Part shown: piece after piece, positions 1 to 64,000 of the stretch
How positions within the stretch are numbered: position 1 is the first letter of the stretch
Layout of the letters: each line of letters begins with the position of its first letter
From: Cadophora sp. MPI-SDFR-AT-0126
Taxonomy: Eukaryota; Ascomycota; Leotiomycetes; Helotiales; Ploettnerulaceae
Assembly: GCA_020747065.1 (NCBI GenBank)
Contig: JAGMVK010000001.1
Span: forward strand, 3,844,001 to 3,908,000
Length of the DNA: 64,000 bases
Direction of reading: 5' to 3'
Notes under the pieces: generated by a model
What the model was told of the DNA's origin: nothing
The model's database searches: none
Seen by the model: only the letters and a program-made list of their open reading frames with translations
Program-made: the position numbers and the translations under genes

Positions 1-2523
1 TAATAGGTCTATTAGACGCGCCTCCTTTTTAAATAGGTTTATAAACCTCTTAATCTTCTTACTTACTTAGGGTTTAACTTTCCTTAGCTTTTCCGTTTAT
101 TCCTTATTAATTTCCATCTCCTCTATTACCTTCCCTTACTATACTCTATCTCTAGAAGTCTCCTTTACTTAATCTCGGACCTTCTAATTCCCTAGGCGAG
201 GTACTTTAAGGGCCGCTAAATTCTTTTCCTTCTTTATACGCCTTTTTAGAATCTTCCTTAAGTTTACTTACTTATTATTTCCCTTCGCTTTTAACTTCTT
301 ACTCCTTACGCCCGCTACTTCTATTATACCCTAATCTACCTCTCTTTCCTCTTTATCTGACTTGTTTTATAGGACTACCCTTACTACTATCCTACTAACG
401 TTCTCTATAGTTATAGCTAATTAATGCACTACTCCTTATTTAACTAGTCTACTTAAGGCCTCTTACTTTAAAGCTTCCTACTATTACCGTATAATTTCTC
501 TTCCGGGGACTCTCTACTTTACTCGCACGGAATCACCCTTATCTTCTCTCTTTCCTTAATATATTCTTCCCTGGACTTTATATACTAACCTCCTCTCTGT
601 ATCTAATATAAAGTCGGGGTACTTCCTTTAATAGTAGCTATTCTCTATATAATAGAAGTAATACGTAGGGCGATTATTATATATTCCTATAGCTCTGACT
701 GCAGTTAGTACTATATTATATTACTATCCTGTGTATATAGCTTAAGGTAGCTTCAATAGATTGATCCGACTTGAAGGCCTAGCTGGGTATATCTTAATAC
801 AGTTTCCTCTACTAGGTAGGCTAAATCCTAAGCGCGCCCCTGGACTAACCCTAGAAAGTATAGCCTTTATAGTAAGCGTAAGCGTATTAAGAGCTTAAGT
901 TATCTCCCTAATAGCTTTAGTAGAGACCGAACTTAGCATAATTACTAAAGCTACTAAGTGATCTTCACCTTTTCACGAAATAATTATTTAGCCTAAAGTA
1001 TCCACTAGTTCGCTTAAGCCCTCCTTCTTTTTATAGCTATTAGAGAACTCTCGGACTATCTTATTTATAGTATAGATACTAGTAGCTATCTTTATAAGTT
1101 TATTAAATATAATAGTATCCGGCTTATTAATATCAACTTTATTCTTCTGAATTACTTTTCCGTAAATATCTCTCGGGAGACTATTTAAGAACCAGATACC
1201 TCTAGTATAGCCCTTAAGCTATCCTTTATTTATAAGAGTAGCTAAGACTGCTATATACTATTAAATAAACTTCCGGATATCTCCCTTACTTATTTGCGGT
1301 TTCGATTTTAAAGCCTCTAAGAAAGATCGGGAATTTATCTATTAGAAGGTATCTTAATCCTTATACTCCTCTTAAAGTTCTTCGACTAAATACTTCTAAT
1401 TTAGATAAGCTTAAGTAACTAGTATCTTAATATACTACCTAATAGATAACCTGTAGTACCGCGGAAGTCACTTTACCTTATCTTCTATTTTTAACTATAT
1501 ATCTTCGTACTAATCTGAATACTGCTTAAGAAATTCAGTAATATTAGCTCTATTAAAGTATAAGGCCCTTAGAGTTCTAGGCGCAAGTATTAGAGCTATA
1601 TACCTTAAATTAGTTATCTTTATAATAATAGTAGTAAAGTCGATTTCCCCCCCTTACTAAGTAGGAGGATACTGTTCTGTTTCTTTACTACTTTTTATAT
1701 TTAGCGTTAGTTAAAAGCTTTCTAAAAGATCTTTCTCTAAGAATAAACTAGCTTTAGTAAGATCTGGAAATAACTTAAGTCTTTAATAGTAGTAGTTACT
1801 TATTAAGTGTAGTAAGGCGCGATTCGTTAGTGTTAGTAGTAGAAGTATTAAGAGTATTAGAGCGATATAAGTGCCTCTTATAATTTCTAGTCCTAATACT
1901 TTAATACTTACCTTATCTATTACTATACTTACTCGTGATCCCTTTTTCCTTAGCCCTTTTTCCTTATACTCCTTCTTAGCTTGTTTCCTCTTTATATTTA
2001 TTTACTCTCTAGTAAGCGATTAGGCTCACTTAGCCCTATTACTTTACTGCGTTTCCCTAGTAACTATAGTTTTCTCCTCTACTTAATTTCTCTTATCTTA
2101 GCTATACCTTAGTACCTTACTAAGGTATAATCTATCTGCTATTAACCTCGGCCTTATACTATAAGTTCCTTAGAGCTCTATAAAGCCTCTTTTTCCTAAA
2201 CTGCTTTATTATATTCTGATATTCTTAAGGCGCTTTACTAATTGTTAATAAAATTCAACCTCTTACTTTCTACCTGAGTTAACTTATACTTAGTTTCACG
2301 CTTATATTACTTTCTTACTCCTTATATAGGTCACTAATATAAAGGAGTAGAGTAGTACTATTAAGTACATAGTAAATAGGGGAATAACTCGCGTGTAGAC
2401 TAATTAGGTAATAGAAGTAAGAGGAAGAAGATAATGATTACTAGTCTAGTAGCGCTGACCTATCTATTTACAGCTGGAACGGAAAAATAAAAACCCTTGT
2501 AGTAGGCCTTCGACCCCACTACA
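1..2523 (-). mobile_element. RIP-degraded LTR retroelement with gag, minus strand
   Basis: This TA-rich stretch has no long ORF. Reading the minus strand through stops from about 1960 down to 1200 gives a continuous Gag-like protein. It includes the string KITNLRYIALILAPRTLRAL near 1620-1560, followed by a segment with ITEFLKQYSD, EDKVK, LPRYYRLSIRQYI and VEEL (about 1560-1370). This style matches Gag proteins of fungal LTR elements, probably Ty3/gypsy. Stops sit where CAA, CAG or TGG would fit, the RIP pattern. Its 5' LTR would be 2338-2523. Distal coding parts would lie left of the window. The family call is inferred from protein style only. Confidence 0.55.
2338..2523 (-). repeat. LTR relic (5' LTR of the minus-strand element)
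   Basis: This 186 bp block is an imperfect inverted copy of 3246-3431. On its minus strand it begins TGTAGTGGGGTC, the TG start expected of an LTR. Directly downstream on that strand comes TTAGTGACC, which after undoing RIP would be TTGGTGACC and could be a primer-binding site. Differences from the partner are mostly C/T and G/A transitions. Confidence 0.6.
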
Positions 2524-3245
2524 ATATTACTTTACCTAAGATTCTGTATAAGTTCTTTAATTCTATTACGATTATCTAACAAACGCTTTTACCTTAGTTT
2601 ATTACTATATAGAATAATAAGAAGTCTCTTAAAGTAGTAAAAAATAGTTTATAGTAAGATCTAGTTAATGCTTATAGGGATTTTACTGCTTTATAAGCTA
2701 TATTATTTGGGTTACTTAATTAATATAGTGTAATTCCCTTTAGATTCGTTGTTATAGTAAAGGTATCTAGCTTAAAGGCCTTATCCAATACTTAAGTTAC
2801 TTGTTATAAATAGAGTTCACTAGTAGTAATAGTATAAAGGAATATTATACTTAAGAGCGATTAAAAGGTAGTATATAAGTATATTAAGGATTAAAGAAGA
2901 AAGGTACTAAGGGTAGGATTAGAGGTATTTAAAATAGTACGTAGGATTAAGAAGGAAGTATTTAAAAAGAAATCCTATTACTTTCTTAAAAAGAGAGTAG
3001 ATATATTAAAATTACTTATACCTAAAGTAGAGGCGGACATAAATAAGCTAAGTAAGGAAGTGCTTTAAGAAGCACTAAAGAAGGGTTTACTATTTACGAA
3101 AGAAGTATATAGGGATAAAATAAGGGGCGTATAATTCGGTAACTTAGGGCTTAGGGTATAAAACTAGCTCTTCTTTTTTTAACTTCTTTATACTATATAG
3201 GATTATTACAGTTAAGGGACAATTACTAAACTAGGGGGGGATATA
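2524..3245 (+). mobile_element. RIP-degraded 3' end of an LTR element, plus strand
   Basis: This segment lies between two inverted LTR copies and contains many stops in all frames. It ends in a purine run (TAGGGGGGGA, 3232-3241) just before the right LTR, which is where a polypurine tract belongs. I read it as the 3' end of a plus-oriented element of the same family as the minus-oriented one to its left. No protein motif is clear enough to name. Confidence 0.4.
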
Positions 3246-3431
3246 TATAGTAGGGTTAAAGACTTACTATAAGAGTTTTTGTTTTTCTGTTCTAGTTATA
3301 GATAAATAAGTTAGTGCTACTAGACTAGTAATTATTATCTTTTTTCTCTTACTTCTATTACTTAATTAGTCCACGCGTAAGTTATTCCCCTATTTACTAT
3401 GCACTTGACGGTACTACTCTACTCCTTCACA
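3246..3431 (+). repeat. LTR relic (3' LTR, plus orientation)
   Basis: This 186 bp copy is the partner of 2338-2523 in inverted orientation. It ends CTCCTTCACA, keeping the CA terminus, while its TG start now reads TA (RIP of CpA on the other strand). A G-rich polypurine tract precedes it. Right after it, at about 3432, the copia relic begins, so this LTR marks a nested insertion edge. Confidence 0.6.
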
Positions 3432-6400
3432 TTACTAGCTATACTATTATAAAAACCAGATCTTTCTTTATTCTAAAGCTTTCTTTTTTTAAGTAAATAT
3501 TAAAAAACTCTTTATATATATATATAGAATTATTAATCTTTAGAGATATTTATTAATATTTTACTATAGCTTATATTAAATTAAATAAGTAAAAGTATAT
3601 ATATAAAATAAAAGAATTATAGGTAATTTAGTAGTAAAACAAATACTAATATAAATAGTGCTTATACTTATACTATTCGGAGCTCTTGCTTCTACTTACT
3701 AGAAGGACTACGTTCACTATATTCAAGCTATAATTAAGAAACCTAATTATATCTACGCTTTCGAGAACCGGAAGAGTAAGAAATACTTATATTATACTAA
3801 TTAGAGCGAAATCTGCACTTTTATAAGTACTCCCCTTATTTCCCCTTTTCTTTTTTATTATTTAGGATTTCGGATTCCTAAATATAGTTCGTAATTAACT
3901 TATATATAGCTACTCTAGTACTTAGAAGCTAAGTACTAAGATCTTCTACTTACCTGAACTCTTAAGAAGATTAATAATATCTTTACTATTATTACTACTC
4001 TTAATATAGAGCTTCATGTTATAATCGCTGAATTACTAAAAACTCGTAATAAGTTAAGTTTAGTATTATTAAAGGAGACTTATACTCTCTATATTAGAAT
4101 AGTAAATCTTACTTAAAATTAATTTGTAAGTAATTTTCTTTTCTTTTTATTCTAAATCTTTATTATATATACTCTGATTTATATCCAACTAACTTTTTAT
4201 AGGACTACAGGTAAATCCTCTCTTATATAGAAAAGTAGGTAGAGAAGGCTATAACTATAGTTATTACTTATTATAATAGTAATAAGTATAAGCGTCCTAC
4301 GGAATAAGATAGAGATAAAGATAGAATAATAAGGGAGCTAGCCTGATCCCTTAAGTAAAGAGAACTTAGGGTAAAAAACACTTAAGTAGCGCGAAGGTAA
4401 AGGAAACTAGCGCTAAGCTAGTTAATTTAGGAGCTGCTTATAATTAGGGAAATAGGTCCTATTTTGGAAAGGCTTCGTAACTAGTTCTTTATAGCGGTAC
4501 TTTTTTTATATTAGTATATAGGAATAGTCCCTTATAATAAAACTAGTATTTAGTCCTTATTAGAGTATTATTATAAGGCCGCTTATTAGTATTTTAAATT
4601 AGAGGGTAATTAAATATAAATTAAACTTATTCTCTTTTCTATATTTTAAATAGAAATGAAAATACTTATAAGTAATTAATAAGAGTTATAAGAAAATTAT
4701 AATAAAGGAAAAATCACTTCTTATCTAAAACCTCTCTATTACTCTATTAAATTAGTACTATTAATTCATAAGCTTAGATTATAAGTTAAACTAGCTTCTA
4801 AATTAATATTAAGTAGCCTCTAAACTTAACTCTCTATCTTTATAGTTAAAGTATTAGTATTAATTAGCTCCTAAAGAGCTTTATTTAGCGTTATTTTTAT
4901 TATAATATTAATAGGATTACAAGTACTATTAATTTATTGAATTTCTATTAACTCTCTACGCTTATATAATTAATAAATTACTATTATATTAATTATTAAA
5001 CGTTTCTTCTTTATAGTACTTAGCTTAATAATATACTCGTAGAGAGATAGAGAATCTATATATATTATAGTAAGAAGCTATAATAATCTAAGCTTATCTA
5101 TTACTATATTAATAGTAATTCCTAAGGTAATTAATATATTAATTTCTACTACTATAGTATATAGCTCTAAAGCTAGTATAATACGTATTACTCTCTTATA
5201 CTTTATAGCTTATATAAATAATATTACTAGAGAAGATAAATTTTATATCTTCTTCTATTTCTATTCTAATTACTACTAGAAACCTAATCTATGAACTTAG
5301 ATCCTTATTATTAGTAAATAATCTATTAATAAAGATATAAAGTTTAGTATAGTGTAAATTAACTAGTATATATTATAAACCTTTCTTTATATTATTTATC
5401 TACTATTAAAGGCTTTAGTTTAAAGCTTTAGTATTATTAATTATTAGATCTTAATATTATACTACTACTAATAGATTAAAGTTAGCTTTCGGTTAGTAAA
5501 TTATTATAATATAAGCTCTATAAGCGTGTTACTCTATATAAGTTTTCTTATAATCTAGTACTTTTATATTAACTAATTCTAGCTTTACTTCTTACTTTTT
5601 CTATAATATATAAATATTATCTTTATCTAAAGTAATAGTATATTTATTAAATATAATAGATTTAGAGAAGAGTAGGACTTAAATTAGCTTTATTAGGAAA
5701 TTAGCTTCTATAATCTTATTCTACTCTTTTACTAAGAAGTTATTATTCTTAAGAATAAGAGTATTATTTATTTATATTCTAATAACTCTAAACTCGTAGC
5801 TTTCTTTAGTACTAATTAGTAAGTAAGGGTTATATATTAATATTTATATCTAGAGCTTTTTTATATAATACTTATAGTAGGTATTAAACTAGTGATTTCC
5901 GGATTTTAGTATACTATAGAGAAGGAGTATTATTATAAATATTATACTAAAAGGGAATTTATCTACGATTTCTTCTAATAACTATATAAAGATATTTTAA
6001 AGGAGTTTTATTATTAATTAGATATAAGCTTAAGTAATATCTTAGATTACTAGATATATACTAGATCTCTTTCGGACTTAGTTTAAGTGCCTTATAGTTA
6101 TAGTTAAGAAGATAAGTAATCTTTAGCTTACTTATTAAATAGTAAAAGACTAAGTTAATATCTCTTTCTTATTTTTATTATTAAAGTATTAGATAATAAG
6201 CCTTAATTTCTTATATAGTATTATAGACTTCTTATTCTTTACTTTATCTATTATCTTTAATTTAAAGATATAATAGCTTCTTACTCTAAGATTACCTTTA
6301 GAAATTAGTATAAAAATATCTCTTTTAATAAAAGCTTTATACTTAGTTTATCGGGATTATTAAAATAGTCGATAAAGTATAATAATCTTACTTTTTATAT

Positions 6401-8460
6401 ATAGCTTAATTAATAGCTCTTAATCTCTTATCTCTTTCTTAGTTAGAAATACTTTAGTATTATAATTATTATTAATTATTAGTAGTCCTAGGATTAGCTT
6501 TATAAATAGGACTTTAATAGCGATTTAAGGGGCTTTTAGTATAGTTTTATAAACTTTTCAGATTAATAAGCTAAGCTTATAAGTTATATTTAGTAATTTT
6601 TTTTTCTTTTATTTAATACTAGATATATCTATCTTAAATAAATATACTAATATTAAATAAAATATACGTACTCTACTATTATTTATATTTATTTTATATA
6701 CTTCGCTCTTTATTCCTAAGAAAATATAGAGTCTTTTCTATCTCTTTTTTTTATACTAGATTAATACTTAATCTTAAAGCTTAAGATTATAATATATATT
6801 ATATTAAAGCTATTATAAGTTACTAGTGTATTATTAACTTACTATTTAGTATATATTTAATATACCTTTATTATAACTTTCTTAATAATCTTTATATATT
6901 ATTAAATAGATAGGTTTAAAGGATCTATTTCTGTTATTTTTAGGTAAGTACTAAAAATAAGAAGTATAAGGATTAAGCTATTTAGTCTAGCTATACTATT
7001 AACAGCTTTAATAGCTATCTGTAGGCGATTCTTATTACTTATATTAAGGTACTCTTCTATAATAATTTCGTAAGTATATTAAAGTAAGTGATAATATTAT
7101 TCTACTTTACTAATTAAGTAGTATACCTCTACTAAGATAAGTTTAAGCGTACTCCTTATAGCCTTAAGTATACTTTAAAACTCTGTAGAGTTAAAGTTAA
7201 TTCTATAGTTATAGATAATAAAGTTAAGGGGTCTAATATATATATTTATTTATACTAACTTAAATACGTTAAAAGTAGCTTAAGCTATAGCTGAATTAAA
7301 GCGCTTTTAAAGTAACTTTATAGCTCTAAATCCTATAGCTTTATTTATTATATAAAGTATATATTATTCTTTAAACTATATAATATTAATATAAACTATA
7401 TAATTAAAGTTTATATTATCTTATAGTTTAAATCTAAATTTATATAAAGCGTTTATATATTTTTAGTAATACTTATATATCTCTTTAACTTATAATATAA
7501 TATTAGAATTAGACTTATAGCTAGCTTAGTCTAGTAAATATTATAGATATTATATTAATAAGTAGCTGAATTATCTATAAAGCTAATAAATCTCTATCTT
7601 TATTAAATAATACTAGCTGATTATATTAACTAAAGGTTCGATTAATCAATAATACTAGTTCAGAAGAAGCTATAAGTACTTCTTCTTTCGTATAATTAAG
7701 TATCTCTTATCTTCTTAAACTAATATATTCTATAAGTTATTATAGTATATACTTATCTTATCTAGCTATTATAAATACACTAAGAATAGTATATCTATAT
7801 TTATAATATAGTAATCTAAAACTCTAATTAAGGTATCTACTATAGTAATCCCTAGGGAGGTATAAGAACTAGCTTCGAATTAGATCTGACTTCTACCTAA
7901 TTAACTAGTATTATACTTAATATTCCGAACTTACTATAATATATATAATTAATTAATACCTCCTATATTCTTACTAAATACTTCTATATTAATAAGAAGA
8001 CTTTAAAAGAATTAATCTATTTATTATGTTATATACTTCTTTTTCTAGAGTAGTTTTTAAATTCTACTCTTTAGTATATATAATACCTTCTATTTATTAA
8101 GCCTTTTTATAATATCTATATATTATACTCTACTTTACTTACTATAAATATAATTATAAAGAAAGCTTTTCTATTTTTATTTCTACTATTAAAACTAATT
8201 AATAAATTATTAGAATATAATAAAGTATTAGAATCCTAAGAATCTAGATTATCTTTCTAAATTTTAAGATCTCCTTAATTCTAATTTAAACTTAATTTAG
8301 TTCCTTTAGTATATATTAAGTAGGCCTTAAAAGAATTATTAGTTATCTTTATATCTTCTACTTTATACTTAGTAAAGTACTTTACTTTTAATATTCTTTA
8401 CTTTTTATTAGAATAATAGCTACTATAGTAATCTATCTTCTTATAGATAATATACTCTTT
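3432..8460 (-). mobile_element. RIP-degraded Ty1/copia relic related to the intact element
   Basis: The minus strand lines up with the intact element at 29933-37545 from its gag zinc-knuckle region (about 32070, relic 8455) through pol to beyond the antisense gene. Examples are ESGNH-FNTY for ESGNHWFNTY (about 5900), LLISTKES, and an RNase H tail near 4740-5060 that matches base for base apart from C-to-T and G-to-A changes. Both strands are mutated, as RIP does. Some residues differ beyond RIP, so it is a divergent family member, not a direct copy. The left end is cut by the nested LTR at 3431. The right end stops sharply at about 8460, before the gag start and 5' LTR. Confidence 0.85.
3640..4420 (+). 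pseudogene. RIP-killed copy of the antisense zinc-cluster gene in the copia relic
   Basis: This is the counterpart of the spliced antisense gene at 36082-36866. From 3679 the frame reads GALAST, then a cluster in which the first five cysteine positions of the intact protein read Tyr (TAY for TGY) and the sixth is still Cys. All five spacings agree (2, 11, 9, 2, 6). Flanking residues such as KK-N, F, R-SKK are kept. The exon 1 donor GTAAGT appears as ATAAGT near 3823, again a G-to-A change. Residues between the cysteines differ in ways RIP cannot explain, which points to older divergence under constraint. Confidence 0.6.
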
Positions 8461-8892
8461 TATACAGTGAAACGATTAGTAGGCTGCTATTTTCGGGGGT
8501 TTTAGTCGCTGTTTTTGGGGGTCTAGTAACCAGTTCTCGGCTAATTCTACACCCCATCTTTCTTCACCACGCACCTCGATCCAGGTACCCCGGGGACCGT
8601 GCACTCAAATAGAGTATCATAACACTTCTTCTTCCTTCCAACTCCTTACCTGGCAGCCCCCCGAATCTTGCGGGTGCTAGAAACAGTTCATTGTGATCAA
8701 CTCTGACCTAAGTATAAAGGGCTGGCACCTTCTTTTGTACCCTCCTTTGTTTATATCGCCTACTCCCAAACCGACATTCTCTCCCTCCGCTCTCGTTATC
8801 CCCTGTTTCAGTCTATTCTTCTTTGGCTCTTTGTCTCGTCTTCCTCGTCTCTACTTCGTCTCTTCTTCACACAGCCTCTTCTCCCTACACAT
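8461..8892. other. Composition boundary and upstream region of the DUF3435 gene
   Basis: At about 8460 the TA-rich copia relic changes within a few bases to ordinary base composition. The stretch up to the start codon at 8893 has a CT-rich character (8740-8890) like a fungal 5' leader or promoter. The break falls in the middle of the copia relic's gag, so it looks like an insertion edge. I see no terminal repeat. Confidence 0.4.
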
Positions 8893-11800
8893 GTGTCTAT
8901 GCCTCGAGCGAGATACAGTGAAGATGTGCTAACACTCGACGATGAGAGCACCTCCGATTCCGACACGGATAGCTTGTTCGATGGCGAAGCAGACTCTGGA
9001 ACCGATACCGACCTGGACAGCCTCGTAGCTAAGGAGGGTAGTAACGACGATGACGATCTTTTCGACGATAAAGTACGACATCCTCCAGAGTACTACCGCG
9101 CTAACGCTGCAAACCTCAATGTGCAGCGTCTCCGATAAAGGCGATATAGCCCTAAGACGCAGGCTTAGCTTAACCGGGTAAAGAAGCACTATAAACAGTA
9201 TAAGTAATATCTATCTTACTTATATTAGAGGGGTTTAACTGACCTTTATTTCGTATTCAGATATTACACTTTCTAGACTTAGGATCCGGCGAAATACTAC
9301 GACGAAATCTCGCCTTAATTTATCTACAGCTTCCTAAGCTAAGCGTGCAATTAACGATAAGGGAAAGGTAGCCGGAGGCGGCTAGGAATTAAATATATAA
9401 GCTCGCTGAAGATATTTTAGAAGTGCTACTTAATAGTATATAAGATTGAAACTAAGAGGAAGCTCGATCCTATAATCTAAGTGAATAGTTAAGATATAAG
9501 CCTTCCTATACCTTCCTATAGTTATAGTTTACGCTGATAAGATCCTTAGGTCGTTAAGATCGTAGTAGTAGAAAAGAACCTCGATTTCATAAAGCAGCTG
9601 AGTGCGACTATATATACGGAGGATCTAGCTAAATTTACGCGAGTCCTTCTAGCTACAACCGAGATGACTTTTAATATCAGATAGCTCCAAGTTCAACTCG
9701 TTCTATTCTATTAGCTTACAGGTATTACAAGTAATCGACCGAAGGCTCTAATTAAGCTCCGGTATTAATACCTAAAGTTAATCTTAATTCGAGATCCTGA
9801 CGGAGGTAGTTGTCCTTGTCTTTTTATTAAACTAACGCCTGAATTCACGAAACGATATCTCAGCTTAAAAGATATATACGTTCCCTTTCTTCGCCTCTAG
9901 CTATATTAATTTATTTTACTAACCCTTACTAGAAACGAATTCAAAATTCCTAAGATTATCTATAATCTAACTCTTATACTTAGCTCGCACGTCTTCCTTT
10001 TTAGTATACTATTTAAGGCTCGTGTATTTAAGTCTCTAAGTATTAATTATTTAAAAAGGTTATATAGTCTTAAAGTTCTTAAGGGATTTAATAAGTAGCT
10101 ATTACTACTATAAAACAAGATAAACGACGAGTTTATCTTCTATAAGGCGGTTCGTGAAGTATAAGGCGTTTATATTACTCGTAAGCTGCAATTCTTATTT
10201 AAGTCGGTATAGTACCGGATGAAAGTAGGAGGTAAGATTACTGGCTTTAGTTAGGTGTTAAAGCCTTATAACCTCTAAGATAGTTTAGTAAAAGGACTAA
10301 ATAAAAGTCGTAAGTGCCTGATCCTATATTACTTATACCTTATACTAACTTAAGGTCTTCCAAATAGCGGATATTAGCGATTCGCTTTAGAATAAAATCC
10401 TGTAGTATATAAGTATTAGCACTTTCTTGAAACACTACCTTAATAATATTAACGTTGATCTTTAGGGCGTATACTAAAGGCTGGATACGTAAAAGGACCT
10501 AATGCGGTTTATATGCTTCATAAGCTGCTTAATCGACTCCTACTGCTCGCGGAAGCTGATACTAGAATAAACTGCGTCTATAAATGACTTTCCATATATC
10601 GTGAAGTTGCATAACTAAGTAAAGGACCTGTCTAACGCTCCTGTCGGGGGCCGGAAAGATAACAGGCTCCCTAAGGCTATTAAGCGATTATATAACAAGA
10701 AGCAGCGGAAGCGGAGAGAACTCCTTAAGGATATTAAGGAATAGTATAAGTTAGAGCAGCCGGTGAAGGATAGCGAACAGTAGTTTTTAGGTATAGTAGT
10801 CGATAAGGACACGCGAGACGCCTTAGTTCGGGCAGACATGTCGCTAGAGTAGCTTAGCTTAATAGACGCGATCCTCACTTTACCTAGGAAGTTAGCAGAA
10901 CAGGAACTGCAACGGAGAATCACGGCTATTAACGCGGTCACGTTGTACTGCAGTATAGAGGAGGGGGCGCTGTCTCGCTATGTTTAGCGTAGTTCTCCTA
11001 GTACGATTATCGGTCCTCCTGTGCAAGCCGCTGAGCTAAATGTCGCACTCCGCTAGGCGATATCTTCTATTAAGACCGAGAAGAGGCCTAAAGTATGTTT
11101 TATCTGTATTAGAAATCCGCACTTGATAATGCGCGAGAGGGTCGCTATATATTCAAACCCGGGTTCCCTGAGTCGATATTTTCGGAGGTATCACGTAAGT
11201 AAACTGCAAGTTGGGTAGTTTATTAATTGCATGGACTATAGTGTGCGGCTCGAGACTAGAAAGGAATTACTAATCTACGCAGAGAGGTTTCACGGAACAG
11301 TTTCACGAGTTCCGGCTGAGCAACTGATTGTATAGATTGCCGTTTGTTCTTGGTTACTATGACTTTGAGGGCAAGAACGGGAGCTGAATCGTGCAGGATC
11401 GTTTGGCTTCTTTTTTTGTTTTGATTTCATTGCGCGCAAAGGTAATCGCATTGTCTCAACATCTCGTGCTCTGCTGTGGGTTGAGGTATTAGCTCTATGA
11501 TCGTGGCCTGAGTATACCATCAGGACATCACGGATGTCACCCCGCAGGACGCTGTCAACCGCCGGATTGAGACCACTGAACTGGTGCAGGCTTTCTGCGG
11601 CTATCGTGAGGTCGCCTCCACGAGCTCTTTTCAAGGAAGATTCTCGAGAGATCGGGCCCTTGGCTCCTTTCCCCTTGTCTGCGACAAGTCGTAGTGCCTG
11701 TTCTGTATTGGAGACGAATCGAGGAGCTACGAAGACCGGATGGGTTCTTTTGCCGCCCTGCGGAAGATGATAGATCATGGTGAACGCAGGTATCTCAAAG

Positions 11801-11952
11801 GAAAAGATCCGCTGGCTAAGATAGAGTGTTGTCACCTAACATGTAAGCCTCAGGGGCTTGTTCTTGAACACTTGCAGCATTTCAAAAGCCATGTACAGGC
11901 CGTGCACGGCATCAAGCTTCGGGAACCAAGGTTTGGGCGTGCGACTAAATAG
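8893..11952 (+). pseudogene. DUF3435/FluG-domain protein, RIP-degraded (Starship captain-like superfamily)
   Basis: The start at 8893 opens MSMPRARYSEDVLTLDDE, with an acidic Ser/Asp-rich leader and 81 clean codons. The same frame then continues through many stops: RYSPKTQA, VKKHYKQYK, KYYDEISP, FIYSFL, TEDLAKFTRVLLATTEMTF, YRMKVGGKITGFS, TFLKHYL near 10430, and LETRKELLIYAERFHGTVS near 11250-11300. A Cys/His tail at about 11825-11930 (ECCHLTCKPQGLVLEHLQHF, HVQAVHGI) looks like its C-terminal zinc-finger-like end. These segments match my memory of fungal FluG-domain/DUF3435 proteins, the Pfam family that includes the tyrosine recombinases (captains) of Starship elements. Stops are mostly CAA/CAG/TGG changes. 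The first 250 bases are almost free of RIP and the middle is heavily hit. A frame change probably lies near 11300-11700. Confidence 0.7.
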
Positions 11953-12208
11953 ACTGCGTTCCATTTCATATATAGATCGTCAAATTACCATCCCTATCCA
12001 CTACTGCTGTTTTCATTCTTTTTGGCCTTGCTAGTGACTTTTTACTACGCTTGGAGGCAAGGCCTTACTATCGTGATGCAAGTCTTGCATCTCGCCAGCA
12101 ACGAAGGGATAAGACGAGGCAGTGGTTGTCTTGCTTGGTATTTGAATAACGCAGAAGCACCTTCAGCTTTACTTCTTCTGTCCTGGTAGCTTAGTAGAAC
12201 CCAATCAC

Positions 12209-12346
12209 AGCTACCTCTATTGCTCCGACCTACTAACAATATCCTTAAACACTACTTCCTTATTACTAAATTTCGCTTTCTCTTCCGCTAGCAGTCTTTT
12301 CTAATTCAACTTTATCGTCAAGGCCAAAACTTTCTCTACCCTCTCC
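12209..12346 (-). pseudogene. Duplicated 3' fragment of the FAD monooxygenase pseudogene
   Basis: This stretch of about 138 bp resembles 19831-19971, the end of the FAD monooxygenase pseudogene, in the same orientation. Shared text includes CTTATTACTAA and CTTTCTCTACCCTCT-type blocks with scattered transitions. It covers only the C-terminal residues (region of KLSNKEVVFKDI). Homology starts and ends abruptly, so it is a dispersed partial copy about 7.5 kb from the fuller one. Confidence 0.65.
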
Positions 12347-15300
12347 ACGCGACACGCGCAGTCTGAGTTTATCCTCTCTATCAAATACTTGTACAGAAAA
12401 GTTTCTTTTCCTTTTCTGAGTGTCGGAGGCTTTGTTTGTTGGTTTTCAATCACACTGATGAAGTACCGTATCCGATGCAGTCGCCCTCCACACAGTTATG
12501 CAAATGGGTCGCGGCCACACGCCTGGCCACCACACCGAGCCACACCCGGCCGCACCACCTTCGAATTGCCCCTCGTCAAATTTATAGCCACGAGCTTCAC
12601 TCTTGTTCAAAGATCATTTGTAGCAGTACTATATATATACTAAGATACTCACTCTTCATTTACTTTAAGGAGTTTTTCACATCGCATTTCAAAAAGGGCC
12701 AACTGAAGTTGAGAACTTGTTGCTGAATCATAAAATTAAGACAAGGCCCGTTCGGGCAACCTGCGTAAGGTCATCCTCGATCATCTGACCTCGCGCCGGT
12801 ATCGCGTTCCTCACCGCTGAAAGTCCAAAACTATTCGCGACAGCGACCCAATATATTGGTCTTCTGCAAGTTCCCAGGTTATATCTCCCTTTGATTCATT
12901 TTGGCCTCTATCAGTAGGGTATTTTAGTGAGGAGTTCTAGGCTTGCGAAAGTTGGGGCACAAAAAAGATGGATGGGCATGGGGGTAATTTGGAGGGAGTG
13001 TGCTGATGTGGTGCTGAAATAGAGTCCACAGACGTCAAGGTTGATCTCGACGAGTTTAGTCAAAAGATCGGCGAGGCTTGGGGGAGGGTTCTAATAAGCA
13101 GATTATTACTGCTAGAAAGAAAGATTAGAGCGGGCTTTTGCTTCGAGACTCTAATGTTGTGATGGATGAGTGGCGTGAATAAGTTCAGGAAGGAAATCTG
13201 GATTGTACTATATGTCTGAGAATTTGACTGATCATGTTCTCAACGTATGTATAGCTTATATTGTCTTTTGATGTTGTGAATGCTCGGGTTCTGAGCTTTT
13301 CTCGTCTCTCAAGTCTCAATCTTAGGCTCTGATGTTCTGGTTGGTATGCCAATGACCGACCTTACTCCATGAGATGGATCTGACAAGGGGAAAGAAATTC
13401 TTCAAAGCTTACAATATCGTTACCTCGAGCAATCAGCCTTATCGCAGAAAGTTTGTTTAATCCTGCCTGAGCTCGATGTGCATTTTGTGCCTTTGACTCT
13501 GCCTCAAGTAGGCTGGAATGCAATGTGAGACTTGCCATGGCACTTCTGAATCGACCATCGACGATCAGGACTTCTCCAAGCCAAAAAACAGCAGCTGGAC
13601 AAAAGAAAAGACGGAAATCAGGTAAGCCGATGCCATGCAGATATTAAGGGCATCGAACGGCTGGAAAGCTCGCTGCCTAGCTATGGGGACAAGCCGAGCC
13701 TTGAAGATAAGGTGGCATAAATACCTGGAATGGACAATGGGCTAAGCGAAAGGTCGGATGCCTCTATTTACTTGCTCGCTTGAAACGGACTCGAGAATTG
13801 GATATTGATGTTTGAAGAGGTAAGTGGTGCGAGCTGAGCTCCAAAATTGCAACATGCCGATTTGGCAGGTTAGAAAATGTGCAGATATTGCTCAATTGGA
13901 CTTGTATGGTTTGTATGTGGCATGTATATGTAGAGCTTCAGGTGCTTATTTGTATGGACATATGCACATACATATCTGACGCCTTCCAAGATCCCCAAAA
14001 ATGTTGTCTGCCAGCCAAACCCGTACCGATTCCAAAGTCCCTAGGCCGAAATTCCCAAATTTCGACCAATACACTCCAAGTGTCCCATTTTTATGTCCCT
14101 CTTTTTTAGCCGTGTAACTCCTGCGCTCGTTCCTTTATGAATTGTCCAAATGAGTTCTGTTGCTAGAGGGTGAATTCGCATTCCTTTCGTGGGAGATTCT
14201 CGACGGATCCGTTGTTCGAGAGAGCTTCATGGTCCATCCCAACTCCTCCTAAGTCTAGATCCATGTGCTTTGTATGTCCTGAGTGTGTTTTCCGTCCAAC
14301 TTGTCGAGTATACGCCTTCGGTTTCGATGGAGGAGGTCTTGGAGGATTTGGGTACTGCAGAGCATTAGCTTAAGAAAAGTTCACGCCTGTACAGAAGCTA
14401 TGTCACATACTGGCCTGGGTTCCCCTGGAGGTGGTTTCACTTCCCCATGTGTCTTTCCACGGGGACGTTGGATCTGCGAGCTGGAAATGGGAAGCTCATC
14501 CGACGAAATTGGCGGGGTCGAAGTGAGACGAGAGCTGCCGAAGAGGGCACTATCTGGGATTCCACCTGCTGGCATTGTTTGGGGCTGCATGTTTGTTGTT
14601 GTATATCGTACTCGAGTGTCTCTCGTCTCTGCGCTTCTGTTTGGTGGTCTGCGAATTGGCTGCTCGTTCCTCGTATACCAGATATTTCGCCGAGTTCGAG
14701 GTCATCGTCGCTTCAAGCGAACGCTCGGTCGGTCCACTGCTTCTGCCATTGGTCACCGTCTCAACAGCGCTCTTTTCTGTTCAAACTCTACGAACACCGT
14801 ATCCATCCCAATAGAACGTATAATATTCGCAGGATTTCCTTCTTGGCCAATCTGGTCAACTCGATAAGTACAAATGGTGACCAATCCAAGGTTGGGCTGC
14901 TGCTGCTGTAAATGATCGTTCGTCCATAAAATACTTTGGCAGTTCCTGAGCCATGCCATCTGCCGGTTACCTCTCTGTGTAGTTTCTGTTTCCGTCCCAC
15001 CAGGCGCACGCAATGCAAAGGCATTAAGGTGTAAGCGCCATGGCAGGAGCCATTCTGCGAGAACTCGTCGTCGTGAGAAGCTCAACTGCAACGGGTGCAA
15101 GTCGGTCACGTGCCGACCATTTCCGTGCTTGGCAGAAAGGTGCACGTGCTGGTGGGGCAGAAGCAATGGCGAGGAAATGGAGTTGGTATCAGCGAAGGGA
15201 TCGCTACTTTCTTTCCCACAGTCGTCCGCGACAAGACTGTCAAATGATGCTGGGAAATCGAGGATAAACGAAGGACGTTCTGAAATGGGGATGTTTCGTG

Positions 15301-17497
15301 TTCGCCAGAGAAGAAGCAACAGGTCTGTCATTGTCTTCGTCCTCAATATCGGATCCGCGAAGGCTGCCACCAAAGCTTTATGCAAGCCCATCTCCATTTA
15401 GTATGTTTGGAGCAGCGCTGCATTCACTGTGAAGGTTTTTGCTTGGTGGCAACGTGGAGTGTGAGTCGGAGCCGGAGGGGTTGATCGATTGTGAGCTTGA
15501 CTGATTCCGTGGAATAGGCCCCTGCGACTCTGGTGAATTCGCATTCGCAGCCATTCAAGATGTCTGTCAACACCAATATACTCGGCATGCATCCCGCAGT
15601 TTTGATATCGAGATGGCAGATTCAGTGCCGAGTGTTGTACCTGCCCGTGTTTTCCTAGCTGATCACCATGGCAAGCTCTCATCGTATAAAGACGGTTCTC
15701 CTAAGCAAACCGTTCGCAACGGTCTGCAGTATCGTGCGTTGCCATCAGCAAGTGCTGAATGTGGAGGGTGCTGGTTGGATCAGGGGATGAAATCATGAAG
15801 TACGCAGCCTTTCATCTTGGTGTCCGCCAACGAAGATCATCCTGCCTCGTCATTATCCAAAAGTTCTTTCAGTGGCCTCGCGTCTCTGTCCTGACGACAA
15901 CAAGCCGTGCTGTAATCGTTGAGAGATAAAGCAAGGACGAGAATTACACAGCTCGATGCTTCGTTTGTCAGACCCATTTCCAGATCAAACGGGATAACGT
16001 GTCCAAAGCGGAGTGCGAGATGCATTTCCAGTATCCGCGGAGCGGATTTTGACAGGACAGTGGACGGTGTTCGCTGGGCGTAATGCACTGAAGCACGGCT
16101 GTATCGTGGACCGACCTGGAAGCGATAGAGTGAGGTTTCTGATTTCGTCCAGTTCATCTTTGGCAGTACTCTCCTTGGCTTCTCCAGTAATTTCCCTCCA
16201 TTTTACCCGTGGAATCCGTTATTGCACGTTCCGTATCTTGCTCGAGTTTGTGCTCTCCCAGTTCGAATAGAATGAGCCCCATCGTTGTTGGGAAGAACGG
16301 AGTTGACTTTCGTGGAGATTCGGGTTTGTCTATCCATGAATTTCAGATTATCGTTCGCACTGATGACATTGCATCGTCGAGAAGGTCTGTAGTTGTAAGT
16401 CCCCATGGAATTGACTGATTACCGCTGCTGACATGTCGAGACAGCACCATCCAATACTGCATCATCAATGCCTATGGACACATCTGGTAGACCTCGACAG
16501 TGGATGATACCATCTGTCTTCCATATCGATAACAGTCGGCATGCAGAACAAAGACCACGAATTACGTTATAGTCGAGTGTTCGGTGAATGAGTGTTGGGG
16601 GACTTGACCGAAGTTCGCTGGCAGGTTTTGCGACCGACGGACTGCGATACTAGTAGTCATGGATGGCTGGCGCTCTGTGCCGGGGCCATACTCAATCTTC
16701 GAAGTCCTAGGATGATGGGGCCTTGAGGGTATAATGCAAAGAGAGTGGTTGAGGTATGTTGCTGGGCATTTTCCCTAGGAGAGGGCTTTTCGTGCAGTTT
16801 CCTCCCTGATACATGATGATGAAGTGTGGCCTCAGATCTCTGGTGAGCAAAGGCAAGGCAACCTGGTGGGAGCCCAAGAAAAACATATCCAATACTAGCG
16901 CAGTCTTGGCGCCATTAGCGAACACTAGACATGAGACTAGATTTGACCGGAAGAACTGAGTTGAACTTCCACCCACAAAAAGCTGCGTCAGAGACCACAT
17001 GTGTCATTGGACCGTTCAGGTTTGTCCTCCAGGTGGCTTGTCTCTACCTCCTAGCGGGAAAGGAGGATGGATGCTGGTGGCGAATGGCGCAGGCTGGTCT
17101 GTACCCGCTAATCCTCCCATCCCTGAAGTCGAAGCCCCCTCCCCCCTGTAACAAGTCCCGCATCGGTGAACGCTTTTGGTTAGACTCACGGTGTGGCGTC
17201 GACTCCAACATATTCCAGCATTTTGTGTAGAACAGAGCCAATAATATGCTTGCTTGCTTGCTTGGCTCTGGCGGGCACGCACCTGTGAGCACACTCTACA
17301 CTTTCGTAGCGCCTGCTAATCGACTATCGCAATTTTGGACACCCTAGCTGCCGACGTTTGAACTTCATCGATGGGCCGCCGGGCCAACCCAACGAGCAGA
17401 CCAGCCAATGGAATCCATATTCTAAAGTGGAACAAGCTGTCCTCTTGTGATCTGTTTGCCCAAGTAACAACCTGGGAGACTCACTCGAATGCGAGCC
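12347..17497. other. Non-RIP region without a recognisable gene
   Basis: Base composition is ordinary, but open frames are short and overlap on both strands (longest about 214 codons, 14753-15397 minus). None shows a domain, a plausible splice pattern or homology I recognise. It could be old decayed genes, UTRs or non-coding transcripts. Confidence 0.4.
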
Positions 17498-17672
17498 AGC
17501 TATCCCCTCGTCCGCTGAGACATTTCCCAACGCTAGCAGGGGCTAAGCGAAAGAGTTCTCAATTGGTCCAAAGGGCTACAGTCATGTGAGGCTCGTCTTC
17601 TGGCGAATAACAGCTTCTCGATTAGCCCCCTGCTAGTGTTGGGAAATGTCTCAGCGGAACGAAGGGATAGCT
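17498..17672. repeat. Inverted repeat with 49-51 bp arms, MITE-like
   Basis: The left arm 17498-17546 and right arm 17622-17672 are inverted copies that differ at only a few sites. The shared core is CCGCTGAGACATTTCCCAAC. About 75 bp of unrelated sequence lies between them. No clear target-site duplication is seen at the arm ends. It could be a short MITE or a long hairpin in a transcript. Confidence 0.6.
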
Positions 17673-18771
17673 GTAGGCATTAATAGTACTGGTTGGCGTC
17701 AGCACGGTAGGCACTGACCATTACCATTATCTCGTCGCCTTCCCGGCAGATCTCGGCGTCGAAGTTAGTAGTGTAGTGAAAGCGAACATCACTGATCCTA
17801 TCATGGGATTCGAGGCAGGTTGTGAGCTCGTCTGGGAGAAAACACCAGCGTCACACGGAATGGTTAAAATCCGCTTCTTGCCAATGGACATATCGGGTAA
17901 TACAAGGAAATCGTTAGAGTACCATTATCCTACAAACGCTCAACACAGCAACCGACAGAGTATACGATATGTCTGCTCGCCTCATCCCTTTGACCCAGTC
18001 TTCAGCTACATCATGCAGCGACAACGAGGTCAGAGATGCAAAAATGCGCCTTGGGCAGCATTGCTGATCGATGCGAGCCATGTTGAGTGCACATGTCTTC
18101 TCGCATGTTCGCCCCAGGACTTTATCAACTTCATTGGGTAGCTCAATTTCAGTTGCAGTTCTATCGCCCGGCTTGCGAAGGAGAGCAGTGCATAAGGTAT
18201 GAGAGTCTACAAAGTCAAGAAGGGCTGCAGATTTCCAATGATGGAACTGTCAAAAATTTCCGAACAATTCTCTTCTCTCCTTTCATCTATACTTTTTCGG
18301 TATTTTAATCTGAAAATACTTCCTATCTAAGACGCATACCTATTCTGAAATGGCAGCCTCACCCGGAAGCAGTTGCATTTCCCAAAGTTCAGACGAGGCT
18401 GGCCTTCAGTCCTTCGATTCAGTTCAACCAGGCATTCAAGGATGTGGGACATCGGCGAGTTTCAGTACTATTGATGTTGAGAAAGGACAGGCCTTTGTCT
18501 CTGCAGCCGATGGTTTCGTTTTCCGATTTCTCGTTTTCGGAAAGTACATCGTTAACACAGGCTAGCTGCAGGTGGTTCTGTGCAGAGCCCTCGCTGGCTC
18601 TAAATATGGATTTTGATCAGCTCATTCATTTTTCATCCTATCCGATGGTATAAAGTGAAACGACAACTGGCGGCGAATGGGAAGACAAGGCTCCAGTTGC
18701 TATACAGCGACATCATAACCAGTCGTCGTAAGTCTCGTTCCCCGAATAAATTCAAGTCCACGGACTTACCG
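17673..18771. other. Intergenic, with weak ORFs only
   Basis: A 121-codon frame at 17776-18141 and a 71-codon frame at 18350-18565 are open on the plus strand but show no domain I recognise. They may be remnants. The DUF6594 pseudogene starts at 18772. Confidence 0.35.
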
Positions 18772-19751
18772 ATGTCAGCCACCATCGAGCACTATCCAAA
18801 GGGCTGGCCTCAACTTGCTGCATTCCAGCACAGCGAAGATAATTTTGCTATCTATAGAAGATTCGGAGGTCTACATTGCCGTCTTCTTGTCCAGCTCTAA
18901 GCAGAGATTCAGCACCTCGAGCGGCGACTCGACGACTTGGATCACTCAGACGCTGCTCCTGATTCACCACATGGATGGAGGCTGTAAAGGTCAGACTTCG
19001 AAGATGGCACAGATCCTGCCCAAAGAGACCTACTGAAGACACTACAGGAAAAGGTTTTGATCTATAGTGAGTTGTGGTAAGCTGATTGAAGTCTAAATAC
19101 TGACCATATATTACAGATCGGCTCGTGCTTAACGAGAAAGAACTACGCCAGATGGGACCGGTTACAGAAAAAGACCATCACAGCGTCTTCAACTGGATGG
19201 CTTGGAAGAGACCGCTTGCTTTCGAAGAAGCTACTTGGATTCATCATTAGAGCGATTGCATACCACTGTTTCGTATCGATCCGGTTGAGCATTCAGTCCT
19301 TACCTCATTTCTCAAGGTACGCCTTAATTATCCTTTATGCCCCAGAACGTCCACTGACACAGCACAGAAGCTATTTCGATCGAAAGGAAAAGAGAATGAC
19401 AGTATTGTGAAGTAATATTTATTGTCGAGCGTTATCATGTTTGTGAAGCTCTTCTTCGTGCTGCTGGCTGTCAGCATCCTGATCATTCCGGTCTTTATTC
19501 TTATGTGGGGTCCCGACACTAAAGCGGTAGTATCCGTTACTGTTCTCGTCTCCGTGCTAGTCTTTTCTACATTGATGACACTGTTCACAAAAGCCACAGT
19601 TCAGGCTGTATTAGTGGGAACTGCAGCGTAAGTTGACCCTGCTTCCGCGACCTATTTCATGATCTTAGTTGACGTTATTTCTAGTTACTGCGCTGTTTTA
19701 GCTACATTTCTGGGCAATACATATGATCTATCGGCTGCTAAAACTGGATGA
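18772..19751 (+). pseudogene. DUF6594 membrane protein, nonsense-mutated
   Basis: Four exons join cleanly (18772-19066, 19117-19316, 19368-19627, 19685-19751) into 274 codons including the stop, ending GNTYDLSAAKTG. The N-terminus MSATIEHYPKGWPQLAAF and NFAIYRRFG are typical of fungal DUF6594 proteins, as is the hydrophobic C-terminus (FVKLFFVLLAVSILIIPVFI, then FSTLMTLFTKA). Four in-frame stops interrupt it: TAA at 18898 and 18985, TAG at 19248, and TAA near 19413. Most fit CAA or CAG originals, the RIP pattern, and the frame is otherwise intact. The family has N-terminal helices and two or three C-terminal membrane segments; its function is unknown. It converges on the FAD monooxygenase pseudogene, 41 bp away. 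An unbroken relative with extra repeats is at 53505-55383. Confidence 0.8.
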
Positions 19752-19792
19752 ACAGGCAGCCTCTCTCAATTACTGTTCTCCTGCTCCCTGAC

Positions 19793-21086
19793 CTATTGCA
19801 TTATATGCTCCTTAATCTTCGGTTTAAACAGCTACCTTTGCTGCTCCGGCCCACTAGTAATATCCTTGAACACTACCTCCTTATTACTAAGTTTTGCCTT
19901 TTCCTCGGCTGGTAATCTCTTCTGATTTAACTTCATCGTTAACGCTAAAACCTTCTCTACCCTCTGCACCTGATACATCTGCCAGAATTCTAACGCTGTA
20001 TCCTGTCTCACTGCTCCACTAATCTTCGATAATAGTAACGCTAAGGAAAACATATCCTCGAAAGCTTGGCTCGCACCTTGTCTAGTAGTAGGAGGAATTG
20101 CATGTGCAGTATCCCTAAGGATAACAGCTCTCTTCTTAGGCGATGACTAAGTATTGAGATGTGGAACGATATAGTACGGCTAAATAGATAGACGATCTAA
20201 TATTATATTCTCTATCGCCGACTGCACTAGATCCGGCTACTTACTCTTATTCGCCTGAAGTATACTCTGTAACTCCTTACTATTTGATTGCAGAGTATCC
20301 TATCTAGCTTTATCCTGCTCTGGAAACTTCCTCTGCGTCCTAACTAGTATTTCCGTCCCCTGAGGATTCTGAGTCGCGAATGCGAAGGCGCTGTGTTTAC
20401 TGTGGACTGAACTTACGGGTGGGTAATCCGGCTCCGGAAAGCGGAGTTTGGAAGTTTCGACCGCGGATGTGATAGCGAGGAGACCGCTGTAGATTGGTTT
20501 GATGTCGGGGTGGGTGTATTGTCGGACTTTGGAGTGGATGCTATCGGCGCTGATGAGTATACTCGCTTCCTCTCTCGTTCCATCCGCGAACTTAAAAACA
20601 ACGCTATTCTTATCCTCGCTTACGACCTTAGTGAATTTCCGGTTATATTGCACATCGATCCCTCTCTCCTTTATAGTATTTCTCAGTTCTTGAAGGAGGA
20701 TTTCACGATATACGCGTAGAGCATTGAAGCCGAAGAGTTTCTCGTCGCTAAGATAGTACTTGTCGATGGAGTTGTATTGGTTATCTTTGTAGACGAGTTT
20801 GGAGAAGAGGAAGCTGTGGGACTTGATGCGGTTGTAGATGCTGAGGGAATGGAGAATAGACAGTGCGTTAGGCCCGAGTATGAGTGCGCCTTCGGTGTGG
20901 ATGTCTGGGGTGCGGAGTTCGTAGATTGTGGAGGGGATGGAGTGGGCGTGGAGGGCGAGGGAGAGGGTGAGGCCCTGGAGCACGTTAGGAAGTGTTTTTG
21001 GCGAGGGTGTGGGAGGGGAAAGGGCAGTGACTTACTGCTAGGCCAGCGCCGATGATGGCGATGTTTTGGGGTTTGGGAGAGCTCAT
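19793..21086 (-). pseudogene. FAD-dependent monooxygenase with Trp-to-TAG stops
   Basis: Exon 1 (21086-21036) reads MSSPKPQNIAIIGAGLA and splices in phase 0 to exon 2 at 20974 (GLTLSLALHAHS), giving the GxGxxG nucleotide-binding motif. A 225-codon open stretch follows to a TAG at 20300. The same frame continues to 19793 through five TAG stops in total. Each sits where Trp fits (for example before LFKPKIKEHIMQ at the end), that is TGG to TAG. The second FAD motif reads RDTAHAIPPTTRQGASQAFED, where GDAAHAIPPTTGQG is usual; this again fits G-to-A changes. The family (PF01494, salicylate-hydroxylase-like) hydroxylates aromatic or polyketide substrates. A partial 3' copy is at 12209-12346. Confidence 0.85.
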
Positions 21087-21764
21087 TTTGAGAGTTGTGA
21101 AATGGTTTTGGTAAAGGGATAGGAAAATTGAAGGTTTGTTTGCGTCGGAGATGGAGCGAGTCTGACTGTAAGACTTCTGAAGCTTGAACGTGAAAGTGTT
21201 GATGGGTCTAAACTGTGAAGTGAAGGGTGTTTGAAATCAATGGTGGAGTGAATTGCCAAAGTTGGACTTGGGCGGGGCTTCCTTCTTATGTTCGTCCATG
21301 ATGGTCCTGGGTAAGAACCGCCAAACTCTTTCATTGTGTTGTTGACTTAAGTCCGGGTGCTTCCCAGGGTCTGACTTCGGACCCGAATCTTCGGACTTCG
21401 CTTCCGTAACAAGCTGCGCCGCTGGACTTGCGCTGGGCTTTGTAATGAGAAGTGCAGCGGCGTCACAGTAGTAACTCCTTGAACAGAAGAGGGGACATGT
21501 ACGTATGTAGAATGAACTCATACATCATCATTATGATGATATCTATGTTTCTGAACGATATGTGAGCTCGTGTGCCTTGTTGGCGCATATCATGTGACTA
21601 ATACTGCCGCGAGGCAGGGGTGTTCATCCTTGCTAGTGTTCGAAGCTGAGCTGCAATTCAAATGATGACTTTCAGCGTTTAACAGCTTCAATTGTTCTTA
21701 ATGGGTGTTAGGTTGGGTTATCCTGTATGATATAAACACGCTTTTGTGTTTACTTTCGCTTGCC
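21087..21764. other. Intergenic region upstream of two pseudogenes
   Basis: No gene is recognised. The part near 21087-21250 would be the promoter of the minus-strand monooxygenase pseudogene. Confidence 0.35.
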
Positions 21765-22343
21765 ATGGAACCTTACGTGGCCGAAGAAGCTGAGGAAGAG
21801 GCCTGTCCCGACGCTAACGCGTCGAACTAAGCTGCCCCCGTCTCAGAACGTCCTCCACCTAAACAACTCCTAGCTGAGTAGCCTCCACCCCCTCGAGTAG
21901 TCCCTCGTCGAGACCTAACTCTACTAGTACGTTTCGCCAGCCCGGTAACAGGACCAGATGATGGCTCTATAAGTTAACGACGGCTATTTCGGCGGACTTC
22001 ACGTGATCGATCTCCTCCTGATAGGAAAGGGCGAGATGAACGAGCTGGTCGAGGAGGTAGCCCTTTCCTTAGAGATCATAGTAGACAAGCCTCATCGCCT
22101 TCTCCGATTCGAGAGCTTCCTTCCAGAGACGCAAGACGCAGTCATGAAGATCCAGCAACGAGTATGAGAGAACGTTCTCCATCTCCTCTCGCTAACAAGT
22201 CCCGAGAAAGCAGGGGTTCAAGAGTGCCGAATCAGGAGAAAAGAGACAGCTACTATAGCGAGAAAGATACGGTTTACATGCCCAGTTATTTCGAGCGCTC
22301 ACGGATCAATAAAGTCATCCCCAATGCCAGCTTGATACACTGA
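21765..22343 (+). pseudogene. RS-rich disordered protein, three in-frame stops
   Basis: One frame of 193 codons runs from ATG (MEPYVAEEAEEEACPDANAS) to TGA at 22341-22343, broken only by a TAA, a TAG and a TAA in its first 90 codons, all explainable as CAA/CAG changes. The second half is clean and rich in Arg, Ser and Pro (RDRSPPDRKGRDERAG, MRERSPSPLANKSRES), ending FERSRINKVIPNASLIH. It looks like a disordered nucleic-acid-binding or Gag-like tail. I do not recognise the family. The upstream half shows RIP and the downstream half barely does. Confidence 0.5.
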
Positions 22344-22613
22344 TAAATCCTGGACTTTCCTATCTGCTTGCCATTGGAACGGAACTGCTCATACTTGGGC
22401 CAAACTACTAGGTAATGCTACATTCGCTTACGAAATCGGCTTCCCCTCCACACTCGCTAACAGATTCTTGACCCCGCCTACCAGAAGAGGAAGTCATATG
22501 TTGTTTTGTTAGGTAGGGGACCGTCGTGTGATTTATAAGTTGCGATTGAGTCGCAGCTCTGTTTCCTTTAGAAGACAAGCAAGCCACCTACTTCAACTCT
22601 CAAAACCTCATCA

Positions 22614-22634
22614 ATCAATCAATCAATCAATCAT
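22614..22634. repeat. (ATCA)n microsatellite in the 5' leader
   Basis: Five or so tandem ATCA units end directly at the start codon of the Diels-Alderase-like gene. Length changes here would alter the start context. Confidence 0.8.
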
Positions 22635-24182
22635 GCCTTTCTTGCCCACTCTCCCAGCCCTCTCCGTCTACTGCCTCAGTGTTGTCCTTTCTGCGACTAC
22701 AGCCCTCTCCCAGACTACCCTAACCGTCCCCAACACAATCGTCACAGCCCCCAGCACCGCGCAATTCGTGTCTAGCGCCCAGGGCCTCGATGCGCCGAAA
22801 GTGCATCCCGTCAACGCGACGACGTTTGACTGGTGGTGTGAGTATATATATATATATATCCCTTCCTTCCGTTTGGTCGACCCCTGATGAAGCAAGCGAG
22901 CAATCAGGAGCTGACATGCCCCCTCTTGTCTAGATTTCGATGCAGTCTCGACGGACTCGCAAGAGTCGGTCGTGATCGTGTTCTACATGTCCACGGATCT
23001 TGGCTTTCCGTTCCGTCTGCCAGGCGCGGCTATCAGTGTCGATATCTTTGTTTCCTTTGCAGATGGGTCGCTCCTTTTCTATCCCATCAACAGTTTGCCG
23101 GGCAGTCTGGGGTCTGCAACGGTTGTTAGCGAAGGGAAACGGCGCGAGCGGTGTCTGGAGGAATAGCGGCTTTTCGTTTGACGGCGAGGACGATTTGTCG
23201 AGGTATACGGTGACGATTGATAACCCGCTGCTGGGGGTCAAGGGGACGTTGGTTCTGGACTCGGTGCGTTGTAGAGTTTCTTTTCTCCTCTCGAACTAAT
23301 TAGTCCTACTTCTCCCCCACATATACGTTCTGTAAACAACCGTCCTCTTCTGACATGCATCCCACTTTTCGAGATTGATTGAGTGAGAACTAGCACTTCA
23401 ATCGAAACTGACGCCATGAAACATACATAGGTAGCTCCCGCGCATTATCCGTGTGACCCACTGGGAGCAGGTGCCAACCTCGAAGTGTCACCACACATTG
23501 GGTGGGCGAACGCCATTCCCGACGCGAACGCCACAGCCGACTTCACCGTGTCGGGCAGGAAGCTGCAGTTTGATGGCTATGGCTACCACGATAAGAACTG
23601 GGCGGATCAGCCATTCGCCGCCAATGTCCATAGCTGGTACTGGGGCCATGGTCGCCTAGGCCCTTATTCCATCGTGTGGTTCGATGTCGTCGGCGCAGAT
23701 GGAAATGAGTACATCAGTAGCTATGCTGCGCTGAATGGGCAAATCATTGCAACTTCTTGCTCTCCTGGTAGTATTAGGGTGCGGCCAACGGGGAGGAATT
23801 CGCAGTATCCTCGTATGTGCCTTGAGTTTCCCTTCCCTTCTCTTCTCCTCTCTTCTTTCCAATCCTTTATCCTTTCCGTAACAAGATTCTCCGCTCCCTT
23901 TCTTGTTGTGGAGGCAGGTGGTTGAACCGAGAAAGGCGCCAGCTAACGAGACCGTAATTGGCAGCTGTGATAACGTCCGGCAATCCAGATGGCTTTCGCA
24001 TTGACCTGGATCTCGGAGCTGCCCATGGAGGGATGTTAAGCGTTAATGTGACAACAAAACTTGCCGTTTCGGATGTTATTCTGTACACGAGGTGGATTGG
24101 AACGATGCAAGGCAGTGTCAGTGGCGGACCTGTATATAACGGCATTGCGTTATATGAGGCGTTCAAGATGTCTGCAGTCTGA
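22633..24182 (+). CDS. Diels-Alderase-like lipocalin-fold protein (one-base frameshift)
   Basis: Four exons fit: 22633-22837, 22934-23263, 23431-23812 and 23965-24182, giving about 377 residues if one extra base is discounted. The N-terminus MPFLPTLPALSVYCLSVV looks like a signal peptide. YGYHDKNWADQPFAANVHSW, YWGHGRLGPYSIVWFDV and VSPHIGWANAIPD resemble the CghA/Fsa2/Phm7 family, which catalyse decalin-forming [4+2] cyclisation in fungal polyketide-peptide pathways, and related CrtC/AttH-fold proteins. Exon 2 has one surplus A at 23137-23139 (GGGAAACGG), shifting the frame between VVSEG and NGASGVWRNSG. This is either a recent mutation or a sequencing error. The start is preceded by an (ATCA)n run; intron 1 holds a (TA)n run. 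No polyketide synthase is in the window, so the substrate is unknown. Confidence 0.72.
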
Positions 24183-24495
24183 GGCGGGTGACAGGCTTGG
24201 ATGAGAGTCTGATTGATGGGGCTGATCGACCTGCTGCTCTTTTTCTGTTTCAAGGTGACATGAGTAGAAAAAAATGACAGGACAAATCAATGGAGAGGAC
24301 GGCTCGGATGAGAATAGCTCGTGATGATGCTAAATGTGAACTGGGTATTATTCTTTGAGCGCCACATACTTTGATCCTTCTTCGTGAGTAAATTTGCCTC
24401 TGCCAATTTCGTCCCCGTTGGTTGCCAGGTCCCAATAACGGTTGATTCAACAAACTAGGTGAACACCCTTAGGGTATCTGCCTGAGGTTTCAGGA
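24183..24495. other. Convergent intergenic region
   Basis: 313 bp between the 3' ends of the Diels-Alderase-like gene and the NLR gene. It should hold both polyadenylation regions. Nothing else is seen. Confidence 0.4.
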
Positions 24496-27400
24496 TCAGT
24501 GCCTTCGTCTTGTCAGCCTGGCCAAGCGTTCTTGTTCAAATAAGTCCGAAAAGGAATATTCAAGGTCCCGGCGCTTGGCTTCTGCAGAAGGACTCCTCTG
24601 ATAGAGTAATGCTCGATCAAGCCCCCATAAGTTCGAGCGAAAACTGGCTGACTGTCTTCCATGTGGGTAGAGAAAGAGCCATAAGGCCAGCGCAATTCCG
24701 TGGGCCTTTTCAGCTTGTTCATAAGCTTGTCGCTCCGAGTATGCTCTGCCCAAGTGGTTGTATATGCTGCACCAATCGTCGACCTCGGACCAAAGAGCAT
24801 GAAGCTTGTCCGAAGCGTCAGTGTTCGAGATCTGGACAGAGGTTTTCATGATCTCCAGAATGGGACGGCGGCTCTCGACGTATTTCTGGGCGACATGCTC
24901 GATAACATCCCTTTTATTTTCCTGCCGAAGGTCATCTATATGTGTGCGCCATGTATATGGGTACCCGCCAGCCAAGGAGCTGCTCAAGTAGGTAGCATCA
25001 TGCATAACCATTTCGTCGAGTGCTTTAACCTGGTCATTTCCACCATCAGCGACCTCTGATTCAGCTACCTCTACTCTGCGTATCAAGAGTTTCGGATAAA
25101 GGATGGTCTTAAGCATATGCCCACGTGGCATACTTCTAACGAATGGCGCAATGCTGTGATCGATGATTCTTCTTGCCTCGGCCTTGCTTTCGACATCGCC
25201 TTTAGCCGCCAGAACGAATACTGCTCCGACCGTGGCAGCGAAAGTCTCCTTGTATCTTTGGAAATTTTGGACTCGGTCTATTGAGTATGCGTCCATGATA
25301 TTTCGAAACAACTGCAGGGACTCGTCTAGCCGACCTTCTTTGCGAAGACATTCGGCCCACCACACTGTCGCGTGAAGTGACGAAAAGTCCCGTGCGCACG
25401 TTTCTGCTTCTAACGTCGCCTCTGCAGGAGGCATCGTTCGACTTCGTACTTTGGACAAAAAGACTTTCTTCTCTGCAATTCGAGGACAATGGTTCATATC
25501 ATCCTGCATGGCTGAAATAGAACGCTCCAGATATTTGATGGCTTTTTCTGTCTTTCCAGAAGAAGCTAACATTCGACCGACTTGGTACAACAGTTCTGCG
25601 AAATCAAGACTTGGCAATTGGCGCGCCCTCATATACTCTGTCATCGCGTTCGAGAAAGCATGGCCTTTTACCACAAGAGCATGGCGCTGGGGCATCAATT
25701 CATCCATGACCAGTTTTCTGACCTCGGCACCAAGTACGATATCTTCCCAGCCATCCTGGGGGCCATTATCCGCGATCGCAATTCTGCTCAACAAATGCTT
25801 GGCGAGCCAAGTAACGTATTTGTGCCGCTCCTCAATCGGTAGACGACGAGATATCCAGCTATGGACAACTGGATGTACCCAGCACTCCCTTGACGTGACC
25901 AGGGAATAGTTGCAAAGTGGTCCAATAGAAAGTTGCAAGTGGTGACTGGGCTTCGTTTTCAGATGGTTGCTATAGACTTCCGAGAGTAAGGTAGCTGGAC
26001 ATTCTTGCAGAGGGAAAAGGTTTTCGAGATTGTCGATCGGGGTGGGGCCGTCCTGATCCCTGAAGACGTATTCGCCTTCGGAGAGACCCCTCAATGTTGA
26101 GGATTGAGAATCCAAAAATCCTAGCAAGTCGAGTATCATTGCTGGCTGGGACTTCGACTCCGGATACAATGGGCCTGCGATCTTTCTGTAGGACATCTCC
26201 CAAGTAAGTAATACTGTCTTCTGCTCTTTGTCCACTGAGGTAGCCTTTCTCTTGAAAAGTTCATCATGATTGTCGAGATCCTTGTATAGAGCAATGAACA
26301 CCTCCATAGGACACTGTTCCTCTCTCATATATGATGCAGCTTGTACGATGGCCAATGGAAGACCTCCCAACATGTCTAGAAAGTTTCGACACTTGGCTTT
26401 GGGCGATTGAGAAGCAAGCGCTGGTGGTATGCACTTTTCCAAAAGGAGAAGCCCATCTTCCACTGTCATTTCTCCCACACGGATACCATTCTGAGGAGGC
26501 ACAATGCCCTCGCCGACAAGTTTTGACTGCCTTGTTGTAATCAAAACCTGGCCATGGGCAGCAAATGGGATATAGTTCATCAGCCTGAATGAATCAGAAT
26601 CCGGTCGTATGGGATCTCCCAAGAGGAACTTCAAGTCTTCGGCATCGTCGAGAACAAAGAGCCAGGGCCTTGTATACTGGGTCTCCAGATGCGCCTTGAC
26701 TACCTCGAACGTCTGAATCTTGTTGGATGCCACCGCATTGAACTGCGGTATAATCATCTGAGCAACAGCGAGGTAGCCCTGTTCGGCGTTTTCGAAATCG
26801 CTGGCTTTGATCCAGAAAACAGAACGCTCCTCGCAACATCGCCGCGCGAACTCATATGCTATTTGACTCTTTCTAGAAACAAGGGTTGGTGGGTTAGCCC
26901 GTGCCAAGTGGTTATATATCGTCGCCAAGGGTATAGCCAATCTCACCCAATCCCTCCTAGGCCATGCAAGCAAACGCTTTGATGGGTCCCTGGCGACGAT
27001 TCCATAAGTGTTCGTATGTTCGAAAGTTCCGTCTCCCTTCCTGAGAATATGCGATTGGAATTTGAGGTAGACGAATGCCTTGGCAGAGTGGAGATGAATT
27101 TGGAAATCTGGATATCTTGAGCTGTTGGTTCGTGGTGTTAGCTGGCACTTTGTACGAAACGAAGATGATTCAGGGATGCCCAAGAGGTTATTCTACCTAC
27201 GTGCTAACTCCTCAGTACAAAGGCTGCGACTACACTTCTCCAACTCGCTTTCCTTGCGTCCCAGATATTCCTGTGTGAAGGCGTCGATATCATCCATTTT
27301 GTGCCAATGGTCCAACGCCACGGAATCCATGCCCCAGTCAACATCAAAGCGATGGTATACTCCGGCTTCACTTAGTTCTTTGCCTTTCCTGTCACCAACA

Positions 27401-28412
27401 AATTTCTCTGCTTCGTTATGGCAATTGAGCGCAAGGTCGACGCATGTTTGGACGACGTGGTGGAGTCGCAGATTCGAGTTATTCAGCCCTGTAACGCGTA
27501 TCCATCCAGTACCGATACTGACGATGGACTTGAAAGCTGCAGTTGGCCAAATGTACTCCGCTTCGTTGATAACCTTCGCTATCGGGTTGTTGAGATGTAA
27601 GGCTCCGTCAACAAAGGTAGCCTGTGATACATCCGAGCTTAACTGAGTGGGCTCGAAGAACAATGGAGCAGCAGATGTGGCCCGAGCTGCTTCCCAGATC
27701 GTACAGTTATAGTTTTCTTCGCTTGGCTTCGATGTAATGTATGATCGGAGTAGTACGGCATGGACTGTTCTGGCACGAGTAGTGGAGACGAAACTAGACC
27801 CGATGTTAGCCTTTCATTCTCTATGAACCCAGGAGTCTTGGGTGAAGGGTCGTAAGAAGTTTAACGTGAACTCACACTTTGCAATTCGCATTTTCAGCTT
27901 CGCAGAGTTTGTCGTCTTCACCAAACCCCCGAGTCGTGAGGACGTCTCTGATTGCCTCCTCGAGCCTCCCAGCTTCAAAGAACGGCTGCCCAGTAAGTAA
28001 TGCGCCACGAACTCTGGCGAACCAGCTGGGGCTTTGCTTGAAAACAGTTTCGGAAATGTGTCGAAACACCTGGATGCAATCGTCAATCGACATTCTCAAT
28101 CGACCGAGCATAATGGCGATAATGCTGCTTCCAACTTAGCGTCTCCTCTGAAGACATAGATCGAAAAAGGCTCGAGAAGAGACCTTACCCTCCAGTAGAA
28201 GTACCACCAATCAGATCGAAGTAGTCGCAAGGTCTGGGCATCTCCGGCAGATGCTCATCTCTTTGAATTGTCCGAAAAAGACGCTTCAATATCAACAATA
28301 TCGCCATGCCCTTCACCCCACCACCATCGAGCGACAGTAAGCGGCGAGGCGGGCCACTGGCCCCTACTGTCGACATATTGCGGACAGTAATAGCAGCCGC
28401 TGAGTCCGACAT
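24496..28412 (-). CDS. Patatin / NB-ARC / TPR NOD-like receptor (NLR)
   Basis: Five exons (28412-28189, 28127-27876, 27793-27201, 27121-26947, 26872-24496) join in frame to 1,206 residues. The patatin-like phospholipase domain has the oxyanion loop DGGGVKG (29-35), the nucleophile motif GGTSTGG (Ser72) and FVDGA (Asp221), a complete Ser-Asp dyad. The NB-ARC P-loop GLGGIGKSQIA (410-420) spans the last intron, so only the spliced reading shows it. LFVLDDAEDL (Walker B), VLITTRQS and GLPLAI follow. The C-terminal third is helical with TPR-like repeats (ECLRKEGRLDESLQLFRNI, YEQAEKAHGIA). Patatin-NLRs such as Neurospora PLP-1 trigger cell death in allorecognition. All key residues are present and there are no stops, unlike its neighbours. 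No sec-9-like partner gene is next to it. Confidence 0.9.
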
Positions 28413-29099
28413 GTCATGCTGAAAACCCTAGAGAGCCGTGTAAAGATCAAGTAACATCGTGCCAGGCCTTTGGAGAACAATGAGAGATGTGCCTCTCGAT
28501 GTCGATGTTTGATGTTTGGAAATAAGCCTGGCACTAGGCAGCAGCAGCAAAGGCTGGCCAAGCATGCCGTAACTGGTCAATGCAGCAGTAGTCGTTGAGG
28601 GCTTTTGCCAATCAGGTCCAGCAAACGCGGCTTCGGTTGAGCGTTCACGCCCGGCTCATATGAAGGTGGCGTAGAGAGGCACCCCGTTAGGCGAATTCAC
28701 AAAATACCGAAAGCAAGGAGGTACGATTGAAGAGAGGGCTTGATGCTGCGGCGCGAGGTATATACGGAAGGTACAATTAAAGTAGAGCAGGAAGCGAGGT
28801 GGTCACTGTGGGCGAGGTGATCACCTGAAGCGATACAGTCAACTGCCCCTTTTCTTAATCAAATTCATAATTTACAGTGCTGTGGCGTCCTGCATCAAGT
28901 CTATCCATTGACAAACTCGGTTTCCAGGCCTAGAGAAGGACCAAACTAAAGGCGTCACGGTTCGGGGTGTGAATTCCAACGCCAACCGGCAGACTCGATT
29001 TCCTGGAGGCACAGAAATACAAAAGATGCGCGCACACACACACACACACAAAATTTATTACGCCCGGCGGCTGAGCCGAGAGGGCAACTATCACTGATC
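28413..29099. other. NLR promoter region
   Basis: Ordinary composition, no gene recognised. It holds the presumed promoter and 5' leader of the patatin NLR. A CA microsatellite lies at about 29034-29051. Confidence 0.4.
29034..29051. repeat. (CA)n microsatellite
   Basis: A simple run of alternating C and A at the edge of the next RIP island. Confidence 0.85.
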
Positions 29100-29927
29100 T
29101 ACTAATACATTTCCCAAGAATTGCCCTAGTCTCCTTCGAGCCTATACAGAGTTCATTTCTAGCCTATGTTTCCTCTTCTTTCCTATTTCTTACGGATTCT
29201 CGTGGGTTAGTAGTATTATTAGTAGGCTAGCTTAAAGGTAATTCTCTAAGTGTTCAGTATCCTATCTTCGGCAACTGAAGCGGTACCTGCTATCTATAGC
29301 ACGAGGTGATAGTAAGTGAAGTTGAGTGTAGTAGATTAAGTGTCCCGGTTTATCTGTAGTTAGTTCGTATTAAGTCGGCCTATAGCTATTACGAACCGTA
29401 TCGTTACTCGAATAGCGTTCATATTCGGAACTTAGTTCTTATCATCTATTAGAGACTTTCCGCCTAAGTAGAAAGATATATTCCCTCTACCTATATCTAT
29501 GTATTATAGTATCTCGGCATAATGCGCTATCCACCTTCTACACCGGAAGAGGAAGTAGTCTACTATCTCACGCGCTTATCTACATTCGCACTGATCTATT
29601 AATATAGCTTTAATTCGGTGGAGGTAGACGTTCAGCCTTGCCATGCCTATTCTGAGTTAGGCAAGCATATTAGCTTCCTTCTATAATAGTCAGTTATAGA
29701 GCTATTATATGTATTTGCTAGGTAATACTGTATTAATTCTTTTATAAGATTCTATTAATTTTTAATATAATTAGAGAAGGTTAAAAATCGCTTTTTTTAC
29801 GGTAAATAGTGCGCGGAATAGTAGGGTAGGGACTTATATCACTAATTAATATCTTGTATTGGAGAAGGTAGAGCTGTTAAGTAGTGCTTATACTAATAAT
29901 TCAAGTGATGGCGATCCCGAGTCTAGT
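29100..29927. repeat. RIP-degraded repeat DNA left of the copia insertion
   Basis: TA-rich, with stops in all frames, and continuous in character with 37551-43500 on the other side of the copia element. It was one island before insertion. I could not identify its source. Confidence 0.6.
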
Positions 29928-29932
29928 AGTAA

Positions 29933-30147
29933 TGTTGGTCCACAGGCCCATACAGGACATGTCTCAGCTAGAATAGGGGGTAGGACCACTTGCGGAGGCG
30001 ATTCGGTGGCGTTTCGGAGGCAGTATATAGTCTGGCATCTCCTGCCCCCTCTTAGAAACACACAGATTTTCCACACCATCAAGCTTGATATGCATATACA
30101 TGATATTTACGTTTGATTCTTGGCTTATATTCGGTATTGAACCGACA
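29933..30147 (+). repeat. 5' LTR of the copia element
   Basis: 215 bp, TG...CA ends, same sequence as the 3' LTR. It contains a possible TATA element (GTATATAG, about 30023-30030), consistent with promoter function. Confidence 0.97.
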
Positions 30148-30444
30148 CTGATCAGTGGTCAACACGTACCACAGAGCAGATAGGTCACGGCAAGAAAAGC
30201 GGCGACTTCAACGTTGAGTACTTAGCTGTACTTAACGGGCAACTCTTTGAAACTGAATCAACGAGTGGCGATTCAGAAGTAAGGGACAGGCATCACGTTT
30301 GGACTGCAAATCTTGTACACCTGTACACACAACAACAGCGGCGATTCCTCTTCGACAATCGTTAAGTCAATTGCTTGACTCTAGCTAAAGAGCTTTCAAG
30401 CAAACAACACCATATCCGGAAGACCACCGATTCAGATACGAACC
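30148..30444 (+). promoter_or_regulatory. Copia leader (untranslated region, possible PBS)
   Basis: About 300 bp between the LTR and the polyprotein start. A short palindrome (ACTGATCAGT) lies at its left edge. No conventional tRNA-complementary primer site abuts the LTR, so priming may use an internal tRNA site, as known for some copia elements. Confidence 0.45.
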
Positions 30445-33400
30445 ATGGCTGAAGAAACACCAGCTGTTTCGGACCGGGAGGAAAGAGTAGAGGGGGAAGA
30501 GGAAGCGGCGGAGGCAGTGTGGACAGGGCCAAAGCCAGTGGAGGAACCACCAGAGGATCCAACGAAGCTTTCGCAGGAGTTTCGGAAGCTCTTCTGCGAT
30601 GGCAGTAAGAAGGGCGAGTTCCTTTTCCAAGACTACTGGGAGTACTTCGGAAATTGGTCTCCATTCCATTTTTCCCGGATGAGGAAATCAGAGCGGATCA
30701 TGCTACGGGACGCATTACGAGCCAACGGTGTTTACGTACAACGGGACAGAGCACCAGCATCCATTGCGTTAGCTCAGACAGCACGAGCCAAAGACAATAT
30801 TTGGCCAGAGGATCAGTTAAGGTTACAGATTCAGAACGCTCCCGAGACGGTACCGGACCAGATTCGGAGCACTCGCCAAGCGACGACCTCAACTACCCAA
30901 ACACTTTACCAGAGAGTGCCTCCACCACATCAACGCAACAAACCAACGGTGGTGATCGATTCTGTTGAGTCGACTCCTCCAGAGGAGGAAGAGGGGACGC
31001 GCCAACGTGTTCAGTTGAGAAGTAATTTCCCAAGGGCCGAGGTGTCTCAGAGCTCAGACAATTTTGCTACCCCTGCCCAGGCAAAACTCACCATTCCAGA
31101 CGACGATTTGTATGGCGCAACACCACCAGTTCATACAAAGAGGGAGTTCACATTTACCCCTGGGAGAGGACCCCTAAATACAGCACCAATATGGAGACCG
31201 AACGAGAATCTGTTGCCAAATCCAGTGCCAGCCCCGGATGTGTACCCGCGGGATGGGTCTTTGCCCCCATTTGCGGGACCTAGACCTAACGGACCATATA
31301 CGGAGCAGATACGACCATCCTGGTATGTCCAGGATACATTGACGCAGGGCCAATCGAAGTCCTTGGTAAGCCTCAGCAAGATGTACACAAAAGAGCTTCA
31401 GTATAGTGGGTCCAAAGACCACTTGGATGAGAAACTACACATCTTTGCCGACTTCTGCCAGAAAGCCGGCGTTAACTATGACATTTGGCACCGGGCATTT
31501 CCGACGATGCTCCGGGACGGAGCAAGTTCGTACTATTATCGGTACCTACAGAACAAGGGGTACAAATTTGATGATCTTATCAAAGCAACACGTACTAACT
31601 TCGAGACGGAGGAGAGAGCCAACCAATTCCTCAGCCGCTGGTTTAGCCTAACTTTCTCGTCATTTCAAGCCGAGCCTTACCAGAAAGGCAGGCCAATTTT
31701 GGCTCAGTTGGAGAGCTTCGCCAGAGAACTGCAAAGCATCCAACTTGGCCTCAAAGACGACAATATGCGAAACGACAAGACGTTGCGCGATAAGCTAGTA
31801 CAGGGAGTATCTGGAAACCCGCTCTTCAAGATGGCGTTGTTTCGAGCACCACCTACATTCCCTACATTAATGGACAGCCTTCGCACGGCTTTGAGCGTGG
31901 AAACGACCCATGAGTCGGGATCACGAGTAGGAAAATACACCGGGTCAGGGCCGAATCACTATCGTTCCTACGTGGCGGACGGAAGAGCCCTCTATTCAGA
32001 TCGGAGGATGAAGTTTTCGGCAGGTAATAAACGTGGAACTAAATTCCAGCCTAAACCAGGTTACACGGGGTGTATCATCTGCAAGAAGATGGATTGCCAC
32101 AGTAGCTGTCATTCTGACGAGGAGCAGAGAGCGTCAAAGGCAAAGTACTTTGCTGAGCGCAAAGCAGAAGGTATGAAGGCAACCAACGATTCTTTCAAGG
32201 CCTACTTAGCGTATACTGAGGGAACCGGATTGGATTCGGATCAGAACCGGGGAGGTCCCGAAATTCAGGAAGATAATCCAGATTCCCAGGATTCCGACAC
32301 TTCATTGTATTCTGATGATTTATTAACTGGTTCCGATGGCGGGAACAAAGACGGAAAGGCTTTCTTCACGACCGTGTTTACAGCAAGTGAGGCAGAGTAT
32401 GATGTACGAGACGTAATGAAAAGGCTTGACGAACGGAAGGCGTCACATGTACTGGAGAGTAGAATTCAAAAGCCGCCCCAGGAAGAGAGGTACACGACGC
32501 AATGGACAGATCGATTCTTCCAAGGTCTTCTTATCGATACAGGAGCGTCTGGCAAGAACGTGGGAGGTATCAATCAATTGCGTGCGTTGCAGCGAGTTCG
32601 GAATGTCAAGTACGATACCAGTCAATCGGGCAGGAGTCGGATCCAATTCGGAGCCGGTTCTTGTACCTCCCTAGGGGTTGCCACGGTGGATACCCCAGTT
32701 GGGGTTTTGGACTTCCATATTGTGGATACGGACGTGCCATTCTTAGTGTGTTTGCAACAGCTGGACAAGATGGGTGCGTACTACGATAACCTGCAGAATG
32801 TGTTGGTTCAGGGAGACAAGAGGTACTTGATTGTGCGAAAGAAGGAGCACCCATGGCTTCTTTTGGACCAGCATCATCAACTGATCGAACCTTCGGTCAA
32901 TATAATCAGCCAGTGCCATTTGACAGAGGCAGAGATTCGTCGGCTTCATAGACGATTCGGCCACCCATCAGTACAACGTCTGCAGCATTTGCTAGACCAA
33001 GCTGGCCATGAGTCTGATTCCAACATCATGTTGCGGGTCAAAGAGATGTGTGAGCACTGCCAGAAACATGCAGACGCTCCACACAGATTCAGATTCAAAC
33101 TGCAAGACGATGTAGACTTTAACCACACAGTTTACGTCGATATTGCACAGTTTGGAGAACGATATGCACTTCATATGGTGGACGAGGCCACAGGATTTGG
33201 AGCTGCAAAGCTGCTCCGAAAGCGCCCCGGTTCAGCTACGGCTCGGGCCACTTTCAACGCATTTAAGTCAGCATGGATGGACACATACATTGGACCCCCT
33301 GACTTCGTTGTCTACGACTATGGAACCAACTTCAACTCTGCGGAGTTTCGGAGTGCACTCAGGGCCGTGGGGAGCACGCCTAAACTTGTCCCGGTAGAGG

Positions 33401-35790
33401 CGCACCACTCAATTGGCAAGGTAGAACGATATCATCGTCCACTCCGACGTGCCTACGAAATCGTCACGGAAGAGCACCCTGATATGAGCGATGAGGATCG
33501 CCTACAGATGGCTGTTAAAGCTGTCAACGATACAGCTGGACCAAATGGCTTGATCCCTACGCTTCTTGTTTTCGGTGCCTACCCAAAAATGACGGAAATG
33601 GATCCTCCAAACCCATCCATTCAACAACGTGCGGAGACCATCAAGAGGGCCATGATAGAGGTGCGCCAAATACATGCGAAACGGCAAGTCAACGATGCGC
33701 TGGCAACCCGTAACGGCCCTGGTACAACGCATATTCATGATCTCAAGCTTCAAGATCAAGTATTGGTCTGGCGTGAAAAGAAGGGATGGAAGGGACCCTA
33801 CACTTTCTTGGGAATGGAGGACGAAGCATGCAAAATAAATATGGATAACGGCAGAACACGCACATTTCGTTCAACATCAGTACGTCCATTCAAGACAGAT
33901 ACATCTGGCGTCGAACAAAAGAAAGAAAAATTGCCAGATGTGACCCGTGAGCCCAGCTCACCAGTCCGAAAAGCCCCCGAAACTGCACCGAAAGCCCCCC
34001 GAATCGCTATCGAAGTCCCATTTACAAAGCCAATCCCAGGACTACCAACAATTGATGATGATTACGATGCTGAAGTGTTTCTAACTGAGAAGGAGACAAG
34101 AGATCGAGAGCTGTCGATCAAGCTACGCGCAGAGGGCAAGATCACCACACCTGGCCCACCATTTCAGCAATCCCGACGAACCGAGTACGAAGCTCTCATC
34201 AAGAGAGGTGTTTTTATGCCGATTTCCAAAGGCGACCCCAGAGTAAGAAGCCACCGCATCTTCAAATCAAGGATGGTGGATGAAGTGAAGGGCAAGGAGT
34301 CTGCAACACCATACGAGAAATCAAGGCTCGTCATCCAATGCTTCAACGACAAAGGCAAGAAGGAGATATTAACCCAGTCTCCCACCATCCAACGGGTAAG
34401 CCAGAGATTGCTCATCTCCCTAGCCGCAACTATGAGGCACCCGAACCAGGTCCGAAAGGGGTCCGGTATGCGTCTGGCAATCCGAGATATTACCCAGGCC
34501 TACGTCCAGTCAACGACAAAACTCCTTCGGAATATCTTTGCATGGCCGCCGGAAGAGATCGCAGATGAATTCCCCCCTGGCACGATATTCATGGTAATGC
34601 TCCCTCTCTATGGCATACCAGAATCCGGAAATCACTGGTTCAACACCTACCATAAGCACCATATGGAAAGGCTCCAGATGGAAACGTCAACGTACGACCC
34701 TTGCTTGCTAATTAGTACTAAAGAAAGCCACGAGTTTGGAGTCGTTGGAATGCAAACAGACGACACTCTTATCCTCGGGGATGATGACTTCTTGGCAAGA
34801 GAGCAGGACGGGATTACGGAAGCCAATTTCCTGACGAAGCCGATTCAGGTCCTACTCCCCTCCGAATCCATTACGTTCAACGGATGTACTATTACTTTGG
34901 ACGAAGACGACATTTACATATCGCAGAAAGGGCAAGGAGCAAGGCTAGAATTAGTTGATGTGAAAGCACCAGATTACAAGAAGGCCTACGTGGAGCAACG
35001 CGCTCGCGGAGCTTATATTGCAACGATTTGCCAACCGGAAGCCAACTTTGATTTGTCGGTGGCAGCGCAACATCAGGATCCAACGATCGACGACGCTAAA
35101 GCTTTGAACCAACGCCTTCAATGGCAGATGGATAACGCGGAGAGAGGTTTACGGTACATACCAGTTGATCTACACCATGCCAAACTTTATGTCTTCGTCG
35201 ATGGATCATTTGCCAACAACAAGGATCTAAGTTCACAGATCGGGTTTCTGGTGGTAATCGGAACAGAAACGGAGGGGGACACGGAATTTATCCTCTCCGG
35301 CAATATCATTCATGCAAGCTCCACAAAGTGCAAGAGAGTAACGCGTGCTGTACTCGCTTCGGAGCTGTATGCTATGGTAGCAGGAATCGATATGTTGATT
35401 GCCTTGGGAACCACTGTCAACATGGTGACGGATAAGCTTGGATTACCACGGCTTCCTACCGTGGTGTGTACAGATTCCCTATCTCTCTACGAGTGTATTG
35501 TCAAGCTTGGCACCACGAAGGAGAAACGTTTAATGATTGATATAATGGCAATTCGTCAATCATATGAGCGTAGGGAGTTGACGGAGATTCGATGGATCGA
35601 TGGCACTCGCAATCCTGCTGATGCTATGACAAAAACAACGCCGAATAGAGCTCTTCAAGAGCTAATTGACACCAACACCTTAACTGTGAAGATGGAGGGT
35701 TGGGTTCAGAGGCCACTTGATGTCGACTTGGAAGCTAATTTGACTCATGATCTGGGCTCACGAATCGACGGTGCTAATTCGGTGGAGTAA
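30445..35790 (+). CDS. Copia Gag-Pol polyprotein
   Basis: A single frame of 1,781 residues. Gag occupies roughly 1-560, with a variant zinc knuckle (C543-x2-C546-x4-C551, then H552, C555, H556). Protease: DTGA at 698-701. Integrase: H835-x4-H840 and C869-x2-C872, then D899, D958 and E994, the D,D-35-E spacing. Reverse transcriptase: the catalytic pair is D1439-D1440 within MQTDDT. RNase H: D1586, E1640, D1677, D1726. Every catalytic residue is present and no stop or shift occurs, so the protein should be functional. Gag and Pol share one frame, so no ribosomal frameshift is needed. After it, 1.5 kb of element remains, which holds the antisense gene. The start is the first ATG of the long frame, 297 bp past the LTR. 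Confidence 0.96.
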   Translation: MAEETPAVSDREERVEGEEEAAEAVWTGPKPVEEPPEDPTKLSQEFRKLFCDGSKKGEFLFQDYWEYFGNWSPFHFSRMRKSERIMLRDALRANGVYVQRDRAPASIALAQTARAKDNIWPEDQLRLQIQNAPETVPDQIRSTRQATTSTTQTLYQRVPPPHQRNKPTVVIDSVESTPPEEEEGTRQRVQLRSNFPRAEVSQSSDNFATPAQAKLTIPDDDLYGATPPVHTKREFTFTPGRGPLNTAPIWRPNENLLPNPVPAPDVYPRDGSLPPFAGPRPNGPYTEQIRPSWYVQDTLTQGQSKSLVSLSKMYTKELQYSGSKDHLDEKLHIFADFCQKAGVNYDIWHRAFPTMLRDGASSYYYRYLQNKGYKFDDLIKATRTNFETEERANQFLSRWFSLTFSSFQAEPYQKGRPILAQLESFARELQSIQLGLKDDNMRNDKTLRDKLVQGVSGNPLFKMALFRAPPTFPTLMDSLRTALSVETTHESGSRVGKYTGSGPNHYRSYVADGRALYSDRRMKFSAGNKRGTKFQPKPGYTGCIICKKMDCHSSCHSDEEQRASKAKYFAERKAEGMKATNDSFKAYLAYTEGTGLDSDQNRGGPEIQEDNPDSQDSDTSLYSDDLLTGSDGGNKDGKAFFTTVFTASEAEYDVRDVMKRLDERKASHVLESRIQKPPQEERYTTQWTDRFFQGLLIDTGASGKNVGGINQLRALQRVRNVKYDTSQSGRSRIQFGAGSCTSLGVATVDTPVGVLDFHIVDTDVPFLVCLQQLDKMGAYYDNLQNVLVQGDKRYLIVRKKEHPWLLLDQHHQLIEPSVNIISQCHLTEAEIRRLHRRFGHPSVQRLQHLLDQAGHESDSNIMLRVKEMCEHCQKHADAPHRFRFKLQDDVDFNHTVYVDIAQFGERYALHMVDEATGFGAAKLLRKRPGSATARATFNAFKSAWMDTYIGPPDFVVYDYGTNFNSAEFRSALRAVGSTPKLVPVEAHHSIGKVERYHRPLRRAYEIVTEEHPDMSDEDRLQMAVKAVNDTAGPNGLIPTLLVFGAYPKMTEMDPPNPSIQQRAETIKRAMIEVRQIHAKRQVNDALATRNGPGTTHIHDLKLQDQVLVWREKKGWKGPYTFLGMEDEACKINMDNGRTRTFRSTSVRPFKTDTSGVEQKKEKLPDVTREPSSPVRKAPETAPKAPRIAIEVPFTKPIPGLPTIDDDYDAEVFLTEKETRDRELSIKLRAEGKITTPGPPFQQSRRTEYEALIKRGVFMPISKGDPRVRSHRIFKSRMVDEVKGKESATPYEKSRLVIQCFNDKGKKEILTQSPTIQRVSQRLLISLAATMRHPNQVRKGSGMRLAIRDITQAYVQSTTKLLRNIFAWPPEEIADEFPPGTIFMVMLPLYGIPESGNHWFNTYHKHHMERLQMETSTYDPCLLISTKESHEFGVVGMQTDDTLILGDDDFLAREQDGITEANFLTKPIQVLLPSESITFNGCTITLDEDDIYISQKGQGARLELVDVKAPDYKKAYVEQRARGAYIATICQPEANFDLSVAAQHQDPTIDDAKALNQRLQWQMDNAERGLRYIPVDLHHAKLYVFVDGSFANNKDLSSQIGFLVVIGTETEGDTEFILSGNIIHASSTKCKRVTRAVLASELYAMVAGIDMLIALGTTVNMVTDKLGLPRLPTVVCTDSLSLYECIVKLGTTKEKRLMIDIMAIRQSYERRELTEIRWIDGTRNPADAMTKTTPNRALQELIDTNTLTVKMEGWVQRPLDVDLEANLTHDLGSRIDGANSVE

Positions 35791-36081
35791 CGGAGAGGTT
35801 TCGGGCGAGGGGTGATTTTTCCTTTGTTATGGTTTCCTTACAACTCTCATTGATCACTTGCAATTATTTTCAGTTGTGTTTGAGATGCAGAAGGGAGAAC
35901 GAGTTTGATTTGCAAGTAATTACCCTCTGATTCAAAGCACCAACGGGCGGCCTTGCGACGACACTCCAACAGGGACCAAGTGCCGGTTTCACCACAGGGG
36001 GTTACTCCCGTACACCGGTATGAAGAAAGTGCCGCCACGAAGAACCAACCACGAAGCCTTTCCGAAACAGGGCCTATTCCC

Positions 36082-36866
36082 CTACTCGTAAGCAGCACCC
36101 AGATCAACTGGCGTATTGCCAGATTCCTCCTCCCCCGCGCCACCTGGGCGACTTCCACCCCGATTTTTCTTTGCCCGAGGGCCCGAACCTTCTCCATCTC
36201 CATCTCCATCATCCCCCGCAGGGGTCTTACGCTTGACACCACCACGACGAGACACAACGGAAGCCACAGCCTCCTCAACCCGCTTCTCCATGCGGGAGAG
36301 GATCTGCCCGCAGTCCTATAGAAGCTTTAGCCGGACATGAACCGGAGTACATTCGGTGAAGATTCAGAGCAAAAGAAAAGGGGATTACCTACGAATTGAC
36401 TTTGGGCGAGATCCGCCATCCCAGCACGGAGAGCACGAGTCTCCTCCAACAACGCCAAACTCATCTCATCCCGAGTCTTTGGCAGCTCGGCAGCCGCAAC
36501 CCGGAGTTCTGCATCGATAGCTGCAGCGGCAGCAGAGACGGCAGCAGCATCCTCACCAGCGAGGGCATGGGTGAGTTCTTGGTACTCGGCATCCAAGAAC
36601 CAGGGGATCTACAAACGGGTCAGTTACGGATCACATTCGGGGCAGTTCAGAATTTGGGATTAGAAAAAGGGAGGGGGGGTACCTACGGGATTGCATGGGG
36701 ATTTCTTTTCGGCACAGTACGAGCATTTCTTGCTCTCTCGCTTGTTGAAGGAGCAGACGTGGTTCGATTTCTTCGCCAGGAGTCGGACGCAACGGATGCA
36801 GTGGTTTCGGTGGGCAGCAGCGAGAGCTCCGAATGGTGTTGGTGCAGGCACTGTTTGTGTTAGCAT
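36082..36866 (-). CDS. Antisense spliced gene in the copia element: Zn2Cys6-like cysteine-cluster protein
   Basis: On the strand opposite gag-pol, three exons (36866-36687, 36608-36393, 36315-36082) join in phase 0 across introns of 78 and 77 bp with GTAGGT donors and TAG acceptors, giving 209 residues. Exon 1 has HCIRCVRLLAKKSNHVC followed by KKCSYC and a last Cys, pattern C-x2-C-x11-C-x9-C-x2-C-x6-C. This resembles the fungal Zn2Cys6 cluster (C-x2-C-x6-C ... C-x2-C-x6-8-C) with a longer first loop. Exon 2 is Ala-rich and helical. Exon 3 has basic GVKRK and RAKKNR around an acidic/Gly stretch, like a nuclear localisation signal. More 5' exons are possible (a frame enters from the 3' LTR at 37358-36990). 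The relic copy keeps the cysteine spacing. Function is unknown; a DNA- or RNA-binding regulator is a guess. Confidence 0.75.
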
Positions 36867-37330
36867 CCGTTTCACCACTGAACCACCTACGATTCTTTTG
36901 AATTTCTATACTTACTTTTGCTTATTTGATTTGGTACGGACTACAGCAAAATATTAGCGAATATCTTTCGAGATCGAAGGTTTATACACTTACAAGTGGT
37001 TCTTTGATATTTGCTTAAGGAGGGAGAGCTTCAGAATAGAGAGAGATCTCGGTTTTGTACAGCCAGCGATGGCCTCGCTTAGCATTTGTTTACTTGCTAT
37101 TGTCTTCTGACGGGCCGCATCAACTACTTCCGACGTACAGCTTTCAGGCCACAACCGGAGGTCTTTCGGACTATGGTACTTCCGTGGCTCCGTACTTGGT
37201 ACACCTATTCTACCTCCTTTGCCTACATGGTCACTCTTTGCAACTGTTTTTCTCTTACAATTGGAATGGAGATTCGCTTCTATAACGGAGATTCGCTTGG
37301 AAACTGTCTTTCCAAAAGAAGATTTGCCGG

Positions 37331-37545
37331 TGTTGGTCCACAGGCCCATACAGGACATGTCTCAGCTAGAATAGGGGGTAGGACCACTTGCGGAGGCGAT
37401 TCGGTGGCGTTTCGGAGGCAGTATATAGTCTGGCATCTCCTGCCCCCTCTTAGAAACACACAGATTTTCCACACCATCAAGCTTGATATGCATATACATG
37501 ATATTTACGTTTGATTCTTGGCTTATATTCGGTATTGAACCGACA
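37331..37545 (+). repeat. 3' LTR of the copia element
   Basis: 215 bp, identical by eye to the 5' LTR, followed by the AGTAA target duplication. On its opposite strand it could also supply a promoter for the antisense gene. Confidence 0.97.
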
Positions 37546-37550
37546 AGTAA

Positions 37551-38121
37551 CGATGAAGAATATTCAAGTAAGGCCGAGCAGGACTGTTTAAGCACGAGTA
37601 AGTAAAGCTGATAGCTAGACATAGATAAGCAGCTAGGGGGTTAACCGTACAGATTAGTTATTTTTCTTCTTATAGATGTCATTGTACTTGTACTATACAA
37701 GGAAATATCAGGGGTAACGTCTCGAGAAATAATACGGCTTAAAAAGAAAAGATAATATAAGGAACTAAACAAGCTAGTTAACTAGTTAGCTGGTGCTATT
37801 AACGCCTAAGTAAATATAGTTTTCATCTTACTGTTCCTAGTCACTATACTCTCGCTTATTTTAAATTATACTTCATCTAGTTAGGCACTACCGAGCTTAC
37901 TTACACCTGAAAGTAGCTTACTGAAGTGAAGATCTCCAAAGTGGAGTCCTTTTATGCTCCAGCTATATAATGTATTCACGATTAAGCACTATCGTTTTAT
38001 GTAGTAGATATTCTATTCACTGTAACTATCCGGAAGAGAAGGCGTAAAACTTTAACATGACGTCGGATGTAATAGAGAGAGACATTACCTTAATGATCTT
38101 CTAGTAAGCCTTAGCTAGTTT
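37551..38121. repeat. RIP-degraded DNA right of the copia insertion
   Basis: TA-rich with no readable gene; continuation of the island at 29100-29927. Confidence 0.55.
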
Positions 38122-39330
38122 CTATGAACACTCTTCTAATAAACTAGTCGAGAATTCACTTATAGCGAATGCGGCTGACGTTTCTAGAGAATTAAGGCTT
38201 AGGGCGCTTCCTCGGGGGAAGCTATTTTCAAGGATAGTATATAAAGGCCCTGTAACTACGCCCCGGAAGAGCCCTATAAAATATGGACCTATGAGAAAAA
38301 AGGCTCGTAAAGTATAGGGCTTTAGAGAAGCAGATATTACAGATTTCAGGGGCTCGTCGTCGAAGTCGCCCTTATCACGGTAATCTTCTAGGCTAGATGC
38401 GGTAATACTGATAATCTGTTTCAAATAGCGTTTGCCGATTACTAAGAAGTACTGGAGTATTTTCTTACTCTAGACCATACTTTTTACCGCTATTATTAAC
38501 CCCTGAGTTACGCCTTTTTTAATGGCATCGTTCATCTGCTCTAGCTAAGTGCTATCTTAAGGCGTATTCAGGAACTATCGCACGAGCTCAAAGATATCCT
38601 CTCGAATACTATATCAGTAATAACTTATAGCACTTATTAAGAGATATTTTACTAAGTCGTCCTAATAGAATATACACAAGGACTCGAGGATAAGAGAACG
38701 TAGATTTTAGCCCGATTCTAAGCTCGGGTTCGGTTCTGCTGATATTCACGGAGGTAAGGCCGAAATTTCGATAAACTCGGATTCGTCTTCATCCACAGCC
38801 ATAGTATCTGGAAAGTTAAATCCATTACTCATAAGCCATGCCCTCTAGAACTATTAATAAGAATGCTCAATTAAGCGAGAGCTAGCCTATCTAAGCGCAT
38901 ACGCGGAGAGTACTTAGAGACACTCGGCTATTACATTTCCAAGGGGCAGCCCGAGTCTTCTTACTCTAAGATAAACCTCCCGAATATAAGGTAGCACTAT
39001 TTCAAGGGTCTTCTAACGCTAAGAAGCATCGCTAATAATTTCCGTATCTGAAACCCAGACTATTATACCCACGATATCTGCGGCTTACTATAGGATGGCA
39101 TTTTAGAATTCGTTCGACTATAACTCTAAGAACCGGTGCAGGTAATCTCGGATTACTAGAGGGATATAGAGAAACTATTTAATGTAATCTGCCCTAGATC
39201 GTACTAGCCTTAAGTTCCTAACTCGAGGTAATAAAGGTCTATAGTTCATAGAATCTAGCAGATCTATCGGAATATAAGTAGAATCTAGAATAGTAAGGAG
39301 CGCAAGAAACTGCGACTCCGACAGCCCCAA
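38122..39330 (-). pseudogene. RIP-degraded unidentified protein
   Basis: The minus strand reads as one protein through scattered stops. Near 39300-38850 come QFLALLTILDSTYIPIDLLD, FLYIPLVIRDYLHRFLELQS and TLEIVLPYIREVYLRVRRLG. MAVDEDESEFIEISA follows at about 38803. The longest clean part (38424-38122) is MKQIISITASSLEDYRDKGD onward, ending STSLLEECS. Stops fit CAA/CAG/TGG. It may be the C-terminal part of the hydrolase relic upstream on the same strand (40470-41330), which would make a gene of about 3.2 kb. I do not recognise this part. Confidence 0.5.
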
Positions 39331-40469
39331 ATCTCCCAATACAAGCTACACCTATTTCCAGATTAAGGGATCCATATCTACTGAGTCTAGCACGGTCTCC
39401 TCTACTAAGGCACTAAGCTAAGAAATAATCGAGGTCCAGTTTTGGCAGGTTAGAGCTAAGTGGGATACAGCTAACACGATAGCGAGGGGACGTCCTTATA
39501 AAAATAAAGGCGTTAAGTTTAATTAGGTTACTAGATCTTGGGATAGTGGAGCGGTACTTCGTTGGCGTTCCCAGGTTTATTTGAAAAGAAATCCTGCGTC
39601 TGTTAGGCTTAATGGATTAATATTCATCGATAGCAAATTAGTGCTAGGTCCTCGAATTCTGTAGTAGCTGGTTATTATAATCTTACCATTTCCACGCAGG
39701 TATAAGCCAGTGACGTCGAAGCCATCGTAAGTGTTGTTAAAGACGAGAAGCTAAGGCGTAATCTCCTTTATAAGCTATTCTTTAAAAGGTTAGCGTAGAG
39801 AGGAAGTTCGGTTTCCTTAACTAGATATCTTAGCGTTAACCTCCTTTATAGCGGCTTATATAGTCCCTAGGCTCTCTGCCGAAACCCATAAAATACTGTA
39901 GGAGTCTTACTAATTAAGAGTAAACTTTCGTATAAGAGTAGATTTCCTTTGTAAAGTCAGCGTTAAATATCGCCTGCGTTACTATAGTGGATATTACCCG
40001 GACCTTACAGGTCCTGTGATTATTAGATAAGCCTAGTTATTATTCATGAAAGCGTCTATATTGGAAAGTAAAGTGGATTACCTAACGAAGAAGGGTTGAG
40101 TATACGAGGTTAGTATGGATAGTTTCAAAACGCGTACTAGGATAGCAGTCTTAAGAATTAGTCCGATTAGACGAATATTAGATGAAGATCATAGCTTATA
40201 AGCTCTCTAGAGCTGCCATCTTATATAGGCTCCTTACGGGGATATTCCTAGTTCGTAGTACGAACCGCTACGTCAGTAAGCCTTTTCAGATGGCGTGTAA
40301 CTCGTACGAAGTCTGGATCCGTGTAGCTTTCGAACTTGCAAATTCGCCTGTGATCTCGATTCAAGTTAATTTTATATTCTCTATAGCTAGCTAAGTTCAA
40401 TACAGAGGAACTCGAGTTAACAACGATTTACGTGAAGTATTAGTCTCCTTATTCCAAGCCTCCCTTACT
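39331..40469. repeat. RIP-degraded stretch, source unclear
   Basis: TA-rich with broken minus-strand frames (for example STIVTQAIFNADFTKEIYSY near 40000). It may be the middle of the same decayed gene. A 70-codon plus frame at 40182-40394 looks like chance. Confidence 0.4.
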
Positions 40470-41330
40470 CTTAACTTATAGTACGCAGAGGGGCTTTAAC
40501 CATCCCTACAGTTTCATAGACTATTAAGAACTCGTAATCCTTATACTAATATGCGAAATCCGCTATTAAATTGGCCAAATACTTCGAGTCCTTCTTTAAG
40601 TACTTGAGGATATCGTTACGTAAATTACCTGTAAAGTAAGTTATAACACTTATAATACTCTCGCTAAGACTCGCGCTATTTCCTCTTTTATAAGGAGTTA
40701 CAAAGAAGGCTATAACTCTTATACATCTACGGATCTCTCTATAAACCCTATCATTCTACTTAGCCAGAACAAGAGCCTAAGTATATGATTAGCTGTTTAT
40801 TAGTCTTCGAAGCTAGGAAGGAATATCACCTACTTAATAACAAGCCCCCCTAAGCTATAACCCATAAAGATAATTAGGATATTTATTGTCTCCTAGAATA
40901 ATATTAAGCTATACTCCGATCCGAAATTATCGCCTTACAGTGTCTTCCCTATGCCCTTGAATATGGTCTAGTAGCGCGTTCGTATGCTCCTGAATTCCGG
41001 CTTCCGAGACGTTAAAAGTAATATTGGAATTGTATTTAAAGAGTAAGACGTAGCTATATCGGATTCTCTAAGGAAGTAGATCCCTTAGCTATAAGACGTT
41101 CTTATACTGCTACGTATTCTCGGAGTGACTGTCTCGGTTAAGAGGATTAAGCCTATGAACGAAAACTATACTATAAGCGTGATTAGTAGTTGAGTTGGAA
41201 TCTAATTTAACCTGGATTTCGTACTTAACTTGAGAGGAGCGTTCTTCGGTTGAGGTCGAATTAAGCTAAGGGTAAACCTAAGTTAGGCTAGCAGACTACA
41301 AAGATGGCATAAGCTCGGGATTAAAGGCTC
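40470..41330 (-). pseudogene. SERAC1/SesB-like alpha/beta hydrolase, RIP-degraded
   Basis: The minus strand reads VFVHRLNPLNRDSHSENT (VFVHGLNP expected), VLLFKYNSNITFNVSEAGIQ, EHTNALLDHIQG, then in another frame IFMGYSLGGLVIK, where the nucleophile elbow GHSLGG has His turned into Tyr (CAC to TAC). VIAFFVTPYKRGNSASL (usual FFGTPHRG) and TYFTGNLRNDILKYLKKDSK follow. These are hallmarks of the fungal SesB/SERAC1-like hydrolases that often form the N-terminal effector of NLRs in incompatibility systems. The frame change before the elbow fits an intron. About eight stops fit RIP. The gene is dead; the receptor part, if any, would lie below 40470. Confidence 0.65.
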
Positions 41331-43299
41331 TGTTAGGGGTATTAGCTTACTATTGTTATTTATATGAAAGTGTTCTTAGCGACGAAGGGGACTTACTCGC
41401 TCATCTGAATACCTAAGCGTTGACCGGCCTTTTAAAACACTCTGTCGGTCGGTGATAATTCAGTATCGCGTAACCTGCAGCTTTTAGGATACGTTAGCAC
41501 GGGTCAGGACCTTTATTAGTAAGGCTAAGCAGTGAGGCGGAGCCGCTATAAAGGCCACATTTTCATTTTTCGTTACCTGAAGGCAGATAATAAGTCTAAG
41601 AAAACCCATTTTGCGACACAGATAAAAACTTGAACATATCAATACTAGTTTTGACAGTAATCTTCGTATAGCCGACCACGTCAGCAGGTTTCATGTTTCC
41701 CAAAGCCGATTTCTTCGAGCTATGGTTTTAGTGGAATGGCAGGCTGTGAAGAGGAAGGCCTTAGAGGATCTAACACTAGATATAATAACAAAATTGAGGC
41801 TTGTTGGGATATAGAACAGATTTTATGTAACGGGTGACGGTAATATTAACTACCTTAGGACTGGTAGCCTCGTGGGATACTGAGGGGTAGTATAGCTCTT
41901 AGCCGGCTAGGAGGCTATAAATAAGCTATATAACTTAAAATACGGGATCTTACTAATTCTCAGAAAATCTTTTGAGAAATATTACTAAACGTGGCGATTT
42001 AGGAGCTAACCCGTACTCATGAAATAGCTTAGCCCTTACTCTGTGAAAAAACAGGAATCTACTTCATCTAATCTAATAGCTAAACCTCCCGGCGCCCGCG
42101 CCTCCTCCAACTCCCTGATATAATACCGTGTTACAGGTTAAAATTGCGCTGTAAAATAACCCTTAATTAAGATTATGGATTAGAGCAGGGATCGAGCAGG
42201 GAACGCGACTATCGCTTTAGCCTCGATATGATTTCGCGTGATTATGCTTATCTTTGCTAGCTAGGGATGGCTCTCACTGAATTCCTTTATTAATTAAAGC
42301 TTAGCATTAATTCAATTATTAGTTAACGCTCTAGGAGTGAATAATTCAATAGTGGGTCTTAACTTTAGATTATACTTAAGGCTATATTTTTAGACTTCTA
42401 ATAAGAGAATTTAGTTAAAATTTCTCCAAAACTCTTTGACATAATTAAATAACTTGAAAAGGGTTATTTGAGTTTCTTATATCTCTAAGAATATACCTTT
42501 TTAATTTCTTATTATTATAATCTATATTTAGATAATTACTTTAATAAGCTACTACTATAGTAGGGACAATCCCTAGGTTTCTTTTATCACATAACTACGC
42601 TAGTCCTTCACATTATAAAGGGCCTAATACTTAATAATAATATAAGAAGTAATAACACTATATATATTCTATCTAATATATCTTTTCCCCCTCTATTTTC
42701 AGCTAATCCGTAGTCTTTAGATATATGATATCTTGACAAATACACGGCACCTACTTCGTGAACCTCTTCAGCGCTTCTCGTTAGGCTATATCGATGCTGA
42801 TCTTACTGTTTCTAAACGGGGCTTAGCTGAGTTGAAGTAGACCTCGATATAGAGCATGTAGAGCACGGCTATAACGAAGGCCTTCGGATATTACGAATTT
42901 AATATAAGGTTACCTAATCTTTACTCGGGTCTAAGGAGGCGGGACTAGGCTTCGATAGCTTCGAGGCGGGTTAAGTTAGAAGATCTCGAGATCTAGTCTA
43001 GGAATAAAGAAACTGTTATGATAGTTAGCTAGGCTTACAGACTCTTTTAGGAGGATAAGTATACTGTATACTATTCCGCTTATACTCTTAGGACTGACGC
43101 AGAAACTATATATCTTATCGTAAATCTTATAGGCTTCGAGCGTTAAATAGTTCTAGTACGAAGTTGTACCTAGTCGGATATATCGAGAACTTCGATCGAG
43201 AATTGAGAATAGGATTATTTATCGCTCTTTATACACTTCTATCTGGACTAGTCTTATTAGCACTTGAGAAGTCAGCTATAATCCAAAGCTAATAACTAA
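41331..43299. repeat. RIP-degraded stretch
   Basis: Mixed TA-rich DNA with broken frames. A small less degraded patch lies at 42075-42120. I could not assign any family. Confidence 0.45.
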
Positions 43300-43740
43300 G
43301 TCTCTATAACATAAAGATATCGAGAAAATTGTAGAAACACATTAAATATAAGTTATAAGCGTCGAAGGAAATCTTTAAAGAGTTCTTTTTCAATGAATAT
43401 TACGTAATGCCTACGTACGTTCTAGGTCCAGTACCGAGATCCCGAATCTCTTTATCGCCTTCTCTACTTCAAGTTCCCGACTAAACGCTACAGTCCTCTG
43501 TGAAACTAAACCTTTTTTTACTCGCCTTATCCAAGCTCACCTTATCTAAATCCGGCGGGTTGAAGCGGAAGTACCTATTAACGTCAGTAAGATCTTAATG
43601 CAAGCGATGGAAAGCGTCAGCTGTTTTCTGAGTGTCCGACGCCATCTTAATGATAGTCTTTCCGAAATCCTTCAGCGAGGTGCCGATTTGCTTCCGCCCT
43701 ACGAATACTTATTTAGCGGTCCCGAGGGGTAATTATTGGA
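43300..43740 (-). pseudogene. Possible patatin-like phospholipase C-terminal relic
   Basis: The minus strand reads SLKDFGKTIIKMASDTQKTA, then DLTDVNRYFRFN and a Lys/Asp-rich tail before RIP stops accumulate. This resembles the end of fungal patatin-like phospholipase domains (NRYFRFN followed by a GLE-type segment). Only this short part is readable. It could be a remnant of a second patatin-NLR. The assignment rests on remembered family style. Confidence 0.35.
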
Positions 43741-44348
43741 AGAGGGCTATTATGGGAGAACCAAGGCTGGAGGGCAGAAACAGGTGGGGTAAGGGATTTC
43801 CCAGTGGCGACTTTGGCATACGACGCCGCAGAATTGGGCCCAGGTGTAATTACTTTCCTATCTTCAATTCACTGGTCGTGCAAAAAATCATATTTGCGAT
43901 CGTAGGACAATGTTTGAGCCCACATTTGGCAGAGGTGTTTCGTGAGGAGGTTCCCTAAATGCTCCTAAAATAGATCGGCTCAGGGCAAACGAAGGTACAG
44001 CTGACACGTGGCCATTTCGCATGGAACCTCCCAACGAGTCGCTGCAGTAGTAGTCTCGCGTCTCGCGTCTCGCATCGTTTCGTTTCTTTCCCAGCCAACA
44101 ATCAATCAACCGCATGCAACATGCACCTATCGAACGTTCCTACCACTGAGAATAGAGATCCCCTCAAATCTCATGTTGATATGGAAGGATATCACCTATC
44201 TCGTCTGGACATGAAGCTGTGCTTCACCATGAACTGAACAACCGCCAGCAGGACTGGCAACGTACCGAATGACCAAGAGCCGTGCAATGCCGTTACACGA
44301 GCGGGTCTGTTACAATAATCATCTGCTAATAGTGCTGAGAACAGTAGG

Positions 44349-45300
44349 TTGACAAACGAGCTCGACAGTGGAGAAGAAAGTACAGTTTCAAGCTTGGATG
44401 AGAGTAACAGCGACGAAGATATCTACGATGACTTGATGGTGCCGTCCTATATCCATGATGCTGCGAATCTGGCACAGTGTCACGCTCGTCCACTACAAGA
44501 CTTCGAAGAGATATTTGCCCAAGAGGAGGGATACATGCGATACGAAGAACAATCTGCCACGGATGCAATCCCTGCTTAAGTCGGACAATGTCGATGCCAA
44601 ACTACATTGTCCTCGCTCTTATGCCCAGTGGGCCCCGGTCTTCAATCATCTCGCAACCTTATCGAGAATCCACTCGAGCACCTCGGAATGAGACTCAACC
44701 AACAGAGCAAATGGGAGAAATGACGGGTGAAGTGGGAGGACAACGAGTTCTTCATAATACTCTATCGCGTCGATGCATTTTCGAAACAAGAAGCGGTCAA
44801 GTTTGCCCTTCAATCGAAGCTGAGGCAGCTCGAGTATATCAAGGTTGGTGGCGGCGTGGGTTTTGGAACACAACAATAGAGGGAGAATGTTTACATTATT
44901 ACCATTCCATAGTGGCGTCATACACGTTAGCATATATTTTGGATTATAAGGAGTCCAAGTTCTATTCTCTCATCAAAGTTCGTGACTCTTCTCCCTCACG
45001 ACGTTGCTTGAGACCAACGAAGGTAATTGGGAAGGAGGTCGTGCCTTGTATATTTTGTAGAAACTAAGGTTCGATTTAATGTGATGAACGGGTTTACAGT
45101 ATGGCCGAGGTACTCTCAAATCTGTGGATCTTTTCTCGAGGTAGCTCCCATGCGAGCTTGAATTTTCGCATATTATAGATGGGCAGAACCCAATACCACA
45201 CAACAAGAAAGGGAGCCTGCAAGATACGTACAATCAACTAATGAACTGCTTCTACCCACCTTCACTCCTTCGCAGGTCGATCTTTCCCCCCAGCCTGAGT
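44349..45300 (+). pseudogene. Decayed unidentified gene, one frame with several stops
   Basis: A single plus frame starts with an acidic, Ser-rich 76 codons (MTNELDSGEESTVSSLDESN) and continues through about eight stops to 45300. Recognisable blocks include EHLGMRLNQQSKWEK, RVKWEDNEFFIILYRVDAFS, KLRQLEYIKVGGGVGFGTQQ, LVYFVETKVRFNVMNGFTVW and IFAYYRWAEPN. Stops are TGA (from CGA) or TAG/TAA (from CAG/CAA), all C-to-T type. The blocks look like real protein but I cannot name the family. Base composition is near normal, so mutation is lighter than in the islands. Confidence 0.45.
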
Positions 45301-46219
45301 TCAACTATCCCTTCTCCCTTTTGCTTTGCTTGCTCCCTCTCTTAGAGATGCGGGGTTTCGGGGTAGTACTACCTGGTACCACAACCTATGTATGCCAGGA
45401 CCCGGTTCTGTCGGGGTAGTACTACCTGGCACCACTACCGATGCGTGAGGAAGGGAGAGGGGAAAAGTATGAAGATAAGAGAAGAGAACCCAGAGCCAAG
45501 TCGCAACAAAGCGGGGCAGAACAGAGATCTACAAGCCGGAATGGAGAGCAGGATGATGAGGAGCACATAGTCAACAAAGGCGAGGGACGCACACGCATTT
45601 CAGAGGACAAAGACCACTCGGAGGCGAATCTCGAAGCAGCATTTTCGCACCCAAGGTTACACCATCACGATATCGACTGCGTATTAGAACCAGGCAACAG
45701 TTCATCTCGGTTCTGGCGTTGGGGACCCAGCGCAACGAGCGAGGATGCAGCGAAGTTCTTTCAGCGGGTTTTGTAGGACCAGTACTGTACATATGTTGAA
45801 CTAGAACCATGTCTGTTGAAAATTCTTGTCAGCCGCAAACCCTTCTATTACGCCGAGAATATGAGGAAGAACAACTCTAATGCACGGTAACTAATCGCAA
45901 GTGGAGGGCATTTTCAATCGAGGGGAGAGGAGGGAAGGGGTGACACAATTTCACGGACACGAGCAGGGGAGCAATGGCGGGCACTGGTCAGCCTCAGATG
46001 GGAAAGACGCAGACAAATCGCTTCTCGATACAGAGGTATATAGAGAGACAAGAGCTACCATGTACAGCGGAGAGAATCGCTGCCCATAATACCCAAAAGT
46101 GAAGGCTGAGCACCCTAAGATTCCCGAGGCTGGTGGACGCAACCGCTCCGCGGTGCCGGCTCCTCGCTATAGGAATCGACCTAGCCTTAAGGTCAGCGCG
46201 TGCTCTTCGGCATTCCCAC
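45301..46219. other. Intergenic region with a short direct repeat
   Basis: No recognised gene; purine-rich frames at 45388-45776 look like low complexity. A direct repeat is listed separately. Confidence 0.35.
45357..45440. repeat. Two-copy direct repeat
   Basis: The block TCGGGGTAGTACTACCTGG plus ACCAC occurs at about 45357 and 45410, 53 bp apart, with one or two differences. GTAGTACTAC inside it is palindromic. Confidence 0.7.
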
Positions 46220-46675
46220 TCAGCATGGCTTTGGTACACGTCGAAATACTGATAGGTGCTCACTTAAACTTATAATTCCGGTCATAATTCTCCAAGCATA
46301 TACTATTCTCATCAAGCCAAGAGTTATATTCTCTTGACACAAACGCTCCTTGCGGTCTTCAAGACCCTGTATATATCTGAGAGCGTTCGCAAGGATAGCC
46401 TCCTGCTCAGAAAGATATACGGAGGTTGCGTCCTCGGGAACAGTAGAATCGGCTTCTCCGTCACATGGAAAGCCTTGCATGGTGCCTTCTCCCATATCCA
46501 TTGGCAGGATATCTCTCAGCGCCGTAAACTCGGCATCCGAAGGCATATCTTCGCCGTCCGTAGTCGGTACGGCATCGTCGTGATATCCAGTCGCACTAGT
46601 CGTACTCTTCTCGTTATCTCGGAGACGAGTATTCGTGATTGCACCGTTCTGGCGTCGGCTTGATTCGCAGGGCAT
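46220..46675 (-). CDS. Possible bHLH/leucine-zipper-like small protein
   Basis: A 151-residue frame from ATG at 46675. After a polar, acidic first half comes LSEQEAILANALRYIQGLED followed by RKERLCQEN. This resembles helix 2 plus zipper of fungal bHLH regulators (VEVL..ALRYI..LE.RNERLCQEN). No basic region or helix 1 is visible upstream, so it would be a truncated or decayed copy, or a missing 5' exon. The last 30 residues look unlike the rest and may be intron or chance. Confidence 0.35.
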   Translation of the reverse strand: MPCESSRRQNGAITNTRLRDNEKSTTSATGYHDDAVPTTDGEDMPSDAEFTALRDILPMDMGEGTMQGFPCDGEADSTVPEDATSVYLSEQEAILANALRYIQGLEDRKERLCQENITLGLMRIVYAWRIMTGIISLSEHLSVFRRVPKPC

Positions 46676-47849
46676 GGTGGCCGTCTCCTCCGGTAATGAC
46701 TTGTTATGCTTAGCCGCTCGTAGGGACGCGTGTCGAGGACCTCGTTTTTTTTATGTACTGTAGGGTATACCAATCGGCGGAGCGTTGTATCGTTGTTTTG
46801 CGGAATGTTCAATTACAGTAATTGTGTGCTTTTACAAATGCCTTATTACTAACCCGACAAAACGATCTTACGACGAACAGCTGATGTGGCAGAGTGGCTT
46901 ACCTGTAATGAGTGGCATGATGTCCACACCACCCAACCTAATGCCCACAGTACTACCTACTCCACTTGAGACCGTGGCCGGTATGATATTCAGGAGCCCA
47001 AGTACTGTATTCCATTTGCTGGAGAGCGCCTTATCAAACGTTTTGGAACAGACAAACAATCGTGTGGGGAGTGTTGGTACCGCACCCACGCCGGCTGCAG
47101 CACTCCCGTCCCAACCCGGCTGCTGCACGAGACGGCCAGCTGCGTCCTTCGCCAGATGATCTATCTTACATCTAATCTTACATTGAGCGTAAACCCGTGC
47201 AAAACGGACACCGCCACGTGATCGCCCGCAACCTACCTGTATCCTCAACACGGCTCGCACGCGACTTAACCTCTCGCATGAAGTTTACTTCTGAGGGTCT
47301 TGGACCAAAACCTAAGGATCTAAAGCCCCGATAAGAACTTTTGAGAAGTGTAAAAGATAACAAAATCTCGCCAGAATAGCTGTAGCAAAGGACTCGTACT
47401 AAAGCATATAATAAGGGCTTCTCATAAACCAGGCCAAAGGGCAATGATGCGGATATAAAATTTTCTTCAGAAGATGTCAAATTGGTAATAAATAGCTGTC
47501 TAACACAGCTGACCCATTCTTTTCATAACCTTGTAAGTTGGTGTGGAGATTGAGATGCGTAAAGTTAAAGTAACTTAGCTCTCGTTTTTCTCGGCATGCA
47601 GGGTTTCTCAGCACGTAGGGAGGGACGTTAGGTTCCCAGTATACAGCACTCAACTAACGTCATCTCGTCACAGCTCCAATCTTGCCAGACCCGGCATCAG
47701 ATTCGCCAACGAGAGCACAATATAAAGCTCAATCACAACGACAAATTAAACGACTGGATAGAATACCTAAATCAGTTTGCACCGCTACTTTCTTGCGGCT
47801 TTCTGCCGCAGACCACATATCTATAATTCGAATGAGCACAAATTCACCG
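46676..47849. other. Intergenic, weak frames only
   Basis: Overlapping frames on both strands (46785-47159 plus, 46868-47260 minus, 47178-47480 minus) show no domain I recognise. Part of 47280-47520 is TA-rich. Confidence 0.35.
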
Positions 47850-49717
47850 CTAAGAGGAGAAAGCGAGGACTAACGCATGATCCAGTAACTGGTAAGACTT
47901 ATCATCCAGTTCTTTCCGCAATTCAACCAGGAAGACCTCAACTTCGCTTGGCGTCCAGCCCAGAGATCGAGTGAATAGTCCCATAACAATCCCTTGAAGC
48001 CCTTGCTTAAGTTGTTCTGCAACAGTATCAGTATTAGAAACGACCATCATATGTTCGCGGGCACAGACCGAGATGCCAGAGACCGATAGCCTTTCTTCTT
48101 CGGTCTTTGGGCCATGCCCCCCACGGTACCTCGAACTTCGTTTCAACCACGTCTACAAACCCAGCGTCTGTCAACATGTTTTTGAAAGCATGCGCTACTC
48201 TGAAATTGAACCCATCTTCTTCATCGCTTCGTCGTAGAGGTCGAGCCAGCGGAACATTTGAATTGGTGGTGGATAGTTTTGATTGGTCGCTTCAGGAGTG
48301 ACTCCTAGTTCCGACAGCTCTACGTATCCACCTGGCTTTAAAGTCCTTGATGATGTTAGGACGAGCAGGCTATTGATATTGATACTCACCTATACGCCTG
48401 AGCTAACATTGCCGGGTAATCTTTGATCGCAAGAAACATGAACCGGACGTGGACGAGGTCATATGTTCCGGGTCTGTATAGCCATTCCGCTTCCAAGTCA
48501 TCGACTTCGAAAGCCAAGTTTGTGGGGACCCAACAACTTGATAAGCGCAATGAAAAGAGGGTGCTATCTGCTGGTGCTTACCATTTTGGTTGAATAGGAG
48601 ATATATCTAAAGGTGTTAGGTCACACCAAATTCGCTGAGGAATGGTACTGACCTGTGCCAATGACTTGGGCCGAGGGATAGCGATCAGCTACTAATATCA
48701 GCTTCTTGTCTGAGACATCCCAGCTACGATACATGCCAACTTGTATAGCCCATATTCCTGAAAGTTATCAGTATCATGTCTATCAGATCACCTCAATAAA
48801 GCCTCCTACCAGTGCCTGTGCCAATATCCAGTATTCTCTGAGGATTGTTACCAATAGGAGAGAGATGTAGCCGAAAGTCTGTAATCAGCATCCACTCGTG
48901 ATGTTTCATATCTTCTCGATCAAGTTCGACCTGAGGTCGTCAGTCCACCGCTCGACCTGGCATTGAGGGTGCATACCTCATCATTTGGGAGTAGATATCC
49001 TACAGAAGATTCTTAGATCAGCAGAGATTCGCATTGGCTTCCGGCATGAGGTGGCTTACGGCCACCTTGATGTGCATGATATCTTCTTCCATTTTCCCAG
49101 TAATAGTCCGTTGCTTCGCTCAGAATGCTAGTGTAGAAACTCGACCTAAAATATCAAATTCAATGCCTGCCGTAAGCATTAGGATGGAAGAGAACTGACG
49201 AGTCGCTACCATAGTCGCTAAAGGGGCGTTCATCCTGATGTACGCAAGAAAGTGAGTGGGATGTTTCGAGTTACCTAGATAAGGGCCTTACATGACCATT
49301 GACACCATTGCCATGGTCGTCTTCGTCTTCTGCCAAATGTTGTACGGCGGAATCGTTGTCTGGGTGGACATGAGGTATCGTTTCTTGTTGACTGTATAGT
49401 TCGTAGTTCTGCTGAGCCGAGGATACGTCCTCATTTTTGATCGTGGGCCTATCCTTGTGAGCCAGACTTGTCCTTGCATTTGCCTTGTGATATCGAACCT
49501 GCTGCCCAAGAGATGCCTGTTCAGATGGCGCTACAGGGTTGTCTTCCGTCTGCATAACAATTGAGTCTGCTGGTCGTGGAGAGGGCTTTTCTTCATTCAT
49601 GGATTCGGCGGTTGGAAGGGGTGGATCATGGTTGCCCATGTTAGTGGATCCTATGATCGACGGCGGGCCTTCCGGCGCTTTCTTGTGGAGTTCTTGTACC
49701 TTGGCTGACTGGATCAT
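47850..49717 (-). CDS. LaeA-like SAM-dependent methyltransferase (one-base frameshift)
   Basis: Ten exons can be joined from ATG 49717: 49717-49292, 49234-49200, 49145-49060, 48999-48977, 48930-48810, 48757-48653, 48606-48582, 48536-48390, 48345-48069, 48016-47850, about 470 residues. A disordered N-terminus leads to ERPFSDYGSDS, DYYWENGRRYHAHQGG, then SAM motif I ILDIGTGTGIWAIQ, VIGTDISPIQP, FEVDDLE, YDLVHVRFM and the post-I block TLKPGGYVELSE. This layout is that of LaeA/UMTA-type methyltransferases (Methyltransf_23). An in-frame segment of 16 residues (VGMYRSWDVSDKKLIL) after motif I is unusual. In exon 9, near 48210, one base is missing (ATGGGTTC, ATGGGGTTC expected), shifting MG into FNFRVAHAF. 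Divergent from a monooxygenase 153 bp away. Confidence 0.8.
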
Positions 49718-49870
49718 GCTGGTATGGAGAGCAGATAGCTATCAACGGATGCGGGAGAGGAAGTTCGTTTGCGGGCCCGTGCGCATAATGGTTCGCGGCT
49801 TAGGAGATCGGCAGGACAACATCACAGTTTCTATTTGATATTCGACCGCATGATTTCGACCTAAGTTAAC
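49718..49870. promoter_or_regulatory. Bidirectional promoter of methyltransferase and monooxygenase
   Basis: Only 153 bp separate the two start codons, so both genes share this control region. Co-regulation is inferred from spacing; I see no clear TF motif. Confidence 0.6.
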
Positions 49871-51320
49871 ATGGCTTTACCTATAGAAAACAATATGCAT
49901 GTCCTTATAGTTGGAGCAGGTACGATATGGTGCAATGCGTGCTCAGGACTGAAGTTGACATCTAATACACAGGAGTGACAGGCCTCTTGATTGCTCATGG
50001 CCTGAAGCAGGTACGTCCTCCTAAAGTTTCACGTCCTATACTAATAAGGAATTCTGTCAACAGACCGGCATAAACTTCTCTATCTTCGAATCCGAACCTT
50101 CAGCCTCACACTACCGACCTCGCGAATGGAGTATGGGAATACACTGGTCGCTGCCACAGCTCGAAGCCCTGCTCCCTCCCGATCTCCGGGTGAGGCTGAA
50201 GGAGGCGCAGAATGACCCCTTTTTGGACGCGCCAGATCGGGATAACATGAAAATATATAATGGTTTGGATGGCACAGTATTGAAAGCTCTGCCGATTCCG
50301 AGGACAATACGAGTATCGAGGAGGACGATGAGGGCGTTCTGTTGTCAGGGCATTGATGTGGAGGCATGTGCAATCCAAGAGGTGCTGCCGAAACATTGCT
50401 GATGAACTAGTATGGCTACGAGCTTGATAACATACGGTATGAGGAGGCCGGAGTTACTGCTGTCTTTACCAATGGGGAACTCGTTGCAGGGAGTATCATT
50501 ATCGGAAGCGACGGCCCAAAATCCAAAGTCCGCAAGGTAATCTTAGGGTCTGAGGCTGACGTGACGCCCTTGGAGATTGTACATTCTAATGTAGCAATTA
50601 CATATGGAGATGCGGAGAAGGCGAGGTTTGTCCGAAGTGCCCATCCTGTGTTTAGTTTCGCAGTCAAGCCGGGACTGCTGTCGTTCTTGTCAAGTGCGTC
50701 CCTTTGTAAAACCACCTAACCCACGCACTGACATTCCCCTAGTTCAAGACGTTCCTGACCCGGAAGATCCAGCGAACTGGCGGTTTCAGGTCGTCACTAG
50801 CTGGTTGGGGAGAGAGGATGACTCGCTGGATACCACAGGTCGTCTTGCACAGGTAAAGCAGAAGGCATCGACCATGTGCGAGCCATTTCGTTCTGCAGTT
50901 ATGTGGATGCCGGACGATACGAAGATTACTTATGACAAGATGGCTTATTGGGTTCCAATTCCGTGGGATAACCATGACGGAAGAGTCACATTGGCTGGAG
51001 ATGCAGCACATCCAATGACTCCTCGTGGGTGGTCTAACGAGAGGGAAATGGCATAGCTAACGTACTTAGATCGTGGCCAGGGCTTGAACCATGCAATATG
51101 TGATGCAAGCCATTTCGTTGATACGATGCAGAAGGTCGTTGCTGGAGCATCCAGCTTGAAGGATGCAGTCACAACTTATAGCGAGGAAGTTGTAAGAAGA
51201 GGTGCTGATGAGGTCTTGACATCAAAGCAGAATGCTATCATGATGCTCAATTGGGATCAGCTGATGGAATCTCCGATGATGAAGAGATCGTTGCAGAAAT
51301 CAGATCTTAGTGATAGCTAA
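49871..51320 (+). CDS. FAD-dependent monooxygenase
   Basis: Six exons (49871-49919, 49973-50010, 50064-50363, 50411-50693, 50743-51024, 51070-51320) give 400 residues in frame. The N-terminus HVLIVGAGVTGLLIAHGLKQ is the FAD GxGxxG fold, IIIGSDGPKSKVR is the DG motif, and RVTLAGDAAHPMTPHRGQGL is the second FAD motif, restored by splicing at 51024/51070. Family PF01494 flavoprotein hydroxylases act on aromatic or polyketide substrates. The intron after exon 3 would use a GC donor (GAG|GCATGT). The alternative is a GT donor nine bases earlier that drops three residues. With the divergent methyltransferase this looks like a two-gene tailoring pair from a secondary-metabolite locus. No stops, unlike the related pseudogene at 19793-21086. 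Confidence 0.9.
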
Positions 51321-51757
51321 GGAGTAAAGCAGAGCTGACCAACGATCGGCCATGCAAGCGTTCCTAATCTAAGAGTCGGTGTTCGGTTTGATGTCTGGAC
51401 CCAAGCCATGTATCCCTCCCAAGCACGGGCTTCTGAATTGTGGATGTTGGAGAATTTACGTCCACGCTGCTTACGCTTGAATTGCGGCTCTATTGATAAT
51501 CATTTCTGTGCCATACATAGTAATTTCTATCTCATAGGAATTTCTGTCTCATAGGCTGCACTTTCCTGTCTCTGCCCGATCAGAGAATCCTTCACACCTT
51601 GGCACTCTCTACCACAAGCGGCAGCGAGGAAGAGCCATTTACAAGCCCACGAGATGGCGAGCGACGTCAAGTACTGAATGGCCACGTCTTGTGTCGTACG
51701 ATGCGCCATATATCCATCGAGGGTTATGTAGGTGGACTCAGTTCGAGACGTGATGGA
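51321..51757. other. Convergent intergenic region
   Basis: 437 bp between the monooxygenase stop and the retropepsin locus. No gene seen. Confidence 0.4.
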
Positions 51758-52042
51758 TCAGATTCCTATGATTTGGGCTTTCCGAACCAGAGTCGGTGCG
51801 TGTTCTGTGTTGGAACATTTCTCTTTACGTGAATCATGCCCGTCGGACTGTGATACTGTTGGCGGTTCATGGTTTACAGCACCTCGCTGAGCCCCATTTC
51901 CCGGAGGACCTGCTGGTGGTTCCCTGGCAAGCGCTGGCGCATCTGCGACCTCCACGGCTGGTGCAACCGGCATTTGGGGAGCTGCCACAGCTGGTCTGCT
52001 GATTACTGCTGGATTATTCGGTCTGCTCGCGATACCCGTCAT
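51758..52042 (-). CDS. Pro/Ala-rich frame overlapping the retropepsin stop (ATGA)
   Basis: A 94-residue frame whose ATG overlaps the preceding stop by one base. It begins MTGIASRPNNPAVISRP, is rich in Pro, Ala and Gln, and has no fold I recognise. It may be the C-terminal tail of the retropepsin protein moved out of frame by a one-base change, or it may be translated by termination-reinitiation. Which one cannot be told from sequence alone. Confidence 0.35.
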   Translation of the reverse strand: MTGIASRPNNPAVISRPAVAAPQMPVAPAVEVADAPALAREPPAGPPGNGAQRGAVNHEPPTVSQSDGHDSRKEKCSNTEHAPTLVRKAQIIGI

Positions 52043-53022
52043 TTCCTCGTCCTGATAATCATTCGTAAACTCAAGCTTGCGTGCAAAAAAGCCTTGTGCT
52101 GAAGTGTCAGCAGATCACCGTATGTAACAATTGAATCCTGATCGGAAATACCTTTACTACCCTTGCTAGAACCAAAAGTTGGACAGAGGAACAGATTCTC
52201 TTCGTCCACATGCGTCCATTCTATGTCGGAGATTCTCTCGTCAAATACTTGGTGTTTCTTGACGAAGGGATTTCCAAGTGACAGGTCGAAGGGATGCCCG
52301 TCGATGATTGTGAATCGACTTCGCATTGACTTGCACTGTCCGGCGATCCCTCGAAACTTGAATTGCGTTTCAATATGTCCATGACATTGGACCCTGGCTC
52401 CGTTGGCTAGTTTGACTGTGACTCGGCTGTGTTGTGCTCCTTCGACCGAGTATCCCAACGCCTGGGCATATGCCAGTGACATGAAATTTTGGTTCGAGGC
52501 TTTGTCAGGCACCGCCTGAGCTTCCTTCAATCCAATCTGAATACGTATTTGGGATTGAAACTGGTGATCTCGCATTGTGCAATGGTGCTTGACTGGATGG
52601 ATTGCCATATTCTTCTGGCGAAGCGGAGCTAAGGCCTCGTGCCCAGTATGTCGAGGACATCTCAATAAACCGGATTCGTAGAGAAACGGACGACCGAGGA
52701 TTATGGGTTGAATACCGTAGGGAAGAATGTAAAATTCGCAGCTCGGAAAGTGCACTCCTCTGGCAATGCAATTTACTAACGCGCGACCAGTTGCATACGC
52801 AAGTGAACCATCTCCTAATGTGAAAGGTACATTGACTGGTTCCACGGCAATGTGATTCTTCAATGCGAATTCTAGGCTCAGAATACTGCAACTGGCCTGG
52901 TTGTCTATGCAAGCAATGTGCTCGATTCCTTCAATAGAAATGCGGCAGAGGTCCAGACTATCCACCCAAAATGGCAAGCTGCTTATGAGTGGCTCCAGAC
53001 TTCTCGGAGCGTTGCGAAGCAT
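52039..53022 (-). CDS. Tandem retropepsin-like (aspartic protease fold) protein
   Basis: A 327-residue frame with two successive protease-like folds. The first has IACIDNQASCSILS (DTGAS-type loop), FTLGDGSLAY and PIILGRPFL. The second has DKASNQNFMS, VTVKLANGARVQCHGHIETQ and FDLSLGNPFV. ILGRPFL-like and LGNPF-like ends are the usual flap-side and psi-loop blocks of retropepsins. The catalytic D-T/S-G is changed in both (DNQ and DKA), although each Asp remains, so activity is doubtful. It may derive from a retroelement protease turned into a host gene. The stop TGA overlaps a downstream ATG as ATGA (52042-52039). Upstream exons are possible. Confidence 0.6.
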   Translation of the reverse strand: MLRNAPRSLEPLISSLPFWVDSLDLCRISIEGIEHIACIDNQASCSILSLEFALKNHIAVEPVNVPFTLGDGSLAYATGRALVNCIARGVHFPSCEFYILPYGIQPIILGRPFLYESGLLRCPRHTGHEALAPLRQKNMAIHPVKHHCTMRDHQFQSQIRIQIGLKEAQAVPDKASNQNFMSLAYAQALGYSVEGAQHSRVTVKLANGARVQCHGHIETQFKFRGIAGQCKSMRSRFTIIDGHPFDLSLGNPFVKKHQVFDERISDIEWTHVDEENLFLCPTFGSSKGSKGISDQDSIVTYGDLLTLQHKAFLHASLSLRMIIRTRK

Positions 53023-53504
53023 CTAGATCTGATCAGCTGGAACCATCATCTAGTCTTATTGATTCGTCTCAACATACTGAGTGCCGAATGCCGCTGGAGC
53101 TGTCATTGTTAAAGTTGTTTGGAGCAGAGATCATGCTGAAGACTGTGGCAGCGAGGGGGCTGAGCATTCAGATGGAAAAGGCAGCTAGCTGGTTTTATGT
53201 AAAATATTCGAGAGTGGAGGTCCCTTGAGTGTGGCTTCCTGCTCGCGAAATGGTAGGTCAAGGTCAGGCAGATGACATTCAGCTCGGTGTACTCGATAAG
53301 TCTGCGTGCATATGGCGTGACACAACCTGCTGCATAGACTGCAGCTTTGCCCGGGACACCCCACCAATTGCTCCTTGGATATAAAACAGGAGCACCCATA
53401 ATTATTTTGTTGAAATGTACGCTCATTGTGAGCGCCATTTATGCCAAAAACTATCTTCCCGCAGAGTTGTTGATAAGCGCAGACGACGAAAGATAATCTC
53501 TACA
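53023..53504. other. Divergent intergenic region
   Basis: 482 bp between the retropepsin start and the DUF6594-like gene. It presumably holds both promoters. An in-frame ATG at 53415 lies 30 codons upstream of the chosen start. Confidence 0.4.
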
Positions 53505-55383
53505 ATGGACGAAGAACGGGCTGAGGTAGTTGTCAGTTCAGCTTCACCGACTCTAAGGGCTCCCAAAACGCCAAAAGAAATCTTGGATGATGTGCCGGAC
53601 GGGATACCAAAGACCGGAGCATTCCTCTCACTCGATCCCGATATGTCCACCTTGATCGTCAGACGATTCCACCAACTTTCCACGCGTAACTTACTTTTTC
53701 TCGAGGGTCGCGTGGCAGCTCTTCAGAAGTTGCAACGAAATCTTGATCAAACACAGAAAGAGGAAAGAGATGTCATCGACGCTGACAAGTCATGGGAAGA
53801 GTTTGCTCTTCTGGGAACTGGACGCGGCGCTCGGGGCGGAATGCGTATTCCCGCAATCGCTTTTGCGGAATGGGCCATTTCCCGGGAAAAGCGCAAATCA
53901 GGTACTTTGCCTGGTAAGGAGTCCGAGCCTTTCCAGCAAGCAAAATCGTTGAGATTTGTCAGAATCTTGCTGCAGAGTATCGAGGAGCTCGGAGTTCAGG
54001 ATCAAGAAATGGTATTGGGTGTTGCCCGAGGCGAGCTCCAAACTCTACGAGACAAATTACCAGACAAATTATTCCTGGACCAACCCCAGTCTGAGCCTTC
54101 TCTTCAAGCAAATCTGTTGGAGGTTACAATAAACTGGCTGGGAAAGATAAAGCCCTACCCGTTTCTGGAGAAGCGCGGGATTTCTGGGAAGAGTGACGTT
54201 TTGATACAAGCGAAATTATCAGATATTCTCAAAAGCTTGCTGCAAACTATACAAGACAGCTTGGTTGTGAACGGGTCCGAAATTTCTCAGCAAGCAACGT
54301 TATTGGGTGTTGTCAGGAACGTGCTGCAGACTATACAAGACAACTTTTCTCTCAAGTGGCCTGAGATTATTGGGCTGCACGAAAGGTTGTTGAAGATTGC
54401 CACAGACTCGCTATTAACCATACACCCCAGCGAACGTACGGGGGATCCCGACTTTTCACATCATGCAGAGCTGTTAGCTATTGCTAAAGGTTTGCTGGAA
54501 CGTATACAAATCAGCTTTCGTCACCTGGATTGGCCCGAATCTTCTCTGCAAGGCCCCGTGGGAGTTGTCAAAAGGTTGCTACAGAACATACAAGACGACT
54601 TGCGTCTTAAAGAGACTGAGCTTTCTCAACAAGCAAAGTCGTTAGATCTTGCTGAAACGTCGCTTCGGACTATACAAGACAAATGGGATGTTGCAATCGC
54701 GGTGAAGGATGCCCTCAAGGAATATCGTAAGGGTCGAGAGACAAACCCCCAACAGAGATGGCTACTGACACTTGATAGAAGAAGCGGTTCTTCGCTACCG
54801 TGACATATCGAGCCTCGAGCCTCCTGCTACCCGCTCACTAGAGACAATCCGGAAGTGGTTCAACAGGGAGCAGCCGCATGACTTGCTGAATGTCGATCGA
54901 GCGGGTGGTCCATTTCTGCGTGAATCAGCACTGAACTCTCTGTTTAAAGTAGACCATAAGGAAACAATTGCTCTCCATGTTGGAGCCGACGACGATCCTG
55001 TCTCAAAGAGACTTAGTCAGTGGGAGTGGTACACGAATCTGGCAGGGGTATGTGACTACCCTATTCGGAGAATCGTGCCGAAACTGACAAGTTGACAGCA
55101 AGACATGGTCCAAGGATTCCGGTGGACTCCCGAGAAATGGATTCACGATTCAGTGACTGGGATCAATTTGACCATTGCCATTGTCTTCCTGGTGGGAGCA
55201 ACTTGGTCTTTGTGGGGCTCAGAGCATAGTGATCATGTTACTGTCACCTTAGCGGTACTGACAACATGGGTCATTATCTTCGCGGCATGGATAGGGTTGC
55301 TAACCAATGCGAATCGAGGGGAAGTGTTCGCCGCCACAGCGGCTTATGCAGCAGTGTTGGTGGTATTTGTTGGGACAGGGTGA
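53505..55383 (+). CDS. DUF6594-like membrane protein with an expanded helical repeat
   Basis: Three exons (53505-54726, 54779-55047, 55099-55383) give 591 residues. N-terminus: MDEERAEVVV, then FLSLDPDMSTLIVRRFHQLS and LEGRVAALQKLQRNLDQ, like the first helices of DUF6594. C-terminus: EYQEAVLRYRDISSLEPPAT and ETIRKWFN, then three membrane segments (LTIAIVFLVGATWSLW, TLAVLTTWVIIFAAWIGLL, FAATAAYAAVLVVFVG), the typical DUF6594 end. Between them sit about 260 residues of a 28-residue repeat (about 8-9 copies; consensus like LLxVxxxLLQTIQD) absent from usual family members. The start at 53505 is chosen because the preceding 30 codons look like leader. No stops. The relative at 18772-19751 has the normal short layout and is dead. 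Confidence 0.8.
53930..54710 (+). repeat. Degenerate 84 bp tandem repeat inside the DUF6594-like gene
   Basis: The block ACTATACAAGAC or a close variant recurs at 54246, 54330, about 54417, about 54500, 54585 and 54669, that is every 83-87 bases (28-29 codons). Weaker copies extend left to about 53930. Each unit encodes an amphipathic helix such as LLQTIQD, so the array should form a helical rod. Confidence 0.8.
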
Positions 55384-55590
55384 GGCTACTTGTGTTTTTT
55401 TTAAGGAGGATCCCGAGAACTACATATGACATTAATAGTCTTGGCCTTGTGATCAATTGTTATTTTAATGACCCCCGTCTTCGGAAAGCATATATAAGCT
55501 TCTGCCATAGTTCGTTCTCACCCCGCACGCTCAAGACTTTGAGCCCTCGTCTCCATTGCTCAGGGTTACTTTTCGCAGTCGACCCTCTTA

Positions 55591-56458
55591 CAGTGTAGCT
55601 AATAGTAATACTTCCGTAATACGTCCCATATTTTGCAAGGTCAATACTACCAGGATAATCAGAATGGGAGAAATACTCCGTACCATTTATAACAGTAATT
55701 ATGTACTAATACAAACCGTATAAACGTATTACCACCGTATTGTCGCTCTCAATCTCAAATTAAGGTTACTCCGAGTTCTCATCCACCACTATATCCTTGA
55801 GCTTCAACCACGATTCCAAGCACTCTAGCGACTCCAGGACCTCTATCGACACCTTATTCCGTCGATTCGTAAGTTGGATTCCAATGGAGAAGGCACGCTC
55901 AGGCTCTGCAGACATTGTAGGAATGGAAATAATATCTAGCGCCATCTTGCTCAAATTTGGGTAATTGCGTTGACGCGTGCCCTTTAACTACCACTTTCTT
56001 GCGTCATCTGCATCCATGCTCGTAGGAGACTCGCAATACGAAAATATTGGTGTCGATTTGGCTGTGTTGAGTTAAGCGAAGCAGTATCACCACGAGGGTC
56101 TATATTCAATTGGTTATAACTTTACTATTTTGCAATCAAAAATTATAAGACTTAGATCATTGGAATCGGATAATTCTGTTCTTTAACTTGATGTAAATGT
56201 ACTATCGTAGTGCGAGTTTTTCTGATTTAATGCGAGGTTGAATATGGTGGTTCGCTTAATTTTCTCATTCTTCCCCTCTTGAGTCGCAACCTCCTGATTA
56301 CCGCCGTATACTAATAGTATACCACGATATCACCCAATATTATTTAATAGTACGTATTCGAGGGTCTAATACGCTTACAGTTCATGGTAACGTATTAAAA
56401 TGTATCGTATCGTATTTATCGCCGTATTACTTTATAGGTAATACTATTAGCTACACTG
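55591..56458 (-). mobile_element. hAT-family remnant with TIRs and 8 bp target duplication
   Basis: The ends are inverted repeats: left CAGTGTAGCTAATAGTAATAC, and the right end reversed gives the same 21 bases with one difference. Directly outside, CCCTCTTA is present at 55583-55590 and 56459-56466, the 8 bp target duplication of hAT transposons. The 868 bp body keeps only the end of a transposase on the minus strand, so it cannot move by itself. Confidence 0.9.
55766..56040 (-). pseudogene. hAT transposase C-terminal dimerisation fragment
   Basis: The minus strand reads QRNYPNLSKMALDIISIPTM, SAEPERAFSIG and LECLESWLK, the hallmark of the hAT dimerisation domain (PF05699; usual MAxDxLSIPxxSAxxERxFS). 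One stop (KW*LK) interrupts the upstream part and the rest of the transposase is missing. Confidence 0.85.
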
Positions 56459-56466
56459 CCCTCTTA

Positions 56467-56982
56467 TGACAGCCTCTCCATTAGGCAACATTTCTTCGCA
56501 TTTTGACCCGGCCAACTCGTTATGATCTCGCCCTCAGACAATAACGTGATCTCCCAGCTCACCATGCGAATATACACCTTTGATGACTCGAGCAGGGTTC
56601 CCACAAGCGACAGTGTAAGGCGGTACATCTTATACGAATCGAATTAGTATCTTTTCAATATAGAAAGTCATTAGACAATCATTTATAAGAGCGAAGCATA
56701 TAATGACAGCGACGGACTGAACGCCCGGGGTTCTACACGACACTGCCTATATGGCTCGAGAGGACGGATGCGCGTGTCGGTCTACAATAGGGCATAACAG
56801 TTGGTTTGAGATGCCGGGTAGGCTTAAGGAGCAAACTGCGAAGGAGACACAGGGAGAAGGCTGGCTACCGGAACCCTCGAAGTTGTAGAGGATCTTGACA
56901 TTGCTTCTACATACGGGAAAAGTGTTGTACAGGTCCTTGTATAGGGTGGGGCACGTCGAACTGTACTTTATATATTACCTAC
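56467..56982. other. Intergenic or 5' part of the LINE fragment
   Basis: No clear gene. Its right edge (about 56940-56982) may be decayed LINE sequence. Confidence 0.35.
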
Positions 56983-57808
56983 GTGAGAAATATAAGTTCT
57001 TTGCCGCCATATACAGCAGAACTCGCCGCAATTGCTATGGCAATGGAACAGCTCCCACTACATCTGGTGGGAAGACAGATCACTATTGTCACTAGTAACC
57101 AAGGGGCCCTCCTAGCAACAAGTCAACCAAAACATCAATCAGGGCAAGCTAGCATTGAAAAGATCTACGAGTCAATTGGCAGACTCAGAAAAGGGGGCAA
57201 TTCTGTCTCTATGATGTGGATCCCATCTCAGGGGAGCTTCGAACTAGGCGGCAGAGCAAAGGAAGCGGCGCGAAAAGCCACCGAGCCAGGTCAAACACCA
57301 CAAAGACAATATCCACAAGCCAAGCCCACCATCATAAACAACGACATAGCGAAAGAGGAAACAAGGACCCTGCCAGACGGAGTAGGAAAGTACTCGAAAG
57401 AAATGGACACAGCACTGCCAGGCAAGCACACTCGTATCCTTTACGACAGTCTCAAGCGGAAAGAAGCAAGCGTATTAGCACAACTCCGAACGGGAATGGC
57501 ACGACTCAATGGATACCTCCACCGGATTGGAGCTGCGGAATCAGACCAATGCCAATGCGGCCAAGCAAGGGAAACGGTTAAGCACTTTCTCTTCCGATGC
57601 ACGAGATGGGATGCATACCGAACGCAAATGCTTGCACAGACAGACACAAGAAGAGGTAATCTCTCCTTCTACTTGGGGGGAAATCCCCATCTGACCCAGA
57701 GAAATGGACACCAAATATAGACGCGGTTCGAGCAACGATCAAGTTCGCCATTGCCACAGGACGACTGGACATGGAGGTAGAACAGGCACCCAACACTCCA
57801 CAACCGTA
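56983..57808 (+). pseudogene. LINE (Tad/I-type) 3' fragment: RNase H and C-terminal zinc motif
   Basis: The frame reads LPPYTAELAAIAMAMEQLPL, an RNase H block (the AELxAI glutamate), then VTSNQGALLA and MMWIPS. After a linker come CQCGQARETVKHFLFRCTRW, the C-x-C...H-x3-C motif found at the end of fungal LINE ORF2 proteins. The frame stops at 57718. One base added to the G6 run at 57675-57680 would restore KSPSDPEKWTPNIDAVRATI through to a stop at 57806-57808, so there is a one-base deletion. The reverse transcriptase is missing: a 5'-truncated insertion. Confidence 0.8.
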
Positions 57809-58330
57809 AATCCCATCTCATTCTCTTACCCCGACTAACCCCCAACACCCCTCGTGTCCCCAGCAGGTCTCGCTTCAGTCGCCGACGATAGGACATTGAA
57901 CACTTGGAGGAATGATCTTCAAGCTCACTTGCTACTAACCACACACGAGACCTCGTTTGATCAAGGCAATTACCGAAAGTGGAAGATACTGGAAGAGGCA
58001 TTTCTGTACGGGCTTCAGGAGGTCATGGAAACACTGAACGAAGTGGATTATGTAATATAGACTAGGGGCCTTTAGGTTTAGAACCGGGCGAATAAACTTC
58101 ATCATCACCTTTTGATCTCTGATGAACCATGGGTCCGCCAATCTAAAATCCAAAAAAAGAAGGCTTCTTACAAAAAAAAAATACAATCGATCTATACCTC
58201 ATCATCGAAACGAGAGGTGTTGGTTGAAATGTGGTTTTGACTAGGCGAGGGTGAGCTGAGATCATTTCTTGATTTTCGACCAACTTCTCTGATTACGTAC
58301 AAGACAAAAAGCCAAAGCAAAGATCGATAT
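57809..58330. other. Intergenic
   Basis: A 68-codon frame at 57854-58060 shows no recognised feature. An A9 run lies near 58173-58181. Confidence 0.35.
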
Positions 58331-60535
58331 CTATTGAAGATACACATAAGGGTATTTGTCCAGACAGGCCCTCAGATTCACTATATCACAGAAGTTGTCC
58401 GCCTGTTGGGCAATTTTCCAAATCACAAGAACCGCACAGAAAAAGCAGATCCGATGTTTTGATTCCGCACCAGCCGGAACTGCCAGAACTGCTGGACTTG
58501 TTTCCTCTCGCAACAGACTTATTAGGACGTAATGCATGATGGTGTTCCGATATCTAAACTTGAGATCTCCGTCTGACGCACCCAGGAGAAGATACAGTAG
58601 GGTTTTGTCCGATGGGGCTTTTTCTCGATCGAAGAATGATGGCCAGTCTTCCACGGATATTTTGTCGTTGCCCGAGGCTGCTTTCCAAAGTCCTTTACGG
58701 ATGTAAAGCTCTATATCCGTTAGATAGAAGTGCGAGGACCGCATTGGATTCGGAAACTTGGCACGTAGAGGGAGTCTGTGTTCACCAATGTGGCCGCCCC
58801 GGGGTAAAAAGGTTGTCAAAGAAGCCGATGATAATGCCAATCTTCTCAAACTTGACAAGGATCCGGTACCGAGAGCAGGGGGAGCGTCCGTTCCGTTGGC
58901 ACACATAGGTATATGGATTTCTATGCCAGGAAATTGCTTGTATATCCACGTCAGCGGTACAGTCCAAGTTACGCAAGCAAATACCAGTGTGGCGTCCACT
59001 CTTAATCTGGGGATTGAGGACCTCACTGGCAGTTCGCAGATAGCACTAGCCACGTGGGATATGAAAGCGAAATGTCTCGGTCGATTTGCTTCCCAGACGT
59101 AATCCCAGGACAGAAAATATCCGGGAGGGCCGGCTTCTAGTCTTTCGTCGTCGTCCTCATCCGTATGAGAGGCTTGGTTGTTATTAACTTCAGTCTCCGA
59201 ATAAACAGTCGGGTCTACCGGATGCATTACCACCCGTTGCGAAATACCCTCTGCGGTGAGCCAGAAGTAACAACCTCGTGGAGGGACTATAAAATGCAGA
59301 GTTTTCCAGATCCACCCTTCCCATTCGAATTCGCTTGGACTCAAGGTCGAACTCGAACTCATTTGACCGGAGGTGGAAGTGAGCTCTGGTATGAGGATGT
59401 CTCGTTCCGGGATAGGTAAGAAGAAGCGGGTTGAGTTCTGGGTATTGGGATTGAAAAGAACATTCTTATACCACATATGATCTCGTTTCATAATCGCCAA
59501 TCCTCTCGCTACTACCTCTGAATCTGGCCTCATCCTTGGTGGATCACAGTTCTGGCGCCAGTCCTGGAATAGAAAGTCCTGGTAAGGGCCGCTGCGCGGT
59601 AAGGGCCTCGTTGACGAAGGCGTGATATCGTGCGTAGCTTCTGTAGCATATCCGCCATGACGGAGGCCCATTTCGTGGTCGATTGTTTTAAAATGCGTAT
59701 CACTGTCTGCAGGCTCATCGAATTCAGGGCTGCTGATGACAAGTACCAGTGCGCCATGATGCTCCTGGCTCAGTCCTTGTACAAGTAACACTTTCGGTGT
59801 GAGGACGGTATTCTGCCGCCAGAAAGCGTCATACGCGCTCCATCTAGGCGTAAAAGGATGACGAATGAAGTTGGCAACCTTAGCCGCCCATTGATCTCCT
59901 CTAGCCATCTGTACCGGCGACATGATTCCCGCCGCTATGGGATTATAGTTTATCTCAAGCTCCACTGGACTCGCGGTTCTGAGATATCCGAATTCTTTCA
60001 AGTCTAGATATGCTCCGGATAGCAGTAAAAACTGCAAAAGATCCTCGAACTCGATGCCTGCTTCAGGAAGACGAACTTGTAATTTGTTGTAAACCATGGT
60101 TTTGGTTTGTGCAAGAGGTGTTCGAACCAATCGGTAACCCGTGCGCTCGCTGTTCCAGCGTCCTTGAGACTGCGAGAATGGCAGCCACGACGCACCAGAG
60201 ATACCTCGCAGTTGCTTGTCCAACACTATTTCCGACTCGGTGCCTTCAAAAACTCCAACGCAGAGACTGAGATCATAAACAGAGATCTCTGCCTCCACGT
60301 TTCCACTCAGCCACTTCGTCCTGATTGTCGCATCGGAAGCTTTCTTCGTGAGCACATGGGCATGGCGCAAGACGCTTCGAACATGGATGTATATGAACCA
60401 GGACTTGATAAAGTTGTAAAGAACTGGTAAAATTCCCAAGACTGCAATCGGAACACCGATGTAGGTGATAATATCGGTTGCGGATGGCTTGGCGCTCACA
60501 GAACCCTCGAACCCTTGTTCACTCATGATGTTCAA
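58331..60535 (-). CDS. Uncharacterised fungal membrane-anchored protein
   Basis: A single-exon frame of 734 residues without stops. Residues 20-43 (TDIITYIGVPIAVLGILPVL) form one hydrophobic anchor near the N-terminus, and a second hydrophobic patch lies near 705 (CFFCAVLVIWKIA). Recognisable blocks include RLPEAGIEFEDLLQFLLLSG, GASWLPFSQSQGRW and EWEGWIWKTLHFIVPPRG. I recall similar long hypothetical proteins with this N-terminal ITYIGVP segment in many filamentous fungi, but no function. Met4 (60526) could also be the start. The lack of introns and of RIP sets it apart from the decayed neighbours. Confidence 0.75.
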   Translation of the reverse strand: MNIMSEQGFEGSVSAKPSATDIITYIGVPIAVLGILPVLYNFIKSWFIYIHVRSVLRHAHVLTKKASDATIRTKWLSGNVEAEISVYDLSLCVGVFEGTESEIVLDKQLRGISGASWLPFSQSQGRWNSERTGYRLVRTPLAQTKTMVYNKLQVRLPEAGIEFEDLLQFLLLSGAYLDLKEFGYLRTASPVELEINYNPIAAGIMSPVQMARGDQWAAKVANFIRHPFTPRWSAYDAFWRQNTVLTPKVLLVQGLSQEHHGALVLVISSPEFDEPADSDTHFKTIDHEMGLRHGGYATEATHDITPSSTRPLPRSGPYQDFLFQDWRQNCDPPRMRPDSEVVARGLAIMKRDHMWYKNVLFNPNTQNSTRFFLPIPERDILIPELTSTSGQMSSSSTLSPSEFEWEGWIWKTLHFIVPPRGCYFWLTAEGISQRVVMHPVDPTVYSETEVNNNQASHTDEDDDERLEAGPPGYFLSWDYVWEANRPRHFAFISHVASAICELPVRSSIPRLRVDATLVFACVTWTVPLTWIYKQFPGIEIHIPMCANGTDAPPALGTGSLSSLRRLALSSASLTTFLPRGGHIGEHRLPLRAKFPNPMRSSHFYLTDIELYIRKGLWKAASGNDKISVEDWPSFFDREKAPSDKTLLYLLLGASDGDLKFRYRNTIMHYVLISLLREETSPAVLAVPAGAESKHRICFFCAVLVIWKIAQQADNFCDIVNLRACLDKYPYVYLQ

Positions 60536-62492
60536 TGAGATATGCTATCGAGGCGGCAAGACGCTATGAGGACGTGAGACTGGGCACTATCGATCCAACA
60601 CAAAATTTGGGGTTTCGGTTGGTTTGCATTCTGGGCATGAGATAGGGCGGCTACTCTAGAAGTCTGTAGAATAATTGCGAGAGCCGTCCTAACGAGCCGG
60701 GCGTCGAGGTGCCCGACTGCAACTATCGGCCTATACAAGGTAAGCTCCAACCAGACTGTTGGTGGCCTCGAAGCACAGCCCCAATCTAAGTCCCGTATAG
60801 GACATCATGTGAAGCCGAAAGAAATGTGGATGGGCATGATTGGCAGAAGCAGAATCTTTGCCTTAACGCTGATAAGCTCGGCATTGGAGAACTCCAACCA
60901 AAGATCTAACATCGTTAGAAGCTAGGCCCGCCATATGCAGCCTCGTCAGTCACAAGGCAAAGTAACTTGAAACATCGAAAGATTCAAACTTACGATCGAA
61001 AGAGCGCCAAAAACAATATTTTCATTTTCTTTCACGATCCAGCTACTCAACTCCACTCCACTCCAGCTCTAAAACGTGAACTTTGGCACTCCAAGAGAGA
61101 TTGGAATAGGAGCGCAATTCGACAGAGGCCTAATGCTTGAATGGGGATGTGAAGAGATTTGGCCTCGATTCAGAATCCTCCAGCTGCTCCATTCCTTTCT
61201 GACTGCACCCATTCCAACTAGTCATAGGCTCCTTCGCTCATCTCTTTTCCAGCGGGTGAAGCTAGCGGTCGAGGCTGCTTAAAACAGCGACCAAACCTGC
61301 CGAATTCAGCGGCCCAAACCGCAGTACTCAGTCATATGGTAGAATCTCAGTACTAAGGTATGGGCTGCTGAATTAGGCGACCACGGGTCACGTGATAGGA
61401 AGGACCGACGGACCCCAGCGGTCCCAGCGGTCCTCCGGACTACGAATGTTCTATATAAGAGTGGCACGACTGCCATTAGATAGGAGCTTCGTGCTCAACT
61501 TCAAATAGTACTCTTACCCCATGCTTAGTAACTGTCTTCGCCCGTACGTGATAAACCTTACACTTATCTCTTGATCTTCCCATTATATATGGAGCACGTG
61601 ATCTCCAACTGGCATCTTCCCTACCAATAATGAGCTTGGACAACATACCGTTCTATGAGTTCTCAACAGAATATCGTGGCAGCAGGCCTTCTGTTTTCTG
61701 TTCCAGAAGTTGACGAGTCAAGTGAGTTGACTATCCACGCGGCAAAGGCTGATTGGTCACAAGTGCGGACTGATCTGTGAGGCTGACCTGGGGCAGTTTT
61801 TGCAAGTTCGCGAGCCTCGTTCGTTGAATCACCTCGTTTCCTCTGACAACCTCAGCCACTGTTAATTCAACCCTTACAAAACTTCCCTCATACTAAAGTC
61901 CTCGCCTGTTCTCACTTGTTTCCTGCAAAGGCTACGAAAACATTGGGTTGTTTGACTTCTCGCCACTACCCACTAGGCTTGAGACTGCTGCATTTGTCGA
62001 GATCGTCCTGGCGCTATAATTGTTTGGCAGACGAGAGGGCATATCAATTAGAAACATACATTTTTGGTCGCAGGTTGATGCTCCGTGATAAGAACATTGG
62101 TTCCTCTGCTCCTGTACGTCTCACTATCCTTTCTAGCTTCCGTGTGACCATACTCGTGCCTGCCCTTTGCTGAAGCAAATATGAAGGTAGCTGTTCTTTG
62201 CAAAGCGGAGTCGCAGCGATTACAAGAATAGTACGGAGTAGCACATCCTGCTTTGCCTTGCGAAATAACCTCTGCGTACTGTGCGAGTTCACCGCCGATC
62301 ATTCTGGATTCGGATCTACCGGACTAGGATCCCGACTTCGAGTTCTCGACTTCAATCTGCTACTCACAAATAGCCCGCGCATATTCTTCGGTAAAGGCTT
62401 GACGACAGACAACTCTCAATATTTTAATCTCAGCTCGCCGGCTGCTACGGGTCACACAAGCCCTAACACTTTCGATTCCTAGAGCCGCAGTC
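60536..62492. other. Long intergenic region
   Basis: Nearly 2 kb with no recognised gene. It should hold the divergent promoters of the membrane protein and the Mga2-like gene; the latter's leader may contain unspliced 5' exons (62200-62490). An 80 bp hairpin lies at 61299-61378. Confidence 0.4.
61299..61378. repeat. Short inverted repeat, 18 bp arms
   Basis: 61299-61316 (GCCGAATTCAGCGGCCCA) and 61361-61378 are inverted copies with two mismatches and a 44 bp spacer. It could be a tiny MITE or a regulatory palindrome. No target duplication is evident. Confidence 0.6.
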
Positions 62493-64000
62493 ATGAATGG
62501 ACTTACTATGTCTGGGCCTAGGGAAGCCTCTCCACCTTCTGCAATTGTCACTAGCCAAGAATCCTCCCCTTCCCCATTCTTCAACAACTCACCTTTTCCC
62601 GGTAATGCCGTTGAATTAATCTGCGGAACAATGCTTGGGGGAGCTCCTCAAAATAATAACTTGGAAGCAGGCTTAGGAGGATTCTCGAGCAATGGGACGC
62701 CGGCAATGCAGCAGAGCACGAGTCCCCAGGCCATGCTGCGAATTGCTCCTCAAGCATTTCCTCACATGAGCAATTATTTCAAGCCCGTTCTCACGATCCA
62801 TCCTACACCCCTGAAATCCCGAGTAGAGACTCAAATTCCAATCAAGATGACTCTCTTCCCTATGCCATCAGGCATAGCTAAGCTTCATCTCCCAACGCAC
62901 ACGATCTCGAAACCAAAACTCCTCTCGAAGCCTACTCCTGAAAGATCCCCGGATACACTGGAACTGTACACGACATTAGTATGCACAAGTGCGATGCAGA
63001 ATCCAGAATATAGGCGGCGTGCTTTTGAGCGAGCCGCTGCTGGGGTAATACCGAAAGAAGAGTCTCCCGATGACAACCTAGCGGAAGAGGACGATGGGAA
63101 TAAGCCACTAAATGGTGGAGACGTTAAGATCTGCAAAGGTTGCATGACCCGGGAACGGAAGCGTGCGGCGCGGAAGAAGGTCAGGAAAGTGGAAGAAGAG
63201 GAGTCATGGCACAAAAACGAAGCCAAGCGTGTCATCGTCTTCAACACGCACGAAGTCAAAGATTGGCACACATCGACAAGCCATCCAACTTCTGAGTCTA
63301 CTGGAGACCGACCAGAACCATTTGTCCCGGAGGGGGCTATGCAAATAGATGCCCCTATGCGTATTGCATGCTACTGCCGACATCAGGACGAGAAGCTTGG
63401 ATTTCAGGTGATTTTTACTATAAAGGATTATCAAGATCGTCTGATTGCCCAAGAGATCACTACTTCGATCATGATCACTGATGACCACAAAACACACAAC
63501 ATGCCAGCGTTGTCTACGCAGACATCAAGCGGACCGGATGGACAGATGTACGTTGGATCTGGGGCTTTCTGCAGTGGTGGTACATTCGACATATCCTCTA
63601 CTTATGATCCGCTCAGTAATGTTGCTCGTATCTCTCATTACGATGGGCAGGTTAGACATGAATCAAAGGACGCCCGGTATTCTCACTCATTCCAAGGTCC
63701 GCCCGGACGAGGTTCATTCGGTACTAATGGGAGACCAAAGCCGCTAAGGACGCATTCTTCCGACTCTATTGACAGCACGAGGAGGAAAATGTATTATAGC
63801 ATGGGCTCAGACTATGGAGGAAGTGAAGATGAAGGACCTATTCGAAGCCGGCAAATCAACCAAGGCCGTCCGAGCAGTCGGCAAACGAGTCACTCCAGAA
63901 ATCGGCGCCACAGTGATGCCTATACACCTTCGTATGAGACGTGTTTCGTAGACGTCCCAGGCATCATATTGGCCTCCAGGGGTTTCGGGGAGTGTGTTTC
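62493..64000 (+). CDS. Spt23/Mga2-like transcription regulator, 5' part (runs off the window)
   Basis: A continuous frame of more than 500 codons from ATG 62493 reaches the window edge without a stop. The disordered N-terminus has SPSPFFNNSPFPGNAVELIC. Then come HPTPLKSRVETQIPIKMTLF and LPTHTISKPKLLSKPTPERS, then a Cys/basic block (ICKGCMTRERKRAARKK), VIVFNTHEVKDW, and APMRIACYCRHQDEKLGFQV with ITDDHKTH. These match the conserved region N-terminal to the IPT/TIG domain of fungal Spt23/Mga2 proteins, ER-tethered factors that control fatty-acid desaturase genes. IPT, ankyrin and membrane parts would lie beyond 64000. The frame is open upstream to 62403, so the start could be in an earlier exon. 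Confidence 0.75.
   Translation, partial: MNGLTMSGPREASPPSAIVTSQESSPSPFFNNSPFPGNAVELICGTMLGGAPQNNNLEAGLGGFSSNGTPAMQQSTSPQAMLRIAPQAFPHMSNYFKPVLTIHPTPLKSRVETQIPIKMTLFPMPSGIAKLHLPTHTISKPKLLSKPTPERSPDTLELYTTLVCTSAMQNPEYRRRAFERAAAGVIPKEESPDDNLAEEDDGNKPLNGGDVKICKGCMTRERKRAARKKVRKVEEEESWHKNEAKRVIVFNTHEVKDWHTSTSHPTSESTGDRPEPFVPEGAMQIDAPMRIACYCRHQDEKLGFQVIFTIKDYQDRLIAQEITTSIMITDDHKTHNMPALSTQTSSGPDGQMYVGSGAFCSGGTFDISSTYDPLSNVARISHYDGQVRHESKDARYSHSFQGPPGRGSFGTNGRPKPLRTHSSDSIDSTRRKMYYSMGSDYGGSEDEGPIRSRQINQGRPSSRQTSHSRNRRHSDAYTPSYETCFVDVPGIILASRGFGECV

What the first reader, a model, noticed from the sequence alone, without database searches (positions are those of the whole stretch)
36082..36866. A spliced antisense zinc-cluster gene carried inside a young copia retrotransposon
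Seen: between pol and the 3' LTR, on the opposite strand, three exons with GTAGGT donors and TAG acceptors join in phase 0 at both junctions into a 209-residue protein. It has C-x2-C-x11-C-x9-C-x2-C-x6-C, close to the fungal Zn2Cys6 cluster, then a helical middle and a basic nuclear-signal-like tail. Known: additional antisense ORFs occur in some plant LTR elements; I know of no described fungal copia protein of this kind. Inferred: the element may encode its own DNA- or RNA-binding regulator, for example to control its LTR, counter silencing or guide integration. Introns on the antisense strand survive retrotransposition because the genomic RNA is transcribed from the other strand.
Basis: partly seen in the sequence, partly recalled or inferred. 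Interest (0 to 1): 0.88.

Follow-up and report, generated by a model that had tools for sequence, protein, structure and literature searches.

The report
Antisense gene shared by unrelated retrotransposons
A jumping gene in a fungus carries, on its opposite strand, a spliced gene for a zinc-cluster-like protein; an unrelated kind of jumping gene in the same genome carries a related gene in the same place, which suggests a regulator cassette swapped between genomic parasites.

Summary
The window has a young Ty1/copia element (29933-37545; identical 215-bp LTRs, 5-bp target duplication) with a spliced antisense gene between pol and the 3' LTR; junctions are as given. The gene is selected: frame, introns and six-cysteine spacing are intact in 16 of 40 copia loci examined; 22 of the other 24 are RIP-type relics of the window's subfamily. 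Unexpectedly, a Ty3/gypsy element (L041; 7 of 7 copies intact) carries a homologous antisense gene in the same place, although gag-pol and LTRs show no match. Copia-gypsy comparison shows purifying selection (omega 0.16, 0.33, 0.68 for exons 1-3). The start codon is probably split by a further intron. The antisense 3' flank forms a hairpin whose pairs are kept better than chance on the antisense strand. The cysteine block weakly resembles Gal4/Leu3 zinc clusters, but spacing is non-canonical and Pfam finds none. Best reading: an antisense regulator cassette exchanged between retrotransposon superfamilies. Antisense extra genes are known (plant Grande/Retand; Botrytis brtn), so this is a new variant. 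Function is inferred.

The parts
29933..37545 (+). Ty1/copia LTR retrotransposon (7613 bp), flanked by AGTAA target-site duplication (29928-29932 / 37546-37550)
   Evidence: identical 215-bp LTRs, TG..CA ends, TSD; copia-type RT match RVT_2
29933..30147 (+). 5' LTR, 215 bp
   Evidence: 100% identical to the 3' LTR
30445..35790 (+). gag-pol ORF, 1781 aa
   Evidence: open frame; searched in pieces: gag, gag_pre-integrs, rve and RVT_2 matches, all below Pfam's cut-offs
35889..36964 (-). cassette shared with the gypsy element L041 (window 35889-36250 and 36370-36964 align at 70% and 66% DNA identity)
   Evidence: blastn
36917..36964 (-). conserved 5' flank of the antisense gene, presumed 5' UTR or promoter-proximal
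   Evidence: alignment of copia A, B, D and gypsy C
36916..36916 (-). first base (A) of the proposed split start codon, at the end of the upstream exon
   Evidence: A before GTAAGT/GTATGT in lineages A, B, C, D
36851..36915 (-). proposed intron 0 (65 nt; GTAAGT ... CTAAC ... CAG) splitting the start codon
   Evidence: the gypsy version has TAA, and D no ATG, at the old start
36609..36686 (-). intron 1, 78 nt, GTAGGT...TAG
36393..36608 (-). exon 2: helical region, start of long helix (PKTxxELSLALLEETRALRR)
36316..36392 (-). intron 2, 77 nt, GTAGGT...TAG
36082..36315 (-). exon 3: end of helix, basic tail (RRGGVKRK, PRAKK), stop TAG
35935..36081 (-). conserved hairpin in the antisense 3' flank
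   Evidence: pairs kept with compensatory changes between copia and gypsy on the antisense strand; covariance-model matches in 16 of 17 sources searched, 3 of which built the model
37331..37545 (+). 3' LTR, 215 bp

Best explanation
The feature is an accessory gene cassette of LTR retrotransposons: a gene on the strand opposite to gag-pol, presumably transcribed from its own promoter upstream of 36917, spliced two or three times, with a conserved RNA hairpin in its 3' untranslated region. Because the packaged RNA is the sense strand, the antisense introns pass unchanged through retrotransposition. The protein has an N-terminal six-cysteine block that probably folds like a Zn2Cys6 cluster, a long helix that probably dimerises it, and a basic tail; it most likely acts in the nucleus as a nucleic-acid-binding regulator of the element (transcription, RNA fate or silencing). 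The cassette has been exchanged between a Ty1/copia lineage and a Ty3/gypsy lineage and is kept by selection in both. SHOWN: gene structure, conservation, purifying selection between the copia and gypsy versions, sharing between superfamilies, a covarying hairpin (two independent sequences). INFERRED: own promoter, splicing of intron 0, zinc binding, dimerisation, nuclear role, regulatory function.
For: Intact frames and introns in 16 of 40 copia loci and 7 of 7 gypsy copies. The 23 near-identical pol copies picked from the top (A 3, B 13, C 7) each have the cassette beside them, 23 of 23 (each scored only 40 candidates). Copia A versus gypsy C: codon-position differences 64/66/107 (p = 6e-4), omega 0.37 overall, exon lengths differ only by multiples of 3 while introns differ freely, amino-acid identity 93 of 195 (47.7%) against a random maximum of 43.6%. 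Copia and gypsy pol pieces do not find each other (Pfam) while the cassette aligns at 66-70% DNA identity. Cysteine spacing exact in 7 of the 10 full sequences that cover the block (RIP relics of this genome not counted); the other 3 have Cys>Tyr changes. Hairpin: 7 two-sided compensations against 1.05-1.27 expected (0-1 of 5000) on the antisense strand. AF2 model of relative P0004: mean pLDDT 76-98 per ten residues over 11-140, a helix at each CxxC; for exon 1 alone, both rows reported among four chains compared are Zn2Cys6 DNA-binding domains, GAL4 and Leu3.
Confidence: 0.6

Rival explanations
1. The protein serves the particle or integration (a nuclear-import, tethering or nucleocapsid-like helper) rather than regulating expression.
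For: Basic tail, long helix and cysteine block would also fit an RNA/DNA chaperone or tether; both carriers are LTR retrotransposons with the same life cycle; the 23 recent copies checked all keep it.
Against: The gag-pol frames are open in both carriers without it, with the full set of enzyme domains found for gypsy and weaker matches for copia. Antisense, intron-bearing expression is odd for a structural protein needed in step with Gag (inference).
Confidence: 0.15
2. The antisense RNA itself is the active part (dsRNA or antisense control of copy number, with the hairpin), and the protein is secondary.
For: Conserved hairpin on the antisense strand; introns 1 and 2 resemble each other; antisense RNA control is discussed for other elements (PMC7264820, passages).
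Against: Amino-acid-level purifying selection, exon indels in threes and conserved cysteine spacing show that the protein matters.
Confidence: 0.1
3. The cassette is a hitch-hiker on LTR elements: it is maintained by recombination between copies and gives no benefit to its carrier.
For: Found in unrelated carriers; mosaic A/B similarity and lower synonymous divergence in the cassette than in gag-pol (pS 0.24 against 0.33-0.56); A/B mosaic L004.
Against: It has no visible mobility of its own; none of the 23 recent copies checked lacks it.
Confidence: 0.1
4. Chance open frame, gene-prediction artefact or shadow of a sense-strand ORF.
For: A long sense-strand frame exists in B (263 aa).
Against: That length is not kept in A and C (longest sense frames 167 and 157 aa); conserved junctions, Cys pattern and codon-position bias fit the antisense frame; independent gene models in Cadophora and Leptodophora.
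Confidence: 0.02

Closest known systems
brtn, antisense gene of Boty-like Ty3/gypsy elements of Botrytis cinerea (Zhao et al. 2011, Virology 417:248; seen only as a citation and second-hand passages)
   Same: Antisense extra gene in a fungal LTR element of the same order (Helotiales, recalled for Botrytis); a review lists it among antisense genes between pol and the 3' LTR, also in Sclerotinia (PMC7264820, passage).
   Different: Known here only from a gypsy family; I could not read the paper or obtain the sequence, so homology to this family is untested. The profile search returned no protein named from Botrytis or Sclerotinia, which is not a direct test.
Plant antisense aORFs: Grande gene23, RIRE2, Retand TRP28 (PMC7264820, PMC11963269; passages)
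   Same: Antisense gene between pol and 3' LTR; Grande protein nuclear and transcribed from a promoter upstream of the gene; TRP28 predicted to bind DNA.
   Different: Plant gypsy elements; the word intron does not occur in either main text, and the passages seen describe no sharing with copia and no zinc cluster.
HTLV-1 HBZ (named in PMC11963269 passages; splicing and bZIP nature recalled)
   Same: Antisense gene of a retroelement for a nuclear protein; spliced (recalled).
   Different: Unrelated protein (bZIP, recalled); HTLV antisense promoter lies in the 3' LTR (PMC7264820 passage); vertebrate retrovirus.
Extra ORFs of bdelloid rotifer retroelements (PMC5408684; passages)
   Same: Homologous extra ORFs shared between very different retroelement types.
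   Different: Different protein families (DEDDy, GDSL and others); antisense spliced genes are not described in the passages seen.
Fungal Zn2Cys6 (Gal4-type) transcription factors
   Same: Six cysteines in two CxxC halves, each with a short helix; later helix; basic residues; weak fold match to GAL4 and Leu3.
   Different: First inner loop is x11 instead of x6; no Pfam match; smaller than typical members (recalled).

Membership tests
Ty1/copia LTR retrotransposon (carrier in the window) | Two LTRs and target-site duplication | tested here: met
Ty1/copia LTR retrotransposon (carrier in the window) | Integrase before a copia-type RT | tested here: met
   gag_pre-integrs and rve in 32401-33900, RVT_2 in 34051-34920 at E 7e-7 (29.5 bits against a cut-off of 31.6) and in subfamily B at 3.6e-7; all just or well below Pfam's cut-offs
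Ty3/gypsy LTR retrotransposon (carrier L041) | Protease, RT, RNase H, then integrase; LTRs; TSD | tested here: met
   Pfam Asp_protease_2, RVT_1, RT_RNaseH, Integrase_H2C2, rve above cut-offs, in that order; 222-bp LTRs identical and TSD CCTAG
Antisense additional ORF (aORF-3R) of LTR retrotransposons | Coding frame between pol and 3' LTR, antisense to gag-pol, in most recent copies and conserved | tested here: met
Antisense additional ORF (aORF-3R) of LTR retrotransposons | Antisense transcription | not testable with these tools
   no RNA data held
Fungal Zn2Cys6 binuclear cluster (PF00172, accession recalled) | C-x2-C-x6-C-x5-12-C-x2-C-x6-8-C spacing (pattern recalled) | tested here: not met
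   x11 in place of x6; canonical pattern absent from A; second half fits
Fungal Zn2Cys6 binuclear cluster (PF00172, accession recalled) | Match to the Pfam profile | tested here: not met
   no Zn_clus match in 6 members (E up to 5) or 5 exon-1 fragments (E up to 10); HMMER filters drop most matches above about 0.1
Fungal Zn2Cys6 binuclear cluster (PF00172, accession recalled) | Fold: two CxxC-helix halves | tested here: inconclusive
brtn family | Sequence homology to BRTN | not tested
   sequence not available; paper not held

The most novel reading that the evidence does not exclude
A self-contained regulatory cassette (antisense promoter, spliced zinc-cluster gene with a splice-assembled start codon, and its own RNA hairpin) moves between unrelated superfamilies of LTR retrotransposons. 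The protein may recognise the cassette's own conserved RNA or DNA, which would explain why it works with unrelated LTRs; its binding part then diverges between co-resident subfamilies (copia A versus B) while the helix stays fixed.
Probability: 0.3. Interest if true: 0.9.

Novelty: new variant of a known kind. Interest (0 to 1): 0.76.

Why it matters
Extra genes of LTR retrotransposons are mostly of unknown function. Here one gene, with introns and an RNA hairpin, sits in the same antisense place in copia and gypsy elements of one genome and shows selection between them. That gives a natural comparison: whatever it does must work with two unrelated LTRs, gags and integrases. It offers a tractable fungal parallel to retroviral antisense regulators and shows that accessory genes can cross between retrotransposon superfamilies.

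Tried and rejected
Sense-strand ORF as the real gene: rejected, because the long sense frame of B is not kept in A and C. Known RNA family: none at gathering scores, two chance-level matches in the E-value mode. Hairpin in the sense RNA: fewer pairs kept than chance. Pfam DUF7388, RanBP zinc ribbon, FXR_C1: below cut-offs, chance-level. Foldseek hits to TRPM3 and similar for the P0004 model are long-helix matches. PDB sequence search with the copia RT half: nothing. L043 first looked like a free-standing gene; its flank is a copia LTR at 73%. RIP relics as evidence of independent conservation: rejected after transversion counts showed most of them to be copies of lineages A, B and C. A tree of cassette proteins (8 rows) has only one well-supported fork (A+B, 99/96), so direction of transfer is unresolved; one origin of the copia versions is not ruled out. 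Introns 1 and 2 resemble each other (shuffles kept mononucleotide content only); not followed up. NCBIfam: nothing. A passage of PMC4522978 was looked at and is irrelevant.

Full report
What was checked. The window carries a 7613-bp element, 29933-37545, with two identical 215-bp LTRs, TG..CA ends and an AGTAA target-site duplication. The single gag-pol frame runs 30445-35790. Searched in pieces, it gives gag, gag_pre-integrase and rve matches and, downstream of the integrase, a copia-type RVT_2 match (E 7e-7), all below Pfam's cut-offs: a Ty1/copia element. The antisense gene between pol and 3' LTR is as described: exons 36866-36687, 36608-36393, 36315-36082, GTAGGT donors, TAG acceptors, phase 0, 209 aa.

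Copies in the same genome. The host genome is held (54 Mb, 38 contigs); the nearest named protein relatives are from Leptodophora and Cadophora, so it is probably a Helotiales fungus (Leptodophora lineage). A DNA search with 35800-37330 listed 40 places (40 of 89 candidates scored, so a lower bound). All 40 were fetched and aligned. Three are identical to the window (one, L003, is the window itself). Thirteen (L014-L026) form subfamily B, about 84-85% identical with roughly 135 transitions and 100 transversions, frames and introns intact. The other 24 have at least one stop; 22 of them differ by 0 to 5 transversions and otherwise almost only by C>T/G>A, the mark of RIP. The exceptions are L004, an A/B mosaic, and L033, which resembles B. 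All 16 intact copies keep both GTAGGT/TAG introns. Intron 1 differs in length between A and B by 8 nt, exons only by 12 nt.

The unexpected part. Protein searches of the genome found further matches. One group, seven near-identical places (L041, L053-L058), lies in a different element: gag, then protease, RT, RNase H, integrase (Pfam above cut-offs), identical 222-bp LTRs and a CCTAG duplication: Ty3/gypsy. Its antisense gene is in the same place and orientation and intact in 7 of 7 copies. Of the 12 larger loci typed (L041-L052), three are copia (L042, L051, L052; L051 also has gypsy pieces in its flanks), one (L043) has no pol match and is taken as a truncated copia because of an LTR 73% like the window's, and eight are gypsy. 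Copia and gypsy pol pieces do not find each other at E 1e-4, nor do the LTRs, whereas the cassette aligns at 70% and 66% DNA identity over window 35889-36250 and 36370-36964. Common descent of the carriers cannot explain this; the cassette must have moved between lineages.

Selection. Copia A against gypsy C: codon-position differences 64/66/107 (chi-square p 6e-4); omega 0.16, 0.33 and 0.68 for exons 1-3, 0.37 overall. Protein identity is 93 of 195 (47.7%); 5000 random sets of 237 substitutions gave a mean of 35% and a maximum of 43.6%, an open frame in 0.34% and all six cysteines in 0.1%. Against this: A versus B is less constrained (overall omega 0.58). Codons 12-55 (zinc part) have pN 0.257 and pS 0.297, codons 56-95 0.221 and 0.267, but codons 96-127 (helix) 0.013 and 0.186 (Fisher p about 0.02 for zinc part versus helix on rounded counts, uncorrected; zinc part A-B versus A-C p 0.06). 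Gag-pol A-B omega is 0.07-0.11. The binding part may be changing specificity between two co-resident subfamilies, or be relaxed; the data do not decide. B-C exon 3 shows omega about 1.

Start codon. In gypsy C the position of ATG 36866 is followed by a stop, and in lineage D (L043, a relic) there is no ATG. In A, B, C and D a donor (GTAAGT or GTATGT) preceded by A lies 63-71 nt upstream of CAG|TG (TAG|TG in D). Splicing would join A|TG into ATG-CCT: MPAPTP. Of five outside gene models reaching the N-terminus, P0004 and P0010 begin MPSPVP and MPLPVP; P0001, P0002 and P0003 begin elsewhere. This is an inference; in A and B the old ATG could add five residues if the intron is retained.

RNA hairpin. 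The 3' flank of the gene is the best conserved non-coding part where it aligns (p-distance 0.23 over 163 sites A-C). On the antisense strand the fold of A, tested on C, keeps 41 of 46 pairs (null 34.8 +/- 2.0; 16 of 5000 as good) with 7 two-sided compensations (null 1.05; 0 of 5000); C tested on A: 41 of 48 (36 of 5000) and 7 (1 of 5000). On the sense strand 20 of 31 and 19 of 33 pairs are kept, no more than chance (21.0 and 21.0 expected), although C tested on A gave 4 two-sided changes (31 of 5000). A column-shuffle control of the consensus fold gives z -2.8 antisense and -0.4 sense. The transversion-only test gives 3 against 0.58 (about 1%), and a relic lineage (L063) is uninformative. Gypsy C folds far better than shuffles (z -3.95), A does not (z 0.0). 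A and B are almost identical here, so effectively two sequences carry this evidence. Rfam has no match above its gathering scores.

Spread. Profile searches found relatives in Cadophora sp. DSE1049, Leptodophora sp., and unnamed or metagenomic sources (20 rows at E <= 1; candidates were capped at 7995). Thirteen of the 20 rows (P0005, P0006, P0008, P0011-P0020) do not match the cysteine pattern even with Cys>Tyr/Arg allowed; most are fragments. Whether those genes sit in copia or gypsy elements could not be tested. The 23 near-identical recent copies (A 3, B 13, C 7) picked all have the cassette within 600 bp of pol (23 of 23); older relics were not checked systematically.

Literature. Searches (open-access full text only; some searches listed 20 of 26, 30 of 104 and 15 of 25) showed no description of this gene or of an antisense gene shared by copia and gypsy in the listings I saw. 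Precedents, from passages only: PMC7264820, PMC11963269, PMC5408684, PMC8365987, PMC4227169, PMC5987419. Zhao et al. 2011 on brtn was not held; I know it from citations.

Mechanism. Most likely an antisense-expressed nuclear regulator; because it serves unrelated LTRs, its target may lie in the cassette itself. The exchange probably came from template switching or gene conversion (inference); mosaic A/B similarity and synonymous divergence of 0.56 in the protease-integrase part, 0.43 and 0.33 in the RT parts and 0.24 in the cassette suggest that the 3' part recombines. I put about 0.93 on a real selected gene, 0.97 on sharing between superfamilies, and 0.6 on the regulator reading.

Noticed in passing
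window 3452-8455 (-): A RIP-degraded copia relic with traces of gag-pol and the cassette region (blastn/tblastn; hairpin model match 4448-4594) inside a region of 19-35% GC.
   Followed up: partly
window 36609-36686 and 36316-36392: Introns 1 and 2 of the antisense gene resemble each other (GTAGGTA..CCCC..TTTTCTTT and GAATGTNNTCCG motifs) beyond 500 shuffled controls; possibly introner-like.
   Followed up: partly
L044-L050, L059, L061, L062: Transversion counts separate RIP relics from true lineages: 8 of these 10 gypsy relics have zero transversions to gypsy C in the exons; L059 has 1 and L061 has 12.
   Followed up: yes
L004 (C38:1309350-1310872): A/B mosaic: exons 1-2 like copia A, exon 3 like copia B.
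   Followed up: no
L063 (C17:75400-79000): Copia relic whose cassette is closest to Leptodophora P0001, with an inserted stretch near the start of the antisense gene and a gypsy-C-type LTR (91%) nearby.
   Followed up: partly
window 34753-34764: RT motif region reads QTDD instead of the usual YxDD-type copia motif (motif recalled; frame).
   Followed up: no
window 24499-27192 (-): 898-aa frame with NB-ARC and TPR matches.
   Followed up: no
window 52042-53022 (-) and 53385-54800 (+): Aspartyl-protease-like frame (two protease-type matches) and a DUF6594 frame.
   Followed up: no
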